NCBI RefSeq assembly: GCF_036186745.1 | Contig: NZ_CP108086.1 | Location: forward strand, 4,960,001 to 5,024,000 | Direction: 5' to 3' | Length of the DNA: 64,000 nucleotides | DNA from: Microbispora hainanensis | Lineage (GTDB): Bacteria > Actinomycetota > Actinomycetes > Streptosporangiales > Streptosporangiaceae | In this document: piece after piece, positions 1 to 64,000 of the stretch | Position numbering within the stretch: the first letter of the stretch is position 1 | Layout of the letters: every line of letters starts with the position of its first letter | The notes under the pieces: model-generated | What the model saw: the letters and a program-made list of their open reading frames with translations, nothing else | Told to the model about the DNA's origin: nothing | Databases searched by the model: none | Translations under genes and position numbers: made by a program

Positions 1-1
1 C

Positions 2-2881
2 CTGCTCGACGACCTCGTCAGGGCCGCGGACCCGGATCTGGCGCTGACCACCCTGAGCCGTCTGGTCGAGCGGGACCCGAGCGTGCTCGGGGCGTTCCGC
101 GCCGACCCCGACCTGCGTCGCAGGCTGCTCGGCGTGTTCGGGCTCAGCGCGGCGCTCGGTGAGCACGTCGTGCGGCACCCGGAGTGCCTGCCGTCGATCC
201 AGTGGACGCGCTGGCCCACGCTCGGCGATCTGCGCGAGGAGATGCTGCTCGCGGTCGGGGCCGACCCGGACGCGTCCGAACCCGTGGCCGAGCTCATGGC
301 AGGCGGAGTCGTCGCCGGGCCGGGCACGCCGGCGATGGACGCGCTGCGCGTCGCCTACCGCAACCGCCTGCTGCACCTGGCGTCGCGCGACGTGGCCGGC
401 GAGTGCACGCTCGCCGAGGTCGCCGCCGCGCTGGCCGACCTCGCCTCGGCCGCGCTGGAGGCCGCGCTCGCCATCGCCAGGGCCGAGGTGCCCGACGCGG
501 GCGACGTACGGCTGGCCGTCATCGGCATGGGCAAGTGCGGGGCCCGCGAGCTGAACTACATCTCCGACGTCGACGTCGTCTTCGTGGCCGAGCCCAAGGA
601 GGGCGTCGACGAGACCAAGGCGCTGCAGATCGCCACCCGCCTCGCGCAGGGCATGATGCGGGCCTGCTCGGCGAGCACCCCCGAGGGCGCGCTGTGGGAG
701 GTGGACGCCAACCTGCGCCCCGAGGGCAAGATGGGCCCGCTCGTGCGCAGCATGGAAAGCCACCTGACCTACTACCGGCGGTGGGCCAAGACCTGGGAGT
801 TCCAGGCGCTGCTCAAGGCGCGCCCGGTCGCGGGCGACCTGGAGCTCGGCCAGCAGTACGTCGCCGCGGTCAACGAGCTGGTCTGGCAGGCCGCCGCCCG
901 GCCCAAGTTCGTGGAGGACGTGCAGGCCATGCGCCGCCGCGTGGAGGCGCATGTGCCCGCGGGCGAGGCCGACCGGCAGATCAAGCTCGGGCCGGGCGGG
1001 CTGCGGGACATCGAGTTCGCCGTCCAGCTCCTCCAGCTCGTGCACGGCCGTTCCGACCCGCTGCTGCGCCGCCGGGCCACGCTGTCGGCCCTCGCCGCCC
1101 TGTCCAGGGGCGGCTACGTCGGGCGTGATGACGCCAAGGCGCTCGCCGAGGCCTACACCTTCCTGCGCCAGGTCGAGCACATGCTCCAGCTCCACCGACT
1201 GCGCCGCACCCACGTGGTGCCGTCGGACACCGCCGACCTGCGGCGGCTCGGCCGGGGCCTGGGCATGACGACCGACCCGGTGGGGGAGTTCACCACAACG
1301 TGGAAGCGGCACGCGCTGGAGGTGCGGCGGCTCCACGAGAAGCTGTTCTACCGCCCGCTGCTGCAGGCCGTGGCCCGGCTGCCGGAGACCGAGGCCCGCC
1401 TGTCCGCGGCCGCGGCCACCGCGCGGCTGCAGGCGCTCGGCTACGCCGACCCCGAGGGCGCGCTGCGGCACATCGCCGCGCTCACCAGCGGTGTCTCCCG
1501 CCGGGCGGCCATCCAGCGGACGCTGCTGCCGGTCATGCTCGGCTGGTTCGCCGACGCCCCCGACCCCGACGCCGGCCTGCTCGGCTTCCGCCAGGTGAGC
1601 GACAAGCTCGGCGCCACGCCGTGGTATCTGCGCCTGCTGCGCGACGAGACCGCCGTGGCCGAGCGCCTCGCCCACCTGCTCGGCACCAGCAAATACGTCA
1701 CCGCTTTACTGCTGCACGCCCCCGAGGCCGTCGCGATGCTGGGCTCGCCCGCCGAGCTGGCCGTACGGCCCGCGGCGACGCTCGCCGCCGAGGCCGCCGC
1801 CGCGGTGAGCCGCCACGCGGAGGACGCCGAGACCGCCGTCGCCGCCGTGCGGGCGCTGCGCCGCAGGGAGCTGCTCCGCACGGCCTGCGCCGACCTGTCG
1901 GGGCTGATCGACATCGAGGAGGTCGGCCAGGCCCTCTCGTCGTTGAACGACGTCACGATCCAGGCGGCGCTCGACACGGCGATCAACAAGGTCACGCTGG
2001 AACGGCGCGCTCCGTTCCCGACGCGGATGGCCGTCATCGCCATGGGCCGCCTCGGCGGCCTGGAGAGCTCCTACGCCAGCGACGCCGACGTCATGTTCGT
2101 GCACGCGCCGCTGCCGGGGGTGGCCGACAGGGACGCGACCGACGCCGCACACGCGGTGGCCGAGGAGACGCGCAGGCTGCTCGCGCTGCCCGCGCCCGAC
2201 CCGCCGCTGCAGATCGACGCGGGCCTGCGGCCGGAGGGACGGCAGGGGCCGCTCGTGCGCACGATCGCCTCCTATCGGGCCTACTACGACCGCTGGGCCT
2301 CGCACTGGGAGGCCCAGGCGCTGCTGCGGGCCCGGTTCTGCGCGGGCGACCCCGAGCTCGGCCGTGAGTTCATCGCGCTCGTCGATCCGCTGCGCTACCC
2401 GGCCGGGGGCATCTCCGCGGACGCCGTACGCGAGATCCGCAAGCTCAAGGCGCGCATGGAGGCCGAGCGGCTGCCGCGCGGGGCCGATCCCGCCCTGCAC
2501 ACCAAGCTCGGCAGGGGCGGGCTGAGCGACGTGGAGTGGGTGGCCCAGCTCATCCAGTTGCGGCACGCGGGCGCCACCCCCGCGCTGCGTACGACGCGCA
2601 CTCTCGACGCGCTGCGCGCGGCGGCGGCGGAGGGCCTGCTCGACCCGGCCGACGAGGAGGTGCTCGCGCAGGCGTGGCTGTTCGCGTCACGCATCCGCGA
2701 CGCCCTCATGCTGGTGCGCGGTCGGGCGTCCGACAGCATCCCGACCTCGGTCAAGGAGCGCGTGCTGCTCGCGCGGGCGCTCGGCTATCCCCCCGAGGGC
2801 ACCGAGGACTTCGTCGAGGACTACCGGCGCGCCACCCGGCGGGCCCGGGCCGTGGTGGAGCGCGTTTTCTACGAGGACTGA
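2..2881 (+). CDS. glnE: Bifunctional glutamine synthetase adenylyltransferase/deadenylase, 5'-truncated by the window edge
   Basis: GlnE attaches AMP to a tyrosine of type I glutamine synthetase when nitrogen is plentiful and removes it when nitrogen is scarce. The reading frame is open to the left edge, so the start lies outside; 959 residues are visible, most of a protein that is about 1000 residues in actinobacteria. Two nucleotidyltransferase halves can be seen. The N-terminal deadenylase half has GMGKCG followed by SDVDVVF near visible residue 174. The C-terminal adenylylating half has GRLGG followed by SDADVMF near residue 680. Each is followed by a helical regulatory segment containing a GPGGLRDIE or GRGGLSDVE motif. 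Its substrate, GlnA, is encoded in this window at about 15.4-16.8 kb. The gene starting with GTG at 83 in the same frame is only an internal codon. Confidence 0.95.
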   Translation: MLDDLVRAADPDLALTTLSRLVERDPSVLGAFRADPDLRRRLLGVFGLSAALGEHVVRHPECLPSIQWTRWPTLGDLREEMLLAVGADPDASEPVAELMAGGVVAGPGTPAMDALRVAYRNRLLHLASRDVAGECTLAEVAAALADLASAALEAALAIARAEVPDAGDVRLAVIGMGKCGARELNYISDVDVVFVAEPKEGVDETKALQIATRLAQGMMRACSASTPEGALWEVDANLRPEGKMGPLVRSMESHLTYYRRWAKTWEFQALLKARPVAGDLELGQQYVAAVNELVWQAAARPKFVEDVQAMRRRVEAHVPAGEADRQIKLGPGGLRDIEFAVQLLQLVHGRSDPLLRRRATLSALAALSRGGYVGRDDAKALAEAYTFLRQVEHMLQLHRLRRTHVVPSDTADLRRLGRGLGMTTDPVGEFTTTWKRHALEVRRLHEKLFYRPLLQAVARLPETEARLSAAAATARLQALGYADPEGALRHIAALTSGVSRRAAIQRTLLPVMLGWFADAPDPDAGLLGFRQVSDKLGATPWYLRLLRDETAVAERLAHLLGTSKYVTALLLHAPEAVAMLGSPAELAVRPAATLAAEAAAAVSRHAEDAETAVAAVRALRRRELLRTACADLSGLIDIEEVGQALSSLNDVTIQAALDTAINKVTLERRAPFPTRMAVIAMGRLGGLESSYASDADVMFVHAPLPGVADRDATDAAHAVAEETRRLLALPAPDPPLQIDAGLRPEGRQGPLVRTIASYRAYYDRWASHWEAQALLRARFCAGDPELGREFIALVDPLRYPAGGISADAVREIRKLKARMEAERLPRGADPALHTKLGRGGLSDVEWVAQLIQLRHAGATPALRTTRTLDALRAAAAEGLLDPADEEVLAQAWLFASRIRDALMLVRGRASDSIPTSVKERVLLARALGYPPEGTEDFVEDYRRATRRARAVVERVFYED

Positions 2882-2942
2882 CTCCGGCCCCGGGCCGGGT
2901 GGTTCCGTACGGGCCGGGTGGAGGGGGCAGTGCGGGGGATGG

Positions 2943-3755
2943 TCAGAGCTTCCTGCCCACGGCCCCGTACCCGCCGTGCACGCGGCCGGTCAGGAAGGGG
3001 ATCTCGTCCGGGTCCGGGCGCCACTCGCCGACCGCCACCAGGCCGGGCTCCACGAGCTCGAAGCCGTCGAAGAACCGGGCGATCTCCGCGCCGGTACGCA
3101 AGGTGAGCGGCACGGGCCCGGTGTTGTACGCCTCGGCGAAGGCCTCCAGGCTCTCGGGGGCGAAGTCGCCGGTGACGTGGGTGACGGCGAGGTAACTGCC
3201 GGGCACGACCGCGTCGGTGTAGCGCCTGACGACGCCGAACGGGTCGTCCTCGTCCTTGATGAACATGAGCGTGCCCACGATGACCACGGCGATCGGCTGG
3301 TCGAAGTCGAGCGTCGCCAGCGTGTCGGGGTGCTTGAGGATGGCGTCGGGGTCGCGCAGATCGGCCTCGATGTAGGCGGTCCTGCCCTCCGGCGCGCTGC
3401 GCAGCAGCGCGCGGGCGTGGACCATCACGATCGGGTCGTTGTCGACGTAGACGACCCTGGCCGCCGGATTCACGGACTGGGCGACCTCGTGGGTGTTGCC
3501 CTGGGTCGGAATGCCGGTGCCGATGTCGAGGAACTGGGTGATCCCCTGCTCCGCGAGGAACCGTACGGCCCGGCCGAGGAACGCCCGATTGTCCCGGGCG
3601 CCCTGGACGACCCCGGGAGAGGCGGCCTTCACCGCTTCGGCGACCGCGCGGTCGGCTTCGAAGTTGTCCTTGCCGCCCAGCCAGTAGTCGTACACCCGGG
3701 CGGGATGCGGCACCGAGGTGTCGAGCTTCGCGGCAGCGGGGGTTTCGTCGGCCAT
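2943..3755 (-). CDS. SAM-dependent methyltransferase, SAV2177/DUF574 family
   Basis: This is a 270-residue member of the actinobacterial SAV2177 (DUF574) family of predicted class I methyltransferases, whose substrates are mostly unknown. Family signatures are visible: VYDYWLGGKDNFEADR at residues 21-36 and the SAM-binding loop DIGTGIPTQGN at 77-87, followed by VYVDNDPIV for the acidic ribose-binding position. The ATG at 3755 was chosen because CCGGAG lies about 9 bases upstream; the frame stays open 40 codons further up, but that extension looks non-coding. It is divergent from the membrane protein gene at 3884. The genomes of actinomycetes usually carry many paralogues, so context gives no specific role. 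Confidence 0.85.
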   Translation of the reverse strand: MADETPAAAKLDTSVPHPARVYDYWLGGKDNFEADRAVAEAVKAASPGVVQGARDNRAFLGRAVRFLAEQGITQFLDIGTGIPTQGNTHEVAQSVNPAARVVYVDNDPIVMVHARALLRSAPEGRTAYIEADLRDPDAILKHPDTLATLDFDQPIAVVIVGTLMFIKDEDDPFGVVRRYTDAVVPGSYLAVTHVTGDFAPESLEAFAEAYNTGPVPLTLRTGAEIARFFDGFELVEPGLVAVGEWRPDPDEIPFLTGRVHGGYGAVGRKL

Positions 3756-3883
3756 CACATGCTCCGGGGGGAAGGGGGTTTTTCTGATCTTATCCGTGCG
3801 CACCCCCGCCCGGTCGTCCGATCGAAATCCGGAATCGCGGAATTCATTGCCCTCACCGTGGCGACGCTGTATCAACGGTACGG

Positions 3884-5278
3884 GTGATCTCTTTGATCTC
3901 GTATTACGCAGACCTGGCTATCGGTCTGATTCTGGCCTTCCTGCTGTTGTCGCTTCTCGTCAGCGGCATCAACGAGGGCATCGTCAGGCTGCTCGGAATC
4001 CGCAGCAAGTTTCTGTGGGCATACCTGCGCGACACCCTCGACGGCGCGGAGACGGCGGACGGAACCTCCCGGCTCGACCGGATCCTGGACGCGCTCAGGA
4101 GGTTCGGCCGCACGGCGCGCACGGCGTCGGCGCAGGCGGTGCGGGCGGTGTCGCCGGAGGAGGGCCGCTCGCGGCTGCCCGCCGGCGTGATGGGGGTGTT
4201 CGCGCGGCTGCCGTTCGGCCCGGACCCGCGGCCCGCGTTCAGCCGGCAGCCGCCCCCGACGCAGAGCCCGCCGCTCACCGCCGCCGCGGGCTCCGTGGCC
4301 GCCGAACAGATGACGACCATTCAGATGACGTCCGAGCAGGAGACGGCAGGGGAGGGCGTGGACCCTGCGCACACCGCCGGGCAGGCCGACCCCGAGGAGA
4401 TCGCCGTCCTCACGGTGGAGCCGGCGGACGTCGGCGCGGGAGCGGGCGGGACGGCCGGGGCCCCGGCCGGCGCGGGGGACGGCGCGGGGGCCGGCGCGGG
4501 GGGCGGCGTGCTGCCGCCGGGTCTGGGCAAGTCGATGGCCGAGCTGCTCCACGAGCGGCTGCAGGAGATCGATCACGCCAAGCGCGGGAGGACGAGCATC
4601 GCCGACATCCCGCCCGCGCGCTTCGCCGTCGCCGTGATGGAGATCGCCACCGAGCACGGCGGCGTGGACGCCCTCATGCGGGACCTCGACGCGCTGAAGA
4701 GCCCCTTCTCCCGCCCGCTCAAGGCCGTGTGGGACAGGGCCAGCCACGACCTGGAGGCGTTCCGGCGCGGCATCGAGGACTGGTTCGACGGTGAGATGGA
4801 GCGGCTCAGCCTGCTCTACCGCCGCTACGTCCGCTGGGTCATCGTCGCGCTCGGTCTCGTCGTGACGCTGGTGTTCAGCATGGACTCCCTGGAGTTCGGC
4901 AAGACCCTGCTGCGCGACAACGCCTACCGCAGCGCGGTGACGGCCTTCGGCGATACGGGTCCCCAGGCGCTCGAACCGCTGCGCGAGCAGTGCGCGCCCG
5001 GCCAGGACCCGTACGCGTGCGTCACCGACGTGCTGAGCACCCCGGCGTTCGTGAAGATCTTCACCTATGCCCCGGTGAGCGTCACGATGGACGCGGCCGA
5101 CGGCCCGGTGTGGGCCTGGCGCGGCGGGGACTGGTGGCAGCGCCTCACGTCACCGGGCCACTGGCCGGGGTTCCTCGTCACGCTGGTCGCCCTGCTGTTC
5201 GGCGCGCCGTTCTGGTGGGACATCCTGCGCCGTGTGAGCGGCCTGCGCGGCCGTACCTCCGGCTCCACCCCCTCCTGA
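3884..5278 (+). CDS. Membrane protein of unknown function with Gly/Ala-rich linker
   Basis: I do not recognise a named family. The 464-residue protein has an N-terminal membrane helix (about 10-29), a strongly conserved-looking stretch ending LRDTLDG near residue 52, a long low-complexity segment rich in Gly, Ala and Pro (about 180-210), a helical soluble region, a second membrane helix near 312-333 and a C-terminal pair of hydrophobic segments near 425-448. The layout suggests a cytoplasmic domain anchored at both ends. It starts at GTG 3884, divergent from the SAV2177-type methyltransferase. The sequence offers no catalytic motif, so a function cannot be assigned. Confidence 0.75.
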   Translation: MISLISYYADLAIGLILAFLLLSLLVSGINEGIVRLLGIRSKFLWAYLRDTLDGAETADGTSRLDRILDALRRFGRTARTASAQAVRAVSPEEGRSRLPAGVMGVFARLPFGPDPRPAFSRQPPPTQSPPLTAAAGSVAAEQMTTIQMTSEQETAGEGVDPAHTAGQADPEEIAVLTVEPADVGAGAGGTAGAPAGAGDGAGAGAGGGVLPPGLGKSMAELLHERLQEIDHAKRGRTSIADIPPARFAVAVMEIATEHGGVDALMRDLDALKSPFSRPLKAVWDRASHDLEAFRRGIEDWFDGEMERLSLLYRRYVRWVIVALGLVVTLVFSMDSLEFGKTLLRDNAYRSAVTAFGDTGPQALEPLREQCAPGQDPYACVTDVLSTPAFVKIFTYAPVSVTMDAADGPVWAWRGGDWWQRLTSPGHWPGFLVTLVALLFGAPFWWDILRRVSGLRGRTSGSTPS

Positions 5279-5308
5279 CCGGTCGCGTGCCACGGCCGCG
5301 ATATCGGG

Positions 5309-6589
5309 TTGCGGCGGCCGACGCGCGTGCGTACGGTCGGCCGGGTGCGCGGGCGAGGGCCGGCCGGGTCGCTGTGGCGGCACCGGGACTTCATGTTGCT
5401 GTGGAGCGGCCACACGGTGAGCCTGTTCGGCTCGCAGATCAGCTGGATCGCCCTGCCGATGGTCGCGGTCGCCGGGCTGCGCGCCACCACGTTCGAAGTG
5501 GCGGTGCTGGGGGCCATGGGCACGCTGCCGTCGCTGGTCGTGTCGCTGCCTGCCGGCGTGCTGGCCGATCGTCACCGCAGGCGGTGCCTCATGATCGCCT
5601 GTGACGCCGGGTCGGCGCTGGCCATGGCGTCGGTGCCGATCGCCGCCGTCGTGGGCCGGGTCACGATGACCCAGCTCTACGTGGTCACGCTGGTCGTCGG
5701 CGCGCTCGGCGTGGTCTTCGGCACCGCGTCAGGCAGCCTGACGCCGGTGCTGCTCGGCGGCGACAGGCTCACCGACGGCAACGCCAAGATGAACACCGCG
5801 CGCGGTCTCGCCGAGATGGCCGGGCCGAGCGTCGGAGGCTTCCTGGTCGGCCTCGTCGGCGCCGCCCGCGCGGTCGCCGCGGACGCCCTCTCGTACGCCG
5901 TGAGCGCCGTGGCCCTGGCGTCGATGCGCCTGCGGGAGCCGAAGCCCGAGCGCACACCGCACCGCGGGCGCTTCCTCGGTGAGATCGCCGAGGGGCTCCG
6001 GTTCGTGCTCGCCCATCCTGTGCTGCGCGTGCTCGCCCTCTCCGGGGCGGTCAGCGCCGTGCTGCTGCGCGGGATCAGCTCGATGTGGCTGCTGTACGTC
6101 GTGCGGGAGCTGGGCTGGAGCCCCCGGGCGGCCGGGCTCGTCTACGGCCTGAGCCTTGTCGGCGGGGTCGCCGGGAGCATGGCGGCCGGGCGGGTGACGG
6201 CCCGGTTCGGCATGGGTCGCGTGATCGTCCTGGGCGCTGCGCTGTCGGCCCCGTTCGAGCTGGTCACCCCCCTCGTGCCGCCCGGCCTGGCCGGCCAGTG
6301 GACCGTCGGGCTGGTCTTCACCTTCCTGACGGCCGCAGGGATGGTCCAGACGACCGCGGCCCAGACCGCGCGCCAGTCGCTGTGCCCGCCCGGCATGCTC
6401 GGCCGGATGAACGGCTCCACCCACTTCATGCGGGCGGGCCTGCTGCCGCTCGGGCCGCTGCTGGCCGGCGCCCTGGGCACCTGGATCGGCCTGCGCCCCG
6501 CCCTGATCATCCTGGGCTCCGCCACCCTGCTGTGGCCGCTCCTGCTGTCCCTGTCACCCGTACGCGCATTGGATGGGAAACGACCATGA
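5309..6589 (+). CDS. MFS transporter, enterobactin-exporter-like (MFS_3)
   Basis: This is a twelve-helix major facilitator superfamily protein of about 426 residues, probably an efflux pump. The first helices follow LWRHRDFMLLWSGHTVSLFG, a start typical of the MFS_3 (EntS-like) group, and the loop between helices 2 and 3 carries the motif-A-like sequence [10 protein letters not shown]. Start choice is uncertain: the frame opens at a TTG (5309), with GTG codons at 5327, 5336 and 5345 also possible. Its stop overlaps the ATG at 6586 by ATGA, implying translational coupling to the frameshifted SnoaL-like gene behind it. No drug or siderophore genes sit nearby to suggest a substrate. Confidence 0.85.
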   Translation: MRRPTRVRTVGRVRGRGPAGSLWRHRDFMLLWSGHTVSLFGSQISWIALPMVAVAGLRATTFEVAVLGAMGTLPSLVVSLPAGVLADRHRRRCLMIACDAGSALAMASVPIAAVVGRVTMTQLYVVTLVVGALGVVFGTASGSLTPVLLGGDRLTDGNAKMNTARGLAEMAGPSVGGFLVGLVGAARAVAADALSYAVSAVALASMRLREPKPERTPHRGRFLGEIAEGLRFVLAHPVLRVLALSGAVSAVLLRGISSMWLLYVVRELGWSPRAAGLVYGLSLVGGVAGSMAAGRVTARFGMGRVIVLGAALSAPFELVTPLVPPGLAGQWTVGLVFTFLTAAGMVQTTAAQTARQSLCPPGMLGRMNGSTHFMRAGLLPLGPLLAGALGTWIGLRPALIILGSATLLWPLLLSLSPVRALDGKRP

Positions 6590-6643
6590 CCGACGACGAC
6601 CGGCCGAGCGCCCCCCCGGCGGCTCGCCACGCGCTACTTCGAG

Positions 6644-6967
6644 ATGTGGAACTCCGGCGACGCCTCGGCGGCCGAGCGGATCCTGAGCCCGAGCTGGGTG
6701 GACCACGCGCATCCCGAGGTGGCCGGGCCGCAGGGCGTTCGCGAGGCGATCGAGCGGATCCGCGGCGCGCAGCCGGACCTCCGGTTCCGCATCGACGCCA
6801 TCCTCGGGGAGGGTGACCTGGTGGCGGTCGTGGGGAACGCCGGTCGCGGCCAGGACGCGGACGGCACCTCTCTGGTCTGGCTCATCCGCGTACAGGACGG
6901 CCTGCTCGCCGAGATGTGGACCTACCACGGCAGCGGCGGGGGCCCGAGGGGCCTTCGGCTCCGGTGA
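6644..6967 (+). CDS. SnoaL-like (NTF2-fold) protein, apparently frameshifted at its 5' end
   Basis: The 107 codons from ATG 6644 encode most of a SnoaL-like NTF2-fold domain (WVDHAHPEVAGP, then QDADGTSLVWLIRVQDGLLAEMW), a cone-shaped alpha+beta fold used for ligand binding or cyclase-type reactions. The natural start is probably ATG 6586, which overlaps the MFS stop, but that codon is in a different frame. Upstream of 6644 the downstream frame reads RRLATRYFEMWNSGD, which looks like the normal family N-terminus, yet contains no start codon before the MFS stop. Removing one C from the run of seven at 6611-6617 would join both parts into an intact protein of about 126 residues. This could be a real disruption, phase variation or a sequencing error. 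Confidence 0.7.
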   Translation: MWNSGDASAAERILSPSWVDHAHPEVAGPQGVREAIERIRGAQPDLRFRIDAILGEGDLVAVVGNAGRGQDADGTSLVWLIRVQDGLLAEMWTYHGSGGGPRGLRLR

Positions 6968-7007
6968 CGCCCCGGCCACTGCGGCCCGGGGCGTTCACCG
7001 GCGGCTG

Positions 7008-7448
7008 TCAGGGTTCGAGGTCGGTCACTCCTCGGCCGCTGGCGATGTCGAGCGGCACAGAAGCCTGGTCGTGCACGATCAGCCACTCGCCGCCGGTCTT
7101 CCGGAAGCAGAAGGTGCCCCGGACCCATATGCCGTTCGTCGCCGTCCCGTTCGCCAGCGTGCCGCTGAGCCGGCCGAAGCAGTGCCCGAACGCCACGTCG
7201 TCGCCCACGGCGAGGGTCAGGTCGCGCACCTCGTAATCGACCTCCTCGAAGACCGCGAACACTTTCGCCCAGTTCTTCAGCTTCGCGTCGATCCCGACGT
7301 GTTGCAGCGGCGGCTCGACGTCGAAGGACACGACGTCCGTCGCGTAGAGCCGCCTCAGTGCGTCGAGATCTTTGGCCCGGATCCCTTCGACGACCCTGCC
7401 GATGTGCCGCCTGATCGTGGCTTCGTCTTCCTCGCGTCGCGTAGGCAT
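7008..7448 (-). CDS. SnoaL/DUF4440-type nuclear transport factor 2 family protein
   Basis: This 146-residue protein has the NTF2-like layout: an N-terminal helix (DEATIRRHIGRVVEGIRAKDLDALRRLY is spread over residues 8-35), a strand with ATDVVSFDVEPP, and the closing strands EWLIVHDQASVPLD. Proteins of this group bind small ligands or act as ketosteroid-isomerase-like enzymes, and the exact activity cannot be read from sequence. The ATG at 7448 is preferred over the upstream TTG because AAGGGA lies about 9 bases before it. It lies between the frameshifted SnoaL gene and the flavin reductase on the opposite strand from the former. Confidence 0.8.
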   Translation of the reverse strand: MPTRREEDEATIRRHIGRVVEGIRAKDLDALRRLYATDVVSFDVEPPLQHVGIDAKLKNWAKVFAVFEEVDYEVRDLTLAVGDDVAFGHCFGRLSGTLANGTATNGIWVRGTFCFRKTGGEWLIVHDQASVPLDIASGRGVTDLEP

Positions 7449-7505
7449 CGCTGTACGTCCCTTCAATCGGTTCTCACCGGTACGACCGGACAGTGCCGGG
7501 AAATG

Positions 7506-8096
7506 TCAGGCCGAGGTGACGGTGACCGGGGTGGCGGCGCGCAGCGGCGCCAAGGCGGTGCTCCAGGCGACGACGTGGTCCAGCAGCATGTCGAGCGCGC
7601 CGGCGCTGTGCGGGCCCGGCCTGAAGACGGTGTAGTCCTCGAACTCGGTCTGCAGCGGCAGCGCGACCTGCGGGGCCACGTCCGCCATCTGCAACGCCCC
7701 GCAGACCAGCCGCAACTGCTCGACCGCGCGGGCGCCGCCCGCGATGCCGTACGAGACGAACCCGGTGGCCTTGTTGTTCCACTCGGCGTACAGGTGGTCG
7801 AGGGCGTCCTTGAGCACGCCGGGAGCCGAATGGTTGTATTCGGGAGTGACGATGACGAACCCGTCGAAAGAGGCGATGGTGTCCGCCCAGGCCCTGGTGT
7901 GCTCGTGCTGATACCGGCCCGCTGACAGCATCGCCGGTGTCGGCTCGTCGAGGTGCGGCAACGGGTGGTCGAGCAGGTCGACCACCGCGAACTCGGCGTC
8001 GGTGCGGCGTGCGGCCCTCTCGTGGACCCAGGTGGCGACCTGCTCGCCCCTGCGGCCGGGGCGGGTGCTGCCGAGTATGATCCCGATCTTCGTCAT
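7506..8096 (-). CDS. NADPH-dependent FMN reductase family oxidoreductase
   Basis: A 196-residue flavodoxin-fold reductase expected to bind FMN and oxidise NAD(P)H, reducing flavin or quinone-like acceptors. The phosphate-binding loop GSTRPGRRGEQV is at residues 9-20 and the second flavin signature PEYNHSAPGVLKDALD at 85-100. The ATG at 8096 has AGGAGA 5-6 bases upstream. The gene is divergent from an ECF41 sigma factor and shares its promoter sequence (CCTCACA-N16-TGTC at 8140-8166, reverse strand), so it is the likely target of that sigma factor. ECF41 factors are known to sit beside genes for carboxymuconolactone decarboxylases, oxidoreductases or epimerases, and this gene fits the oxidoreductase class. 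Confidence 0.88.
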   Translation of the reverse strand: MTKIGIILGSTRPGRRGEQVATWVHERAARRTDAEFAVVDLLDHPLPHLDEPTPAMLSAGRYQHEHTRAWADTIASFDGFVIVTPEYNHSAPGVLKDALDHLYAEWNNKATGFVSYGIAGGARAVEQLRLVCGALQMADVAPQVALPLQTEFEDYTVFRPGPHSAGALDMLLDHVVAWSTALAPLRAATPVTVTSA

Positions 8097-8139
8097 CGTT
8101 CTCCTGCTCCAGTGCTGATGCCGATGCTTCGAGCAGTAC

Positions 8140-8166
8140 GACAACGCGGCGGCCCGGAATGTGAGG
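8140..8166 (-). promoter_or_regulatory. Candidate ECF41-dependent promoter of the FMN reductase gene
   Basis: On the reverse strand the sequence reads CCTCACA (8166-8160), a 16-base spacer, then TGTC (8143-8140), ending 43 bases before the ATG at 8096. As I recall it, the published ECF41 consensus is TGTCACA-N16-CGTC, which agrees at five of seven and three of four positions with identical spacing. Confidence 0.6.
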
Positions 8167-8191
8167 CGGCCCGGAATGTGAGGCGGCCCGG
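8149..8191. repeat. Two and a half tandem 17-bp repeats in the divergent promoter region
   Basis: The unit GCGGCCCGGAATGTGAG occurs at 8149-8165 and 8166-8182, with a third partial copy (nine bases) at 8183-8191. Each full unit begins a TGTGAGG word. The second TGTGAGG (8177-8183) forms a perfect inverted repeat with CCTCACA at 8192-8198 around an 8-base centre. Confidence 0.85.
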
Positions 8192-8218
8192 CCTCACAGA
8201 TCGCCGCGCTGTCTTGTC
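8192..8218 (+). promoter_or_regulatory. Candidate autoregulated ECF41 promoter of the sigma factor gene
   Basis: CCTCACA at 8192-8198, a 16-base spacer, then TGTC at 8215-8218, placed 44 bases before the sigma factor ATG at 8263. The two boxes and spacer length are identical to the oppositely oriented promoter at 8140-8166, as expected if the sigma factor drives both its own gene and the reductase. Confidence 0.6.
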
Positions 8219-8262
8219 GGACCGGTAAGGGCAGCACACGACCCAGGGGAGCTTCCGGAACC

Positions 8263-9198
8263 ATGACCGATCACCCCGGACCAGGACACGACCGGTTGGA
8301 CGCGGGCCTGAGCGCGATCATCAGCGAGCGGCGTCAGCTCATCAACCTCGGCTACCGCCTGCTCGGCTCCCTGGCCGAGGCCGAGGACGTCGTCCAGGAG
8401 ACCTACGCCCGCTGGTATGCCATGTCACCGCGGGAGCGGGACGCCATCGCGTCCCCCGGCGCCTGGCTGACCAGGGTCGCCGGGCGCATCTGCCTCAACC
8501 TGCTCTCCTCGGCGCGGGCCCGGCGCGAGACCTACGTGGGCGAGTGGATCCCCGAGCCGCTGCCCGACCCCGCGGACCGGGCCACCGGGCGGCCGGACGG
8601 CATCGGCGCGGACCCGGCCGACCAGGTCACGCTGGACGAGTCGGTCAGCATGGCGTTCCTCGTCGTGCTCGACGCGATGACCCCGGCCGAGCGCGTCGCG
8701 TTCGTCCTGCACGACGTCTTCCGCTACTCCTTCGCCGAAGTGGCGGAGATCGTCGGCCGGACCCCGGCGGCCTGCCGTCAGCTCGCGTCCTCGGCCCGCC
8801 GTCGCATCCGCGACTCCCAGGCCGCCGCGCCGCCGGCATCCCGGCAGGCCGCGGTCGTCAGGGAGTTCAAGCAGGCGTGGGAGGCCCAGGACATCAACGC
8901 GCTCATCGGGCTCCTCGACCCCGGCGCCACAGGAATCGCCGACGGCGGCGGCATCGCCCCCGCGCTGCTCCGCCCGATCGAGGGCGGCGAGCGGATCGCA
9001 CGTCACTTCGCCGCGCTCGCCGCCAGGGTGTCCGGCCTGACGCTCCTGGAGCGTACGGTCAACGGCCGGCCCGGCCTGATCGCCCAGCAGGACGCCGTCA
9101 CCGTGTCGGTGTTCGCGTTCGAGATCGCGGGCGACCGGATCAAGCGCATCTGGGCCGTACGCAACCCCGACAAGCTCCACCCGTGGACGGCCGGCTGA
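8263..9198 (+). CDS. sigJ: ECF41-type RNA polymerase sigma factor with SnoaL-like C-terminal domain
   Basis: This 311-residue extracytoplasmic-function sigma factor has region 2 at about 25-52 (YRLLGSLAEAEDVVQETYAR) and region 4 at about 137-185, where TPAERVAFVLHDVF precedes the helix-turn-helix EVAEIVGRTPAACRQLASSA. The region between contains YVGEWIPEPLP, and the C-terminal 110 residues form the fused SnoaL-like domain ending in RNPDKLHPW. The linker and terminal NPDKL motifs are hallmarks of ECF41 (SigJ-like) factors, in which the fused domain replaces an anti-sigma factor and modulates activity. The gene is divergent from the FMN reductase, with matched candidate promoters between them. 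The symbol is by family resemblance only. Confidence 0.88.
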   Translation: MTDHPGPGHDRLDAGLSAIISERRQLINLGYRLLGSLAEAEDVVQETYARWYAMSPRERDAIASPGAWLTRVAGRICLNLLSSARARRETYVGEWIPEPLPDPADRATGRPDGIGADPADQVTLDESVSMAFLVVLDAMTPAERVAFVLHDVFRYSFAEVAEIVGRTPAACRQLASSARRRIRDSQAAAPPASRQAAVVREFKQAWEAQDINALIGLLDPGATGIADGGGIAPALLRPIEGGERIARHFAALAARVSGLTLLERTVNGRPGLIAQQDAVTVSVFAFEIAGDRIKRIWAVRNPDKLHPWTAG

Positions 9199-9278
9199 CG
9201 GGCACGCTCGCCCGCGGCCGGCTCGCCGGCAGGTCATGCCCGTTCGACGCCCCGCGTCCCGGCCGCCGTACGCAGGCG

Positions 9279-10049
9279 TCAGGCCACCTTCGAGGACGGG
9301 GCGGTCCAGGTGTTGCAGGATGCGGGGTCGCCGGTCTTGAATCCCTCGTTGGCCCAGTAAGTGAGCGACTTCCGGCTCCCGCTGTACGTGCCCGCCCAGC
9401 CGCGCAGGTAGAAGAGCAGATCGTCCCAGTCCTCGCGGGGACGCCTGAAGGACTTCCAGACGCTTCGCAGGGAGGCTCCGGCGAAGCAGGAGCTCTGCAG
9501 GCTGTATCGCCGCGTCTGTTCGGTGAGTTCGGCCTTGCTCCGGTGGTCGAGGTCGAGCCAGGCCCGGTAGATGCGCGTGACGTTCTGCACGTGCTCCCCG
9601 TAGTTCGTCGCGAGCAGGTTTAAGAGGTAGAGATCCCCCGGCTCCTGCAAAAGGTCCTTGGAAAGCACGATCAGGATGGTGCGCGATGTCTCGCAGTAGA
9701 AGCCGTCCCAATCGCCCTTGCGCCACTTGTCGCCGCAGTACTTCGCCGGCACCTCGGTGGCGTACGTGAGTTTCACCGGCGACGGCTTCAGATTCGCCCG
9801 GCGCAATTCGGTGCCCCAGGTGCGGGTGAGGCACCGCAGCATCTCGTTCAGATAGAGCTTCGCGGACCTCGCGTCTCCCTTCTTCACGCGCCTTTCCCGG
9901 CACGTGGTGTCCGGCAGCGGGCCCGCGCCGTACAGGCGGTTGTCGGTGAGGGTCCTGCTCTTGACCGGTTGGGCGGCGGCCGTGCCGGTGACGGCCGGGA
10001 CGAGCCCCAGCGCCACCGTGCCGGCGAGCGCGATCTTGGCGAGTTTCAC
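9279..10049 (-). CDS. Secreted putative neutral zinc metallopeptidase-like protein lacking the HExxH motif
   Basis: This 256-residue protein begins with a signal peptide: KLAK, a hydrophobic stretch LAGTVALGLVPAV, then TGTAAA as likely cleavage site. GTG 10049 is preferred because it places the signal peptide at the terminus; GTG 10106 is also possible. The mature part resembles the actinobacterial neutral zinc metallopeptidase-like family (YpfJ/KPN_02809-like): cysteines framing FYCETSRTILI, the segment LATNYGEHVQ and later LQSSCFAGA. In active relatives these last two would read approximately HEYGHHVQ and LQADCFAG, so both the His/Glu of the active site and the third ligand region have changed (TNYGE at 148-152). 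It is therefore probably not a peptidase. The family call is from remembered motif patterns, not a search. Confidence 0.65.
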   Translation of the reverse strand: MKLAKIALAGTVALGLVPAVTGTAAAQPVKSRTLTDNRLYGAGPLPDTTCRERRVKKGDARSAKLYLNEMLRCLTRTWGTELRRANLKPSPVKLTYATEVPAKYCGDKWRKGDWDGFYCETSRTILIVLSKDLLQEPGDLYLLNLLATNYGEHVQNVTRIYRAWLDLDHRSKAELTEQTRRYSLQSSCFAGASLRSVWKSFRRPREDWDDLLFYLRGWAGTYSGSRKSLTYWANEGFKTGDPASCNTWTAPSSKVA

Positions 10050-10177
10050 GGACGACGAGATTAGGCCACACAAAACACTCTCGGCAGCCTTTTTATGGGA
10101 TATCACCCGATTGTTCCGTGCGCGGCAGCGAGGTGTATAACGGGGCGGCGGCAGCGGAAAACGGATGTGGAGCGTGC

Positions 10178-10699
10178 ATGGTCATCAGACGTGCCGAACC
10201 GGCGGACGCGGAGGCGATCGCCGTCGTCCACGTCCGGTCGTGGCAGGCCGCCTATCCGGGGCTCATGCCCCAGGCCTACCTCGACGGGCTCACCCCGGCC
10301 ATGCGCCTGCCCGTCTGGGAGCGCCTGCTGGGGGAGTCCGCCCCGCCGCGTACGGAGGTCCTCGTGGCGGAGGTGGACGGCTCGGTCGCCGGGTTCGCCT
10401 CGTTCGGCCCCGGCCGGGACGACGACGTCGATCCCGCCTCGGTGGCGGAGATCTCGGCGATCTACCTGATGCCCGAGGTATGGGGCGCCGGGGTCGGCGG
10501 GCGTCTCATGGCCGCCGCGCTGGACAGCCTCACCGCCGCCGGATATGAGCAGGCCGTCCTCTGGGTCGTCGACGGGAACAGCCGCGCGCGGTGGTTCTAC
10601 GAGCGCGGCGGCTGGCGCCCCGACGGCGCCGAACTGCACGACGAGTCGGACGGCTTCCCGCTGACCGAGATCCGCTACCGCCGGGCCCTGGACAGTTGA
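10178..10699 (+). CDS. GNAT family N-acetyltransferase
   Basis: A 173-residue acetyl-CoA-dependent acyltransferase. The N-terminal strand and helix MVIRRAEPADAEAIAVVHVRSW, split here by its motif RRAEPADAEAI, is typical; the acetyl-CoA loop appears as VWGAGVGGRLMAAAL (pattern Q/RxxGxG/A, with W in place of the first residue), and the C-terminal NSRARWFYERGGW is the standard last motif. The substrate cannot be read. ATG 10178 was chosen because TGGAG lies about 8 bases upstream and the family starts here; the frame is open to 10118. Confidence 0.88.
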   Translation: MVIRRAEPADAEAIAVVHVRSWQAAYPGLMPQAYLDGLTPAMRLPVWERLLGESAPPRTEVLVAEVDGSVAGFASFGPGRDDDVDPASVAEISAIYLMPEVWGAGVGGRLMAAALDSLTAAGYEQAVLWVVDGNSRARWFYERGGWRPDGAELHDESDGFPLTEIRYRRALDS

Positions 10700-10700
10700 C

Positions 10701-11315
10701 CTAGCGGCCGGGCTTCGTCCAGGTCAGGGAGTATCGGCGGAGCACATGCCGGCGATAGCGCACGCCCGGCAGCAGGCGGCGCGCCGCGGACCGCACCTGC
10801 CCGTAGCTCATCCGCGGTGCGGTCATCGGCATCCCCTCGGGCTCGTGTGCGCGGCGCAGCACCTTCGTGACGCGCACGACGGGAACGGCCGCGATCGTCG
10901 CCGCCCACTCCGCGACGGACGCCTCGCGGGCCAGGCCGACCACCACCAGCGTGCCGCCGGGACGCAGCAGCTCGCGCATCCTGGTGAGCGCGGCTTCGAA
11001 GTCCATGTGATGGATCGCGGACACCGAGCAGACGAAGTCGTACTCCCCGGCGGGCAGGGCGGCGGTGAGGAAGTCGCCCTCGACGAAGGCGAGCCCGGGC
11101 AGGCCGGCCGCGAGCTCGCGGGCACGCGCGATCATCTCCGGCGACCTGTCGACGCCGGTCACGCGCTTGGCCCGGCCGGTCAGCTTCCGGGCGAGCAGCC
11201 CGTCTCCGCAGCCGACGTCCAGCGCGTCACCGCACCCCTCGGGGACGGCGCGGAGGATGCCCGGGTGCCGGGCGACGTTGGTGTTCCAGTACGGGTCCGG
11301 GTCGGCCTGGCGCAT
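10701..11315 (-). CDS. Class I SAM-dependent methyltransferase (Methyltransf_11 type)
   Basis: A 204-residue Rossmann-fold methyltransferase with the SAM loop LDVGCGDGLLARKLTG at residues 32-47, the acidic residue in VTGVDRSPEMIA, and the post-I motif FVEGDF. The HH in VSAIHHMDF and LRPGGTLVVVGLAR are common in the ubiquinone/menaquinone-biosynthesis-like group, but that does not identify the substrate. It is convergent with the GNAT gene (a one-base gap) and lies downstream of the LysR gene on the same strand with only four bases between them, so it may be cotranscribed with LysR. Confidence 0.87.
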   Translation of the reverse strand: MRQADPDPYWNTNVARHPGILRAVPEGCGDALDVGCGDGLLARKLTGRAKRVTGVDRSPEMIARARELAAGLPGLAFVEGDFLTAALPAGEYDFVCSVSAIHHMDFEAALTRMRELLRPGGTLVVVGLAREASVAEWAATIAAVPVVRVTKVLRRAHEPEGMPMTAPRMSYGQVRSAARRLLPGVRYRRHVLRRYSLTWTKPGR

Positions 11316-11319
11316 CCGG

Positions 11320-12192
11320 TCATCGTAGGGCGGGCGCCATGACGAAGTCGCGGAATCGGGTGGCGGGGGCGGCCGGGGCGTGGTCGGTCCGCCAGGTGAG
11401 GCCGATGGTGCGGCGGGCGGCCTCCGCCGCGATCCTGACGCCGACGGTGCCCGACAGGCCGGCGAAGGGCTCGGGGACGACGGCCACGCCGAGCCCCGCC
11501 GCGACCAGGCCCTCGATGGTCGCGAGATCCTGGCTCTCGAACGAGACGGCGGGGGACACCCCGGCGTCGCGCAGCAGCGCGTCGACCAGGGCCCGGTAGC
11601 CGAAGCCGACCGGTGTCGTGACGAGCTCCTCGTCCGCCAGCTCCCGGAGGTCCACCTCCTCCCGGTCGCGCAGCCGGTGGCTCGGCGGCACGACGAGCAC
11701 CAGCCGCTCCTCCTGCAAGGGGTGCCAGCCGGAATCTCCAGGTGGGCGTGGCGAGATGATCGCGAGGTCGGCGGCCCCGGTGCGCAGATCGTGCACGATC
11801 TCGTGCGCCGGTTCCTGGCGCAGCAGGATGCGCATCCGGGGCGCGTGCTCGTGGAAGGAGCGCAGCAGCCGCGGGACGAGGGAGGTGGCGATGGAGTCGA
11901 GGAAGGCCAGGCGCACCACGCCGGTGTCCGGGTCGAGCAGGCTCCCGAGGTCGGCCAGCAACTGCTCGTAGCGCGCCGTGAGGTCGCGCGCGGCCGCCAC
12001 CACGAGCCTCCCGTTGGGCGTCAGGTGGACGCCGTCCGGCGCGCGCTCGAACACCCGGGTGCCGAGCTCGGTCTCGACGCGGGCGAGGGCGCGCGAGAGC
12101 GTCGGCTGGCTCGTGCGGAGGATTGTGGCGGTGTCGGTCACGTGCTGGTGATCGGCGAGGGCGACCAGCCAGGCCAGATCCCGGAGCAGCAT
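11320..12192 (-). CDS. LysR family transcriptional regulator
   Basis: About 290 residues. The N-terminal winged helix is clear (LLRDLAWLVALADHQHVT, then SQPTLSRALARVETELGTRVFER), followed by the two-subdomain periplasmic-binding-like effector domain beginning VVRLAFLDSIATSLVP. Several in-frame starts exist at 12213 (GTG), 12210, 12204, 12201 and 12192; the last places the helix-turn-helix at the usual distance from the N-terminus, but none has a convincing ribosome binding site. The gene is divergent from the MFS pump at 12276, the classic LysR-target arrangement, so it probably controls that transporter in response to a small ligand. ACGCAT words at 12205, 12212 and 12243 lie between or across the two starts. 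Confidence 0.88.
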   Translation of the reverse strand: MLLRDLAWLVALADHQHVTDTATILRTSQPTLSRALARVETELGTRVFERAPDGVHLTPNGRLVVAAARDLTARYEQLLADLGSLLDPDTGVVRLAFLDSIATSLVPRLLRSFHEHAPRMRILLRQEPAHEIVHDLRTGAADLAIISPRPPGDSGWHPLQEERLVLVVPPSHRLRDREEVDLRELADEELVTTPVGFGYRALVDALLRDAGVSPAVSFESQDLATIEGLVAAGLGVAVVPEPFAGLSGTVGVRIAAEAARRTIGLTWRTDHAPAAPATRFRDFVMAPALR

Positions 12193-12275
12193 GAGCGCCA
12201 TCATACGCATCACGCATCGAAAACCGACTTTAACCGCATTGGACGCATGGAGTCAGAAAGCGCACAGTCGTTCGG

Positions 12276-13502
12276 GTGACCGCTGTTCTTGAGCCCTCCG
12301 CCGTGGAGGGACACCTGCCGGGGACCGCCGGATACCGGCGGGTCGTCGTCGCGCTGTTCGCCGCCGGGGTCGCCACCTTCGCGCTGCTCTACAGCACCCA
12401 GGCGATCCTGCCCGAGCTCGCCGAGCAGTTCGGGGTGTCCACCGCGGAGAGCACGCTGAGCGTGTCGCTCACCACGCTCGGGCTCGGTGTCGCGCTGCTG
12501 GTGGCCGGCCCCCTGTCCGACGTCGTCGGCCGTACGCGGCTGATCCACCTGTCGCTGACGGCGTCCGCCGTCGTCGCGGCCGCGTGCGCGCTGGCCCCCG
12601 GCTGGACCGCGCTCATGGTCCTGAGGTCGCTCCTGGGCATCACGCTGGCAGGGCTCCCCGCCGTCGCCACCGCCTACCTGCGCGAGGAACTGCACCCGTC
12701 CACGCACGCCCGCGCCGCCGGTCTGTACGTCGGCGGCAAGGCCCTGGGCGGCATGGCCGGCCGTCTCCTGACCGGCGCCGTCGCCCAGGCCGGCGGCTGG
12801 CGCTGGGCGCTCGCCGCGGTCGCCGCACTCGGCCTGCTGTGCGCCCTGACCGTGCGCGTCCTGCTTCCGGCCTCCCGGCGCTTCACCGCGGCCCCGGCAG
12901 GCGTACTTGCCCTGCTCCGTGGGAGCCTGCGCGTGGTGTCGGACCGCGGGCTGCTCGCGTTGTACGGCATCGGCGGGTGCTCGATGGGGGCCCTGGTCGC
13001 GGTGTTCAACACCCTGGGCTTTCGCCTCGCGGGCGCGCCGTTCCACCTCGGCGTCGGAGCCGCCGGCCTGATGTTCCTCGTCTATCCCATCGGCTCGGTC
13101 AGCTCCGTGGTGTTCGGCCGGCTGGCGGACGGCTACGGACGCAGGACCGTGACGCCGCTCGGCTGCCTGCTCGCCGTCGCCGGCGCGCTGGTCACGCTGC
13201 CGTCCTCGCTGCCGGTCGTGGTCATCGGGCTCGCGCTCCTCACCGCGGGGTTCTTCGCCGTCCATGGTGTGGCCAGCGGCTGGGTCCCGGCCCGGGCGCA
13301 CGCGGGCGGGGCGTCCACGGGCCAGGCCGCCTCGCTCTACCTGTTCACCTACTACCTCGGGTCCTCCGTCTTCGGCAGCCTCGCGGGCCGCGCCTGGACG
13401 GACGCCGGATGGCCTGGCGTGGTCGCCCTCGCCGTGCTCCTGCTCACCGCCACCGGCGCCCTCACCCTCCTGCTGCGCCGTACCCCCGCCCTGGGGAAGT
13501 GA
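12276..13502 (+). CDS. MFS transporter, YnfM/Bcr-like efflux family
   Basis: A 408-residue twelve-helix transporter. Motif A between helices 2 and 3 reads GPLSDVVGRTRLI, and the equivalent in the second half reads GRLADGYGRRTVT. The helix 1 sequence FALLYSTQAILPELAEQFGVS closely matches the YnfM-like group of predicted arabinose/drug efflux pumps. It begins at GTG 12276, divergent from LysR with an intergenic space of about 80 bases, and is likely LysR controlled. It ends 7 bases from the convergent small gene at 13510. Confidence 0.87.
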   Translation: MTAVLEPSAVEGHLPGTAGYRRVVVALFAAGVATFALLYSTQAILPELAEQFGVSTAESTLSVSLTTLGLGVALLVAGPLSDVVGRTRLIHLSLTASAVVAAACALAPGWTALMVLRSLLGITLAGLPAVATAYLREELHPSTHARAAGLYVGGKALGGMAGRLLTGAVAQAGGWRWALAAVAALGLLCALTVRVLLPASRRFTAAPAGVLALLRGSLRVVSDRGLLALYGIGGCSMGALVAVFNTLGFRLAGAPFHLGVGAAGLMFLVYPIGSVSSVVFGRLADGYGRRTVTPLGCLLAVAGALVTLPSSLPVVVIGLALLTAGFFAVHGVASGWVPARAHAGGASTGQAASLYLFTYYLGSSVFGSLAGRAWTDAGWPGVVALAVLLLTATGALTLLLRRTPALGK

Positions 13503-13509
13503 CCGTTCG

Positions 13510-13911
13510 TCACGGGGAGGCGTGAGATAGGCGCAGGTCGCCCCCGAAGGCTTGCGCGATCACGCGTCCCGTCTCGAAGACGAACTCCGCCCCCACCCAC
13601 TGGGTGGGATCGTCGGGGTCGAATCCCTTGCTCACCTGGACGAGCCGCTCGCCGACATGCCGGATGAAGGGCACCTCGGCGGGTGCGGGCACGATGTCCA
13701 CCCGGCTGCCGAGCTCCTCCATCGTGTAGCCGTCTCCCGGCTCGTCCGGCACGACGCACAGAGCCCAGTCGGCGGTGTCACGGACCACGACGGTCGTCGT
13801 CTCCAGATGAAGCCATACGTGCAGGAGTTCGGGAGCGTCGGACTCATGGGTGAACAGGGCCGCCGTGACCGCGGTCAGGCGCAGGCCCTCCAGGGCGGAA
13901 AGTTCCATCAT
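13510..13911 (-). CDS. Conserved hypothetical protein, about 133 residues
   Basis: I do not recognise the family. The protein is a predicted small cytoplasmic alpha/beta fold with hydrophobic strands LLHVWLHLETTTVVVRD and ALCVVPDEPG, an acidic loop GFDPDDP and a closing strand VGAEFVFETGRVIAQAFGGDL. No membrane helix or signal peptide is present. ATG 13911 or 13908 follow a purine-rich AGGGGG. It is convergent with the MFS pump; codon use looks normal. Confidence 0.6.
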   Translation of the reverse strand: MMELSALEGLRLTAVTAALFTHESDAPELLHVWLHLETTTVVVRDTADWALCVVPDEPGDGYTMEELGSRVDIVPAPAEVPFIRHVGERLVQVSKGFDPDDPTQWVGAEFVFETGRVIAQAFGGDLRLSHASP

Positions 13912-14089
13912 CCCCCTGCCCAAGCCGGCGATCTCACGAGCCCGGCGGTACGTGGTCGCCGCCGATTGGGAGAGGCGCGGGGGTGATCTTCGCGATCAGG
14001 ACGCGGCGCCGATCCGGGCCACGCTCCCGGTCTGACCTCCCGTGCCGACCATCGGCGGGCCGGAACCATGGTCCCGTCTTCATGCGATC

Positions 14090-14452
14090 TCAGGCCGGTC
14101 TGTGCCGGTCATGCTCGGCCACCAGGCGCTTGGGCGCCTGCTGACGCCATGCCTCTTCCACGAGACTCCTGACGCGCTCCGCCGGGACCCTGCCGAGCTC
14201 GACCTGCAGCCCGAGGAAGCTCTTCCGCGCATCCGGACGGCGTACGGCCTCGTAGACGGACGGGTCGGCCTGCGCCGCGTCGACGGCCTGCTGCTCGGCG
14301 ACGCAGAACACGGCCGTCGTCTCGTCCCTGCCCATGCCGAGGAAGGTCCGGCCTCTGACCTTGAACACGGGAACGTGGAACCGGAAGTGACTGACCTCTT
14401 CGACCTCGGGCAGTGCCGTGGCCCAGCGTCGGATGTCGTCCGTAGTTGTCAC
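14090..14452 (-). CDS. MmcQ/YjbR family protein
   Basis: A 120-residue protein of the MmcQ/YjbR (DUF419) family, which has a CyaY-like fold with double-wing DNA-binding features. Family traits visible are WATALPEVEEVSHF near the N-terminus, the VFKVRGRTFLGMG hairpin, AVFCVAEQQ and VEEAWRQQAPKRLVAEH at the C-terminus. It starts at GTG 14452. The family's biological role is not established. It is divergent from the DUF402 gene at 14559. Confidence 0.85.
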   Translation of the reverse strand: MTTTDDIRRWATALPEVEEVSHFRFHVPVFKVRGRTFLGMGRDETTAVFCVAEQQAVDAAQADPSVYEAVRRPDARKSFLGLQVELGRVPAERVRSLVEEAWRQQAPKRLVAEHDRHRPA

Positions 14453-14558
14453 GAGAGGACATTAACCGGCGGCAGCCGTCCCATCTCCCCGGCCGTGATC
14501 CTCGAGCGCAACTGGGAGCGATCAGGCGCTGTTCCCCACCGCGGTCATACTGCGACTC

Positions 14559-15086
14559 ATGACCTTTGAAGAGGTGCGCGTTCACCACGGCACTGGGCAA
14601 TGGTGCTCCGGTGTCCGGACCGGCGACAACATCGTGGCCTACGACGTCGAGATCCTTCCCCCGTGGCGGGTTCCCGGGCGGCCCACGACCGATCGCTGCT
14701 TCGTCATCGCCGACGAAGGAGTACAGATCAGAAAGCCGGTCACCTTCGTCGACGCGCTCGAAGGCGGCTGGTATATCGACCTCATCGAACTGGAGGAAGC
14801 GGGCCCGAAGGAGCTGGCTGTCCACGACCACTACGTGGACATCCTCGTGCCCCCGTTCAACAGACACTACGAAGTGCTGGATCTCGACGAGTTCGCCGAC
14901 GCGCTGGAGAACGGTGCCATCGATGCCGCCACCGCGGCCAGGGTCCTGCGCGACACGCAGCGCTTCATCGATAAGCACCTGCGCAATCTGAACCAGGACC
15001 CGCCGGGCTCATGGCCGGACTTCCCACCGGCGGCCGTCCTGGGCCTGGCGGAGCTGCCGCCCTTCGACGTGGCCCAAAGGCCCTGA
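14559..15086 (+). CDS. DUF402 domain-containing protein
   Basis: A 175-residue DUF402 protein. The conserved order of the fold is visible: an N-terminal beta-barrel part ending VIADEGVQIRKPV, the metal/phosphate-binding-type segment GGWYIDLIELEEAG, then VHDHYVDILVPPFNRHYEVLDLDEFADAL, matching the family pattern where Asp and Glu residues coordinate a divalent ion. Characterised DUF402 proteins from actinomycetes and Bacillus include nucleoside di/triphosphate phosphatases, so a nucleotide phosphatase is the best guess. A strong hairpin follows the gene. Confidence 0.82.
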   Translation: MTFEEVRVHHGTGQWCSGVRTGDNIVAYDVEILPPWRVPGRPTTDRCFVIADEGVQIRKPVTFVDALEGGWYIDLIELEEAGPKELAVHDHYVDILVPPFNRHYEVLDLDEFADALENGAIDAATAARVLRDTQRFIDKHLRNLNQDPPGSWPDFPPAAVLGLAELPPFDVAQRP

Positions 15087-15157
15087 GCACCCAGCGGCCG
15101 TGCGGGCGATCATCAACGCGGGCAAGCCGGGGGAGGGCCGCTTTGCAGCGCGCAATG

Positions 15158-15202
15158 CGGAAAGCCCGTGGCAAGGTGCGGGACCTTGCCACGGGCTTTC
15201 CG
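15158..15202. terminator. 20-bp perfect hairpin, likely bidirectional terminator
   Basis: Two perfectly complementary 20-base arms (15158-15177 and 15183-15202) flank the loop GCGGG. It lies 71 bases after the DUF402 stop and between that gene and the convergent glnA. There is no U-run, which is usual for actinomycete terminators. Confidence 0.8.
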
Positions 15203-15311
15203 GCTCCACGACTCGCGGCACCGCCTCGCGTCGCTCCTGACCTCTTCGGGCGCCGAACGCCGCCCTCGATGTGGTGCTCGCCGCTCGGACGGAACCGAGG
15301 CGGGCCGGATC

Positions 15312-15344
15312 ACCGCGCGACGACCATGCACGTCATCGCGCGGT
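15312..15344 (-). terminator. glnA terminator hairpin
   Basis: Arms 15312-15324 and 15332-15344 pair over 13 bases with one G-T wobble and a 7-base loop. The stem ends 6 bases beyond the glnA stop codon on the reverse strand, so it fits a glnA-proximal terminator. Confidence 0.65.
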
Positions 15345-15350
15345 CACCGG

Positions 15351-16775
15351 TCACACGTCGTAGTAGAGCTCGAACTCGTGCGGGTGCGGGCGGAGACGGA
15401 TCGGGTCGACCTCGTTCTCGCGCTTGTAGGAGATCCACGTCTCGATGAGGTCCGGCGTGAACACGCCGCCCTCCAGCAGGTAGTCGTGGTCGGCCTCGAG
15501 CGCGTCGAGCACCTTCTCCAGGGAGCCCGGCACCTGCGGGATGTTGCGGGCCTCCTCCGGCGGCAGCTCGTACAGGTCCTTGTCGACCGGCTCCGGCGGC
15601 TCGATCTTGTTGCGGATGCCGTCGAGGCCGGCCATGAGCATGGCGGCGAAGGCGAAGTACGGGTTGCAGGACGGGTCCGGCACGCGGAACTCGATGCGCT
15701 TGGCCTTCGGGTTCGACCCCGTGATCGGGATGCGGACGCAGGCCGAGCGGTTGCGCTGCGAGTAGACCAGGTTGACCGGGGCCTCGTAGCCGGGCACCAG
15801 GCGGTGGTAGGAGTTCACCGTCGGGTTGGTGAAGGCCAGCAGCGACGGGGCGTGCTTGAGCAGGCCGCCGATGTAGTAGCGCGCGGTGTCCGACAGACCG
15901 GCGTAGCCGACCTCGTCGTAGAACAGCGGCTCGCCGTCCTTCCAGAGGGACTGGTGGCAGTGCATGCCGGAGCCGTTGTCACCGAAGATCGGCTTGGGCA
16001 TGAACGTGACCGTACGGCCCGCCTGGATGGCCGTGCTCTTGATGATGTACTTGTACAGCATCAGCTTGTCGGCCGTCTCGAGCAGCGTGCCGAACCGGAA
16101 GTCGATCTCGGCCTGACCGGCGGTGCCCACCTCGTGGTGCTGCATCTCGGTCTCGATGCCGGCGTCGATGAGGTTGCGCACCATCTGCGAGCGCAGGTCG
16201 GTGAAGTGGTCCATCGGCGGGACCGGGAAGTAGCCGCCCTTGTAACGGGGCTTGTAGCCCAGGTTGCCGCCCTCGGAGGCCTTGCCGGTGTTCCAGGCGC
16301 CCTCGATGGAGTCGATGTAGTAGTAACCGGCGTTCTGCTTCGTCTCGAAGCGGACGTCGTCGAAGATGTAGAACTCGGCCTCGGGGCCGAAGTAAACGGT
16401 GTCCGCGATGCCGGTGCCCTTGAGGTACTCCTCGGCCTTGCGCGCGACGTTGCGGGGGTCGCGGCTGTAGGCCTCACCGGTCAGCGGGTCGTGCACGAAG
16501 AAGTTGATGTTCAGCGTCTTGTGCTGACGGAACGGGTCGAGCACGGCCGTGGAGGGGTCGGGCAGCAGGAGCATGTCCGACTCGTGGATGGCCTGGAACC
16601 CGCGAATCGACGAGCCGTCGAACATGAGGCCGTCGGTGAAGACGTTCGGCCCGAAGTTCTCGGCCGGGAAGGTGAAGTGGTGCGTCGTCCCCGGCAGGTC
16701 CGTGAACCTGACGTCGACGAACTGCACACCCTCGTCCCGGATGAACTTGAGGACGTCATCGGCGGAGTTGAACAC
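15351..16775 (-). CDS. glnA: Type I (GSI-beta) glutamine synthetase
   Basis: GlnA condenses glutamate and ammonia using ATP, acting as a dodecamer in the cytoplasm. The 474-residue length is standard. Signatures seen are [10 protein letters not shown], the metal-binding [13 protein letters not shown], the ATP-binding [19 protein letters not shown], and the NRSACVRIP segment. The adenylylation loop reads [16 protein letters not shown], with the tyrosine that GlnE modifies. GTG 16775 was chosen because GGGAGG lies 8 bases upstream and the protein then begins [12 protein letters not shown] like other GSI-beta enzymes. A GlnR-type box lies at 16827-16864 and a hairpin directly follows the stop, so it is probably a monocistronic, nitrogen-regulated unit. 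Confidence 0.97.
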
Positions 16776-16810
16776 TCTCGAACCTCCCAGGGGCATGGGC
16801 TAGCAACCCG

Positions 16811-16864
16811 AAAATAGGCCGATGCCGTTTCCGCCCCATGTCTCGATTGTTTCGCGCGTGTTAA
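16811..16864 (-). promoter_or_regulatory. GlnR-type operator and promoter of glnA
   Basis: Reading the reverse strand from 16864: TTAAC-N6-GAAAC-N6-GACAT-N6-GAAAC, ending at 16827. This matches the spacing of the known actinobacterial GlnR box, gTnAC-N6-GaAAC repeated twice. A possible -10 element TATTTT follows at 16816-16811, placing the transcript start roughly 30 bases before the GTG. GlnR normally activates glnA under nitrogen limitation. Confidence 0.75.
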
Positions 16865-16944
16865 GGGAATGCGCCGCCAGGGCGGCCGCGGCGATAGCGT
16901 CGGCCTACCGTTCCCCGGGCTCCATCGTACGGCCTTTTCGCAGG

Positions 16945-17979
16945 TCAGGTGCCCAACGCGGCCGGGCAGCGGGGCTTGCCGGAAACGCCGGAGACACGAT
17001 CATAGGGATCGACGGGCTCGCCGGAGGGTCGTGTTCCCTGTGGATCACCAGGGAATCGCGGACGGACGAATCCGTCGTCCAGTGCGCAATTCGCGCCAAA
17101 TACGGCGGATCTGTCCGTGTTCCACCAGATGACGAGCTTCCCGTCCTCGCGGTAGGCGGAGAATTCGCTTCGGTGATGTTCGACGACCCTCGTCATGACC
17201 AGCGGCGCGCCGGGGCGGCTCACCGGGTGGACGAACAGATAGTCCGTCTTGATCTCGACGCCTCCGCCGGGCCTTTCGGAGATCGTCGTCTCGCCGGAGA
17301 CCTTCACGATGTCGCCGACCGGCTCGGCGGCGTCCGGCGCGAGGCTGAACACCCACGACCGCGTGCCCGAGGGGCCCTTGTCGTCCAGGTGGCGGAGGAA
17401 CGCCTCGCGCTGCCGGGGATGCAGCAGGCGGATGAGCTCCTCCGGGCGCCCGCCCCGCACGGTCGCCGGGTCGAGGTGCGCGGCCGACAGCAGCCGCCGT
17501 ACGCGTTGCAGGGCCTGGCCGACCTCCTGCTCGGTGAGCCCGCCGAGCGCGCGTGCCGCGGGCATGACCAGCCCCTGCTCTCCGTCGGCGTAGTCGATGG
17601 CGGGAGTGCCGGCGAACGGGGCGTCGGACGGCGCAGGGACGGGGCCGTGGTCGAACAGGCCCTCCTCGCCGTCGGGAATCGGCGTCAGCACGGGCCCGGG
17701 CCGGGCGACCACGGGACCGGAGATCATCAGTTCCTCGCCGCCGGCGGCCGGGCGGACGATGCCGAGCCGCTCCAGGACGTCCGGCCGCAGGACGACGACG
17801 AGCCCCACGAGCACGACCAGGCCCGCGATCACCATCAGCACGGCCGGGCGGCGCCGTCGTTCCGGCGGGAACACGTCCGTCTCGGCCGCCGCGGTCATCC
17901 GCCGGATCTCGTCCTCGTCGAACTGCGCGACCAGCGCCTCGAAGCGAGCGTCGATGTCATCGGGGTCCGCCGGTCGCAC
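16945..17979 (-). CDS. Single-pass membrane protein of unknown function next to glnA
   Basis: This 344-residue protein has a short cytoplasmic N-terminus with acidic helix DDIDARFEALVAQFDEDEIRR (residues 7-27 by position), one membrane helix near 46-64 after RRRRP, and a large outside domain. The outside part has a helical EQEVGQALQRVRRLL segment and a beta-rich portion with SWVFSLAPDAAEPVGDIVKVSG and TDYLFVHPV. The actual start is most likely GTG 17979, since GGAGGG lies 6 bases upstream; the frame also reads a TTG at 17991. I do not recognise the family. It lies between glnA and the RDD gene, upstream of glnA on the same strand. Confidence 0.75.
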   Translation of the reverse strand: MRPADPDDIDARFEALVAQFDEDEIRRMTAAAETDVFPPERRRRPAVLMVIAGLVVLVGLVVVLRPDVLERLGIVRPAAGGEELMISGPVVARPGPVLTPIPDGEEGLFDHGPVPAPSDAPFAGTPAIDYADGEQGLVMPAARALGGLTEQEVGQALQRVRRLLSAAHLDPATVRGGRPEELIRLLHPRQREAFLRHLDDKGPSGTRSWVFSLAPDAAEPVGDIVKVSGETTISERPGGGVEIKTDYLFVHPVSRPGAPLVMTRVVEHHRSEFSAYREDGKLVIWWNTDRSAVFGANCALDDGFVRPRFPGDPQGTRPSGEPVDPYDRVSGVSGKPRCPAALGT

Positions 17980-18109
17980 GGTTCCCTCCAAAGCGCTGAG
18001 GTCGGAAACGATTCACGATACCGGCATTTAATGGGAAAAGCTTGCCCATGTTGGACGGCCCTGTGGCCGGGCACCGGACCGGCGCCGGTGCCCGATACGC
18101 TGGGAAACC

Positions 18110-18571
18110 ATGAGTGACCGGCAGCCGCGTTGGACACAGACCTGGATGGACGGCCCGCGGGCCGCCGGGGTGAACCTGGGCTATCCGGGGGAGCGCCTCG
18201 GCCTGCCCGAGCAGGGCCCCGGAGCGGTCGCGGGGTGGGGGCGCAGGATCGGCGCCGTCGCCGTCGACTGGCTGCTGTGCACCTGGGCCATCGCCGGAGG
18301 CCTGCTGCGTTTCCAGGGCAACGACGTCGGCGTGGTCGGCCTCGGCGTCTTCGCCGCGGAGTACGTCCTGCTGGTCAGCACGATCGGCATGACGCTGGGG
18401 ATGCGGCTGTTCGGCATCCGCGTGGCCAGGCTCGACGGCGGACGGCCGCACGTTCCCGGCGTGCTGGTGCGCACGCTGCTGCTGTGCCTCGCCGTGCCCG
18501 CGCTCATCTGGGACCGCGACCGGCGCGGCCTGCACGACCGCGCGAGCGGGACGGTCGTGGTCAACCTCTGA
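18110..18571 (+). CDS. RDD family membrane protein
   Basis: A 153-residue protein with the three-helix RDD domain. Its first helix holds GWGRRIGAVAVDWLLCTWAI, where the Arg and Asp of the family name appear, followed by LVSTIGMTLGMRLFGIRVAR and the final helix VRTLLLCLAVPALIWDRDRRGLHDRASGT ending in the conserved HDR. RDD proteins are predicted transporters or membrane modulators with no firm role. An RDD gene adjacent to glnA is a conserved actinobacterial arrangement as I recall it. It is convergent with the response regulator gene. Confidence 0.88.
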   Translation: MSDRQPRWTQTWMDGPRAAGVNLGYPGERLGLPEQGPGAVAGWGRRIGAVAVDWLLCTWAIAGGLLRFQGNDVGVVGLGVFAAEYVLLVSTIGMTLGMRLFGIRVARLDGGRPHVPGVLVRTLLLCLAVPALIWDRDRRGLHDRASGTVVVNL

Positions 18572-18589
18572 CGCCGCGGGAGACCGCCG

Positions 18590-19246
18590 TCAGGGTTCGA
18601 CGAGTCCGGCGCGGATGGCGTAACGGGTCAGTTCGAGCCGGTCGCGCATGCCGAGCTTCTGCAGGATGTTCGCGCGGTGCCGGTCCACGGTCTTCACGCT
18701 GATGAAGAGCGTCTCCGCGATCTCCTTGGCCGAGTTGCCCTCGGCGATGAGCTTGACGATCTCCTCCTCCCGGGGCGTCAGGATGCTGTCCGGCACGCGC
18801 TCGCCCTGCCGGGCGCGCCGCAGGTAGTCGCGGATGAGGGCGGTGACCGCGCCCGGATAGAGGAAGGGCTCCCCGCGCATCGCCGCCCGGCAGGCCTCCA
18901 GGAGGTCCTGGTCGGCGACCGACTTGAGCACGTAGCCCGAGGCGCCGGCCTTGAGCGCCTCGAAGAAGTACTGCTCGTTGTCGTACATCGACAGGATCAG
19001 GATCCGGACGTGGGGCGCCTGCCGTGAGATCTCGCGCGCCGCCTGGATTCCCGTCATTCGGGGCATCGCGATGTCGAGAATGGCGAGGTCGATCTCCTCG
19101 GATCGGGCGGCCTCGACCGCCTCGGCGCCGTCGGCGGCCTCGGCGACCACCACGAGATCGGGCTCCGCGTCGAGGATCAGCCGCAGTCCGCGCCGGACCA
19201 GCGCGTGGTCGTCGGCCAGCAGGATGCGGGTCTTGGCGCTCTCCAC
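18590..19246 (-). CDS. NarL/LuxR family response regulator
   Basis: A 218-residue two-component response regulator. The receiver domain has the acidic pair at LLADDH (residues 9-14), the phosphoacceptor Asp58 in LAILDIAMPRMTG and Lys in GYVLKSV. The LuxR-type helix-turn-helix occupies about 150-210 (LTPREEEIVKLIAEGNSAKEIA, seen as LTPREEEIVKLIAEG, then TVDRHRANILQKLGM). It starts at GTG 19246 with AAGGAG located inside the end of the kinase gene, only 3 bases after that gene's stop, so the two are translationally linked. The target genes are not evident. Confidence 0.93.
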   Translation of the reverse strand: MESAKTRILLADDHALVRRGLRLILDAEPDLVVVAEAADGAEAVEAARSEEIDLAILDIAMPRMTGIQAAREISRQAPHVRILILSMYDNEQYFFEALKAGASGYVLKSVADQDLLEACRAAMRGEPFLYPGAVTALIRDYLRRARQGERVPDSILTPREEEIVKLIAEGNSAKEIAETLFISVKTVDRHRANILQKLGMRDRLELTRYAIRAGLVEP

Positions 19247-19249
19247 CGA

Positions 19250-20392
19250 TCAGCTCTCCTTCACCGGATGAACCGCGTGATCCGCGAGACCCCCGCGATC
19301 CGTGTGATCCGCCTGAACCGCGTGCGGGGGGACGACCAGGCGCACGTCCGTGCCGCCGCCGGGCGGGGAGTCCACGGTCAGCCGGGCGCCGATGAGAAGG
19401 GCGCGCTCGCGCATGCCGCGGATCCCTGCGCCTTCCTTGTCGACGCCCCCGCGCCCGTCGTCGGCGATGCGCAGCGTGAGCCGTCCCTTCTCCTGCCTGA
19501 GCGACAGCTCCACGTGGCGGGCGCGGGAATGCCTGGCCACGTTCGTCAGCCCCTCCTGCGCGATCCGATAGAGGACGAGCTCGACCTCCCCGCTGAGCGG
19601 GGGCAGGTCGGTGCCGATCTCACGCGTGATCGCGATCCCGCTCGCCTGCGCGAAATCGCTGCTCAGCGCGCTCAGCGCACTGTGCAGGCCGAGGTCCTCC
19701 AAGACGCCGGGCCGCAGCCGTCTGGCGACCCGCCGCACCTCGTCCAGGCTGGCGCGCACCGTCTCCTGGGCGGCGCTCAGCTCCTCCCGGAGCTCCTCGG
19801 GCGCCCGGTCGACGACACGCTTGAGCGACAGCAGCGCCACCGTGAGGCTCTGGCCGATCTCGTCGTGCAGCTCGCGCGCGATCCGCTGCCGTTCCCCCTC
19901 CTGTGCGGCCAGCGCGTGCGCGCTGCTGGCGCTGCGCTCGGCTTCGAGCCGGTCGAGCATCTCGTTGAACGTGCCGATCAGCTGGGCGAGGTCGCCGTTG
20001 CCGCTGTCGGTGAGCCGGTCGCCCGCCCTCAGCAGGTCGACCCGCCGCATGAGAGTGGTGAGCGCGTCCAGCGGGGCCAGGCTCTTGCGGATCAGCAGCG
20101 CGTTGGCCGTGATGATCAGGGCCAGCCCCACGATCAGGACCGGTATCTCCGTGAGCAGGACCGGTGAGGACACCGTGGCGGGGGAGAGCGCGAGCACGAA
20201 CGTCCCGGCGGTGAAGACCAGCCCGTTGATCGCGAACAGCCGCCAGAACAGGGCGCGGGCCGGGTGCCGCGACCGCGCCGCCGCCGTCCCGCCGGTCACC
20301 GTGTCGTTCCCCGTGTCGTGCCCCGTGCCGGTACGCGGGCCGGAGTGGGGCCCGGAGCGGGGGCCGGCGCGCGGCTCGGTGCGCTCGTTCAC
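19250..20392 (-). CDS. NarL-partner sensor histidine kinase (HisKA_3)
   Basis: A 380-residue membrane sensor kinase. The N-terminal 45 residues are Gly/Arg/Pro-rich and low in complexity, two membrane helices lie near 50-70 and 82-100 with a very short loop, and a HAMP-like linker follows. The dimerisation domain carries the phosphoacceptor His176 in RIARELHDEIGQSL, and the ATP-binding domain shows YRIAQEGLTNVARHS (N box) and DDGRGG and GIRGMRERA (G boxes). The lack of a sizeable outside loop suggests that it senses membrane or internal signals. It is cotranscribed with the response regulator. The extreme C-terminus, after the G2 box, is repetitive (TDRGGLADHAVHPVKES). Confidence 0.92.
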   Translation of the reverse strand: MNERTEPRAGPRSGPHSGPRTGTGHDTGNDTVTGGTAAARSRHPARALFWRLFAINGLVFTAGTFVLALSPATVSSPVLLTEIPVLIVGLALIITANALLIRKSLAPLDALTTLMRRVDLLRAGDRLTDSGNGDLAQLIGTFNEMLDRLEAERSASSAHALAAQEGERQRIARELHDEIGQSLTVALLSLKRVVDRAPEELREELSAAQETVRASLDEVRRVARRLRPGVLEDLGLHSALSALSSDFAQASGIAITREIGTDLPPLSGEVELVLYRIAQEGLTNVARHSRARHVELSLRQEKGRLTLRIADDGRGGVDKEGAGIRGMRERALLIGARLTVDSPPGGGTDVRLVVPPHAVQADHTDRGGLADHAVHPVKES

Positions 20393-20658
20393 GGCTCACA
20401 GCCTGCTCGTACGCGTGCGCCGGTGTCCATGCGGGCCGCCCCCCATCATGCCGTCTTCCTACATGTCATACCTCTCCGGATATGGGTGACGCACCCGATG
20501 GTGGTGGCCCGTGCCGTCTCGAAGACTGGTGGCGACGGGCGGACAGGGAGACGCCACGCCGCCGGCGGGCCACACATCCGAGGCACCAGCGGCCGGTGCG
20601 GGCGAGAGAGGGCCCCGGCCCCGTGGTGAGGATCCGCCGCAGATGGGAGGTAGCCGAG

Positions 20659-20934
20659 ATGGACGTGACCCGCGCCACCCTGCCCGGCGTCGCGACCGTG
20701 GTGCACCAGTGCGTCACCCGCGACGGGCAGCGCTTCGGCGTGCTCGTGGACAAGGCCGGCGGCCGGAGGCTTCTCCTCTACGGCTCCGGGGAGCCCGACA
20801 CGCCGTTGCAGGTGATCACCCTGGACCAGCGTGAGGCCGACCAGCTCGCCGACATTCTGCACAGCAGGCCCGTCCTCGATCGGCTCGCCCATCTGGAACG
20901 CCGCGTCGCCGAGTTCGTGGAGGCGGCGCGATGA
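20659..20934 (+). CDS. KhtT-like N-terminal regulatory domain protein (cation/proton antiporter regulatory subunit type)
   Basis: This 91-residue protein starts at ATG 20659, with GGGAGG 8 bases upstream. Its sequence [21 protein letters not shown], seen in pieces LPGVATVVH and [11 protein letters not shown], resembles the N-terminal domain of KhtT/TrkA-C type regulatory subunits of cation:proton antiporters; the rest ([13 protein letters not shown], then [10 protein letters not shown]) is helical. The RCK-C ligand domain is not present. The gene overlaps the CBS-domain gene by ATGA and is followed by an ion-transport-superfamily permease, suggesting a regulator of that permease. Confidence 0.7.
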
Positions 20935-21437
20935 CCACGTACGGAACCGTCCGCCTCCCCGATCGATGTGATGGCCTGATGCAAGCGCGCGATGTCGTTG
21001 TGAACCTGCCGACGGTGACCGTCCACGACCCCGTCGCCCGGGCCGTACGGATCATGGTGCTGAACCGGATGCCCGGGTTGATCGTGGTGGACGGCAGGGG
21101 ACGGCCGGGATGGGTGCTTCCCGGCACGCAGGTCCTGCGTCTCACGGTGCCCGGGGCCTATCAGGAGGACCCGGCGCTCGCCCGGGCGATCGACGAGGCC
21201 CATGCCGACCGCTTCTGGCAGGAGCTGGACGGCATCACGGTGGGCGAGTGCCTGCCGCCCCAGCCGCCCAGGCCGGTCACGGTGCCCCTCGATGCGACCC
21301 TGCTCGAAGTGGCCGCCCTCATGACGCGGATGCGCAGCCCCATCACCGCGGTCGTCGGCCCCGACGGCACCCTGGCCGGCGCGATCACCCTGGAGCGGCT
21401 GCTCACCAGCCTGGCGCTCGTGCCACCGGGTGAGTGA
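20931..21437 (+). CDS. CBS domain pair protein
   Basis: A 168-residue protein carrying two CBS motifs, around residues 17-70 ([23 protein letters not shown], seen as [17 protein letters not shown], with [14 protein letters not shown]) and around 105-165 ([19 protein letters not shown] and [21 protein letters not shown]). CBS pairs bind adenine nucleotides or other ligands and gate transporters. The ATG at 20931 overlaps the upstream stop by four bases, arguing for translational coupling and against the internal ATG at residue 17. Its position between a KhtT-like protein and a permease suggests that it senses nucleotides on behalf of the transporter. Confidence 0.83.
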
Positions 21438-21463
21438 TCGCCCCAGGCCGGTGGCGGGCCGCC

Positions 21464-21484
21464 CCGCGACCTTTCCGGTCGCGG
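21464..21484 (+). other. 8-bp hairpin in the CBS-permease intergenic space
   Basis: CCGCGACC and GGTCGCGG pair perfectly around TTTCC, 26 bases after the CBS stop and 172 bases before the permease start. It may act as a partial terminator or an RNA processing site within the operon. The remainder of the 219-base gap shows no gene. Confidence 0.45.
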
Positions 21485-21656
21485 ACCTGTCGTCTCGCGT
21501 CCGTACGCGTCGCGCCGTGCGGCGTTTCCACGATCCGGAGGTTCCGATCATTCACCGCTTCGCCATGCCGTCGTCGTCACGGCGCCCGCCTGCCGGGACA
21601 CCCTGCCGGAACGCCGTCCGCCGTGCGCGCACCGCCGGACCACCGGGGCGCCGCAC

Positions 21657-22943
21657 GTGAGCGCGGCCGTCTCCTTCGCGATCTTCGTGGTGGCCTTCGC
21701 CTTCATCGCGGCGGAGAAGGTGCACAAGGTGAAGGTGGTCCTCGTCGCCGCCGGTGCCATGGCCGTCCTGGGGCTGATCCCCGGCGACGAGGTGTTCTTC
21801 TCCGAGACCGCCGGAATCGACTGGAACGTCATCTTCCTGCTGCTCGGCATGATGATCATCGTCGGCGTCGTCAAGCACACGGGAGTCTTCGACTACCTCG
21901 CCATCTGGGCGGCCAAGAAGTCCAAGGGACGGCCCTACCGGCTGATGGTCATGCTGATGATCATCACCGCGATCGCCTCGCCGTTCCTGGACAACGTCAC
22001 CACGATCATGCTGGTCGCGCCGGTCACCGTGGTCGTCTGCAACCGGCTCGGCATCCCGGCTCAGCCATACCTCATCGCCGAGGTCCTGGCGTCCAACATC
22101 GGCGGCGCGGCGACGCTCATCGGCGACCCGCCCAACATCATCATCGGCAGCCGCGCCGGGCTGACGTTCAACGACTTCCTGGTCCACATGGCGCCGATCG
22201 TGGTCGTCGTCTTCGTGGTGTTCGTGCTGCTCACCCGGGTGCTGTTCCGCAGGTCGTTCCGCTACTCGCCGGAACGGGTGGCCGCGGTGATGGCGCTGCA
22301 GGAACGGCGGGCGATCACCGACCCGCGCCTGCTCACGCGATGCATGGTCGTGCTCGGCGGGGTGGTCGCCGCGTTCTGCCTGCACCCCGTGCTGCACGTG
22401 GAGCCGTCGATCGTCGCCCTGGTGGGTGCCGGGGTGATGCTGCTGGTGTCCCGCGCCGACGTGCCCGACGTCCTGCGCGAGGTCGAGTGGGGCACCCTGG
22501 TCTTCTTCATGGGCCTGTTCGTCATGGTCGCCGGCCTGGTGAACACGGGCGTCATCGCCACGATGGGCGGCTGGGCCGTCGGCGCGCTCGGCGGCGACCA
22601 CTTCCTGTCGGCCACGGCGCTGCTGTTCGGTTCGGGCGTGCTCGGCGCGTTCTTCGACAACATCCCCTACGTCGCCACGATGGTGCCCGTCGTCGAGGAG
22701 ATGGTCGCCCAGACGCCGGATCCGAAGACCGGGCAGGCACTGTGGTGGTCCTTCGCCCTGGGGGCCGACTTCAGCGGCAACGGCACCGCGGTGGCCGCGA
22801 GCGCGAACGTCGTGGCCGTCGGCATCGCCGCCCGGACCGGCCATCGCATCGGCTTCTGGCAGTTCACCCGCTATGGCATCTTCGTCACCGCGCTGAGCAT
22901 CACGATGGCGTGGGTGTACGTCTGGCTGCGCTACTTCGTCTGA
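21657..22943 (+). CDS. ArsB/NhaD-type (IT superfamily, SLC13-like) permease
   Basis: A 428-residue, roughly eleven-helix integral membrane protein of the ion transporter superfamily. It shows the two characteristic re-entrant hairpin regions: SPFLDNVTTIMLVAPV near 110-125 with IGGAATLIGDPPNIIIGS near 145-162, and FFDNIPYVATMVPVV near 335 with GADFSGNGTAVAASANV near 365-383. The DNVTT and GDPPN motifs are shared by ArsB arsenite pumps and NhaD sodium/proton antiporters, and no arsenic genes are nearby, so cation or organic-anion transport is equally possible. The start GTG 21657 is not supported by a clear ribosome binding site. It is probably the effector of the KhtT-like/CBS gene pair. Confidence 0.85.
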   Translation: MSAAVSFAIFVVAFAFIAAEKVHKVKVVLVAAGAMAVLGLIPGDEVFFSETAGIDWNVIFLLLGMMIIVGVVKHTGVFDYLAIWAAKKSKGRPYRLMVMLMIITAIASPFLDNVTTIMLVAPVTVVVCNRLGIPAQPYLIAEVLASNIGGAATLIGDPPNIIIGSRAGLTFNDFLVHMAPIVVVVFVVFVLLTRVLFRRSFRYSPERVAAVMALQERRAITDPRLLTRCMVVLGGVVAAFCLHPVLHVEPSIVALVGAGVMLLVSRADVPDVLREVEWGTLVFFMGLFVMVAGLVNTGVIATMGGWAVGALGGDHFLSATALLFGSGVLGAFFDNIPYVATMVPVVEEMVAQTPDPKTGQALWWSFALGADFSGNGTAVAASANVVAVGIAARTGHRIGFWQFTRYGIFVTALSITMAWVYVWLRYFV

Positions 22944-22991
22944 CACGCGCGAATGGCGAGTGGGCGGCCGAAGCGGGGAACGCGAGCCGAC

Positions 22992-23789
22992 CTATGAGGC
23001 GGCCCGGACGCAGTGGAAGATCGCCGTGCCGGGGAGCAGCCGGCCGCGCAGCGGACTCCAGCCGCCCCACGTGCGGTCGTGCCCCGGCGGCCACTCCGGC
23101 TCGGTCAGGCCGGTCAGGACGAGACCGGAGGCGGCGATCAGGCCCACCCAGTCGCCCATCGTCCGGTGGTGCTCCACGTATGACGGCTCGCCGTCCTCGC
23201 CGAACTCGACGTACGGCGATCGGTCGAAGTAGGGCCGGTCGGCGGTCAGGCCGCGCGGGCCCGGATCGTCGGGGAAGGCCCACCGCACGGGATGGCTGAC
23301 GGAGAACACGAACCGGCCGCCCGGCCGCAGCACCCTGCGCACCTCGGCGAGCACCGCCCCGGCGTCCGCCACGAACGGCAGCGCACCGTACGCCGAGCAC
23401 GCGAGGTCGAACGACTCGTCCGCGAACGGCAGCGTCTCGGCGTCGGCCTGGACGACGGGCAGGGTCACCCCGGCGGACATGTCGATCCGCCGGGAGTGCT
23501 GCAACTGCCGGTAGGACAGGTCGACGGCGGCGACCGTCGCGCCCTGTCCGAGCAGCCACCGGCCGCACTGGCCGGCACCGCACCCGATCTCCAGGACGCG
23601 GCGCCCGGCGACGTCGCCGAGCAGCCGGGCGTCGGCCTCGTCCAGGCCCTCGGGGCACCACACGAAGCCGTCGTCGCGCAGGAACCCGCCGTGCTCGGCC
23701 TGGTAGTCGTCGGCCGCGCCGTCCCACCAGCCGCGGTTGGCCCGGGAGGTCTGCGACCGGGAGACCGGCCGCCTTCCCACGAAGTCCAA
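22992..23789 (-). CDS. Class I SAM-dependent methyltransferase
   Basis: A methyltransferase of about 265 residues. The N-terminal WWDGAADDYQAEHGGFLRDD, split as WWDGAADDYQAEHG, matches a common actinobacterial group; motif I is VLEIGCGAGQCGRWLLGQG, the acidic residue lies in VAAVDLS, and LPFADESFDLACSAYGALPFV is the motif II region. The substrate is unknown. The TTG at 23789 and the GTG at 23780 are both possible starts. It is directly downstream of the DUF4191 gene (a 5-base gap), so the two probably share a transcript. Confidence 0.87.
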   Translation of the reverse strand: MDFVGRRPVSRSQTSRANRGWWDGAADDYQAEHGGFLRDDGFVWCPEGLDEADARLLGDVAGRRVLEIGCGAGQCGRWLLGQGATVAAVDLSYRQLQHSRRIDMSAGVTLPVVQADAETLPFADESFDLACSAYGALPFVADAGAVLAEVRRVLRPGGRFVFSVSHPVRWAFPDDPGPRGLTADRPYFDRSPYVEFGEDGEPSYVEHHRTMGDWVGLIAASGLVLTGLTEPEWPPGHDRTWGGWSPLRGRLLPGTAIFHCVRAAS

Positions 23790-23794
23790 CGTCG

Positions 23795-24466
23795 TCAGCG
23801 CATCTTGGGGCCGCGCGGCATCCGGGCGCCCTTGGGGATGGGGCCCTTCGGCATCGGGATGGCCGGGGTGAGCGCGCGCATCCGGTTGTTGACCTCGGAC
23901 ACCGCGCCCTTCTTCAGGTTGCGGGGCAGCTTCATCATGTGCCGCTGGAGCTTGGCCAGGGGGATCTGGCCGTCCGCGTCACCACACTGGATGTCGTACA
24001 CCGGGACGTCGACCGCGACGCGCTGCACGCGCTTCTTCTCCGCGACGAGCATGCGCTGCACCCGGTTGGGCGGGCCCTCGGAGACCAGGATGACCCCGGG
24101 GTATCCGACGACCCGGAAGACGAGGTCCTGGTCGCGGTTGACCGCGACCGGCTTCTCCTCGACATACCAGGTGCCGCGCAGGCTCTGCAGGATCGCGTAC
24201 GTCGCGCCCGGCTGCCCGTGGAGCATCGAGTACTGCGCCTTCTGCGCCAGCCGGCTGAAGACGATCATCCCCACCAGAACGGCGGCGAAGACGCCGAAAA
24301 CGATCCACGTCCAGCCGAAGATCACGCCGATGACGACGAACAGGACGAGCGTGCCCAGAGCCGACGCGTAGACGATCGGCATGCCCTTGGGGTTCGCCTG
24401 CTGAATGATCTGTGCGACCATCCGGAGCTGCTTGAGGCGCCCCGGAGACGCTGCGTCTTTCGCCAT
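23795..24466 (-). CDS. DUF4191 membrane protein
   Basis: A 223-residue protein of the actinobacteria-specific DUF4191 family. It begins KQLRMVAQIIQQANPKGMP, has two adjacent membrane helices at about 31-73, and carries a conserved cytoplasmic part (LHGQPGATYAILQSLRGTW, then RVVGYPGVILVSEGPPNRV). The tail is basic and Pro/Lys/Met-rich. Function is unknown, but linkage with lipA is conserved in actinobacteria as I recall it. It begins at ATG 24466, 29 bases after the lipA stop on the same strand, suggesting cotranscription with lipA. Confidence 0.9.
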   Translation of the reverse strand: MAKDAASPGRLKQLRMVAQIIQQANPKGMPIVYASALGTLVLFVVIGVIFGWTWIVFGVFAAVLVGMIVFSRLAQKAQYSMLHGQPGATYAILQSLRGTWYVEEKPVAVNRDQDLVFRVVGYPGVILVSEGPPNRVQRMLVAEKKRVQRVAVDVPVYDIQCGDADGQIPLAKLQRHMMKLPRNLKKGAVSEVNNRMRALTPAIPMPKGPIPKGARMPRGPKMR

Positions 24467-24495
24467 GGTCTGAAGGATACAAACGTCGAGCTGAC

Positions 24496-25437
24496 TTAAT
24501 GAAAACGAGACTCGCCCACGCGGGCGGCGATCGCCTGCTGGTACAGGCGTCCGGCCCGGTAGGACGAGCGCACCAGCGGCCCGGACATGACGCCGGCGAA
24601 GCCGATCTCCTCGGCCTCCTGCTTGAGCTCCACGAACTCCTCGGGCTTGACCCAGCGGTCCACGGGGTGGTGGCGCGGGGTGGGGCGCAGATACTGCGTG
24701 ATGGTCACCAGGTCGCAGCCGGCCTCGTGCAGGTCGCGCAGCGCCTGGGTGATCTCCTCGCGCTCCTCGCCCATGCCGAGGATGAGGTTCGACTTGGTGA
24801 CCAGCCCCGCCTCGCGGGCCATGCTGATGACCCGCAGCGAGCGCTCGTAGCGGAACGCGGGCCGGATCCGCTTGAAGATCCGGGGCACGGTCTCGATGTT
24901 GTGCGCGAAGACCTCGGGCCTGCTGGAGAAGACCTCCTCCAACTGGTCGCGGTCGCCGTTGAAGTCCGGCACCAGCAGCTCGACGCCGCAGCCGGGCACG
25001 GCCTCGTGGATCTGCCGGGCGGTCTCCGCGTACAGCCAGGAGCCGCCGTCGGGCAGGTCGTCACGGGCGACACCGGTCACCGTGGCGTAGCGCAGGCCCA
25101 TCTGGCGCACCGACTCGGCGACGCGGCGCGGCTCGTCCCGGTCGTACTCGGCCGGCTTGCCGGTGTCGATCTGGCAGAAGTCGCAGCGCCGGGTGCACTG
25201 GTCGCCACCGATGAGGAAGGTGGCTTCGCGGTCCTCCCAGCATTCGGAGATGTTGGGACAGCCCGCTTCCTGGCACACGGTGTGCAGCCCCGCGCCCTTC
25301 ACCAACGATTTGATCTCGTTGAAGTTGGGGCCGTTGTGCAGCCGCGTCTTGATCCACGGCGGCTTCTTCTCGATGGGGGTCTGGCTGTTGCGCACCTCCA
25401 GGCGGAGGAGCTTTCGGCCTTCAGGAGCGACGGTCAT
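24496..25437 (-). CDS. lipA: Lipoyl synthase
   Basis: LipA is a radical SAM enzyme that inserts two sulfur atoms into octanoyl groups attached to lipoyl domains. The 313-residue protein has both cluster motifs: the auxiliary cluster C-x4-C-x5-C in [12 protein letters not shown] and the radical SAM C-x3-C-x2-C in CTRRCDFC. The C-terminal RSSYRAG is the conserved serine-ligand motif (Ser binds the auxiliary cluster). All catalytic elements are intact. The ATG at 25437 follows a GAAGGAAG sequence. Its natural partner LipB is 1.5 kb upstream but altered, and the E2 protein needing lipoate (sucB) is at 29.4-30.9 kb. Confidence 0.96.
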
Positions 25438-25564
25438 GCGACTTCCTTCGCAGCACTCCGCGGTAGCGGGCCGCGGGCCCGGGGCCCGAGCGGGAGCACG
25501 CGGCCCCGCGCCGTACGCGGGCCTGCGTGCCTGTCGGAACGCTCGTTCACGAACCCAGCTTATT

Positions 25565-25578
25565 ACCTGAGTTCAGGT
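25565..25578. promoter_or_regulatory. 14-bp palindrome ACCTGA-GT-TCAGGT upstream of lipA
   Basis: Perfect 6-base arms around GT, 128 bases before the lipA start and overlapping the stop codon of the decayed membrane gene. The size is typical of a dimeric repressor site, but no binding protein is identified. Confidence 0.35.
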
Positions 25579-25921
25579 GATCCGGGACAGCTCCCCGACC
25601 GTGCGGGCGAGGTGACGGGACAGCTCGGCGCCGTCCGGGAGCCGGATCGCCCGGGGCCTGGTCCAGATCCCGATGGCGAAGGGGACGCTGCCGCACAGCC
25701 GGCCGATCACGTTCCCGCGCCAGCCGGTGACGATGAACACGCCGGCGGCCAGGAAGGCGGCGGTCACCGCGTGGACGACGGCCGAGAGGGCGAGTGAGGC
25801 CAGTTTGGCGGCCGTGTGCCGGGCCGGTCGAGTCGCCGGCCCCGTAGCCGCAGGAACCGCCTCCTGGTGTCGCGGGGGAGCAGATCGGTACGGACCTCGC
25901 CGGGGGGTGAGGAGAGGCTCA
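25573..25921 (-). pseudogene. Decayed membrane gene, possibly the N-terminal part of an M48-type peptidase
   Basis: The region between lipA and the TetR gene holds no intact gene. On the reverse strand, ATG 25921 opens a frame (MSLSSPPGEVRTDLLPRDTR) that soon runs to a stop, while another frame from about 25848 to 25573 encodes a plausible membrane segment: SLALSAVVHAVTAAFLAAGV, then RPRAIRLPDGAELSRHLA, then a stop. The order of a hydrophobic hairpin followed by RPRxxRLPxxAxxLxR is reminiscent of the segment preceding the catalytic domain in some M48 metallopeptidases, but no HExxH follows. I read this as a frameshifted, 3'-truncated remnant. The two frames could alternatively be unrelated. 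Confidence 0.35.
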
Positions 25922-25968
25922 TGCCGCGAGTATGTCCGAGGCCGTCTCATCCGGCGAGACACCGAAAA

Positions 25969-26002
25969 CTGCAATGCACTGCAAATTTGCAGTAGAGTGC
26001 AG
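25969..26002. promoter_or_regulatory. Nested dyad operator before the TetR gene
   Basis: Half-sites are arranged CTGCA-N5-CTGCA-AATT-TGCAG-N5-TGCAG, symmetrical over 34 bases, with a perfect 16-bp palindrome (ACTGCAAATTTGCAGT) at its core, 25978-25993. The last base is two bases from the TetR ATG at 26005, so bound repressor would block both transcription and translation initiation. Such placement suggests autoregulation. Confidence 0.75.
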
Positions 26003-26004
26003 CA

Positions 26005-26643
26005 ATGGCCGAGGGACTGCGGGAGCGCAAGAAGCGGCGGACCAGGCAGCACATCGCCGAGGTGGCGGTCGGGCTGTTCGTGGAGCGCGGCTTCGACAAC
26101 GTCACGATGGCCGAGGTCGCGCGGGCCGCCGAGGTGTCGGTGAACACCGTCTACAACTACTTCCAGGCGAAGGAGGACCTCGTGCTCCCGCCGGAAGAGG
26201 CGTCGCCGCGCAGGCTGGCCGACATCGTGCGGGAGCGGCCGCCGGGACGGTCGGCGGCCGGCGCGGTGCTGGACCGGCTGCGCCGGGAGATCCGCGGGCG
26301 CGAACGCTCGGTCGGGCTGAGCGCGGGATTCGGGCGCGTGCTGGAGATGATGCGGGCCGCCCCCACGCTGACCGCCCGCCTGGAGGACCTCGGCCGCCGG
26401 ATGACCGACGAGCTGGCGGCCGAGCTGGCCGAGGAGACCGGCGCGGACGCCGGCGATCCGCTGCCGCGCGTGGTCGCCTGGCACATCGGCTGCCTCCACT
26501 CGCTGGTGTACGCCGAGATCGGGCGGCGTACGACGGCGGGGGAGAGCCCGGACGCCATCGCGGACGCCGTGCTGGAGCTGCTCGACGTCGCCGAGAGCGT
26601 CCTGGGCGAGCGCGTCCGCGCCTATGCCGTACGAGAGGGATGA
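26005..26643 (+). CDS. TetR/AcrR family transcriptional repressor
   Basis: A 212-residue repressor. The N-terminal DNA-binding domain is canonical: RERKKRRTRQHIAEVAVGLF, then GFDNVTMAEVARAAEVSVNTVYNYFQAKEDLV, seen as TMAEVARAAEVSVNTVYNYF. The C-terminal helical domain binds an unknown ligand. A 34-bp dyad abuts the start codon, there is no clear ribosome binding site, and the mRNA may be leaderless or nearly so. The stop overlaps the DUF6204 gene by ATGA, so both are made from one message. Confidence 0.9.
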   Translation: MAEGLRERKKRRTRQHIAEVAVGLFVERGFDNVTMAEVARAAEVSVNTVYNYFQAKEDLVLPPEEASPRRLADIVRERPPGRSAAGAVLDRLRREIRGRERSVGLSAGFGRVLEMMRAAPTLTARLEDLGRRMTDELAAELAEETGADAGDPLPRVVAWHIGCLHSLVYAEIGRRTTAGESPDAIADAVLELLDVAESVLGERVRAYAVREG

Positions 26644-26942
26644 CCGTGTTCAGAGTGACGATCAGAGGGAAGTTCACCGGGCTCGACGACGCCGGGCGGG
26701 CGGCGGTGACGGCGGCGGGCGGCATGGGCTACACCGAGGGCGGCACGTTCACCCACGACGCGAGCGTGTCCGCCTTCACCTTCCGCTGCCAGGTGCCCGC
26801 CGGGCCGGACGACGGCGAGGACGAGGCCGCGCTGGGGGCGATGGCCGCGCTGGACGCGCACGGGCACCCGTACGAGATCCTGCACCTGGCGGTGACCGAC
26901 ATGCGGCAGATCAAGATCCGCCGGAAGGGCCGCGGCGCGTAG
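26640..26942 (+). CDS. DUF6204 family protein coupled to TetR
   Basis: A 100-residue protein beginning MTVFRVTIRGKFTGLDDAGR, typical of the DUF6204 family of small actinobacterial proteins. It looks like an alpha/beta ferredoxin-like fold with a long beta-hairpin (GGTFTHDASVSAFTFRCQV) and a basic C-terminus (MRQIKIRRKGRGA). The start overlaps the TetR stop by four bases. No activity is known; the coupling suggests a shared role with the repressor, perhaps ligand handling. Confidence 0.75.
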   Translation: MTVFRVTIRGKFTGLDDAGRAAVTAAGGMGYTEGGTFTHDASVSAFTFRCQVPAGPDDGEDEAALGAMAALDAHGHPYEILHLAVTDMRQIKIRRKGRGA

Positions 26943-26945
26943 GCG

Positions 26946-27599
26946 TCAGGCGAGGTCCTCCTCGTACAGGTCGTACGGCTCCTCGCCCAGGGCCTCGGCG
27001 AGGCGCTTTCCGGCGAACGGGATGACCTCGTCGACCATGATCCGCCGCCCGGTCTCGGCCGCGAGCGACGTGACCCCGGCGTCGTCGCCCGCGATGCGGG
27101 TGTACCAGCTCAGGTCGTTGACGCAGTTGAGCGCGAAGCCGTGCATGGTGACCCCGCCGGAGACCCGGATGCCGATCGTGCCGATCCTGCGGTCGGGCAG
27201 CCCGTGCGCGGGGTCGCCGGGCACCCACACCCCGCCGGCGCCCTCCACGCGGCGCGCCGTCAGCCCGAAGTCGGCGCAGACCTGGATCAGGACCTCCTCC
27301 AGCAACCGGATGTAGGAGGTCACGTCGCCGATGCGGATGATGGGGTAGCAGACGAGCTGCCCCGGGCCGTGCCAGGTGATCTTCCCGCCCCGGTCGACGT
27401 CGATGACCGGAGTGCCGTCGACCGGGCGCTCGTGCGGCAGCGTCCGCTTGCCCGCCGTGTAGACGGGGGCGTGCTCCAGCATGAGGCACAGGTCGGAGAT
27501 CTCGTCGGCCACCCGCCGGGCGCGCAGCCGCCGCTGCAGGGTCCACGCCTGCTCGTACGGTACGTCGACGCCGAGGCGGACGATGGCCACGCCCTTCAC
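26946..27599 (-). CDS. lipB: LipB-type octanoyltransferase homologue lacking the catalytic Cys and Lys
   Basis: LipB moves octanoyl groups from acyl carrier protein to lipoyl domains through a Cys thioester assisted by Lys. The 217-residue protein has the family core: [14 protein letters not shown], then [27 protein letters not shown] and [18 protein letters not shown]. However, the segment that should read about RK(V/I)AAIG reads RRIGTIG, so the Lys is Arg, and the segment that should read about IVPCGISDAGVTSL reads [11 protein letters not shown], a precise loss of three residues including the catalytic Cys. The GTG at 27599 was chosen because AAGGG lies about 10 bases upstream. It probably cannot perform standard octanoyl transfer. 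Three bases separate it from the convergent DUF6204 gene, and a 13-base repeat (AACGTGAAGGGCG) spans its start. Confidence 0.85.
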
Positions 27600-27619
27600 G
27601 TTCCCATCGCCCTTCACGT

Positions 27620-28360
27620 TCACAGCGTAGAGGTCAGCAGCCGGGGCTCGATACGCAGCTCCTTCACTGCGGACCCGTCCCGCTCGATCCGGTAGGCGTA
27701 CCCCTGCGGGTCGGTGGTCACGGCCTGGATGAACTCGGTGCCCACGTAGTGGAGCGCCACGCCCTCGTCGGCGGCGTACCCCTCGGGCAGCTCGCCCGAC
27801 GCGACCGACTTGTGCAGCAGCGCCCGGCGCTGCGGGTCGGAGTTGTAGTGGACGCCGCACGAGTACGGCAGCAGGCCCAGGCCCTCGGCCCAGGGCCGCA
27901 GCTTCGGCCCGAACGAGTCGGTGTTGCCGCCGATGTGCCAGCACAGCGCGCCGGCGCTCTGCCCGGACAGCACGATGCCCGCCCGCCACGCCTCGGCGAA
28001 CGCCTCGTCCAGGCCGTGCAGCCGCCACAGGGCGGCGAGGTTGGCGACGCTGCCGCCGCTCACGTAGATCGCGTCCTGCTCCAGGATCCACTCGCGGGGG
28101 TCCTCGACGTTCGGCATCGGGAAGACCGTCAGGTGGCTCACCTCGACGTCCCAGCGGGCGAACGCGCCGTACATCTTGAGCAGCCAGTCGGCGTCGTCGC
28201 CGGTGGCGGTGGCGAGCAGGCCGAGCTTGGGCCGGTCCTGACCGGTGAGGTCGAGGACGTAACGCAGCAGGGCGGTCGGCTCGATGAACCCGTATCGCTC
28301 CGTCTGCCGGAACGATCCGCCTCCGATGGCGACGATGTGCGACTGCCCGATGCGGCTCAT
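27620..28360 (-). CDS. Peptidase E-like (S51) hydrolase
   Basis: A 246-residue member of the S51 dipeptidase E family, class I glutamine-amidotransferase-like fold. Visible features are [10 protein letters not shown] at the N-terminus, [15 protein letters not shown] and the nucleophile elbow [10 protein letters not shown] with the catalytic Ser. Characterised family members cleave Asp-X dipeptides or cyanophycin; this protein's substrate is not known. ATG 28360 was preferred because AGGAG lies 7 bases upstream. It is followed after 20 bases by the lipB gene and preceded by an epimerase gene, so a transcript across all three is likely. Confidence 0.85.
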
Positions 28361-28393
28361 GCCCATGCTCCTGTTCCCGGATCGAGTGACTCT

Positions 28394-29284
28394 TCAGAGT
28401 ACGGCGGCCAGCGCCTCGCCGATGGTGGGATGGGCGAACCGGTGACCGGCGTCGAGCAGCCGCCGGGGGAGCACCCGCGGACCGGCGAGCAGGGCCTCGT
28501 CCGCGAACTCCCCGAGCGCCAGGCGCAGCGCGAGACGCGGGGCGGGCAGCGGCATCGTCGGGCGGCGCAGCGCCCTGGCGAGCGCGGCGGTGTATTCGGC
28601 GTTGGTCACCGGCTCGGGAGCCGTGAGGTTCACCGGCCCGGTCAGGTGGTGCGCGAGCAGGAAGCGGACCGCGTCCACCCAGTCGGGCAGTGAGATCCAC
28701 GACGTGTACTGCCTGCCGCTGCCGAGCACGGCTCCCGCGCCCATCTTGAAGATCGGCAGCATCCGGGCGAGCGCGCCGCCCCGGCCGCTGAGCACCATCC
28801 CGCTGCGCAGCAGCGTCACCCGCACGCCCGCCTCTTCGGCGGGCGCGGTGGCGGCCTCCCAGGCGCGTGCCAGATCGGCGAGGAAGCCCGTGCCGGCCGG
28901 CGCGGACTCGTCCACGGCGCGATCCCCGGTGTCGCCGTAGAAGCCGATCGCGGAGGAGGACAGCAGCACCCGCGGCCCGCGCTCGGCGCGGGCCATCGCG
29001 GTGGCGAGGACGTGCGTGCCGCTGACCCGGCTGCCGACCAGCTCCCGCTTGTACGCCTCGGTCCACCGGCGCTCGCCGATGCCGGCGCCGGCCAGGTGGA
29101 CGACCGCGTCCGCGCCTTCGAGCGCCGCGGGGTCGAGCACGTCGCCCTCCGGGTCCCAGAAGCACTCGTCGGGCCCGGCGGGCGCGCGTCGTACGAGACG
29201 GCGCACCTGGTGCCCGTCGGCGCGCAGCGCGCTCACCAGGGCCGTTCCGAGCAGCCCCGAGGAGCCTGTCACCACTGTCGTCAT
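28394..29284 (-). CDS. TIGR01777 family NAD-dependent epimerase/oxidoreductase
   Basis: A 296-residue extended short-chain dehydrogenase of the TIGR01777 (YfcH-like) group. The dinucleotide loop [17 protein letters not shown] sits at the N-terminus, the conserved [14 protein letters not shown] and [10 protein letters not shown] follow, and the C-terminal DUF1731 part ends [11 protein letters not shown]. The YxxxK pair is not obvious, as in other members. The substrate is unknown. ATG 29284 with GGAG four bases upstream was chosen over GTG 29293. The position next to lipB and sucB matches the order in other actinobacteria (Rv2216 in M. tuberculosis, as I recall). Confidence 0.88.
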
Positions 29285-29317
29285 CGTCTCCACGCACGGA
29301 TCACTACCCGGAAACGA

Positions 29318-29352
29318 ACGGGGCCGCCCCGCCGAGCGCGGGACGGCCCCGT
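29318..29352 (-). terminator. sucB-lpd terminator hairpin
   Basis: Arms 29318-29332 and 29338-29352 pair over 15 bases with one wobble around a 5-base loop. It lies 40 bases beyond the sucB stop and before the epimerase gene on the same strand. Confidence 0.75.
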
Positions 29353-29392
29353 GGTGTCCGGGAGTGCGGCTCGCGCCGCCTGCGGCGTACGG

Positions 29393-30877
29393 CTACGCCA
29401 GGCCGAGCTGGGCCTCGAAACGGCCCTCCTCGAGACGGTGCTTGATCGTCGTGAGGAAGCGGGCCGCGTCGGCGCCGTCGACCAGGCGGTGGTCGTAGCT
29501 GAGCGCGAGGTACACCATCGAGCGGACCGCGATGACCTCGCCCTCCGGGGTGTCCACGACGACCGGGCGCTTGACGACCGCGCCGGTGCCCAGCATGCCG
29601 ACCTGCGGCTGGTTGAGGATCGGCGTGTCGAACAGCGCGCCCCGGCTGCCGGTGTTGGTCAGCGTGAACGTGCCGCCGGTGATCTCGTCCGGGCTCACCT
29701 TGTTGGTGCGGGTGCGCTCGGCCAGGTCGGCGATCTTCCGGGCGAGCCCGGCGATGTTGAGGTCGCCCGCGTTCTTGATCACCGGGACGAGCAGGCCGCG
29801 CTCGGTGTCGGTCGCGAAGCCGAGGTGCTCGACGTCGAAGTAGGTGACCTCGTTCGTCTCGCTGTTGATCGTCGCGTTCAGCTTCGGGTGCTGCTTGAGC
29901 GCCTCGACCGCCGCCAGGGCGAAGAACGGCATGAAGGTCAGCTTCACGCCCTCGCGCCGCTGGAACTCCTCCTTGGCCCGCTCGCGCAGGCGGGCGATGC
30001 GGGTGACGTCGACCTCGACCACGGTGGTGAGCTGGGCCGAGACCTGCAGCGACTCCACCATGCGCTTGGCGATGGTCTGCCGCAGGCGCGACATCTTCTC
30101 CGTACGGCCGCGCAGCGTGGTGTCCACCCGCACCTCCGACGCGGCGGGCGCGGCGGCGGCCGGGGCGGCGGGCGCCTGGGCCGGGGCGGGCGCCGCCTGC
30201 GGGGCCGGGGTGGCGGCAGCGGCGGCCGCGGCCTGCTCGCGCTGGACGCGGGCGGCCTCGATCACGTCCTGCTTGCGGATCCGGCCGCCGACGCCGGTGC
30301 CGGTCAGCGAGTCGAGGTCGACGCCGTGCTCGGCGGCGAGCTTGCGGACCAGCGGCGTGACGTACGGGCCCTCGCCGGACGAGGGCAGCGGGGCCGGCTC
30401 GCTCGGCTGCGCGGCCGGGGCCTGCGGAGCCGGGGCGGCGGGGGCCTGCGGGGCCGGGGCGGCCTGGGCCTGCGGAGCCGGGGCGGGCGCCGGGGGCGCC
30501 GGCGGCGTCACCACGGCGGGCGCGGGCTGCGGGATCGACGAGACCGGCGGGGCCGGCGCGGGGGCCGGAGCAGGCTCGGGCTCGGGCTGCGGAGCGGGAG
30601 CCGGAGCCGCCGGCTCGGCGGCGGCCGGAGCGGCGCCCGCCTCGGAGTCGATCAGGGCGAGCTCGGCGCCGACCTCGACCGTCTCGTCCTCAGCGACGAT
30701 GATCTTGGTGAGGTAGCCGGCGGACGGCGACGGGATCTCGGTGTCGACCTTGTCGGTCGACACCTCGAGGAGCGGCTCGTCGGCCTCGACGCGGTCGCCT
30801 TCCTTCTTCAGCCAACGGGTGACGGTGCCCTCGGTAACGCTCTCGCCGAGCTGGGGCATGGTTACGGAGACCGGCAT
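29393..30877 (-). CDS. sucB: Dihydrolipoyllysine succinyltransferase, E2 of 2-oxoglutarate dehydrogenase
   Basis: The E2 core carries acyl groups on lipoyl arms and passes them to CoA. The 494-residue protein has one lipoyl domain (residues 1-78) with the modified Lys43 in STDKVDTE, a long Ala/Pro linker (about 80-165), a peripheral subunit-binding domain with [18 protein letters not shown] near 172-190, a second Ala/Pro linker and the catalytic domain ending with the active site [16 protein letters not shown]. It may serve both 2-oxoglutarate and pyruvate complexes, as in other actinobacteria. Only one lipoyl domain is present. It is 33 bases downstream of lpd and forms one operon with it. 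Confidence 0.92.
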
Positions 30878-30910
30878 GGTGTGTCTTCTCTCGCGTTCGC
30901 TAGGAGGGCT

Positions 30911-32290
30911 TCAGTTGTGGACGTGCAGCGGCTTGCCGGCCAGGGCCAGCATGGCCTCGCCGAGAGCCTCGGACTGCGTCGGGTGCGGGTGGATGAGCTG
31001 GGCGACGTCGACGGGCGTGGCCTCCCAGTTGAAGATCAGCTGGGCTTCCGCGATCAGCTCGCCCACCCGGCTGCCGACCATGTGGACGCCGAGCACCCGG
31101 CCGTCGCGCTCGGCGACGACCTTGACCTCGCCCTGCGTCTGCAGGATCTTGCTCCTGCCGTTGCCGGCGAGGTTGTAGCTCAGCTCGACGACGTCGTGAC
31201 CGCGCTCGCGGGCCACCGACGTGGAGATGCCCACCGAGGCGACCTCGGGCTCGGAGTAGGTGATGCGCGGCACGCCGTCGTAGTCGATCGGCACCGGGTT
31301 GAGCCCGGCGATGTGCTCGGCGACCAGGATGCCCTCGGCGAAGCCGACGTGGGCGAGCTGCAGCGTGGGGATCAGGTCGCCCACGGCGTACACGCCCGGC
31401 ACGCTGGTCTGGCAGAACTCGTTGACCAGCACGTAGCCGCGCTCCATCGCGACGCCGTTCTCCTCGTAGCCGAGGCCGGCCGAGACCGGGCCGCGGCCGA
31501 CGGCGACGAGCATGATCTCGGCGTCGAGGGTCTTGCCGTTCTCCAGGGAGACGACGACCCCGGTGTCGGTGGTCTTGACGCTCTCGAAGCGGGCGCCCAG
31601 CTCGTACTTGATGCCGCGGCGGCGGAAGGCGCGCTCCAGCAGCTTGGAGCTGGACTCGTCCTCCAGCGGCAGCAGGTGCGGCAGCGCCTCGACGATCGTG
31701 ACCTCGGCGCCGAACGAGCGCCACACGCTGGCGAACTCGACGCCGATGACGCCGCCGCCCAGGATGACGACCGAGGACGGGACGCGGTCGAGGACCAGCG
31801 CGTGGTCGCTGCTGATCACCTTCTCGCCGTCGATGTCGAGGCCGGGCAGCGACTTCGGCACCGAGCCGGTCGCCAGCACGACGTTGCGGCCCTCGTAGAC
31901 CTGGTCGCCGACCACGACGCGGCCGGGGCCGGCCAGGCGGCCCTCGCCCTCGACCACGGTGATCTTCTTGCTCTTGATGAGCCCGGCGAGACCCTTGTAG
32001 AGGCCCCCGATCACCTTGTCCTTGTACGCGTGGACGCCGGGGACGTCGATGCCCTCCAGCCGGGTGCGGACGCCGAACGACTCGCCCTCGCGAGCCTGGT
32101 CGGCGAGCTCGGCCGCGTGCAGCAGCGCCTTGGTGGGGATGCAGCCGCGGTGCAGGCACGTGCCCCCGACCTTGTCCTTCTCGATGAGGACGACGTTCAT
32201 GCCGAGCTCGGCCGCCCGCAGGGCACAGGCGTATCCACCGCTACCGCCACCTAGGACGACGATGTCGTAGGGGCCGCTGCCATCAGCCAC
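30911..32290 (-). CDS. lpdA: Dihydrolipoyl dehydrogenase (E3)
   Basis: This 459-residue flavoprotein reoxidises dihydrolipoyl groups, passing electrons through a disulfide and FAD to NAD+. The FAD-binding VVLGGGSGGYACALRA begins the protein, the redox disulfide is GGTCLHRGCIPTK, the NAD-binding loop is VVILGGGVIGVEFAS, and the C-terminal catalytic His-Glu is IHPHPTQSEALGE. GTG 32290 has AAGGAG 8 bases upstream; the frame extends further without support. It is the first gene of the lpd-sucB operon. An inverted repeat at 32319-32334 lies in its leader. Confidence 0.95.
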   Translation of the reverse strand: MADGSGPYDIVVLGGGSGGYACALRAAELGMNVVLIEKDKVGGTCLHRGCIPTKALLHAAELADQAREGESFGVRTRLEGIDVPGVHAYKDKVIGGLYKGLAGLIKSKKITVVEGEGRLAGPGRVVVGDQVYEGRNVVLATGSVPKSLPGLDIDGEKVISSDHALVLDRVPSSVVILGGGVIGVEFASVWRSFGAEVTIVEALPHLLPLEDESSSKLLERAFRRRGIKYELGARFESVKTTDTGVVVSLENGKTLDAEIMLVAVGRGPVSAGLGYEENGVAMERGYVLVNEFCQTSVPGVYAVGDLIPTLQLAHVGFAEGILVAEHIAGLNPVPIDYDGVPRITYSEPEVASVGISTSVARERGHDVVELSYNLAGNGRSKILQTQGEVKVVAERDGRVLGVHMVGSRVGELIAEAQLIFNWEATPVDVAQLIHPHPTQSEALGEAMLALAGKPLHVHN

Positions 32291-32318
32291 TGGAATGCTC
32301 CTTGGTCGTATTCGCACC

Positions 32319-32334
32319 GCCGGGTGGACCCGGC
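32319..32334. promoter_or_regulatory. Inverted repeat GCCGGGT-GG-ACCCGGC in the lpd leader
   Basis: Perfect 7-base arms separated by GG, 29 bases upstream of the lpd start codon. It could be an operator or a leader hairpin; nothing else in the 154-base gap between lpd and pepA stands out. Confidence 0.35.
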
Positions 32335-32444
32335 AGCATCTTTTCACTTGTCCTGGAAGATCGTGGCCCCGGCCCTGGCCCGCGCGGGCACGCCGCGTCG
32401 GGGCCGGCTTCCTTCTCCGAACAGCCCGCGGGGCTCTTTATCGT

Positions 32445-33965
32445 TTAAACAGCCTGCGCGGACGTGCCGTTCCCCGCGTAGCGCTCGGCGACGGCGACGA
32501 GCGTGCGGGTCATCGCGCCGGTGCCGCCCTTGGGCGTGTAGCCGTGCGGCTCGCCCTTGTTGAACGCCGGCCCGGCCATGTCCACGTGCGCCCAGCGGAC
32601 GCCCGCGGGCACGAACTCCCGCAGGAAGATGCCCGCGGCGAGCATGCTGCCCCACCGCTCGGGCTGGAGGTTGGCGATGTCGGCCACCGCGGAGTCGAGC
32701 CCCTTGCGCAGCTCGGCGGGCAGCGGCATGCCCCAGGCGGCCTCGCCCTGCTCGCCGGCGATGCGGACGATCTCCTCGCGCAGGTCGTCGTCGTTGGACA
32801 TCACGCCGGCCGTACGCCACCCGAGCGCCACGATCTGGGCGCCGGTCAGGGTGGCGACGTCGATGATCACGTCGGGCTGGTCCTCGGCGGCGCGGGCGAT
32901 GCCGTCGATCAGCACCAGGCGGCCCTCGGCGTCGGTGTCGAGCACCTCGACGGTCTTGCCACTGTAGGTGTGCAGGACGTCGGAGGGGCGCTGAGCGCTG
33001 CCCGAGGGCATGTTCTCCGCGAGGCAGAGGTAGCCGACCGCGTTGACGCGCAGGCCCAGCCGCGCGATCGCGAGGAGCGCGCCGAACACGGCTCCCGCTC
33101 CGCCCATGTCCGACTTCATCCAGTCCATGGACGCGGAGGGCTTGAGCGACAGGCCGCCGGAGTCGAAGGTGATGCCCTTGCCGACGAACGCGACCTTCCG
33201 GGTGGCCTCGGGGTGGCCGTAGGCGACGCGGACCAGGCGGGGCGGGTTGACCGAGCCCTGGCCGACGCCGATGATGCCGCCGTAGCCGTCCTCCTTGAGC
33301 CTGACCTCGTCGAGCACCTCGACCGACAGACCGGCCTCCCCCCCGGTCTCTTGGGCGATCTCGGCGAAGCGCGCGGGCCACAGGTCGGACGGCGGCGTGT
33401 TCACCAGGTCGCGGACGAGGGTGACCGAGCCGGCGAGCGTCGTCGCGTGCGCGACGGCCTCCTCCGCCCCGGCCGCGCCGGACAGCACGGTCAGCTCGCC
33501 GACGGGCGGCTTGCGGTCGCCGTTGGTGCGGTAGCGCGTGAAGTCGTAGGCGCCCAGCAGACCGCCCAGCGCCACGGCCTCCACCTCGGCGGCCGTACGG
33601 GCGGGCAGGGCGAGCGCGGCGGACGCCGTGCCGGCGAGCGAGCGGACGGCCGCTCCCGCCGCGCGGCGCAGGGTTTCCAGGTCGTAGCCGCCCTCGGCGC
33701 CGTCCTGCGGCGCGTCGCCGAGGCCCACGGCGACGGCGACGGGCGCGGGCAGCGCCCCGAGAGTGGGGATCTTCACGACCTCTTCGGCCTTGCCGGTGAA
33801 CCCCATTGTGGTGAGGATCTCGGCGAGTCGTCCGTCCAGGGCCTGGTCGAGGCCTTCGCCTCCGGGAGCCGGGCGTGGACCCTCCGGGGTCGTGTGGACG
33901 CCGATTATGAGAGCACTGGTCTCGATGGAGACCGCGTCAGATGCGTTTATGCGCACTGTGGTCAC
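32445..33965 (-). CDS. pepA: Leucyl aminopeptidase (M17)
   Basis: A 506-residue cytosolic two-metal aminopeptidase that releases N-terminal residues during peptide turnover. Metal and catalytic residues are visible in VGKGITFDSGGLSLKP and DTDAEGRLVLIDG, with the bicarbonate-site Arg in the latter; the N-terminal regulatory domain is about 160 residues. GTG 33965 was chosen on family length. It has no ribosome binding site, but TAGCAT lies 8 bases before it, suggesting a leaderless transcript. It is divergent from the GntR gene; the operator-like half-sites at 34037-34100 might affect both. Confidence 0.93.
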   Translation of the reverse strand: MTTVRINASDAVSIETSALIIGVHTTPEGPRPAPGGEGLDQALDGRLAEILTTMGFTGKAEEVVKIPTLGALPAPVAVAVGLGDAPQDGAEGGYDLETLRRAAGAAVRSLAGTASAALALPARTAAEVEAVALGGLLGAYDFTRYRTNGDRKPPVGELTVLSGAAGAEEAVAHATTLAGSVTLVRDLVNTPPSDLWPARFAEIAQETGGEAGLSVEVLDEVRLKEDGYGGIIGVGQGSVNPPRLVRVAYGHPEATRKVAFVGKGITFDSGGLSLKPSASMDWMKSDMGGAGAVFGALLAIARLGLRVNAVGYLCLAENMPSGSAQRPSDVLHTYSGKTVEVLDTDAEGRLVLIDGIARAAEDQPDVIIDVATLTGAQIVALGWRTAGVMSNDDDLREEIVRIAGEQGEAAWGMPLPAELRKGLDSAVADIANLQPERWGSMLAAGIFLREFVPAGVRWAHVDMAGPAFNKGEPHGYTPKGGTGAMTRTLVAVAERYAGNGTSAQAV

Positions 33966-33973
33966 GTGAGCCG

Positions 33974-33979
33974 ATGCTA
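33974..33979 (-). promoter_or_regulatory. Possible -10 element of a leaderless pepA transcript
   Basis: TAGCAT on the reverse strand ends 8 bases before the GTG start codon at 33965, so transcription would begin at or within a base or two of that codon. The -35 region is not clear. Confidence 0.4.
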
Positions 33980-34036
33980 GCTGGGCTGACTCGGCTACGC
34001 ATAAACGAGGGTTCATCCTACCTATCGGTAATCCCG

Positions 34037-34100
34037 ATGGTGCCAATAAAAGTAGCACCATCTCGACCTTTCCGGCTTATGGTGCTAATGTCACTAGCAC
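34037..34100. promoter_or_regulatory. Cluster of GGTGCTA/TAGCACC half-sites, likely GntR operators
   Basis: Three nested inverted arrangements are present: ATGGTGC-N11-GCACCAT (34037-34061), TAGCACCAT-N17-ATGGTGCTA (34053-34087) and GTGCTA-N7-TAGCAC (34082-34100). The last ends one base before the GntR start codon. YtrA-subfamily GntR repressors are known to bind GTACTA/TAGTAC-like dyads, which these resemble. Confidence 0.6.
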
Positions 34101-34101
34101 T

Positions 34102-34461
34102 ATGTTGCTCACGCTCGATCTCAACGATCCGCGGCCCCTGCACGAACAGGTGGCCGCCGCCATACGGCGCGCGATCGGAGCCGGGGACATCGCCCCCGGT
34201 GATCGGCTCCCGCCGGCCCGCGATCTCGCCCACGCGCTGGGCGTCAACGCGAACACGGTGCTGCGCTCGCTGCGCGACCTGCGCGACGAGGGCCTGCTGG
34301 AGTTCCGCCGCGGGCGCGGCGTGTCCGTGCTGCGGCGGCCGGACGGCCGTACGGCGCTGCGGACGCGTGTGCGCGACCTGCTCGACGAGGCCGCCAGGTA
34401 TGGCCTCACCTCCGATGACGTCGTGGCCCTGGTCAAGGACGTCGGCAAGGAAATGGCATGA
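34102..34461 (+). CDS. GntR family regulator, YtrA subfamily
   Basis: A 119-residue regulator with an N-terminal GntR winged helix (PLHEQVAAAIRRAIGAGDIAPGDRLPPARDLA, here PGDRLPPARDLAHALGVNAN, then TVLRSLRDLRDEGLLEFRRG) and only about 45 residues of C-terminal helices, which is the short form typical of the YtrA subfamily. Such proteins usually repress an adjacent membrane-protein operon, as found here (DUF1648 and CPBP genes). No ribosome binding site precedes the ATG. Its stop overlaps the next gene by ATGA. Confidence 0.9.
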   Translation: MLLTLDLNDPRPLHEQVAAAIRRAIGAGDIAPGDRLPPARDLAHALGVNANTVLRSLRDLRDEGLLEFRRGRGVSVLRRPDGRTALRTRVRDLLDEAARYGLTSDDVVALVKDVGKEMA

Positions 34462-35465
34462 CCGAGACGAAGGACACCTCCGCGACCGTCTTCCGCACCC
34501 GATTCCTGCTGGCCGGCGCCGCCTGGTTCATCCTGGTGGCCGCCGTGCTCGTCGCGGTGCCACTGGTGTTCTCCGATCGCCTGCCGGACCCGGTGGCCAC
34601 CCATTGGGGTCCGTCCGGCGGGCCCGACCGATCCGCTCCGGCCGTCATCCTCACGGTCGTCCCCCTGGTGCTCTGGGCGGTGCTCGCGGCGTCGTGCCTC
34701 GGCTTCGGGCGGCGGCGGCGCCTCGTCACCTCGCGGGCGGGCCGGTCCGGGATCGTCGCGGGTCTCGCCTGGAGCGGGATCTTCCTGATCGGGGTGCAGG
34801 CCGTGTCGATCGCCGCGAACCTCGGCAGGTCCCGGTGGCAGGACGCGGCTCCGATCACCTGGCAGGCGATTCTCGTCGTCGCCGTGGCCGTCGCGTGCGC
34901 GATGCTCGCGGGCTGGGCGGCACGTCGCGGGCCGGACGAGCAGCCGCCCGCGCCGGACGCGGCCGTACCCGACCTCGCGCCGGGGCGGCGCGTGGTGTGG
35001 GTGTCGTCGGCCTCGGCCCCGCTGCTGCTCGTCCTCTCCGGCGCCGCGCTGGCCGCGTCGGCCGCGTTCGCCGTGCTCAGGCTCATGGGCCTGTCCGGCC
35101 ACGCCTGGCAGACGGCCGCCGTGCTCGCCGTCGTGGCCCTCGCCGGGTTCGCATTCTCGACCGTCTCGGTCAGGGTGAGCTCCGATGGCATGCGGGTGGG
35201 GTTCGGCCCGCTGCGGTGGCCCGCGCGGCGGGTGCCGCTCGACCGGATCGACCGCGCCTGGGTGGAGGAGCGCTATCCGTCCCAGGTGGGCGGATGGGGC
35301 TACCGAGGCCTCCCCGGGCGCGCCACGATCATGGTCCGCGGCGGCGCGTGCCTGGTCGTGCGCTACACCTCCGGCGGGCAGCTCGCCATCAGCGTGGACG
35401 ACGCCGACCGCGGCGCGGCCCTGCTCAACGCCCTCGTGGCCCGCCACGGCACCCGATCGCCCTGA
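34458..35465 (+). CDS. DUF1648 domain-containing membrane protein
   Basis: A 335-residue protein with about six membrane helices. The DUF1648 signature appears near residues 35-55: PLVFSDRLPDPVATHWGPSG. Later helices lie around 65-85, 100-120, 135-155, 190-215 and 222-240, followed by a soluble C-terminal PH-like portion (VSVRVSSDGMRVGFGPLRWP, RVPLDRIDRAWVEE). Function is unknown. DUF1648 proteins are often encoded beside YtrA-type GntR regulators. The start overlaps the GntR stop by four bases. Confidence 0.82.
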   Translation: MTETKDTSATVFRTRFLLAGAAWFILVAAVLVAVPLVFSDRLPDPVATHWGPSGGPDRSAPAVILTVVPLVLWAVLAASCLGFGRRRRLVTSRAGRSGIVAGLAWSGIFLIGVQAVSIAANLGRSRWQDAAPITWQAILVVAVAVACAMLAGWAARRGPDEQPPAPDAAVPDLAPGRRVVWVSSASAPLLLVLSGAALAASAAFAVLRLMGLSGHAWQTAAVLAVVALAGFAFSTVSVRVSSDGMRVGFGPLRWPARRVPLDRIDRAWVEERYPSQVGGWGYRGLPGRATIMVRGGACLVVRYTSGGQLAISVDDADRGAALLNALVARHGTRSP

Positions 35466-35529
35466 CCCGCGTGCCCGAGCGCCGGGCACGCCTTCGTCCG
35501 ACCCCCCATCCGAGCTCTGGTGAAAGGTG

Positions 35530-36507
35530 ATGCCCGTGATCCGGCGCCACTCCGACGTCTGGCTCTTCCTCCTCGTCGCGTTCGGGGCCTCGTGGCTGAT
35601 CGCGTCGCCCCTGTGGACGGGACCCTTCAGCCCGGTCGCCTTCCAGCTCACCGCTCTGGTGATGATGTTCACGCCGTCCCTGGGCGTGCTGGCCGTGTGG
35701 CTCGTCCGGCGGCGCGGCACGCCGTTCAAGGAATGGGCGCGGGCGACCGGGCTCACGCTCGGGCCCGACCGGAGCACGACGGCCCCGCTCCTGGTGGCGG
35801 CGCTGCTCGGCGTGCCGGTGCTCGTGGCCCTCGCCCTCCTCGTCAGCGCCGCCGTCGGCGTCGTGCGCCTCGATGTCGCCGGGCTCAGCCTCTATCGCGA
35901 GCAACTGGGCGCGGCCCTCGACAAGGTGCCGCTGGACCCGCGGGTCATGTACGCCCTGCAGGTCGTGCAGGGCGTGCTGATCGCCCCGTTCGTCAACGCG
36001 ATCCCCGCGTTCGGAGAGGAGTGGGGCTGGCGGGGCTGGCTGCTGCCGCGCCTGCTCGGCGACCCCGCGCTCACCCCTGCGCTCACCCCCGCGCCCGCGC
36101 TCGCATCCGGGTCGCCGGCGCAGGGCCCGGCGAAGTGGCGGCCCGCCCGGGTGTGGCCGGCGGTGGTGCTGTCGGGGGTGATCTGGGGCCTCTGGCATGC
36201 CCCCCTCACGCTGAAGGGCTACAACTATCCGGCGCTCGGCGCCTGGGCGGCGGTGGTGTTCATCGGCTTCTGCGTCATCTTCGGCGCACTGCTCGGCTGG
36301 CTGCGGCTGCGCTCGCGCAGCGTGTGGCCCGCGGTCATCGCGCACGGCTCGATCAACGCCGTGGCGGGCCAGGCGCTGCTCCTCGGCGACGCGGACGCCC
36401 CGCCGAACGCGGCGCTCGCCGGGATCACCGGGATCGTCGGCTGGGTGCTGCTCGCGGCGCTGGTCCTCGCCGTCTATCGGCTGCGCCCCGTCGCCGTGCC
36501 GCGCTGA
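35530..36507 (+). CDS. CPBP family intramembrane metalloprotease
   Basis: A 325-residue multi-pass membrane protein of the CPBP (CAAX/Abi/bacteriocin-processing) family. The catalytic motif EExxWRG appears as FGEEWGWRGWLLPRLL, the second motif as WGLWHAPL and the third His/Asn motif as AHGSINAVAG, so all active-site positions are intact. Such proteins cleave or process membrane peptides, or give bacteriocin immunity. A low-complexity ALTPALTPAPAL insert lies between motifs 1 and 2. ATG 35530 follows GAAAGG. It lies 65 bases after the DUF1648 gene and is likely in the same GntR-controlled operon. Confidence 0.85.
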   Translation: MPVIRRHSDVWLFLLVAFGASWLIASPLWTGPFSPVAFQLTALVMMFTPSLGVLAVWLVRRRGTPFKEWARATGLTLGPDRSTTAPLLVAALLGVPVLVALALLVSAAVGVVRLDVAGLSLYREQLGAALDKVPLDPRVMYALQVVQGVLIAPFVNAIPAFGEEWGWRGWLLPRLLGDPALTPALTPAPALASGSPAQGPAKWRPARVWPAVVLSGVIWGLWHAPLTLKGYNYPALGAWAAVVFIGFCVIFGALLGWLRLRSRSVWPAVIAHGSINAVAGQALLLGDADAPPNAALAGITGIVGWVLLAALVLAVYRLRPVAVPR

Positions 36508-36540
36508 GCCGTGCCGCGCCGACCGGCGCGTCCACGCCCC

Positions 36541-37494
36541 TCACAGCAGCAGGGCGGCGACCAGCAGCGTGACGGTCGTGGCCGTTTCCACCAGGGCGCC
36601 GAGCACGTCGCCGGTGACGCCGCCCAGCCGCCGTACGGCACGGCGGCGCAGCAGCGCCGCCGCCCCCAGCCCGGCGGCCATAGCGAGCAGCAGCCCGGCC
36701 GTCGTGGTCAGGTAGGGATCGACCGACAGGCGGTGCAGCAGCCCGCCGGGTCCCAGGTCCGTGCCGGTGAGGGGCTCGTAGGTCAGCTCGGAGTAGGTGA
36801 CCAACGTGGGAGGAGCGTCGCCGAAGGGGTTCGGCAGACCGGACGGCCGGCAATACTCCAGCAGCGACGGGCCGGAGGCCGCCACGAGGGCGAGCACCAC
36901 CACGACTGCCGCCGTCGCGGCGGTGGCCCCGAGCGCGGCGCCGCGCCGTACGGTGCCGGCGACGAGCGCGCCGAGGCCGGTGGGCCGGGCGGCGGGCACC
37001 CCGTCGCGGCAGGCCCATGTGACGGCCAGCCTGCCGGTCGCCGCGGCCGCCACGAGCGCGACCCAGGCGGCCGTGTCGTCCCGCGCCAGCACGGCCACCT
37101 GCACGAGCAGGGTGATCACGAGGGTGACCACCCCGAAGGGGCCGATGTCGGAGCGCTTCATCACGTCGAGCGCGCCGTCGGCCGGCTTGCCGCTGCCGAG
37201 CCCGTCGGCCAGGTCCGCGAGGCCGTCCAGGTGCAGGGCCCGGGTCAGCCACGCCAGCATGCCCACGGCGAGGACGGCGCCGAGCAGCTGCGAGCCCGAC
37301 AGAGCGCCGGCGACCACGAGCACCACGGCGGCGGCCAGGCCGAGCAGCAGGCCGACGAACGGCGCGAGCGACATCGCGCGTCCCGCCACGGCGCGGTCGA
37401 CCTCCACCGGCCGTACGGGGAGGACGGTGAGGGTCCCGACCGCGAGCCGCCAGGCCGCGCCGGGGCCGCGTACGGGAGAGGGTTCGCCGGGCAC
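36541..37494 (-). CDS. cobS: Adenosylcobinamide-GDP ribazoletransferase (cobalamin synthase)
   Basis: CobS joins adenosylcobinamide-GDP to alpha-ribazole in the membrane at the last step of the nucleotide loop assembly of B12. The 317-residue polytopic protein has the conserved cytoplasmic-loop motif LTRALHLDGLADLADGLGSG, followed by MKRSDIGPFGVVTLV, both diagnostic for this family. It starts at GTG 37494, 18 bases after the cobU stop on the same strand, and so is the second gene of a cobU-cobS pair. No other cobalamin genes and no B12 riboswitch were seen nearby. Confidence 0.92.
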   Translation of the reverse strand: MPGEPSPVRGPGAAWRLAVGTLTVLPVRPVEVDRAVAGRAMSLAPFVGLLLGLAAAVVLVVAGALSGSQLLGAVLAVGMLAWLTRALHLDGLADLADGLGSGKPADGALDVMKRSDIGPFGVVTLVITLLVQVAVLARDDTAAWVALVAAAATGRLAVTWACRDGVPAARPTGLGALVAGTVRRGAALGATAATAAVVVVLALVAASGPSLLEYCRPSGLPNPFGDAPPTLVTYSELTYEPLTGTDLGPGGLLHRLSVDPYLTTTAGLLLAMAAGLGAAALLRRRAVRRLGGVTGDVLGALVETATTVTLLVAALLL

Positions 37495-37512
37495 GAGGGG
37501 AGATCGTAGTTG

Positions 37513-38559
37513 TCAGAGGGGCAGCGGGACGACCCGGCCGGAGACCACTAGCGCGACGTCCTCGGACTCGCGGGCGAGGGCCTGGTTGAGCCGGCCGAGC
37601 GCGTCGCGGAACAGCCGTCCCGCCGGGGTGGCCGGAATCACCCCGAGGCCCACCTCGTCGCTCACCGCCACCACCCGGGCGCGGGTGCCGCGCCAGGCGG
37701 CCGTCAGCGCCTCGCATCGCTCCGCCACCCGGTCGAGGGCGGCGCGGTGGCCGGTCGAGGCCGTGCCGTCCGGCCAGGCGGCGCACTCGTCGAACACGGC
37801 GGCGAGCCAGGTGCCGATCCCGTCGACGAGCAACGTCCCCGGGCCGCCGGACAGGACCGACACGAGGTCGGTCGTCTCGACGGTTCGCCAGTGCGCCGGG
37901 CGCCGTTCACGGTGGGCGCGCACGCGGGCGAGCCAGGCCGGGTCGTCGCCGCCCGAGGGGCCGGTGGCGACGTAGGTCACCTCGGGTTCGGCGGCCAGGC
38001 GGAGCTCGGCCTCCTCGGACTTGCCCGACCGCGACCCGCCCAGCAGCAGCGTCCGCCGGGGCAGCGCCCGCGGGGCCGCCTCCGCGCTCGCGGTGCGCAC
38101 GACGGTCCCGTCGGGGACGGCCGCCGCGCCCCAGAAACCGAGCCGGCGGGCCAGCTCGCTCTCCGCGGGGACGCGGTGGCCGAGGTGCACCGCGATGATC
38201 CGCGTCGCGGGCGTGACCCGTCCGCGGCGGCGCAGGTCGCCCAGCCGCTCCGGGCGGTCGGGCAGGTCCATGAGCACCACGTCGAAGGGCGCGTCCGTGT
38301 CCCGGCCGGGTGAGCCGCCGGCGGGGCCCACGGCGTACAGCAGTCGGCCGCCGTCGGGCCCGGTGACCTCGCGCCCGTCGGCCGTCTCGCGGATCACGTA
38401 CCCGTCGGGCGGGTGGCCGTCCGTCAGCCGTACGCGGCCGTCGAGAACGATCGAGGACGGACGCCGGTGGCCGGGCGCGAGCCTGCCGCAGGACGCGCAG
38501 GGACAGCCGGGGACGGGCCAGCCCTCCGGGCCGCCGGTGCCCTCCAGGCGGATCTCCAT
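37513..38559 (-). CDS. cobU: Fusion of a degenerate metallo-beta-lactamase-like domain with adenosylcobinamide kinase/guanylyltransferase
   Basis: The C-terminal half (about 168-348) is CobU, which phosphorylates adenosylcobinamide and adds GMP. Its P-loop is GGSRSGKSE at 174-182, and later VDGIGTWL and VVAVSDEVGLGVIP match the family. The N-terminal 160 residues begin GTGGPEGWPVPGCPCASC, a form seen in PhnP-like metallo-beta-lactamase proteins, and contain TRIIAVHLGHR, but the expected HxHxDH metal-binding motif is absent. The protein is therefore longer than free-standing CobU (about 180 residues). It is the first gene of the cobU-cobS pair and divergent from a small gene at 38724. Confidence 0.88.
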   Translation of the reverse strand: MEIRLEGTGGPEGWPVPGCPCASCGRLAPGHRRPSSIVLDGRVRLTDGHPPDGYVIRETADGREVTGPDGGRLLYAVGPAGGSPGRDTDAPFDVVLMDLPDRPERLGDLRRRGRVTPATRIIAVHLGHRVPAESELARRLGFWGAAAVPDGTVVRTASAEAAPRALPRRTLLLGGSRSGKSEEAELRLAAEPEVTYVATGPSGGDDPAWLARVRAHRERRPAHWRTVETTDLVSVLSGGPGTLLVDGIGTWLAAVFDECAAWPDGTASTGHRAALDRVAERCEALTAAWRGTRARVVAVSDEVGLGVIPATPAGRLFRDALGRLNQALARESEDVALVVSGRVVPLPL

Positions 38560-38723
38560 GCCGCTCCCTTTCCGCGTACGTGTCGCCGGGCTGCCCCGCG
38601 TCAGTGGGGAAGGTTGGACGCAGGGAAGAGAGGATAGGGTCCGGCTGCACGGTCTTTGTGCCGCACCGGCCCCGGCGTGAAGTCCCGGCGCGGGGCGGCG
38701 AGGAACCGAAGGAGCGGGTGCGC

Positions 38724-38930
38724 ATGATTTGGCGGTGGCGTTACGAGGACGCGAACGGCGGCGAGGTCACGGACCGGCCGCTGCCCCGGGAGATCTTCTC
38801 CAGCCAGTCGGACGCGGAGTCGTGGCTGGGGGAGAGCTGGCGCGAGCTGCTCGAGGCCGGTGTCGAGCAGGTCACGCTGATGGAGGACGAGCGGGTCGAA
38901 TACTCGGGTATGTCCCTGCGCGCCGAGTGA
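38724..38930 (+). CDS. Small conserved actinobacterial hypothetical protein, 68 residues
   Basis: A short acidic protein, MIWRWRYEDANGGEV at the N-terminus, with one helix (SQSDAESWLGESWRELLEAG) and a strand pair (VEQVTLMEDERVEYSGM). I recognise the layout as a small conserved actinomycete protein but know no function for it. The ATG is 9 bases after AAGGAG, a very good ribosome binding site; an in-frame GTG lies at 38718. It is followed by a strong bidirectional hairpin. Confidence 0.7.
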   Translation: MIWRWRYEDANGGEVTDRPLPREIFSSQSDAESWLGESWRELLEAGVEQVTLMEDERVEYSGMSLRAE

Positions 38931-38934
38931 GCCC

Positions 38935-38976
38935 CGCGGGGGCCGGGACCACGACGATCGTGGCCAGGCCCCCGCG
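38935..38976. terminator. Bidirectional terminator between the small gene and aldo/keto reductase
   Basis: CGCGGGGGCC (38935-38944) pairs perfectly with GGCCCCCGCG (38967-38976), and an inner stem CCACGA/TCGTGG (38949-38954, 38958-38963) extends it. It lies between two convergent stop codons. Confidence 0.75.
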
Positions 38977-39009
38977 ACGATCACCGATCCGGCATGACCG
39001 CGGACGGCG

Positions 39010-40008
39010 TCAGGGACGCGCCGGCGGGCTGACGGTCTTGGCCGGGTCGCGCTCCACGACCGGGCCGAGCACGTCGTCGATCTTCTTGAGCACCTCGGCG
39101 TCGAGCTTCACACCCGCGGCCTTGACGTTGTCGCGCACCTGCTCGGGCTTGGTGGCCCCGATGATGGCCGACGACACGTTGGGGTTCTGCAGCACCCACG
39201 CCACGGCGAGCTGGGCCATCGAGAGCCCCAGGTCGGCCGCGATCGGCTTGAGGTCCTGCACCCGGCGCAGCAGCTCGTCGTCCATCAGCCGGCCGATGAA
39301 GCCCGAGCCGGACGGGTCGGTGGCGCGGGATCCGGCCGGCGGCGGCTGGCCGGGCAGGTACTTGCCGGTCAGCACGCCCTGGGCGATGGGCGACCAGACG
39401 ATCTGGCCCAGGCCCTCCTTCTCGCACAGCGGCACGACCTCGGCCTCGATGACCCGCCAGAGCATCGAGTATTGCGGCTGGTTGGACACCAGGCGGTCGA
39501 AGCCCATCTCGTCGGCGATCTTCAAGGCGCGGGCGATCTGGTCGGCCGTCCACTCGCTGACGCCGACGTAGAGCACCTTGCCCTGGCGTACGAGGTCGTC
39601 GAAGGCCCGCAGGGTCTCCTCGAGCGGCGTCTCGTAGTCGAAGCGGTGCGCCTGGTAGAGGTCGACGTAGTCGGTCTGCAGCCGGCGGAGCGACCCGTTG
39701 ATCGACTCCATGATGTGCTTGCGGGACAGGCCACGGTCGTTCTTGCCCTCGCCGGTCGGCCAGTAGACCTTGGTGAAGATCTCCAGCGACTCGCGGCGGA
39801 TGCCCTTCAGCGCCCGGCCGAGGACCTCCTCGGCCCTGGTCCCGGCGTAGACGTCGGCGGTGTCGTAGGTCGTGATGCCCTCGTCCAGAGCCGCGCGGAC
39901 GCACTCGACGGCGGCGTCCTCCTCCACCTGCGACCCGTGGGTGATCCAGTTGCCGTAGCTGATCTCGCTGACCATGAGGCCGCTGCGGCCAAGATGACGG
40001 TATTCCAT
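39010..40008 (-). CDS. Aldo/keto reductase family oxidoreductase
   Basis: A 332-residue TIM-barrel NADPH-dependent reductase. The catalytic tetrad can be traced: Asp and Tyr in TTYDTADVYAGTRAEEVLG, Lys in LEIFTKVYW and His in DLYQAHRFD. The C-terminal SAIIGATKPEQVRDNVKA binds the cofactor phosphate. The subgroup resembles the potassium-channel beta-subunit-like reductases, which act on aldehydes and ketones broadly. The physiological substrate is not indicated. It starts at ATG 40008, divergent from the SMI1-domain gene. Confidence 0.92.
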   Translation of the reverse strand: MEYRHLGRSGLMVSEISYGNWITHGSQVEEDAAVECVRAALDEGITTYDTADVYAGTRAEEVLGRALKGIRRESLEIFTKVYWPTGEGKNDRGLSRKHIMESINGSLRRLQTDYVDLYQAHRFDYETPLEETLRAFDDLVRQGKVLYVGVSEWTADQIARALKIADEMGFDRLVSNQPQYSMLWRVIEAEVVPLCEKEGLGQIVWSPIAQGVLTGKYLPGQPPPAGSRATDPSGSGFIGRLMDDELLRRVQDLKPIAADLGLSMAQLAVAWVLQNPNVSSAIIGATKPEQVRDNVKAAGVKLDAEVLKKIDDVLGPVVERDPAKTVSPPARP

Positions 40009-40071
40009 GGTCCGACCTTAGATCACGACACCGAGTCACTCTTCCGGGTAGTTGGCGGTAGGGTGCCCGGC

Positions 40072-41283
40072 GTGCGCCGGTTGATCGCTTCTCGCCCCGC
40101 GCGGCTGGCTCTGGCCGTCGCGCTGGTCGCCGGTGTCGCCATAGGGTTCGTCGCCGTCCGCCGCCGCCGTATCGCCGTACAGGCCGCTCCTCGCCCGGTC
40201 CCGGCTGCGCGGCCGGCCGCCTCGCCGCAGGAGACGGGAGAGCCGGCCGGGCGCGGCTCCGAGCCCGTGCTCGGATGGCCCACGAGCGAGGATCTCGCGA
40301 GGTACGACCGGCCGGAGGCCGGCGCGCCGGTCGCGCGTCTCCTCGACGGGCTGGCGCGGCTGCGGGGGCCGCACGGGCGCAGGGCGCGCCGCTGGACGGC
40401 CGGGCTCGTCGCGCTCGGCCTGCTCGTGCTCACGTCGCAGGCGCTGGAGAGCGCCGTGTTCGGCACGCGGCCCGGGGCGTCGTCCGGCTCGACCGCGTAC
40501 GCGGGAGACCCCGCCGGCCCCTGCCTCGCGGACGGTTGCACGATGGCGGGGAACCACGTGCCTTCCGGTGGTGAGACGGTGGGGGAGGGATACGTGGAGG
40601 AGCACGCCGAGCCCTGCCTCGCGGACACGTGCGGCCTGGTCGGCAACGTCGTGCCGTCCACCGCTCCCGTGGGCGCGGAGGCCGTGTCACAGGCGCCGTC
40701 CCCCGCTCCCAAGTGCGGGGTCCGGAGGGCGTCCGCGACCCCCGTCGTACGGCCGGTCTCCCGGCGCGTGACGACCGCGGTGAACCGGCAGTGGCGCCGG
40801 ATAGAGAGGTGGCTGAAGGCGCACGCGCCCAGGACGTACGCCTCGCTGAACGGCCCGGCCACCCGGCGGCTGGTGGCGACGGCCGAGGCGCGGATGGGGA
40901 CGCGCATCCCCGACTCGCTGCGGGCCTCGCTGCTGCGCCACGACGGAGCCCGGGGAACGGCCGGGTTCCGGTTCTCGCCCTCTTACGCACTCTTGGGCGC
41001 CCGCGGGCTGGTCTCCTCCTGGCCCGAGGCGTGCCGGATGGGCGGGGGCATCCCCTTCGCCTGCAACTCCGACGACGGCGACTATCTCGTGACGGACTCC
41101 GCCACGGGCGGGGTGGGCTCGGCGGACCGGGATGCGCCCCACTTCGAGAACGAGTGGCCGTCGTACTACGCGCTGCTCAAGGCCACGGCGGACGGCCTCG
41201 CGGAGGGCGGCCCGGTGGGCGGGTGGACCCCCGTGGTGCGCGGGGGCGTCCTCGACTGGGAGTGGGCCGGACAGCCGCGTTGA
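40072..41283 (+). CDS. Membrane protein with CLADxC repeats and SMI1/KNR4-like C-terminal domain
   Basis: A 403-residue protein with a unique layout. An N-terminal membrane helix (about 8-27) is followed by a basic and Ala/Pro-rich stretch, a second helix near 106-122 (TAGLVALGLLVLTSQALESA), and two copies of a short Cys motif: PCLADGCTMAGNHVPS near 152-168 and PCLADTCGLVGNVVPS near 181-197. The C-terminal part (about 255-403) resembles SMI1/KNR4 proteins: WLKAHAPRTYASLNGPA, then SLLRHDGARGTAGFRFSPSY and VSSWPEACRMGGGIPFACNS. SMI1/KNR4 domains often provide immunity to secreted toxins. GTG 40072 is preceded by GGTAGGG. No toxin gene is adjacent. Confidence 0.75.
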   Translation: MRRLIASRPARLALAVALVAGVAIGFVAVRRRRIAVQAAPRPVPAARPAASPQETGEPAGRGSEPVLGWPTSEDLARYDRPEAGAPVARLLDGLARLRGPHGRRARRWTAGLVALGLLVLTSQALESAVFGTRPGASSGSTAYAGDPAGPCLADGCTMAGNHVPSGGETVGEGYVEEHAEPCLADTCGLVGNVVPSTAPVGAEAVSQAPSPAPKCGVRRASATPVVRPVSRRVTTAVNRQWRRIERWLKAHAPRTYASLNGPATRRLVATAEARMGTRIPDSLRASLLRHDGARGTAGFRFSPSYALLGARGLVSSWPEACRMGGGIPFACNSDDGDYLVTDSATGGVGSADRDAPHFENEWPSYYALLKATADGLAEGGPVGGWTPVVRGGVLDWEWAGQPR

Positions 41284-41456
41284 CCGGGCCGGACACCCAG
41301 GCGGCCCGGACGAACAGGGCGGGAAGGGTGAACAACCCGCGTTGGGCAGGCCGGATCACCCGGGCGGCCCAGGCCCGGGCGACCTGGGCACCCCGGGTAA
41401 GACAGCCCGAACCCGATGGCCCGAATCCGACTGTGTGGTTCAGGCGGTCGTGCGGG

Positions 41457-42101
41457 TCACTTCTTCGCGCCGGCCGTGCCGGTCGTGTTCTTGACGGCGA
41501 CCGGCAGCCCGCCGGGCAGGACGTTCGGCTTCGGGAAGCGCAGGCGGCGCATCTGGGACGAGCGCATCGCGGCGTAGAAGCCCACGCCCTTGAGGTCCTC
41601 GCCCGGGAACTTCGCCGCCGCCTCCTTCTTCACCCTCCCGGCCACGTAGAAGGAGCTCGCCAGCACGAGCACCATCACGACCGGCAGGGACAGCGTGTAG
41701 AGCAGCATGACGGCCGAACGCACCGGGATCGGGAACGGCACCATCGACAGCAGCATGATGACGAACACGACGGGCAGGAAGTACTGCCCCGGCAGCCGCC
41801 GCGAGTCCACCCAGTCGCGCGCGAACTTGCGCACCGGGCCGCGGTCGCGTGCCGGGAGCGCGCGCTCGTCGCCGCGCAGCATGGCCTCGCGCTGCTTGGC
41901 GCGCAGCGCCTTGTCGCGCTCGCGTGCCAGGCGGTAGGCCTCCTTGCGGTTGGCCGGAGCGGTCACCGGGGAGCGGCGGCGGCCCTGCGCCTCGCTCCGC
42001 TTCGGGGTAGGACGGCCCTTACCCGGGGTGCCGTGGGGCTTAGGATCCTCTACAGGGACGGGGGAGTCCTCCGCAGAGGTCTGAGTGCGACGTCGGAACA
42101 C
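41457..42101 (-). CDS. DUF3043 membrane protein
   Basis: A 214-residue actinobacteria-specific DUF3043 protein. The N-terminal half is basic and disordered, with a stretch KRSEAQGRRRSP and a helix NRKEAYRLARERDKALRAKQ, followed by DWVDSRRLPGQYFLPVVFVI, two membrane helices (about 106-125 and 130-150), and a conserved tail RRLRFPKPNVLPG. Function is unknown. It begins at GTG 42101, divergent from pspA, a linkage conserved in other actinomycetes as I recall. The 173 bases between it and the upstream gene are GC-rich with no gene. Confidence 0.88.
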   Translation of the reverse strand: MFRRRTQTSAEDSPVPVEDPKPHGTPGKGRPTPKRSEAQGRRRSPVTAPANRKEAYRLARERDKALRAKQREAMLRGDERALPARDRGPVRKFARDWVDSRRLPGQYFLPVVFVIMLLSMVPFPIPVRSAVMLLYTLSLPVVMVLVLASSFYVAGRVKKEAAAKFPGEDLKGVGFYAAMRSSQMRRLRFPKPNVLPGGLPVAVKNTTGTAGAKK

Positions 42102-42165
42102 GTCGCTCAGCCTACCGGGAGTGCAACTTAGTGACGCCCTCGCGCGTTATGCGTAGGGTGAACCC

Positions 42166-42182
42166 AGGCGGCAGCGCCGCCT
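42166..42182 (+). other. Hairpin in the pspA leader
   Basis: AGGCGGC and GCCGCCT pair perfectly around AGC, 66 bases before the pspA ATG. A possible promoter AGTGAC-N18-TAGGGT lies just upstream at 42130-42159. The hairpin may stabilise the 5' end. Confidence 0.4.
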
Positions 42183-42248
42183 GACAAGGGGTTTGAGACG
42201 GCTGGGGTCACCCATGCACAACCTTGGAGAAGGGGACGGCCGACGCGC

Positions 42249-43061
42249 ATGAGCGTGATGAAGAGACTTTCCATGATCTTCAAGTCCAAGGCCAACAAGG
42301 CCCTGGACAAGATGGAGGATCCGCGGGAGACGCTGGACTATTCCTATCAGCGCCAGCTTGAGCTGCTGCAGAAGGTCCGCCGGGGCGTGGCCGACGTGGC
42401 CACCAGCCGCAAACGGGTGGAGCTGCAGATCAACCAGCTCGAAGGGCAGGCCGCGAAGCTGGAGAACCAGAGCAGGCAGGCCCTGTCGGCCGGGCGTGAG
42501 GATCTGGCCCGCGAGGCGCTGACCCGCCGCAACGGTCTCAACGCCCAGATCGCCGACCTGCGCATCCAGTACAGCAACCTCCAGGGCGAGGAGGAGAAGC
42601 TCACCCTCGCCAGCCAGCGGCTCCAGGCCAAGGTCGACTCCTTCCGCACGAAGAAGGAGACCATCAAGGCCACCTACACGGCGGCCGAGGCCCAGACGCG
42701 GATCAACGAGGCGTTCTCCGGCATCTCGGAGGAGATGGGCGACGTCGGTCTGGCCATCCAGCGGGCCGAGGACAAGACCGCGCAGATGCAGGCGCGCGCG
42801 GGCGCGATCGACGAGCTGCTCGCCAGCGGCGCTCTCGACGACTTCACCGGGCAGCGCGACGACATCCAGGCGGAGCTCGACCGCATGGGCGCCGGTTCGG
42901 ACATCGAGCTGGAGCTCGCCAGGATGAAGGCCGAGCTCGGCCAGGGCCCGGCGCCCAGGAGCGCGATCGAGCAGGGGCAGCCGGGCCAGCAGGGCCAGGC
43001 CGCCCCGTCCACCCAGCAGCAGCACACGCAGCAGCTGCGCCAGCCGGGGGAGGGACTGTGA
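42249..43061 (+). CDS. pspA: Phage shock protein A family membrane stress effector
   Basis: PspA/Vipp1 proteins polymerise on damaged membranes and help keep the proton gradient. The 270-residue protein starts MSVMKRLSMIFKSKANKAL and DPRETLDYSYQRQLELLQK, then is almost entirely coiled coil to about residue 220, with the usual helix breaks; the last 40 residues are Gln/Pro-rich and disordered. GAAGGGGA precedes the ATG. It overlaps pspAA by GTGA, starting the operon pspA-pspAA-htpX-pspAB. The operon arrangement is known from other actinobacteria. Confidence 0.93.
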   Translation: MSVMKRLSMIFKSKANKALDKMEDPRETLDYSYQRQLELLQKVRRGVADVATSRKRVELQINQLEGQAAKLENQSRQALSAGREDLAREALTRRNGLNAQIADLRIQYSNLQGEEEKLTLASQRLQAKVDSFRTKKETIKATYTAAEAQTRINEAFSGISEEMGDVGLAIQRAEDKTAQMQARAGAIDELLASGALDDFTGQRDDIQAELDRMGAGSDIELELARMKAELGQGPAPRSAIEQGQPGQQGQAAPSTQQQHTQQLRQPGEGL

Positions 43062-43336
43062 TCGTCAGAATCATGGGCGAGGGACAGGTCGAGATCGGCG
43101 CCGCCGACATCGACGTCCTCAACGAGCTCGACAGCGAGCTGGAAGCCGCGATCGAGTCGGGCGACGAGACCGAGTTCCGCACCAAGCTGCACGCGCTCCT
43201 CGACAAGGTGCGGCATGTCGGCAAGGCCCTGCCGGACGACTCGCTGGAGCCGTCCGAGCTGATCCTGCCGCCGGCCGACGCCTCGATCGAGGAAGTGCGG
43301 GAGATGCTCGGGGACACCGGGCTCATCCCTGGCTGA
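43058..43336 (+). CDS. pspAA: PspA-associated protein PspAA
   Basis: A 92-residue protein beginning MIVRIMGEGQVEIGAADIDV, which is the PspAA family start, with an acidic helical middle (LNELDSELEAAIESGDE) and LPPADASIEEVREML near the end. It is a small soluble partner found next to PspA in actinobacteria. The GTG start overlaps the pspA stop by four bases and its own stop shares a base with the next start (TGATG), so the three genes are tightly coupled. Confidence 0.88.
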   Translation: MIVRIMGEGQVEIGAADIDVLNELDSELEAAIESGDETEFRTKLHALLDKVRHVGKALPDDSLEPSELILPPADASIEEVREMLGDTGLIPG

Positions 43337-44226
43337 TGGCCTCCACGCGCTTCGCCCCAGATCGCGGCCTCACCGTCCGGATGACCGTGACGATGTTCCT
43401 GCTCGGCCTGCTCTACGTCGCGTTCGTGGCCGTCCTGGTCGCGGTGGGCGTACGTGCGGTCACCGTGCTCGTGATCGCCGGGGGCCTCCTGCTGGCGCAG
43501 TACTTCCTGTCCGACAAGATCGCGCTGTTCGCGATGCACGGGCGGGAGGTCTCCCCGCAGGAGGCTCCCGAGTTGCACGGCATCATCGACCGGCTGAGCG
43601 CGATGGCGGGGATGCCGAAGCCCCGCGTGGCGATCGCCGACTCGGATCTCCCCAACGCGTTCGCCACCGGACGCAACCAGAAGAACTCGGTGGTCTGCGT
43701 GACCACCGGCATCCTGCGCAGGCTCGACACGCGGGAGCTCGAAGGCGTGCTGGCCCACGAGATGTCGCACGTGGCCCACCGCGACGTGGCGGTGATGACG
43801 ATCGCCTCGTTCCTGGGGGTCGTGGCCGGTCTGATGACGCGCTTCGCGCTCTACACCGGTCTGGGCGGCCGGCGGAACGACAACGGGCCCCCGATCGGGC
43901 TGATCATCTTCGCGGTCTCGGGCCTGGTCTACGCCGTCAGCTTCCTGCTGACGCGGGCGCTGTCGCGTTACCGCGAGCTGGCCGCCGACCGCGCGGGCGC
44001 GCTGCTGACGCAGCAGCCGAGCGCCCTGGCCAGCGCTTTGGTCAAGATCAGCGGCGAGATCGGCAGGATCCCGACCAGGGACCTGCGCGAGGCGCAGCCG
44101 TTCAACGCCTTCTTCTTCGCGCCCGCCGTTTCCGGCCAGAGCATCGCCTCGCTGCTGTCGACCCACCCCCCGCTGGAGCGCCGGCTGGACCAGCTCGCCA
44201 GGATCGCCGCCGCGCTGGGCCGCTGA
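43336..44226 (+). CDS. htpX: M48 family metalloprotease, HtpX-like
   Basis: A 296-residue membrane zinc protease. Two membrane helices (about 18-37 and 43-58) precede the catalytic motif VLAHEMSHVAHRD, residues about 138-150; another helix pair follows and the third zinc ligand Glu lies in YRELAADRAGALL. STHPPLERRLDQL is the standard C-terminal motif. HtpX degrades damaged membrane proteins. In the psp operon it would act together with PspA in envelope stress. Active-site residues are intact. Confidence 0.93.
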   Translation: MASTRFAPDRGLTVRMTVTMFLLGLLYVAFVAVLVAVGVRAVTVLVIAGGLLLAQYFLSDKIALFAMHGREVSPQEAPELHGIIDRLSAMAGMPKPRVAIADSDLPNAFATGRNQKNSVVCVTTGILRRLDTRELEGVLAHEMSHVAHRDVAVMTIASFLGVVAGLMTRFALYTGLGGRRNDNGPPIGLIIFAVSGLVYAVSFLLTRALSRYRELAADRAGALLTQQPSALASALVKISGEIGRIPTRDLREAQPFNAFFFAPAVSGQSIASLLSTHPPLERRLDQLARIAAALGR

Positions 44227-44239
44227 TGAGGGGACGCTG

Positions 44240-44788
44240 ATGGGCTGGTTCGACTCGCTGCTCGGCCGCTCCAAGCCCGCCAGGCCCGACCTGGACGCAC
44301 TGTTCGCCCTGCCGTCGGCCGCCGTGACGCTGCAGGCCGCCACCGGCTTCGCCCCCGCGGGCACCGGGTCGGTGTGCTTCCGCGCCGCCGAGGGCGGCGC
44401 CTTCGCCCGGCTCGAACAGGACATCGAGGCCCTGATGGGCAGGGTCGAGGTCTCCCGGGACTCCTACGGCTACACCTGGCTGCAGGTGCGCAACCCCGAC
44501 GTGGCCGGGCTCGTGACCGACCTGCATGCCGCCAACTCGTCCCTGGAGTCGGCCGGGTTCGGCCCTTCGCTGCTGTGCTCGCTCGTCACCTTCGCCGACC
44601 CCTCCCACCGGAAGCTGGCGATCGTGTATCTCTACAAGCGCGGCACGTTCTACCCCTTCGCCCCCATGGGCGAACCGCGCCGCGACAACGCGCTGGAACT
44701 GCAGGTGCGCGGCGTCCTGGACCGCGAGCTCCCGATCGAACCCGAACTCGCGAGCTGGTTTCCCGTCTGGGGCGCCCCGGGCCTCTGA
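44240..44788 (+). CDS. pspAB: PspA-associated protein PspAB
   Basis: A 182-residue protein with the PspAB family start MGWFDSLLGRSKPARPDLDA. It has a mixed alpha/beta fold without membrane segments; visible conserved pieces are LQAATGFAPAGTGSVCFR, SRDSYGYTWLQVRNPD and KLAIVYLYKRGTFYPF. It closes the pspA-pspAA-htpX-pspAB operon, starting 13 bases after the htpX stop. Biochemical function is not established. Confidence 0.88.
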   Translation: MGWFDSLLGRSKPARPDLDALFALPSAAVTLQAATGFAPAGTGSVCFRAAEGGAFARLEQDIEALMGRVEVSRDSYGYTWLQVRNPDVAGLVTDLHAANSSLESAGFGPSLLCSLVTFADPSHRKLAIVYLYKRGTFYPFAPMGEPRRDNALELQVRGVLDRELPIEPELASWFPVWGAPGL

Positions 44789-44804
44789 CTCCTTGGGAGC
44801 CCCC

Positions 44805-45623
44805 ATGACCGAGTGGACCCACCTGCGGCACACCGAGGCCGCCGCCGCGGAGATCGGCCGGATGGCCGAGGCCGTACGGGGACGGGACGGGACGACACCC
44901 GTGCCGACCTGCCCGGGATGGGACCTCAGAGAGCTGGTCGAGCACACGGGGGCCATCCACCGGTGGGCCGCCGCGATGGTGCGCGACGCCGCCGTCCGCC
45001 GGTACGACCGCGCGGCGATGGACCACGGCTTCCCCGAGGACTTCGCCGGCCACGCCGACTGGCTGGAGGCGGGAGCCGTACGGCTCACCGAGGCGCTGAA
45101 GAGCCGCGAACCGGAGACCGAGGTGTGGAACTGGACGCCGAACCGCACCGCCCGGTTCTGGTCGCGCCGCCAGCTCCACGAGACCGTCGTCCACCGCGCC
45201 GACGCCGAGATCGCCCTCGGGATCACCCCGGAGGTGGACGAGGACGTCGCGGCCGACGGGGTCGCGGAGTTCTTCGACACGCTTCCGCACGCCCGGTGGC
45301 GCTCCCAGATCGCCGAGCTGAAGGGCGACGGTGAGACGATCTCCTGGCGGGCGGAGACGGGCGGGGCCTGGCTCGTACGGCTCATGCCCCAGGGGTTCGC
45401 GTACGAGCGGCTCGGCGTGCCGGATGCGGTCACCGCGGATGGCACCGCGGATGTCAGCGCGGATGTCAGCGCGGATGTCACCGCGAATGTCAGCGCGAAT
45501 GTCACCGTGCGCGCGGAGACGACCGGCGACCTGATGCTGACCTTGTGGGGACGGCGCGAGCCCGGCGCGGTCGAGGGCGACACGGCCCTGCTGGACTGGT
45601 GGCGCGAGCGCGCCAAGATCTGA
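44805..45623 (+). CDS. Mycothiol-dependent maleylpyruvate isomerase family protein
   Basis: A 272-residue protein of the MDMPI/DinB-like family, with an N-terminal four-helix bundle carrying metal-binding histidines (LVEHTGAIHRWAAAM and LHETVVHRADAEIALG) and a C-terminal SCP2-like beta domain. Family members use mycothiol, the actinobacterial thiol. The opening TCPGWDLRELVEH is characteristic. ATG 44805 follows GGGAG. Between the two domains, residues about 211-234 are six tetrapeptide repeats of the form A-D/N-V/G-S/T, encoded by a 12-bp tandem repeat, so this linker length may vary between strains. Confidence 0.87.
   Translation: MTEWTHLRHTEAAAAEIGRMAEAVRGRDGTTPVPTCPGWDLRELVEHTGAIHRWAAAMVRDAAVRRYDRAAMDHGFPEDFAGHADWLEAGAVRLTEALKSREPETEVWNWTPNRTARFWSRRQLHETVVHRADAEIALGITPEVDEDVAADGVAEFFDTLPHARWRSQIAELKGDGETISWRAETGGAWLVRLMPQGFAYERLGVPDAVTADGTADVSADVSADVTANVSANVTVRAETTGDLMLTLWGRREPGAVEGDTALLDWWRERAKI
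45435..45506 (+). repeat. Six tandem 12-bp units within the mycothiol-enzyme gene
   Basis: Units of the form GCG(G/A)ATG(T/G)CA(G/C)C run from 45435 to 45506 in frame. They encode ADGT, ADVS, ADVS, ADVT, ANVS and ANVT. The in-frame period keeps the protein readable if copy number changes. Confidence 0.9.
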
Positions 45624-45685
45624 GGCCGGGATCCGCACGGACCGGATCCGCGGCAGGGGCCGTGGAACGCCGGGACAACCCCCCG

Positions 45686-45712
45686 ACACCCCGGACACCC
45701 CGGACACCCCGG
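45686..45712. repeat. Three tandem 9-bp units ACACCCCGG
   Basis: Perfect copies at 45686, 45695 and 45704 in the space between the mycothiol-enzyme gene and nadA. Confidence 0.85.
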
Positions 45713-45733
45713 ACGACATGGAGAAGCACGGAA

Positions 45734-45772
45734 ACGCAGGGCGCCCCCGGGAGATCCGGGGGCGCCCTGCGT
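45734..45772. terminator. 17-bp perfect hairpin between convergent genes
   Basis: Arms 45734-45750 and 45756-45772 are perfectly complementary around GAGAT. It lies between the stop at 45623 and the nadA stop at 45795 and should terminate transcripts from both sides. Confidence 0.82.
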
Positions 45773-45794
45773 CATGGGGCCGCTGTTACGACGG

Positions 45795-46949
45795 TTACGG
45801 CAGGGCCAGCATGCGGTCGAGGGCGACCTTGGCCCAGTGGGTGGTGTCCTCGTCGACGGTGATCTGGTTGACCACCTCGCCGTCGGCCAGCGACTCCAGC
45901 GCCCAGACCAGGTGCGGCAGGTCGATGCGGTTCATGGTGGAGCAATAGCACACGGTCCGGTCCAGGAACGTGATGGTCTTGTCGGGGAACCGGTTCGCCA
46001 GCCGGCGCACCAGGTTCAGCTCCGTGCCGACGGCCCACGAGGACCCGGCCGGGGCCTCCTCCAGCTTGCGGATGATGTATTCGGTCGAACCGACGTAGTC
46101 GGCCTTGGTCACGACCTCGTGGCGGCACTCGGGGTGCACGAGCACGTTCACCCCGGGGATGCGCTCGCGCACCTCGTCCACGCATGCGGCGGAGAAGCGC
46201 CCGTGGACCGAGCAGTGGCCCTTCCACAGGATCATCTTCGCGTTCTCCAGCTGCTCCCGGGTGAGGCCGCCGTTCGGGCGGTGCGGGTTGTAGACCACGC
46301 AGTCGTCCAGCGACAGCCCCATCTCCAGCACGGCCGTGTTGCGGCCCAGGTGCTGGTCGGGCAGGAACAGCACCTTCTCGCCCTGCTCGAAGGCCCAGTC
46401 GAGGGCTCGCCTGGCGTTCGAGGAGGTGCACACGGCGCCGCCGTGCCGTCCGCAGAACGCCTTGATGTCGGCGCTGGAGTTCATGTACGTGATCGGCACC
46501 ACCTGGTCGGCGATGCCGGCGTCCTCCAGGGCGTCCCAGCAGTCCTCGACCTGGGTGAAGGTCGCCATGTCGGCCATCGAGCAGCCGGCGGCCAGGTCGG
46601 GGAGCACCACCTTCTGGGTGTCACTGGTCAGGATGTCGGCCGACTCGGCCATGAAGTGGACACCGCAGAACACGATGTACTCCGCCTCGGGGCGGGCGGC
46701 GGCCTCGCGGGCGAGCTTGAACGAGTCGCCGGTCACGTCGGCGAACTGGATGACCTCGTCACGCTGGTAGTGGTGACCGAGCACGAACAACCGGTCGCCG
46801 AGCCGTTCCTTGGCGACGCGGGCGCGCTCCACGAGGGTCGGATCGGACGCTGGAGGCAGCTCGCCCGGGCAGTCGACGCCGCGTTCGCTGTGCGGGTCGG
46901 TGCCCCGGCCGAGGATGAAGAGCGGAAGGCCGGTCTCGGTGATCGTCAC
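45795..46949 (-). CDS. nadA: Quinolinate synthase A
   Basis: NadA condenses iminoaspartate with dihydroxyacetone phosphate to give quinolinate for NAD. The 384-residue protein has the three-domain layout and the cluster cysteines, visible in IVFCGVHFMAE, LVHPECRHEV and RTVCYCSTMNR; substrate motifs LFVLGHHYQRDEVIQF and NSSADIKAFCG are present. GTG 46949 has GAGGGGG 7 bases upstream, better than GTG 46955. nadB and nadC are not in the window. A 15-bp dyad lies at 46973-46987. Confidence 0.95.
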   Translation of the reverse strand: MTITETGLPLFILGRGTDPHSERGVDCPGELPPASDPTLVERARVAKERLGDRLFVLGHHYQRDEVIQFADVTGDSFKLAREAAARPEAEYIVFCGVHFMAESADILTSDTQKVVLPDLAAGCSMADMATFTQVEDCWDALEDAGIADQVVPITYMNSSADIKAFCGRHGGAVCTSSNARRALDWAFEQGEKVLFLPDQHLGRNTAVLEMGLSLDDCVVYNPHRPNGGLTREQLENAKMILWKGHCSVHGRFSAACVDEVRERIPGVNVLVHPECRHEVVTKADYVGSTEYIIRKLEEAPAGSSWAVGTELNLVRRLANRFPDKTITFLDRTVCYCSTMNRIDLPHLVWALESLADGEVVNQITVDEDTTHWAKVALDRMLALP

Positions 46950-46972
46950 GACCACACCCCCTCGGGGACTTA

Positions 46973-46987
46973 TCGTCTAACTGACGA
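46973..46987. promoter_or_regulatory. Dyad TCGTC-TAACT-GACGA upstream of nadA
   Basis: Perfect 5-base arms around a 5-base centre, 24 bases before the nadA start, flanked by TTA and C-TAA. It may be a repressor site; NAD genes are often controlled by NrtR/NadQ-type proteins, but no assignment can be made here. Confidence 0.35.
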
Positions 46988-47101
46988 CTAATCATTACAC
47001 ATCACGTCGCCTGGTTCGTCGCGCGGTCGCCTGTGGGGCATCTGGAATGTGTAGGGCTGCACGGGTGTTGGTAGCGTCTAGTAGGACGTCAGAACCAATC
47101 G

Positions 47102-47121
47102 AACCGCCCCGAAGGGCGGTT
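47102..47121 (+). other. Leader hairpin upstream of erpA
   Basis: AACCGCCC pairs perfectly with GGGCGGTT around CGAA, 23 bases before the erpA ATG. It may be a weak terminator or a translation-control hairpin. Confidence 0.4.
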
Positions 47122-47144
47122 GGCGCAGACGCGGGAGTCAGCAC

Positions 47145-47498
47145 ATGACGGTTGAGAGCAGCGAGACCACGCAGCAGGGCCTGATCCTGACTGACGCGGC
47201 CGCGGCCAAGGTCAAGAGCCTGCTCGAGCAGCAGGGCGAGGAAGGGCTGCAGCTCCGGGTGGCCGTCCAGCCGGGTGGCTGTTCCGGCCTGCGTTACCAG
47301 CTCTTCTTCGACGACCGGTCGATGGACGGCGACGTGGTCTCCACCTTCGGCGGCGTGAACGTCGTCACCGACCGGATGAGCGCGCCGTACCTCATCGGGG
47401 CCACGGTCGACTTCGTCGACACGATCGAGAAGCAGGGCTTCACGATCGACAACCCCAACGCGACGGGGTCGTGCGCCTGCGGCGACTCGTTCAACTGA
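47145..47498 (+). CDS. erpA: Iron-sulfur cluster insertion protein (A-type carrier)
   Basis: A 117-residue A-type Fe-S carrier that hands clusters to apo-proteins. The three conserved cysteines are present: Cys46 in QPGGCSGLRYQ and Cys110 and Cys112 in TGSCACGDSF. Likely clients encoded here include LipA, NadA and the Rieske protein. The ATG follows a weak ribosome binding site region (GCGGGAG). It is divergent from nadA. A strong hairpin after the gene separates it from the carbohydrate kinase. Confidence 0.94.
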   Translation: MTVESSETTQQGLILTDAAAAKVKSLLEQQGEEGLQLRVAVQPGGCSGLRYQLFFDDRSMDGDVVSTFGGVNVVTDRMSAPYLIGATVDFVDTIEKQGFTIDNPNATGSCACGDSFN

Positions 47499-47553
47499 CA
47501 GCGAGCGCGTGCCCGGCGCGCGCCGGGTCGCGCCGCGCTCAAGGGTGGGTCGA

Positions 47554-47586
47554 ACGCCCCGTACGGATCGCTTCCGTACGGGGCGT
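47554..47586 (+). terminator. erpA terminator hairpin
   Basis: Perfect 13-base arms (47554-47566 and 47574-47586) enclose ATCGCTT, 55 bases after the erpA stop and before the next gene. Confidence 0.75.
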
Positions 47587-47678
47587 CGTCATGCCGGAGA
47601 CGGTACGCTCAGAAGGTTCGGCGGGATCAACGTCCCCGCCCTTGTCTCCCTGATGCTGACAACGAGGAGAATGACCCC

Positions 47679-48665
47679 GTGCGCATCGCCGTCACCGGCT
47701 CAATCGCCACCGACCATCTGATGACGTTCCCCGGCCGCTTCGGCGACCAGCTCATCGCCGAGCAGCTCGACCGGGTGTCGTTGTCGTTCCTCGTCGACGA
47801 ACTGCAGATCCGCCGTGGCGGATGCGCGGCCAACATCGCGTTCGGCATGGGCTGCCTCGGGCTCACCCCGGTCCTCGTCGGCGCCGTGGGCACCGACTTC
47901 GCCGACTACCGCTCCTGGCTGGAGCGCCACGGCGTCGACTGCGAATCGGTGCACGTCTCCGAGCTGCACCACACGGCGCGCTTCCTGTGCACCACCGACG
48001 AGGACCACAACCAGATCGCCTCGTTCTACACCGGCGCGATGGCCGAGGCGCGGGAGATCGAGCTGGGCCCGATCGCCGACCGTCTCGGCGGGCTCGACCT
48101 CGTCCTGATCAGCCCCAACGACCCGGCGGCGATGCTGCGGCACACCGACGAGGCGCGGCAGCGGGGCATCCCGTTCGCCGCCGACCCGTCGCAGCAGCTC
48201 GCCCGCATGCCGGGCGAGGAGATCCGCCAGCTCGTGGAGGGCGCGGCGTACCTGTTCAGCAACGACTACGAGCTCGGGCTGATCGAGCAGAAGACCGGCT
48301 GGTCGGGCGAGGAGATCCTCGACCGGGTCGGCGTCCGGGTGACCACCCTCGGGCCGAAGGGCGCCAGGATCGACCGGAAGGGCGAGCCGTCGCTGCACAT
48401 CTCGCCGGCTCCCGAGCTGGGCAAGGCCGACCCGACCGGCGTCGGCGACGCCTTCCGCGCCGGGTTCCTCGCGGGCCTCGCCTGGGGGCTGTCGCTGGAG
48501 CGCTGCGGCCAGATCGGCAACCTCACCGCCACCCACGTGCTGGAGCAGGTCGGCTGCCAGGAGTACGAGCTGAGCCAGCGCGTCTTCCTGGAGCGCTTCG
48601 CCGCGGCGTACGGCGCCGACGCGGCCGGAGAGGTGGGGCAGCACGCCCGCTGCCACTACGCCTGA
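47679..48665 (+). CDS. cbhK: PfkB family carbohydrate kinase, adenosine-kinase-like
   Basis: A 328-residue ribokinase-fold enzyme. N-terminal PfkB signature: RRGGCAANIAFGMGCLGLTP; C-terminal signature with catalytic Asp: DPTGVGDAFRAGFLAG. The order erpA, this kinase, cysteine desulfurase region, ctaC mirrors the M. tuberculosis segment where Rv2202c was shown to be adenosine kinase (as I recall), so adenosine is the most likely substrate. It begins at GTG 47679. Convergent with the TusA-like gene 10 bases away. Confidence 0.88.
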   Translation: MRIAVTGSIATDHLMTFPGRFGDQLIAEQLDRVSLSFLVDELQIRRGGCAANIAFGMGCLGLTPVLVGAVGTDFADYRSWLERHGVDCESVHVSELHHTARFLCTTDEDHNQIASFYTGAMAEAREIELGPIADRLGGLDLVLISPNDPAAMLRHTDEARQRGIPFAADPSQQLARMPGEEIRQLVEGAAYLFSNDYELGLIEQKTGWSGEEILDRVGVRVTTLGPKGARIDRKGEPSLHISPAPELGKADPTGVGDAFRAGFLAGLAWGLSLERCGQIGNLTATHVLEQVGCQEYELSQRVFLERFAAAYGADAAGEVGQHARCHYA

Positions 48666-48675
48666 CGGCGGGCGC

Positions 48676-48990
48676 TCAGTAGTTGCGGCGCACGTGGATG
48701 GACCAGCCGCCCTGCGGCAGCTCGTAGCTCCCCACGTGCTCGTGTGACTTCAACCGGCACCAGGCCGGGACGTCGGTGAACGCGGCGGGGTCGTCGGCCA
48801 GCACGGCGACCACGCCGCCCGTCGCCACCTGGTTGATGCGCTCGGCCAGCATGATGATCGGGATCGGGCACTTGCGGCCCAGCGCGTCGATCGTCAGCGC
48901 GGGCGGCTCCGCCGGCTGGACCGGCGGGGCGGGCTCGGCCGCAGCCGCCTCAGGAGACCGCCGGGCGCCGCCCGTCCGTCTGCGCCACAT
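48676..48990 (-). CDS. TusA-like sulfur carrier protein
   Basis: A 104-residue protein whose C-terminal 75 residues are a TusA domain: ALTIDALGRKCPIPIIMLAE with the sulfur-carrying Cys41 in the CPxP motif. The first 30 residues are basic then Ala/Pro-rich and probably disordered. ATG 48990 overlaps the last base of the upstream cysteine desulfurase stop (TGATG), so the two are coupled: the desulfurase would load sulfur onto this carrier. The acceptor, such as tRNA thiolation or a cofactor pathway, is not shown. Confidence 0.88.
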   Translation of the reverse strand: MWRRRTGGARRSPEAAAAEPAPPVQPAEPPALTIDALGRKCPIPIIMLAERINQVATGGVVAVLADDPAAFTDVPAWCRLKSHEHVGSYELPQGGWSIHVRRNY

Positions 48991-50123
48991 CAGTGCACCC
49001 CCAAGCTCGACCGGATCCGCCGCACGATGTCCGGAAGCACCGCGAGGAAACGATCGACGTCGTCCTCGGACGCGCCACGGGGCAGCGATACCCGCACATT
49101 CCCATGCGTAAGCACGCCCATCGCCTCCAGAACATGCGATGGACGAAGCGTACTCGCCGTGCAGGAGCTCCCGGACGAGACGGCGAAACCGGCCTTGTCG
49201 AGCTCGGTGAGCAGCGCCTCGCCCTCGACGTACAGGCAGGAGAAGGTGACGATGTGCGGCAGCCGCAGGACGGGGTCGCCGACGACCTCCACGTCGGGCA
49301 CCAGCCGGGGCACCTCGGCGCGGATCCTGTCGACCAGGGCGGACAGCCGCCGGCCCTCGGCCTCCGCCTCCTCGGCCCGGGCGCGCAGCGCCGCGGCGGC
49401 GGCCACGATCGCGGGCACGTTCTCGAACCCGGGCACGCGCCGCCGTTCGCGCTCGTCCTCGGGCAAGGGCGAGCGCCAGCGCACGCCCTTGCGCACCGCC
49501 AGCACGCCCACCCCGGCCGGGCCGCCCCACTTGTGCGCGCTCGCGGTCAGGACCGACCAGCCCTCCGGGACCGGCAGGCGGCCCGCCGACTGCGCGGCGT
49601 CGACCAGCAGCGGCACGCCCGCCTCCCGGCAGGCCCGCGCCGCCTCCTCGACCGGCTGGAGGGTGCCCACCTCGTGGTTGGCCGTCTGCAGGCACGCCAG
49701 GGCCGTGCCGGGCCGCGCGACGGCCTCGGCGAACGCGTCCGCGTCCACCCGGCCCGTACGGCTCACGCCGACGATCTCCACCTCGCCGCCGTCGCGCTCG
49801 TGGAGGGCGCCCGCGTGCAGGACGCTGGAGTGCTCGACGGCGCCCGCCACGAGGCGGTTCCCGGCCCGGCGGCGGCCGGCCAGCGTGCCGAGCACGCCCA
49901 GGTGCACCGCCTGCGTCCCCGAGGCGGTGAACGACACCTCGTCGGGCCGGGCGCCGATCAGTTCGGCTACCTCTGCCCGCGCGCGCTCCAGTAACATCTG
50001 GGCCCGGCGTGCCGTGCCGTACAGGCGGGCGGGATCGGCCCAACCGGCGTCGATCGCCGCCAGCAGGGCGTCACGGGCCGCGGGATGGAGAGGTTCGGTC
50101 GAAGCCGCGTCCAGGTAGGCCAC
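48990..50123 (-). CDS. Cysteine desulfurase, IscS/NifS family
   Basis: A 377-residue PLP enzyme releasing sulfur from cysteine as a persulfide. The start YLDAASTEPLHPAAR, PLP-contact residues TASGTQAVHLG, VEHSSVLHAG and NHEVGTLQPV, the Schiff-base Lys in TASAHKWGGP and the catalytic Cys loop SSGSSCTASTLRPSHVL are all visible. The long active-site loop suggests the IscS-like group I. It is coupled to a TusA-like carrier rather than to scaffold proteins. It starts at GTG 50123 and is divergent from ctaC. Confidence 0.93.
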   Translation of the reverse strand: MAYLDAASTEPLHPAARDALLAAIDAGWADPARLYGTARRAQMLLERARAEVAELIGARPDEVSFTASGTQAVHLGVLGTLAGRRRAGNRLVAGAVEHSSVLHAGALHERDGGEVEIVGVSRTGRVDADAFAEAVARPGTALACLQTANHEVGTLQPVEEAARACREAGVPLLVDAAQSAGRLPVPEGWSVLTASAHKWGGPAGVGVLAVRKGVRWRSPLPEDERERRRVPGFENVPAIVAAAAALRARAEEAEAEGRRLSALVDRIRAEVPRLVPDVEVVGDPVLRLPHIVTFSCLYVEGEALLTELDKAGFAVSSGSSCTASTLRPSHVLEAMGVLTHGNVRVSLPRGASEDDVDRFLAVLPDIVRRIRSSLGVH

Positions 50124-50310
50124 AGTTAGGACATTAACGGGGGCTGCTCAGAGGGGCGGCGCCGGTCCGCGCTAATGTGTCCCCCAGCGTGAACTCAACC
50201 AAGTAAAGGGCAGACCGGCCGCAAGGTTGGCGCAGGTCTCACCCAATGGTCAATTGGAAAAATCGCCCAGGAGAGGAACTCTTGGGCTTCATCTGTGGGG
50301 TAGGCGATCC

Positions 50311-51141
50311 GTGAGTCCGACCCGCCGTACGACACGGCGACCGTGGGCACGCCGCCGGTTGCCCGGAGCCGCCGCCCTGGCGCTGCTGGTGGCGTCCGGG
50401 ACGGCGTGTAGCAACCAGGCGATCGATCAGTGGTCCCGTGGGGGCATGCCGGAAGGTGTCACCAAGCAGGCCGGCATCGTCCAGACGCTCTGGAACGGGA
50501 GCTGGATCGCGGCTCTCGCCACCGGTGTGGTCGTCTGGGGACTGATCCTGTGGGCGTGCATCTTCCATCGCAAGAAGAAGAACAGCCCCGATCAGCTGCC
50601 TCCGCAGGTGCGCTACAACCTGCCGATCGAGATCCTCTACACGGTGGTCCCGGTCATCATGGTCGCGGTCTTCTTCTACTTCACGGCACGTGACGAGACC
50701 GAGATCACGCGGATCAGCAACGACGCCCCGGTCAAGGTGGCCGTCGAGGGCTACCAGTGGAGCTGGCGCTTCACGACCGAATACCAGGGCCAGAAGGCCG
50801 TGGTCGCGGGCGTGCCGGTCGACCTCAGCAAGCAGAGCCCGGAGAACCCGCAGGGTCCGCAGCTCGTGCTGCCGGTCAACACCCAGGTCCAGTTCGACCT
50901 GCACTCGCCCGACGTCATCCACTCGTTCTGGGTGCCGGCGTTCCTGTTCAAGCAGGACGTCTTCCCGGGCAACGTGCACAACAAGTTCCAGATCACGACG
51001 CTCGACAAGACGGGCGTCTTCGTCGGCCGATGCGCCGAGCTCTGCGGCACCGACCACAGCAGGATGCTGTTCTCCGTGAAGCTCGTCCCGCAGGCCGAGT
51101 TCGACCAGTACATCAAGAGCCAGGCGGGGAGTGCGCAGTGA
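50311..51141 (+). CDS. ctaC: Cytochrome c oxidase subunit II
   Basis: Subunit II of the aa3 oxidase carries the CuA centre. The 276-residue precursor has an Arg-rich N-terminus, a signal-like hydrophobic stretch ending SGTACSNQ, two membrane helices (about 55-77 and 98-120), and a beta-barrel CuA domain. CuA and aromatic motifs are intact: [23 protein letters not shown] and [17 protein letters not shown] 50311 follows GGGGTAGG. The ctaC, ctaD and ctaF genes overlap at GTGA and ATGA junctions and form one operon. Confidence 0.94.
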
Positions 51142-52802
51142 CCGCCATCCAGCAACCGGTCGGCCTCGCCGCGCGGCCGTACCGCAAGGGCACGGTCATC
51201 GCCAAGTGGCTGTCCTCGACCGACCACAAGGTGATCGGGCACCTCTACCTGATCACGTCGTTCGTGTTCTTCCTCATCGGCGGCCTCATGGCGCTGGTGA
51301 TGCGGGCCGAGCTCGCGCAGCCGGGGCTGCAGTTCGTGTCCAACGAGCAGTTCAACCAGCTGTTCACGATGCACGGCACGATCATGCTGCTCATGTTCGC
51401 GACGCCGCTGTTCGCCGGCTTCGCCAACGAGCTGATGCCGCTGCAGATCGGCGCGCCCGACGTGGCGTTCCCCCGGCTGAACATGGTGAGCTACTGGCTC
51501 TACCTGTTCGGCAGTCTGATCGCCGTCGGCGGCTTCTTCACCCCGAACGGGTCCGCGTCGTTCGGCTGGACCGCGTACGCGCCGCTGTCGAACGCGGTGA
51601 CCTCGCCGGGCCTCGGCAGCGACATGTGGGTGCTGGGCCTGGCGATGTCCGGTCTGGGCACGATCCTCGGCGCGGTGAACTTCATCACCACGATCCTGAC
51701 CATGCGGGCCCCCGGCATGACGATGTTCCGGATGCCGATCTTCACCTGGAACATCCTGCTGACCAGCATCCTGGTGCTGCTGGCCTTCCCGGTCCTGGCG
51801 GCCGCGCTGCTCGCTCTCGAGGCCGACCGCAAGCTGGGCGCGCACATCTTCGACTCGCCCACGGGCGGGGCGATGCTGTGGCAGCACCTGTTCTGGTTCT
51901 TCGGTCACCCCGAGGTCTACATCATCGCGCTGCCGTTCTTCGGCATCATCACCGAGATCCTCCCGGTCTTCAGCCGCAAGCCGATCTTCGGCTACATCGG
52001 CCTGGTCGGCGCGACCATCGCCATCGCGGGCCTGTCGGTCACCGTGTGGGCGCACCACATGTTCGTGACCGGGCAGGTGCTGCTGCCGTTCTTCTCGTTC
52101 ATGACGTTCCTCATCGCCGTGCCGACCGGTGTGAAGTTCTTCAACTGGATCGGCACCATGTGGCGGGGACACCTGTCGTTCGAGGCGCCGATGCTGTTCG
52201 CGGTCGGCTTCCTGGTGACCTTCCTGTTCGGCGGTCTGACCGGCGTCATCCTGGCGTCGCCCCCGCTGGACTTCCACATCAGCGACACCTACTTCGTCGT
52301 GGCCCACTTCCACTACGTGGTCTTCGGCACCGTGGTGTTCGCGATGTTCGCGGGCTTCTACTTCTGGTGGCCCAAGTTCACCGGCAAGATGCTGAGCGAC
52401 AAGATCGGCAAGCTCCACTTCTGGCTGCTGTTCTTCGGCTTCCACCTGACCTTCCTGGTGCAGCACTGGCTGGGCGTCATCGGTTTCCCCCGGCGCTACG
52501 CCGACTACTCGGCGACCGACGGCTTCACCGACCTGAACATGGTCTCCTCGGCCGGCGCGCTCCTGCTCGGCCTGTCCACCCTGCCGTTCTTCTACAACGT
52601 GTGGGTGACGTGGCGTAAGGCGCCCAAGGTCACGGTGGACGACCCGTGGGGCTTCGGCGGCTCGCTCGAATGGGCGACCTCCTGCCCGCCGCCGCGGCAC
52701 AACTTCACGTCGCTGCCTCGGATCCGGTCCGAGCGCCCGGCGTTCGACCTCAAGTACCCGCACATCACCGCCAAGCCTGAGCTGGTGGAGGAGTCCCGAT
52801 GA
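51138..52802 (+). CDS. ctaD: Cytochrome c oxidase subunit I
   Basis: The 554-residue catalytic subunit holds heme a, heme a3 and CuB over twelve membrane helices. Key ligands are in [11 protein letters not shown] (heme a), [10 protein letters not shown] (CuB His and the cross-linked Tyr), WAHHMFVTG and [11 protein letters not shown]. The GTG start overlaps the ctaC stop. The C-terminus is a short soluble tail with CPPPRHNF. It is the core of the oxidase that forms the bcc:aa3 supercomplex with the qcr gene products at 55.8-59.3 kb. Confidence 0.96.
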
Positions 52803-53194
52803 AGATCCAGGGGTGGATGTTCCTGCTCTGCGGCGTCTTCTTCGCCGCCGCGGACGTGGTCTACTGGTTCTGGTCCAAGGAGCCGACCGGCACCACCGCC
52901 ATGGCGATCTCCGTCGGCCTGGCTCTCATGATCGGCTACTACCTGCTGTTCACGGCGCGCCGCATCGGCGACCAGCCGGAGGACAACAAGGAGGCCGAGA
53001 TCAGCGACGGCGCGGGCGAGATCGGCTTCTACAGCCCGCACAGCTGGTGGCCGTTGTTCGTCTGCCTGTCGGCCGCGCTGACGTTCTTCGGCTTCGCGGT
53101 CGGCTGGTGGCTGTTCTTCATCGGCCTGTTCTGCACCGTCATGAGCATGATCGGATTCGTGTTCCAGTACTACCGGGGCAACTTCTCGCACTGA
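52799..53194 (+). CDS. ctaF: Cytochrome c oxidase subunit IV, actinobacterial type
   Basis: A 131-residue small membrane subunit with four helices (about 7-24, 34-51, 82-99 and 102-121), starting [15 protein letters not shown]. The family is restricted to actinobacteria and stabilises the oxidase. The ATG overlaps the ctaD stop by four bases. A strong hairpin with a T-rich tail follows, ending the ctaCDF operon. Confidence 0.93.
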
Positions 53195-53211
53195 GCGGGT
53201 GGAGGGCCTCT

Positions 53212-53245
53212 GACGGCCGGTCGGCGATCTCGCCGGCCGGCCGTC
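53212..53245 (+). terminator. ctaCDF terminator
   Basis: A 34-base near-perfect inverted repeat (one G-T wobble) centred at 53228, starting 17 bases after the ctaF stop and followed by a T-containing tail GTGTTCTTT. It is close to a classical intrinsic terminator. Confidence 0.8.
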
Positions 53246-53328
53246 GTGTTCTTTGCCGCCATGCGGTCCCCGGACTGCCCGAACGGTACGTCATCAGGGA
53301 ATAACCCCCGGAAAGCGACGCTAGGGGG

Positions 53329-54504
53329 ATGGACGTGCGTGCTGGGGCGGGGGCGCTGGCCCTTCTCGTGATGGTTGCCGGATGTTCCACGTCGAGCGGA
53401 CGGGATGAAGACCAAGGCCCACGGACGGCGATCAGCATCAGCCCGCTCGACGGCGCCGCGGGCCTGCCGCCCGAGCTGCCGATCCTCATCGGTGCGGCGA
53501 GCGGCACGCTCACCCACGTGGCCGTACAGGCCGGGGGAAAGCCCGTCGCGGGCGTGTTCAGCCCCGACCGCACCCAGTGGCGCAGCGAGCGCTCCATGGC
53601 CCCGGGGACGTCCTACAGCGTCGAGGCGACGGCGGCGGGGCCCGGCGGCTCGACGACCAGGACCGTCCGCTTCACCACGAAGCAGGCCGCCAAGATCTTC
53701 GGCATCTCCACCCTGCTGCCCAACAAGGAGGACACCGGCCTGAAGGTCGGCGTCGGCATGCCGATCATCATCACCTTCGACAAGCCGGTCACCGACCGCG
53801 TGTCCGTCGAGCGCAACCTGATTGTGCAGGCGTCCAAGCCCATCGAGGGCGCCTGGCACTGGCTCGACGACAAGAACGTGGTCTTCCGCCCGGAGAAATA
53901 CTGGCCGACGTACACGAAGGTCCGCGTCACCGCGCGCCTGGCCGGCGTCAGGGGCGGCGAGGGCATGTACGGCAAGCAGGACTACGTCAGGAACTTCGAG
54001 ATCGGCCGCTCGCAGATCAGCGTCGCCAACACCCAGACGCACCACATGAAGATCGAGCGGGACGGCAAGCAGATCAAGAACATGCCGATCAGCGCGGGCA
54101 TGGGCGACGTGCTCCGCCACCACACCACCAGCGGCATCCACGTGGCGATGTCCAGGGAGGACGTCACGGTCATGACGTCGCCGGACGCGGGCCCCGGGCA
54201 GGCCGGCTACTACCAGACGACGGTGTACAACAGCGTCCGCATCTCCAACACCGGCGAGTACGTCCACGGCGCTCCGTGGTCCGTGGGCGACCAGGGCAAC
54301 TCCAACGTCAGCCACGGCTGCGTGAACGTCAGCCCGGAGAACGCCAAGTGGTTCAAGAACAACACCCTGATCGGCGACCCGATCATCGTCACCGGGACGC
54401 CGCGCAGGCTGGAGGCCACCAACGGCTGGAGCTACTGGCAGGACTCCTGGCCGCAGTGGCTCAAGCGGAGCAGCCTGCGTGCCGCTCCCTCCGAGAGCCT
54501 GTGA
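53329..54504 (+). CDS. Lipoprotein L,D-transpeptidase (Ig-like plus YkuD)
   Basis: A 391-residue secreted enzyme making 3-3 cross-links in peptidoglycan. The signal peptide ends in the lipobox VAGC (Cys19), then come two Ig-like domains (about 35-120 and 125-230) and the YkuD catalytic domain, with HGAPWSVG and the active-site SHGCVNVS near residue 330. After it lies a Trp-rich cap (WSYWQDSWPQWLK). The organisation matches mycobacterial LdtMt2-type enzymes. The ATG at 53329 follows AGGGGG. Its stop is two bases from the stop of the decayed acyltransferase. Confidence 0.93.
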   Translation: MDVRAGAGALALLVMVAGCSTSSGRDEDQGPRTAISISPLDGAAGLPPELPILIGAASGTLTHVAVQAGGKPVAGVFSPDRTQWRSERSMAPGTSYSVEATAAGPGGSTTRTVRFTTKQAAKIFGISTLLPNKEDTGLKVGVGMPIIITFDKPVTDRVSVERNLIVQASKPIEGAWHWLDDKNVVFRPEKYWPTYTKVRVTARLAGVRGGEGMYGKQDYVRNFEIGRSQISVANTQTHHMKIERDGKQIKNMPISAGMGDVLRHHTTSGIHVAMSREDVTVMTSPDAGPGQAGYYQTTVYNSVRISNTGEYVHGAPWSVGDQGNSNVSHGCVNVSPENAKWFKNNTLIGDPIIVTGTPRRLEATNGWSYWQDSWPQWLKRSSLRAAPSESL

Positions 54505-54506
54505 GC

Positions 54507-55245
54507 TCACCGCCGTACGGGCGGCCCGTCTCGGATAACGGCGGTGGCGGCGGCCCCGCCCAGCAGCAGCGCCCACCCTGTCAGGCGGCCGTCCAGCCGC
54601 CCGCGCGCCCACAGGATGCCCAGACAGTACGGCACCAGCCAGCCGGTCGCCACGTTGGTCCAGCCCACTCCGTGCGTCCAGGACGGCCCGTCCAGGCCGA
54701 ACCTGACGAGGTCGGCCAGGGCGACGGCCGCGAGCGGCCACACCGGGTGCAGCCGGGCGGCGAGCGGGGTCGCCGCCGTCAGCGCGGCGAAGACCAGCAG
54801 GAACCACATCGGCGACCACACCAGCTTGACCAGCGCGTGGACGGTGCCCGGATCGGCCCCCCACGCGAGCATCGCGACCGCCGCCGCGCTCCACACGCCC
54901 ACCAGGGGCACCGCAGGGCGGAACAGCCGGCCCATCCGGGCGGCGGCCCACCGGCCCGTGGCCCTCGCCCCTGGCCCGCGCGCGGCCGTGGCTCTCGACG
55001 GCCACCCGCCCGCCCACGAAGAAGAACACGGCCATGGTCTGGAACAGCCAGGAAGCGGGCGCGAGCCGCGGCATGTACTTCAACGGGCTGGTGACGCGCA
55101 GCATGCCGCTGTCGGCGACGGGGGCGGTCACCAGCCAGTGGCCCGCCACCACACCGGCGATGGCGACGGCGCGCAGCGCGTCGACGGCCCGGTCGCGCCC
55201 GCCGGGTGTCGCCGCCTCGACGCGCTGGACGAGGTCACGGAGCAT
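54507..55245 (-). pseudogene. Acyltransferase 3 family gene, frameshifted and 3'-truncated
   Basis: The reverse strand encodes an acyltransferase-3-type membrane protein in two frames. From ATG 55245: LRDLVQRVEAATPGGRDRAV, then AIAGVVAGHWLV with the catalytic His, and FQTMAVFFFVGGRVAVESHG. Near 54955 the continuing sequence (RWAAARMGRLFRPAVPLVGV and onward) moves to another frame. Removing one base from GGG at 54957-54955 would restore a continuous protein reading GEGHGRWAAARMGRLFRP. The rebuilt protein would be about 245 residues, well short of the usual 380-420, ending after helix six just beside the L,D-transpeptidase stop. Both a frameshift and a C-terminal loss are therefore indicated. 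Confidence 0.7.
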
Positions 55246-55460
55246 GGCTCACCCCGGTGGGAGCATGCCCCGGCAGGATCCGGGCGATGCTCGCCAGAGC
55301 GGGCGATCCGTCGTCCAGATAGTCGCTGTGACCACCGTCGCCCGCGGCGAAGATCCGGGCGCCGAACCCGGGGGCCATGGGGTCCGCGCCGAGCCCGATC
55401 GTGCCGAAGGGCAGGCGCACGGGATCGAGGCCACCCGGCTGATCACCGAGGGCTGCGGCG
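55235..55460 (-). pseudogene. Remnant of a DUF1023-type alpha/beta hydrolase C-terminus
   Basis: Reverse-strand sequence encodes GLGADPMAPGFGARIFAAGD, then GGHSDYLDDGSPALASIARILPG, which resembles the last 50 residues of DUF1023 alpha/beta hydrolases (pattern GxDPMxPxFGARxF and GHSxYxxxGSxxLxNLARI, with the catalytic His). Upstream of it no hydrolase core is found, only low-complexity sequence and 23-bp repeats, so only the tail remains. Its stop overlaps the acyltransferase start by 11 bases, suggesting the two were once an operon. Confidence 0.5.
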
Positions 55461-55587
55461 CGCAGGTCCTCGTCCTGACCGTGATCGGCGAAACGCGGAA
55501 ACACCGAGCGAGCCGGAGGGGGCGCGCCGGAGTCTGGAGTGAGGAGCGCGCGGGAGCGGAGCGACCAGAGCGTGACGAGGGTTGTGT

Positions 55588-55656
55588 TCATCGCGCGTCT
55601 CCGGCACGACTCATCGCGCGCCTCCGGCACGACTCATCGCGCGCCTCCGGCACGAC
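55588..55656. repeat. Three tandem 23-bp repeats
   Basis: Copies at 55588-55610, 55611-55633 and 55634-55656 start TCATCGCGCG and end CTCCGGCACGAC; the first differs by one base. They lie in the decayed region upstream of the hydrolase remnant. Confidence 0.9.
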
Positions 55657-55706
55657 CGGCGGGTCCGAGCACCCCGATGAGCGACGCGGGAAACACAGAA
55701 ACGCAA

Positions 55707-55742
55707 CGGCCCGGCGGGGGAGTGGTTCCCCCAGCCGGGCCG
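55707..55742 (-). terminator. qcr operon terminator
   Basis: CGGCCCGGC (55707-55715) pairs with GCCGGGCCG (55734-55742), with a further imperfect G/C stem inside. It is 27 bases after the qcrB stop on the reverse strand. Confidence 0.7.
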
Positions 55743-55768
55743 CTTCGTGCCGGTAGGTCAGGTGCCCG

Positions 55769-57400
55769 TCAGTGGAGCTCCTTGCGGTCGCCTGCGCCGA
55801 CGCCCGCGTGCTCCCCCTCGTGGCCCTCCTCGTGGTGGCCGTCGGTCAGCGGCACGTGGTCGGTGCCGTACGCCTCGCTCAGCTTGGCCCGGAGCCGGCC
55901 GAGGGCGCTGCGGGCGCTCTTGGGCGGGATGCCCTCGCCGTCCTCGGCGCTTTCGAGCACCGGGATCTCCTTCTTGCCGCGGATGTGCTCGGCGATGTCC
56001 TCCGCCGGCGGCGTGTGGATCTCGATGTACTGGCCGTTCGGCATCCGCTTGATGACGCCGGACTCCACGCCGTGGGACAGCACCTCGGCGTCCTTGCGCT
56101 GGAGGCCGATGCACATCCGGTAGGTGATCCAGTACGCGATCGCCGGGCCGACGAAGATCGCGACCCGCCCGAACCAGGTCGTCGTGTACAGGCTGATGTG
56201 GAAGTTCGCCGAGATCTCGTCGTTGGCGCCCAGCAGCCACAGGATGCCGTAGAAGGTCATGCCCGAGATGCCGATGGCCGTACGGTGCGGGTTGTTGCGC
56301 GGCCGGTCGGCGACGTGGTGCTCGCGGCGGTCGCCCGTGACCCACTGCTCCAGGAACGGATAGAGCGCCAGGCCCGTCATGACGATGCCCAGCGGCACCA
56401 GCGCCGGGATCAGCACGCTGAACGTCACCGTGTGGCCGAGGAAGTTGATCTCCCAGGCCGGCATGAGACGCAGCGCGCCCTCCAGGAAGCCCATGTACCA
56501 GTCGGGCTGGGAACCGGCCGAGATGTCCGCCGGCGTGTACGGCCCGAACAGCCAGATCGGGTTGATCTGGGCGAAGGTGCCGAGCAGCGCGATGACGCCG
56601 AACGTGAACAGGAAGAACGCGCCCGCCTTGATCATGAAGGCCGGGTAGAACGGGGCGCCCACCACGTTCTTCTCGGTCCTGCCCTTGCCCGGCATCTGCG
56701 TGTGCTTCTGCACCCACATCAGGATCATGTGGGCCGTGACGAGCGCGAGCAGGATGCCCGGGATCAGCAGGATGTGGATCGAGTAGAACCGCGAGATGAC
56801 GTCGTGGCCCGGATACTCGCCGCCGAACAGGAAGAACTGGAGGTAGGTGCCCACGATCGGGATCGCCAGCATGACGCCCTCGGTGATCCGCAGACCGGCG
56901 CCGGAGAGCAGGTCGTCGGGGAGGGAGTAGCCGGTGAGGCCCTCAAGGAGCGCCAGCGAGAGCAGCAGGATGCCGATGATCCAGTTGAGCTCGCGCGGCT
57001 TGCGGTACGCGCCGGTGAAGAAGACACGGAGCATGTGCACCGTCATGCCGGCCACGAACAGCAGCGCCGCCCAGTGGTGGATCTGCCGCATGAGCAGACC
57101 ACCGCGGATGTCGAAGCTGATGTGCAGCGCCGAGGCGTAGGCCTCCGACATCTTCACGCCGTACAGCGGGGCGTAGTTGCCCGTGTATGTCGTCTCGGCC
57201 ATACCCGGCTTGAACCAGAACGTCAGGAACGTACCGGTCAGCAGCAGGATGATGAACGAGTAGAGAGCGATCTCCCCCAGGAGGAACGACCAGTGGTCGG
57301 GGAAGATCTTCCTCAGGTTGCGCTTGAGGAAGTTCCCCGCGCCGATGCGGTCGTCGACGAACGTCGAGACGCCTGTGATGGCCTTCGGGGGAGCGTTCAT
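55769..57400 (-). CDS. qcrB: Cytochrome b subunit of the bcc complex
   Basis: A 543-residue menaquinol-oxidising cytochrome b. The heme ligands lie in IHHWAALLFVAGMTVHMLRV and YSIHILLIPGILLALVTAHM; the quinol-site motif is PDWY (actinobacterial form of PEWY). Eight helices are followed by a long charged C-terminal extension rich in His and Glu (GHHEEGHEGEHAGVG), typical of actinobacterial QcrB. The ATG overlaps the qcrA stop by ATGA. It is the last gene of ctaE-qcrC-qcrA-qcrB. Confidence 0.96.
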   Translation of the reverse strand: MNAPPKAITGVSTFVDDRIGAGNFLKRNLRKIFPDHWSFLLGEIALYSFIILLLTGTFLTFWFKPGMAETTYTGNYAPLYGVKMSEAYASALHISFDIRGGLLMRQIHHWAALLFVAGMTVHMLRVFFTGAYRKPRELNWIIGILLLSLALLEGLTGYSLPDDLLSGAGLRITEGVMLAIPIVGTYLQFFLFGGEYPGHDVISRFYSIHILLIPGILLALVTAHMILMWVQKHTQMPGKGRTEKNVVGAPFYPAFMIKAGAFFLFTFGVIALLGTFAQINPIWLFGPYTPADISAGSQPDWYMGFLEGALRLMPAWEINFLGHTVTFSVLIPALVPLGIVMTGLALYPFLEQWVTGDRREHHVADRPRNNPHRTAIGISGMTFYGILWLLGANDEISANFHISLYTTTWFGRVAIFVGPAIAYWITYRMCIGLQRKDAEVLSHGVESGVIKRMPNGQYIEIHTPPAEDIAEHIRGKKEIPVLESAEDGEGIPPKSARSALGRLRAKLSEAYGTDHVPLTDGHHEEGHEGEHAGVGAGDRKELH

Positions 57401-58476
57401 GATGCTTTCTCCCTAACTTCGGCTTCGGCGTCGCCGCGCTCCCAGAAGCTGGGACCGACCGGGACGTCGAAGTCGGACTTCGCGACGAGGTAGCCCTCCT
57501 CGTCGATTCCGATGGGGAGCTGCGGCAGTGGCCGCGCGGCGGGCCCGAAGACGACCTTCGCGCCGTCCGCCGCGTCGAAGGTCGACTGGTGGCACGGGCA
57601 CAGGATGTGGTGCGTCGTCTGCTCGTAGAGCGCCGCCGGACAGCCCACGTGGGTGCAGATCTTGGAGTAGGCGACGATGCCGTCGTGCGTCCAGTTCAGG
57701 TTCGTGCCGGACTTGAGCTCCTCCGGACGGAACTTGAGCAGGATCAGCGTCGCCTTGGCCAGGGCGTTCAGGTCCTCCTCGTAGCCCTCGGGGACCACGG
57801 AGAGGATGCCGCCGGGCGAGTTGAAGTCGGCCGCGCGGATCGGCTGGCCGGAGCCCTCGACCACGAGGCGGCGCGGCTTGCCGTCCTTGGTGGGCTCGCC
57901 CCAGACGGTGTGCCTGAGCGAGGTCCCCGGCAGCGGGCCGAGGTCCTTCAGCAGCACCAGCGGCGCCAGGCCCAGCGGAGCGGCGGCCAGCAGCAGCGTG
58001 CGGCGCAGCAGCCTGTGCTTGACGAAACCGCTCTCGTCGGCGCCCTGGAGGAAGGTCTCCTGGACGTACTCACGCGTGTCGTCGTCGGAGCGCATCTCGT
58101 GGCGCTCCTGGACGAGGTTGTACTTCGGCATGATCCGCCGGACCCAGACCGTGAGCCCCGCGGCCAGCGAGAGCAGGGCCAGGGCCAGGGTGCCGCCGAG
58201 CGCGAGGTTCGACGTGGCCGTCCTGTCGATCGTGCCGACCTGGAAGATCACGTACGAGGCGATGAAGCCGGCCCCGGCCAGGAAGGTGACCAGGAACAGC
58301 AGAGCGACGAGGCGCTCGGCCTTGCGGGCCTTGACCGGGTCCTGCGGGATCACGCCGGGAACGCCCTCGGGCGCGTGGACCGGGTCGGTGTCGACGATCG
58401 GCGCGTCCGCGGGCGGAGTGCCGAGGACGCGCGTCTGCACCCGGCCGCTCTCGGGGAACTCGTTCTGCTCTGTCAT
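57397..58476 (-). CDS. qcrA: Rieske iron-sulfur subunit of the bcc complex
   Basis: A 359-residue Rieske protein. The [2Fe-2S] ligands are CTHVGC and CPCHQS, with a supporting disulfide. The actinobacterial form has three membrane helices, here about 58-78, 92-112 and 170-190, after an acidic N-terminus. The ATG at 58476 overlaps the qcrC stop by four bases; the frame extends further up without support. Confidence 0.95.
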   Translation of the reverse strand: MTEQNEFPESGRVQTRVLGTPPADAPIVDTDPVHAPEGVPGVIPQDPVKARKAERLVALLFLVTFLAGAGFIASYVIFQVGTIDRTATSNLALGGTLALALLSLAAGLTVWVRRIMPKYNLVQERHEMRSDDDTREYVQETFLQGADESGFVKHRLLRRTLLLAAAPLGLAPLVLLKDLGPLPGTSLRHTVWGEPTKDGKPRRLVVEGSGQPIRAADFNSPGGILSVVPEGYEEDLNALAKATLILLKFRPEELKSGTNLNWTHDGIVAYSKICTHVGCPAALYEQTTHHILCPCHQSTFDAADGAKVVFGPAARPLPQLPIGIDEEGYLVAKSDFDVPVGPSFWERGDAEAEVREKAS

Positions 58477-59282
58477 GCCGCCCGTCGCTTCTTCGCTGTG
58501 ATCCAGATGGAGGCCAGGATCAGGAGGCTGAGACCCACGACCCACGCTACAAGGCCCTCGGTGACGGGACCGATACGGCCCAGACCCGAACCGCCCGGGT
58601 CGACCTGCGACCGCACGTGGGTGATGTACGCGATCATGTCACGCTTCTGCTCCGGCGTGATCGTCGAGTCGTTGAACACCGGCATCGCCTGCGGGCCGGT
58701 GGCCATCGCCTCGTAGATCTGCGTCGGCGTCGCCGGGTTCAGCGGCGGCGCGTACTTGCCGTAGGTCAGCGCGCCGCCGGCGCCCACGAAGTTGTGGCAC
58801 TGGATGCAGTTGGCGCGGAAGAGCTCGCCGCCCTTGGCCGGGTCGCCCTTGGCCGGGTCGACCTGCTCGGCGCTGGGCACCGTCGGGCCGCCGCCCAGCG
58901 ACTGGACGTACGCCGCGAGCTGGTCGACGGCCTGGTCGGTCGCCCACTCGGCGCGCGGCTTGCGCGGAGCCTGGGGACCCGCGTCGGCGGCCGGCATGCG
59001 GCCGCTGCTCACCTGGAAGTTCACAGCGGCGGCTCCGACGCCGATGAGCGTCGGAGCCTTCTTGGTGCCTTCGGCGTTCATGCCGTGGCAGCTCGCACAG
59101 TGCGCCACGAAGAGGCTCTTGCCCTGCGCCACGTCGTCGGCCTTGCCGGACGCGATCGCGGCGTCCGCGGTGCTGCCGTTCGGCGCCGCGAGCGCATAGC
59201 CGCCGCCGAGCAGGCCCAGCGCGAGCGCCACGACGGCGACTCGCGCGAGGGGATGGCGCCGTCGGGCGGTGATGGAATTCAC
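58473..59282 (-). CDS. qcrC: Diheme cytochrome c subunit of the bcc complex
   Basis: A 269-residue membrane-bound diheme cytochrome c1 analogue. Heme sites are CASCH and CIQCH; N-terminal (RRHPLARVAVVALALGLLGG) and C-terminal (LVAWVVGLSLLILASIW) helices anchor it. It replaces soluble cytochrome c in the actinobacterial bcc:aa3 supercomplex, passing electrons directly to CtaC. GTG 59282 gives the family-like start NSITARRRHPLA and has GGAACGGGG upstream; ATG 59303 overlaps the ctaE stop by ATGA and is the alternative. Confidence 0.94.
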   Translation of the reverse strand: MNSITARRRHPLARVAVVALALGLLGGGYALAAPNGSTADAAIASGKADDVAQGKSLFVAHCASCHGMNAEGTKKAPTLIGVGAAAVNFQVSSGRMPAADAGPQAPRKPRAEWATDQAVDQLAAYVQSLGGGPTVPSAEQVDPAKGDPAKGGELFRANCIQCHNFVGAGGALTYGKYAPPLNPATPTQIYEAMATGPQAMPVFNDSTITPEQKRDMIAYITHVRSQVDPGGSGLGRIGPVTEGLVAWVVGLSLLILASIWITAKKRRAA

Positions 59283-59299
59283 CGAAATCCCCGTTCCGA

Positions 59300-59917
59300 T
59301 CATTTGATGATGTAGATGGTCGCGAAAAGGCCGATCCAGACCACGTCGACGAAGTGCCAGTAGTAGGACACGACGATCGCGCTGGTCTGCTGCTCATACG
59401 TCAAGCGCTTCGCGGCGTACGTGCGTCCCAGGATGAAGAGGAACGCGATCAGACCACCCGTCACGTGCAAGCCATGGAAGCCCGTGGTCAGGTAGAACAC
59501 CGAGTCGTACGGAGAGTGCGAGAGGATGTGACCCTCCTTCGCCAGGTTTCCGTACTCCCAGAGCTGTCCGCCCACGAAGAACGCACCCATCAGGAAGCTT
59601 ACGACATACCAGAATCGCAGCTTCTTGACCTGGCCTTTCTCGACGGCCCACACGCCCAGCTGGCACGTGACGCTCGACAGAACCAGGACGGTCGTGTTGA
59701 AGGTCGCGAACGGGACGTTGAGGTCCGCCTCGGGCCAGTGAGTGCCCTGCCCCAGGCTGACCGACCGGATGGTGAAGTACATCGCGAACAGCGCCGCGAA
59801 GAACATGAGCTCAGAGGACAACCACACGATGGTGCCGACCTGAACCAGGTTCGGCCGGCTGGACCCGTGCGGTCTCGTCGTCGTAGTAATTGCGGATGCT
59901 GTCGCCACGCCCAGCAT
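59300..59917 (-). CDS. ctaE: Cytochrome c oxidase subunit III
   Basis: A 205-residue, five-helix subunit III. Conserved features are [20 protein letters not shown], the lipid-binding [20 protein letters not shown] and the end [23 protein letters not shown] 59917 has GGGGAG about 9 bases upstream and gives the usual length; an upstream ATG at 59968 in frame is less likely. It heads the ctaE-qcrC-qcrA-qcrB operon and is divergent from the gene at 60080. Confidence 0.95.
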
Positions 59918-60079
59918 TATTGCGGCTCCCCAGGTCGGGTCGCCCCACGACCCCCCGCTAGGGTCCATCTGCGCCTACGAAACGGGCATGTCATCGCAAT
60001 CGCCCCGGGGCTGCGAGCCCTGCAGCCGCGCCGGTAGCATCACGATGACCATACCCCGCGATTCGACAGTGAGCGTGAA

Positions 60080-60475
60080 ATGAGGGTTCTCGTCTACAGC
60101 GACGACGCAAGCACCCGGGAGAAGGTGCGGCTGGCCATCGGGCGGCGCCCCGCCGCGGACGTGCCCCTCGTCGAGATCGTCGAGTGCGCGACCCAGCCGG
60201 CCGTGATCAAGCACCTCGACTCCGGCGACATCGACGTCGCCATCCTTGACGGCGAGGCGCAGCCGGCCGGCGGGATGGGGGTCAGCCGGCAGGCCAAGGA
60301 CGAGGTGCACAACTGCCCCCCGATCCTGCTGCTGATCGCCCGCAGGGACGATCGCTGGCTGGCCAACTGGTCCCGCGCCGACGCCGTCGTCGCGCAGCCC
60401 ATCGACCCCGTCGTCCTGGCCGAGGCCGTGGCCGACCTCATGCGGCGCCGTCTCAGCCTCACCAAGGCGCACTGA
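60080..60475 (+). CDS. Response-regulator-receiver-like conserved hypothetical protein
   Basis: A 131-residue protein with a receiver-like fold. It starts MRVLVYSDDASTREKVRLAI, with acidic residues where receivers bind metal; DIDVAILDGEAQPAGGMGVS has an Asp at the phosphoacceptor place, and PPILLLIARRDDRWLANW and AVVAQPIDPVVLAEAV follow in the order of strands 4 and 5. The conserved Lys of true receivers is not present (AQPIDP instead of a KP motif). No output domain exists. It is divergent from the oxidase/bcc operon, an association I recall from other actinomycetes. Function unknown. Confidence 0.75.
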   Translation: MRVLVYSDDASTREKVRLAIGRRPAADVPLVEIVECATQPAVIKHLDSGDIDVAILDGEAQPAGGMGVSRQAKDEVHNCPPILLLIARRDDRWLANWSRADAVVAQPIDPVVLAEAVADLMRRRLSLTKAH

Positions 60476-60751
60476 GCCGCGCGCCCCGAGCCGCGCCCGT
60501 GAAGGGGTGCCCTCAGCCGGACGTGCCGAATCGGGCGCGCCGGGCGGGGCACACCGAACCGGGCGCTCCAACGAAGGCGCGGGAGCCCCGGCGCGTCGTC
60601 AGGCGGGCCCGCAAGCGGGGGCGCCGGCGCCGGGCACACCCTGACCCTGGACGCCGGGCGCGGTCGCGCCCGGCCCCGCGTCCCGGCCTTCCGGCCGGGC
60701 GGCACAGCCAACACGCCGACCCGACTCCACATCGAATCCGCGGAGCCCACC

Positions 60752-61801
60752 ATGGACACGCGCACCACCTGGCCCTCCACGCTGAACGCCCTGCTGGCGG
60801 GCGAGAACCTCACGGCCGACGAGACGGCCTGGGTAATGGGGGAGATCATGTCGGGGTCGGCCACCCCGGCGCAGATCGCCGCCTTCGCCGTCGCCCTGCG
60901 GGCCAAGGGCGAGACCGTCGCCGAGGTGACGGGCCTCGTCCGCACCATGTTCGAGCGCGCGACCCCGCTCACGGTCGAAGGGCGGGTGGTCGACATCGTC
61001 GGCACCGGCGGCGACCGGGCGCACACCGTCAACGTCTCGACCATGGCCGCCATCGTCGCGGCGGCGGCCGGGGCCCGGGTCGTCAAGCACGGCAACCGGG
61101 CGGCCTCCTCGCTGTGCGGCGCGGCCGACGTGCTCGAACACCTGGGCGTCGCCCTCGACCTGTCGCCGGAGACCACCGCCAGGGTCGCCGTGGAGGCCGG
61201 CATCGCCTTCTGCTTCGCGCCCGTCTACCACCCGGCGCTGCGCTTCACCGGCCCGCCGCGCAAGGAGATCGGCGTGCCGACGGTGTTCAACTTCCTCGGG
61301 CCGCTGGCCAACCCCGCGCGCCCCGCCGCCCAGGCGATCGGCGTGTTCGACGCGCGCATGCTGCCGGTCATGGCCGGGGTCTTCGCCGAGCGCGGCGTGT
61401 CGGCGCTGGTCTTCCGGGGCGACGACGGCCTCGACGAGCTGTCCACCGCGGCCCCGTCGACTGTCTTCGTCGTCCGCGACGGCACCGCGACCCAGACGAC
61501 GATCGACCCGGCCGACCTCGGCATCCCCCGTTCCCAGCCGGGCGACCTGCGCGGCGGCGACGTCGAGTTCAACGCGGCGGCGGTGCGCGACCTGCTGCGC
61601 GGCAAGACGGGGCCGGTGCGCGACGCGGTGCTGCTGAACGCGGCGGCCGGCCTGGTCGCCTACGACGGCCCGGGCGACGACCTGACCGGCGACCTGCGCG
61701 CGGCGTACGCCCGCGCGGCCGAGGCGGTCGACTCGGGCAGGGCCGCGCAGACCCTGGAGCGCTGGATCGAGATCAGCAGCGCGCTCGGCGGAAAGGGCTG
61801 A
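60752..61801 (+). CDS. trpD: Anthranilate phosphoribosyltransferase
   Basis: TrpD joins anthranilate to PRPP in tryptophan synthesis. The 349-residue protein has the family motifs [17 protein letters not shown] (PRPP loop), [20 protein letters not shown] (anthranilate tunnel) and [18 protein letters not shown] lies 6 bases before the ATG. It stands apart from other trp genes here, as in other actinobacteria. The 276 bases before it are GC-rich and show no gene and no recognisable trp leader peptide. Confidence 0.95.
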
Positions 61802-61906
61802 TCGCGCTCCCGATCGGGATCGCCTCCACCGCGGGAGGGCCCGGCCGTCCGCCGTGACGGGGACGTGCCGGGTCCGGCCTGAACCGCCGCGCCGCCGGGC
61901 GGGGTC

Positions 61907-62194
61907 TCAGTCGGCGTCGGCGAGGCCGATGGAGAAGGCCGCCTCCAGGTCGTGACGGGAGTAGGTGCGGAAGGCGATGTGCGTCTCGGTGTGCCGCACG
62001 CCCGGCACCTTGTTGACGCGGCCGGGCACGACCTCGGCCACCTCGTCGTATCGGCCGACCCTGACCATGGCCAGCAGGTCGAACTCGCCGGTGATCGAAT
62101 ACACCTCGCTGACGCCCTCGATCTCGGCGATGGCCTGGGCGACCTCGGGGATCCTGTCGACGTCCGCCTTGATGTGGACGATCGCGGTGACCAT
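61907..62194 (-). CDS. Stand-alone AsnC/Lrp ligand-binding (RAM) domain protein
   Basis: A 95-residue protein made of a single regulation-of-amino-acid-metabolism domain: VTAIVHIKADVDRIPEVAQA, EIEGVSEVYSITGEFDLLAM and VPGVRHTETHIAFRTY. There is no DNA-binding helix-turn-helix, so it cannot act alone as an Lrp regulator. ATG 62194 follows AGGAG by 9 bases. It lies downstream of the DEDDh nuclease on the same strand (67 bases apart) and convergent with trpD. Confidence 0.9.
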   Translation of the reverse strand: MVTAIVHIKADVDRIPEVAQAIAEIEGVSEVYSITGEFDLLAMVRVGRYDEVAEVVPGRVNKVPGVRHTETHIAFRTYSRHDLEAAFSIGLADAD

Positions 62195-62261
62195 GCGCGT
62201 CTCTCCTGCTGTCTCGCGGCTCGGGTCTGTCGCCCCCGACCTTAGTGCCACCCCCGCGGCC

Positions 62262-63995
62262 TCACCGCAGGGGCCGTCCCTCACGGCGGTCGCCGCGCTG
62301 GTGCCGGTAGGCGCGCTCGATGCGCTCGACCAGGCGCCCGGCGCCGTACGCGGGGAGGCTCCAGGTGCCGTCGACCTGGACGAGGCGCACGCCGGGGGAG
62401 TCGAGCCAGCGCAGCACGCACTCGGTCTCCTCGGCGCTGGCGGCCGGGGTGGGCCCGGGACCGGGGACGACGGTCTCCGCCGTGGCGACCAGCGCGTCCA
62501 CGTACGGCGTGGGGTGGGCGCCCCTGGGCATCACGCCGGCCGCGGCGAGCCTGCCGTGCCGGATGACGTGGATGTCCCAGCCGCCGTCGAAGGCGGGGCT
62601 GGCCGCGACCATCTGCGGGATGCCGGTCAGGGACCGCAGGCGCTGCATGCGCGCGGCGGTCCTGACGTAGGCCGCGAGGCGGTCCCGGTCGACGGCCGCC
62701 TCCTCATAGCGCTGCTCGGCCGACAGGCGGCTCATGCGCGCCTCCATCGCCGAGAAGACCGCCTCCGCGTCGAGCTCCATCGCGTGCCGGGCGCGGCGGA
62801 CGTGGCGGGCGTAGCTCTCCTCGCTCTCGCGGCCCTCGCAGGGCGCGCCGCAGCGGCCGATCTCGGCGAGCGCGCAGGCGGGGCGGCGCACGCGGGGCGA
62901 CAGCCGTTCGGTGCACTGGCGCAGCGGCAGCGCCTCGTGCATGGCGGTCCGCGCGTCGTCGGCGGTGCGGCTGCTGCCGAACGGGCCGAGATAGGTCGCG
63001 CCGTCGTCCTTCACCTCGCGCACGACGCTGAGCCGCGGGAACGCCTCGTCGGTCAGCTTGAGCCAGACCACCCGCTCGGGGAAGCGGGACCGCCTGTTGT
63101 AGCGCGGCTTGGTGGCCCCGATCATCCGCAGCTCGCGGATCTCGGCCTCCAGCGCGGTGGCGCAGACGATCGTCCTGACCCGCTCGGCGATGCCGACCAT
63201 CTCGCGGATGCGGGAGCGGGTCTCGCTCGCGGTGAAGTAGCTGCGCACGCGGTTGCGCAGGTTGGAGCTCTTCCCGATGTAGAGCGCCTCGCCCTTGGCG
63301 TCTTCGAAGATGTAGACGCCGGGCGCGCCGGGCACCCCGTCGGCGAGGTGGCGTTTGCGCTGCTGCTCCGGCGTGGGAGCGCGCACGAAGCCGCGCAGGT
63401 CTTCCAGCGTGTGCACGCCGAGCGACCCGACCCGGGCGATGAGGCCGTGCAGCACGTCGACCGTGGCCTTCGCGTCGGCCAGCGCCCGGTGGCAGGGCTC
63501 GGTGGAGCTGCGGAAGACCCGCGCGAGGGTGGCCAGCTTGCAGTTGGGCGTCTCGTCGCGGGTCAGCACGCGGCGCGCGAGGTCGGCGGTGTCCACCACC
63601 GGGTTGGCCGGGGGCGGGTAGCCGTTGACCTGGCACGCCGCCTTCAGGAACGACATGTCGAACGGCGCGTTGTGCGCCACCAGCGCGACGCCCGCGATGA
63701 ACTCCAGGAAGCTCGGCAGCACCTCGGAGAACTTCGGCGCGGCCACGACCATCGCGTCGGTGATGCCGGTCAGCACGGAGATGAACGGCGGGATCGGGCC
63801 ACCGGGGTCGACCAGCGTGGCGAACTCGCCGATCACCTCGCCGCCGCGCACCTTCACCGCGCCGATCTCCGTGATGGCGTGCTCCGCGGACGACCCGCCG
63901 GTGGTCTCCAGGTCGAAGACGACGAACGTGACCTCCCGCAGGGGAGTGCCGAGCTCGTCCAGCGTGCCCTGTACCGCATCCACGCCCAAGACCAT
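62262..63995 (-). CDS. DEDDh exonuclease fused to a UvrC-like GIY-YIG endonuclease
   Basis: A protein of about 577 residues combining two nucleases. The N-terminal DnaQ-type 3'-5' exonuclease (about 20-180) has all acidic residues: FDLETTG, NAPFDMSF and the His-Asp pair in HRALADAKAT. The C-terminal half starts with a GIY-YIG domain (GVPGAPGVYIFEDAKGEALY, then IGKSSNLRNRV) followed by UvrC-like cysteines and UVR-type sequence (CALAEIGRCGAPC, RMSRLSAEQRYEEAAVDRDR). It likely acts in DNA repair. ATG 63995 is near the window edge and the frame is still open beyond it, so the true start could lie outside. Confidence 0.9.
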   Translation of the reverse strand: MVLGVDAVQGTLDELGTPLREVTFVVFDLETTGGSSAEHAITEIGAVKVRGGEVIGEFATLVDPGGPIPPFISVLTGITDAMVVAAPKFSEVLPSFLEFIAGVALVAHNAPFDMSFLKAACQVNGYPPPANPVVDTADLARRVLTRDETPNCKLATLARVFRSSTEPCHRALADAKATVDVLHGLIARVGSLGVHTLEDLRGFVRAPTPEQQRKRHLADGVPGAPGVYIFEDAKGEALYIGKSSNLRNRVRSYFTASETRSRIREMVGIAERVRTIVCATALEAEIRELRMIGATKPRYNRRSRFPERVVWLKLTDEAFPRLSVVREVKDDGATYLGPFGSSRTADDARTAMHEALPLRQCTERLSPRVRRPACALAEIGRCGAPCEGRESEESYARHVRRARHAMELDAEAVFSAMEARMSRLSAEQRYEEAAVDRDRLAAYVRTAARMQRLRSLTGIPQMVAASPAFDGGWDIHVIRHGRLAAAGVMPRGAHPTPYVDALVATAETVVPGPGPTPAASAEETECVLRWLDSPGVRLVQVDGTWSLPAYGAGRLVERIERAYRHQRGDRREGRPLR

Positions 63996-64000
63996 AGAAG

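Follow-up and report, generated by a model that had tools for sequence, protein, structure and literature searches.

A LipB homologue without the catalytic Cys/Lys dyad in Microbispora and its relatives, probably a pseudoenzyme partner in lipoylation

The stretch of Microbispora hainanensis DNA analysed here (64,000 nucleotides, hereafter the window) carries a gene, lipB1 (26946..27599, minus strand), whose product is a homologue of the octanoyltransferase LipB that lacks both residues of the catalytic Cys/Lys dyad. By sequence and by locus this protein, LipB1, is a member of the LipB family, and judged by its catalytic residues it is not a LipB enzyme. It bears the marks of a pseudoenzyme, namely loss of the catalytic residues combined with retention of the gene under purifying selection, and comparison of its sequence with those of its relatives leads us to regard it as a LipB pseudoenzyme that probably serves lipoylation as a non-catalytic binding partner.

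Results

A LipB homologue lacking both catalytic residues

The 217-amino-acid translation of lipB1 has no internal stops. It matches the Pfam family PF21948 (LplA-B catalytic domain; E 2.1e-33; 116 bits, cut-off 27) and the NCBIfam LipB model NF010925 (270.6 bits, cut-off 155), and its nearest match in sequence among solved structures is M. tuberculosis LipB, 1w66 (E 5.3e-62). None of the LplA, LipM or LipL models of NCBIfam and Pfam match LipB1, whose only matches are to models of LipB and to the shared domain PF21948. Pairwise alignment with 1w66 pairs RKVAAIG, the segment that carries the catalytic Lys (Lys142 in M. tuberculosis, Lys135 in E. coli), with RRIGTIG, and places Arg138 at the position of this Lys (codon AGG, 27186..27188, minus strand, computed from the start of the ORF). 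In the same alignment, IVPCGISDAAVTSL of 1w66 is paired with an 11-residue stretch of LipB1 that reads IAGDDAGV in place of the PCG loop and contains no Cys; residues 169-173 of this active-site loop (IAGDD; 27081..27095, minus strand) occupy the place of IVPCGISD.

The absence of both dyad residues from a LipB homologue was the core of the original prediction, and it is borne out by the profile matches, by the alignment with 1w66 and by a survey of the genus. Neither residue is present in the LipB1 of any of 15 Microbispora genomes, the window's own included; the Lys position is occupied by Arg in 14 of these proteins and by Met in one, and the other 14 proteins are 78-99% identical to that of the window. 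Dyad loss is thus a real feature common to these close relatives rather than an artefact that resequencing might remove. A clean loss of three residues from the loop had also been proposed. The net shortening is correct for this species, but it is not a fixed feature, as other Cys-less LipB1 loops differ in both length and letters (for example RITGDLTGDDAG, RIMRGDVGDAG and RIPGEGVV).

Stepwise erosion of the dyad

We compared 91 LipB1 sequences, comprising that of the window, those of 80 loci and those of 10 further genomes. The Lys position is filled by Lys in 14 of them, Arg in 32, Gln in 31, Met in six, Gly in four, Ala in three and Leu in one. The Cys is kept in 67 of the 91, both residues in 14 and neither in 24, and every sequence without the Cys is also without the Lys. 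Dyad loss had originally been described as the property of one protein; this is true of the LipB1 in the window, but across the clade the pattern is one of stepwise erosion. The dyad is intact in all 50 sequences of a second LipB, LipB2 (see below), in all 41 lipA-locus LipBs from outside the clade and in 19 of 19 LipBs from other families.

A tree of 102 sequences, 21 of them from outside the clade, was built after removal of the Lys column and the loop, and it separates LipB1 from the 21 outside sequences at an SH-aLRT of 100. The fewest changes on this tree are seven for Lys versus not-Lys and three for Cys. Because the tree was built quickly and leaves 36 of its 98 inner branches open, both counts are lower bounds that apply to this one tree. 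Loss of the Cys is found in a group formed by Microbispora, Microtetraspora, Planotetraspora and Sphaerimonospora, in Acrocarpospora catenulata, and in an actinobacterial MAG that has Trp in place of the Cys, as does the genome G071.

With regard to sampling, 24 of 30 loci (L033-L062) contained a LipB-like stretch and 21 of these were used, leaving out L049 and L060 (dyad intact) and L062 (41% identical, unclassified). Twenty LipB1 loci were fetched additionally, 10 of which were left out as duplicates of loci already counted; loci L063-L082 and the genus members L012, L015 and L017 were read but stand outside the 91. Of the 86 genomes in the LipB2 clade, 48 are represented among the 50 LipB2 sequences; the remaining two are LipB2-like genes from G203 and G039, with those of G500, G504, G162 and G146 uncounted. 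The 41 outside sequences include G146, G162 and G147, each of which has at least two LipB-like matches.

A second LipB with an intact dyad

The original prediction held that lipoylation must still occur in this organism and proposed a genome search for a second lipB, lplA or lipM/lipL. The whole genome encodes two PF21948 proteins at E <= 0.001, which are LipB1 and LipB2 (G000:C1:3084954-3085589), and no LplA or LipM was found by this search. LipB2 is approximately 42% identical to LipB1, and its segments RKIVSIG and VPCGMPD contain an intact dyad. The genome also has one lipA, one GcvH and 14 biotin/lipoyl domain matches. We judge that the expectation of ongoing lipoylation was right and infer from the residues of LipB2 that it supplies the octanoyl transfer that LipB1 would lack. 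Both proteins belong to the LipB family, but LipB2 differs from LipB1 in its conserved dyad, in the absence of the acidic tail described below and in its different locus.

A recent duplication as the origin of LipB2 is unsupported, since LipB1 is nearer to the lipA-locus LipBs of genomes outside the clade (56-68% identity among the matches listed) than to LipB2. In a sample of 296 genomes from the same phylum but outside the family, no close relative of LipB2 was found, and the best match to LipB2 (L001:1456-2094) is 52% identical.

Among 200 sampled genomes of the family, 87 have a gene of the LipB1 clade (E <= 2.5e-91; next match 9.5e-79) and 113 have none. All 87 carry a second LipB, which belongs to the LipB2 clade in 86 (E <= 1.1e-92) and is more distant in one (G039, 2e-52), and each of the 86 LipB2-clade genomes also carries LipB1. 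The two genes were inherited together in one clade, and their co-occurrence is therefore a single evolutionary event rather than repeated independent evidence.

LipB2-like genes are present in four more genomes (G203, G162, G031 and G146; E values from 4e-71 to 4e-48). Outside the clade, G146, G162, G500 and G504 each have a LipB2-like gene with both dyad residues beside a dyad-intact LipB of the lipA-locus type, so the notion that a second LipB forces dyad loss is not general. LipB2-like genes were seen in three of the 13 genomes examined from genus g38, which also lies outside the clade; two of these (G500 and G504) keep a dyad-intact LipB without the acidic tail. In the third, G203, a single-contig genome that is 98% complete, the LipB2-like gene (G203:C1:421389-421970, L270) is the only LipB match, as if it had replaced the old lipB. 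Neither G203 nor the incomplete G031 has a LipB1-type gene in addition to its LipB2-like gene, which indicates that complete loss of the old LipB can occur. A second LipB is thus compatible with either loss or coexistence of the old one, and it is in the LipB1 clade only that a tailed, mostly dyad-poor LipB1 is kept throughout.

A retained pocket and a conserved acidic tail

Residues expected to form the acyl-pantetheine pocket are present in LipB1, including Arg70-Gly71-Gly72 (27384..27392), HGPGQ at residues 77-81 (27357..27371) and His153-Gly154 of HGFALN (27138..27143), all on the minus strand. R70, G71, G72, H77, G78, P79, G80, Q81, Y85, H153 and G154 are invariant in all 24 Cys-less LipB1 sequences, and Thr75 is kept in 19 of them. 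Matching by motif equates Arg70, Thr75, His77 and His153 of LipB1 with Arg71, Thr76, His78 and His150 of E. coli LipB, which, according to one report (PMC9307952), correspond to the positions through which LplA contacts the lipoyl group. The same report describes an inactive E. coli LipB double mutant, K135A/C169A, that still binds octanoyl-ACP with a KD of 36.4 µM, and dyad loss is therefore compatible with binding. The residues missing from this mutant are the same two that LipB1 lacks, although the mutant was engineered, whereas LipB1 occurs in nature, is subject to selection and is predicted to bind.

The original prediction allowed that another Cys, such as that of FALNCVND (Cys159), might be placed at the active site. 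Cys159 is found in all 91 LipB1 sequences and in 40 of the 41 LipBs from outside the clade, and Val takes its place in 49 of 50 LipB2 sequences. This residue is thus ancestral, which weakens it as a replacement nucleophile. The universal presence of Cys159 in LipB1, together with the kept pocket residues and the purifying selection on the gene, would nevertheless fit a protein that still handles acyl or lipoyl groups by another mechanism, for example through direct attack on bound octanoyl-ACP by a lysine of the substrate, through hydrolysis, or with Cys159 itself as the nucleophile. We consider such an enzyme unlikely, because the Lys position accepts R, Q, M, A, G or L and the Cys-less loops vary in a manner unlike a new active site, and because the distribution of Cys159 is that of an ancestral residue which the dyad-bearing LipB2 proteins mostly do without.

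LipB1 proteins typically carry a C-terminal acidic tail, which in the window reads DLYEEDL (26952..26972, minus strand). The motif E[ED][DE][LVI], mostly EEDL, occurs near the C terminus of all 91 LipB1 sequences and within the last 25 residues of 90, with an extension following it in one (L213). It is found in none of the 41 outside LipBs and in one of 50 LipB2 sequences, at an unrelated place. A stricter pattern, which additionally requires an acidic residue three positions before the motif, is seen in 84 of 91 LipB1 sequences and in none of the 41 outside LipBs or 50 LipB2 sequences. When LipB1 tails were shuffled as a control, 788 of 18200 contained the motif, compared with 122 of 18200 shuffled tails from the other 91 proteins. 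At the codon level, the first Glu of the tail is invariant in 81 sequences (GAG in 55, GAA in 26), and constancy of the residue with variation of its codon implies that selection acts on the protein. Given that the tail is present with or without the dyad, it most simply arose before the dyad was lost.

The lipoylation locus and a neighbouring serine hydrolase

Genes on the same strand at the lipB1 locus include an S51 gene, yfcH, sucB, a gene for dihydrolipoyl dehydrogenase, and lipA; the lipB locus of M. tuberculosis likewise contains sucB, yfcH and lipA. The lipoyl synthase gene lipA (24496..25437, minus strand) matches its NCBIfam model above the cut-off and is the only copy in the genome, in agreement with the original description of an intact neighbour. 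One lipoyl domain was found in the E2 protein encoded by sucB (29393..30877, minus strand; NCBIfam and Pfam matches), and the presence of the lipoyl-Lys motif DKVDTE agrees with the lipoyl Lys noted originally. In the window, TetR and DUF6204 genes on the opposite strand (26005-26942, plus strand) stand between lipB1 and lipA. Six Microbispora loci (L083-L088) also have a TetR gene in this position; M. amethystogenes and M. corallina have none there, and in them lipA closely follows lipB1.

Across the clade, lipA is on the same strand as lipB1 in 73 of 80 loci. Within the stretch examined it was not found in the other seven, those of six Herbidospora and Acrocarpospora catenulata (L116, L118, L123, L125, L130, L137 and L142), and strict coupling of lipA to lipB1 is accordingly rejected.

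The S51-family serine peptidase gene (27620..28366, minus strand; PF03575) lies 20 bases upstream of lipB1 in the window. In all 80 loci lipB1 is preceded by an S51 gene of the same orientation, at distances of 5 to 1275 bases (median 61), and the motif GxSAG is found in 81 of 81 S51 sequences. The dN/dS of S51 is 0.11 in the Cys-less group and 0.20-0.23 in Streptosporangium, Sphaerisporangium, Nonomuraea and Herbidospora. The constancy of this neighbour, which extends to the seven loci where lipA was not found, raises the alternative that LipB1 acts with the S51 serine hydrolase outside cofactor attachment, either by moonlighting or in a new function of the operon. However, S51 also stands beside a dyad-intact lipB in six of 24 LipB loci with short flanks (among L033-L062), and the link between the two genes therefore predates dyad loss. 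This and the same-strand lipA of most loci make a role outside cofactor attachment rather improbable in our estimation.

Selection on LipB1

Ratios of dN/dS were calculated by the Nei-Gojobori method with our own script, leaving out pairs with dS >1.2 or <0.05. For 11 Microbispora, LipB1 has a ratio of 0.194 (55 pairs) and LipB2, in the same species, one of 0.181 (54 pairs); other genes give 0.124 (lipA), 0.114 (S51) and 0.282 (yfcH). In the main Cys-less group as a whole LipB1 reaches 0.252, compared with 0.111 for lipA, and in Cys-bearing genera its values are 0.173 (Streptosporangium), 0.168 (Sphaerisporangium), 0.183 (Nonomuraea) and 0.071 (Herbidospora). LipB1 is thus under purifying selection, with some relaxation likely in the Cys-less clade. 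Of 83 columns invariant in 21 LipBs from outside the clade, 57 are retained throughout the main Cys-less group (21 members); the remainder include the Lys, the adjoining Ala141, the PCG loop, two columns with gaps in this group and scattered substitutions, only some of which are conservative.

The raised ratio in the Cys-less clade is among the observations that might be expected if LipB1 were a redundant, slowly decaying relic that survives by chance or because the operon requires an open frame at this place. The second LipB with an intact dyad, the repeated erosion of the dyad and the absence of the old LipB type from G203 could be taken in the same sense. Against decay, LipB1 is present in 86 of 86 LipB2-clade genomes and no LipB1 match in the 200 family genomes has an internal stop, its dN/dS in Microbispora is close to that of LipB2 in the same species, and the pocket residues are invariant and the tail conserved; we therefore regard a relic as quite improbable. 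A sequencing or assembly error in this genome can be dismissed, because both residues are missing from the LipB1 of all 15 Microbispora and from 24 of the 91 sequences overall.

Discussion

The reading that we prefer is that LipB1 is a pseudoenzyme retained as a partner in lipoylation. The ancestor of the clade would have held two LipBs, and LipB2, encoded elsewhere in the genome, would have assumed octanoyl transfer, with LipB1 remaining at the old lipoylation locus and carrying an acidic C-terminal tail. Several losses of the Lys and three or more of the Cys would then have followed in LipB1, which keeps the pocket residues for the phosphopantetheine arm and its acyl chain. The task of LipB1 may be to present octanoyl-ACP or a lipoyl domain to LipB2 or LipA, or to regulate them, and the acidic tail could be a docking element. 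The original prediction had suggested a new role, either as a transferase with a different mechanism or as the partner of another ligase. A partner fits our findings better, and a different mechanism fits them less well, given a kept pocket, repeated erosion of the dyad and a conserved tail.

LipB1 can be compared with several known systems. It shares with the octanoyltransferases of M. tuberculosis (1w66) and E. coli the same sequence family and the motifs RGG, HGPGQ and HGFALN, but differs from them in having neither catalytic residue, a variable active-site loop and a conserved acidic C-terminal tail. The two-part LplA-LplB ligases and the LipM/LipL relay, as outlined in a further source (PMC10332631), likewise use an accessory or relay protein in lipoate assembly; of these, LipL is an amidotransferase and LplB serves as an accessory domain, whereas LipB1 is a complete protein of the LipB type. 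In those parts of the open-access literature that were searched, no description of a natural LipB pseudoenzyme was found, and the terms lipoyl, lipoate, lipB and octanoyl are absent from the main text of an omics paper on P. rosea (PMC4514598).

Models such as NF010925 label Cys-less proteins of this kind as lipoyl(octanoyl) transferase LipB, and such labels should be read with caution. The clade offers a graded natural series, in which the dyad is intact, the Lys is lost or both residues are lost, beside an intact paralogue, and the change from enzyme to non-enzyme could be tested in it step by step. More tentatively, it is possible that LipB1 has become an obligate non-catalytic subunit of lipoylation. 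In this view its acidic tail would join it to LipB2, LipA or E2 in a complex, and LipB1 would determine the place or the time of octanoyl attachment. If this were true, lipoylation in this family would run on an enzyme together with a pseudoenzyme derived from a former enzyme.
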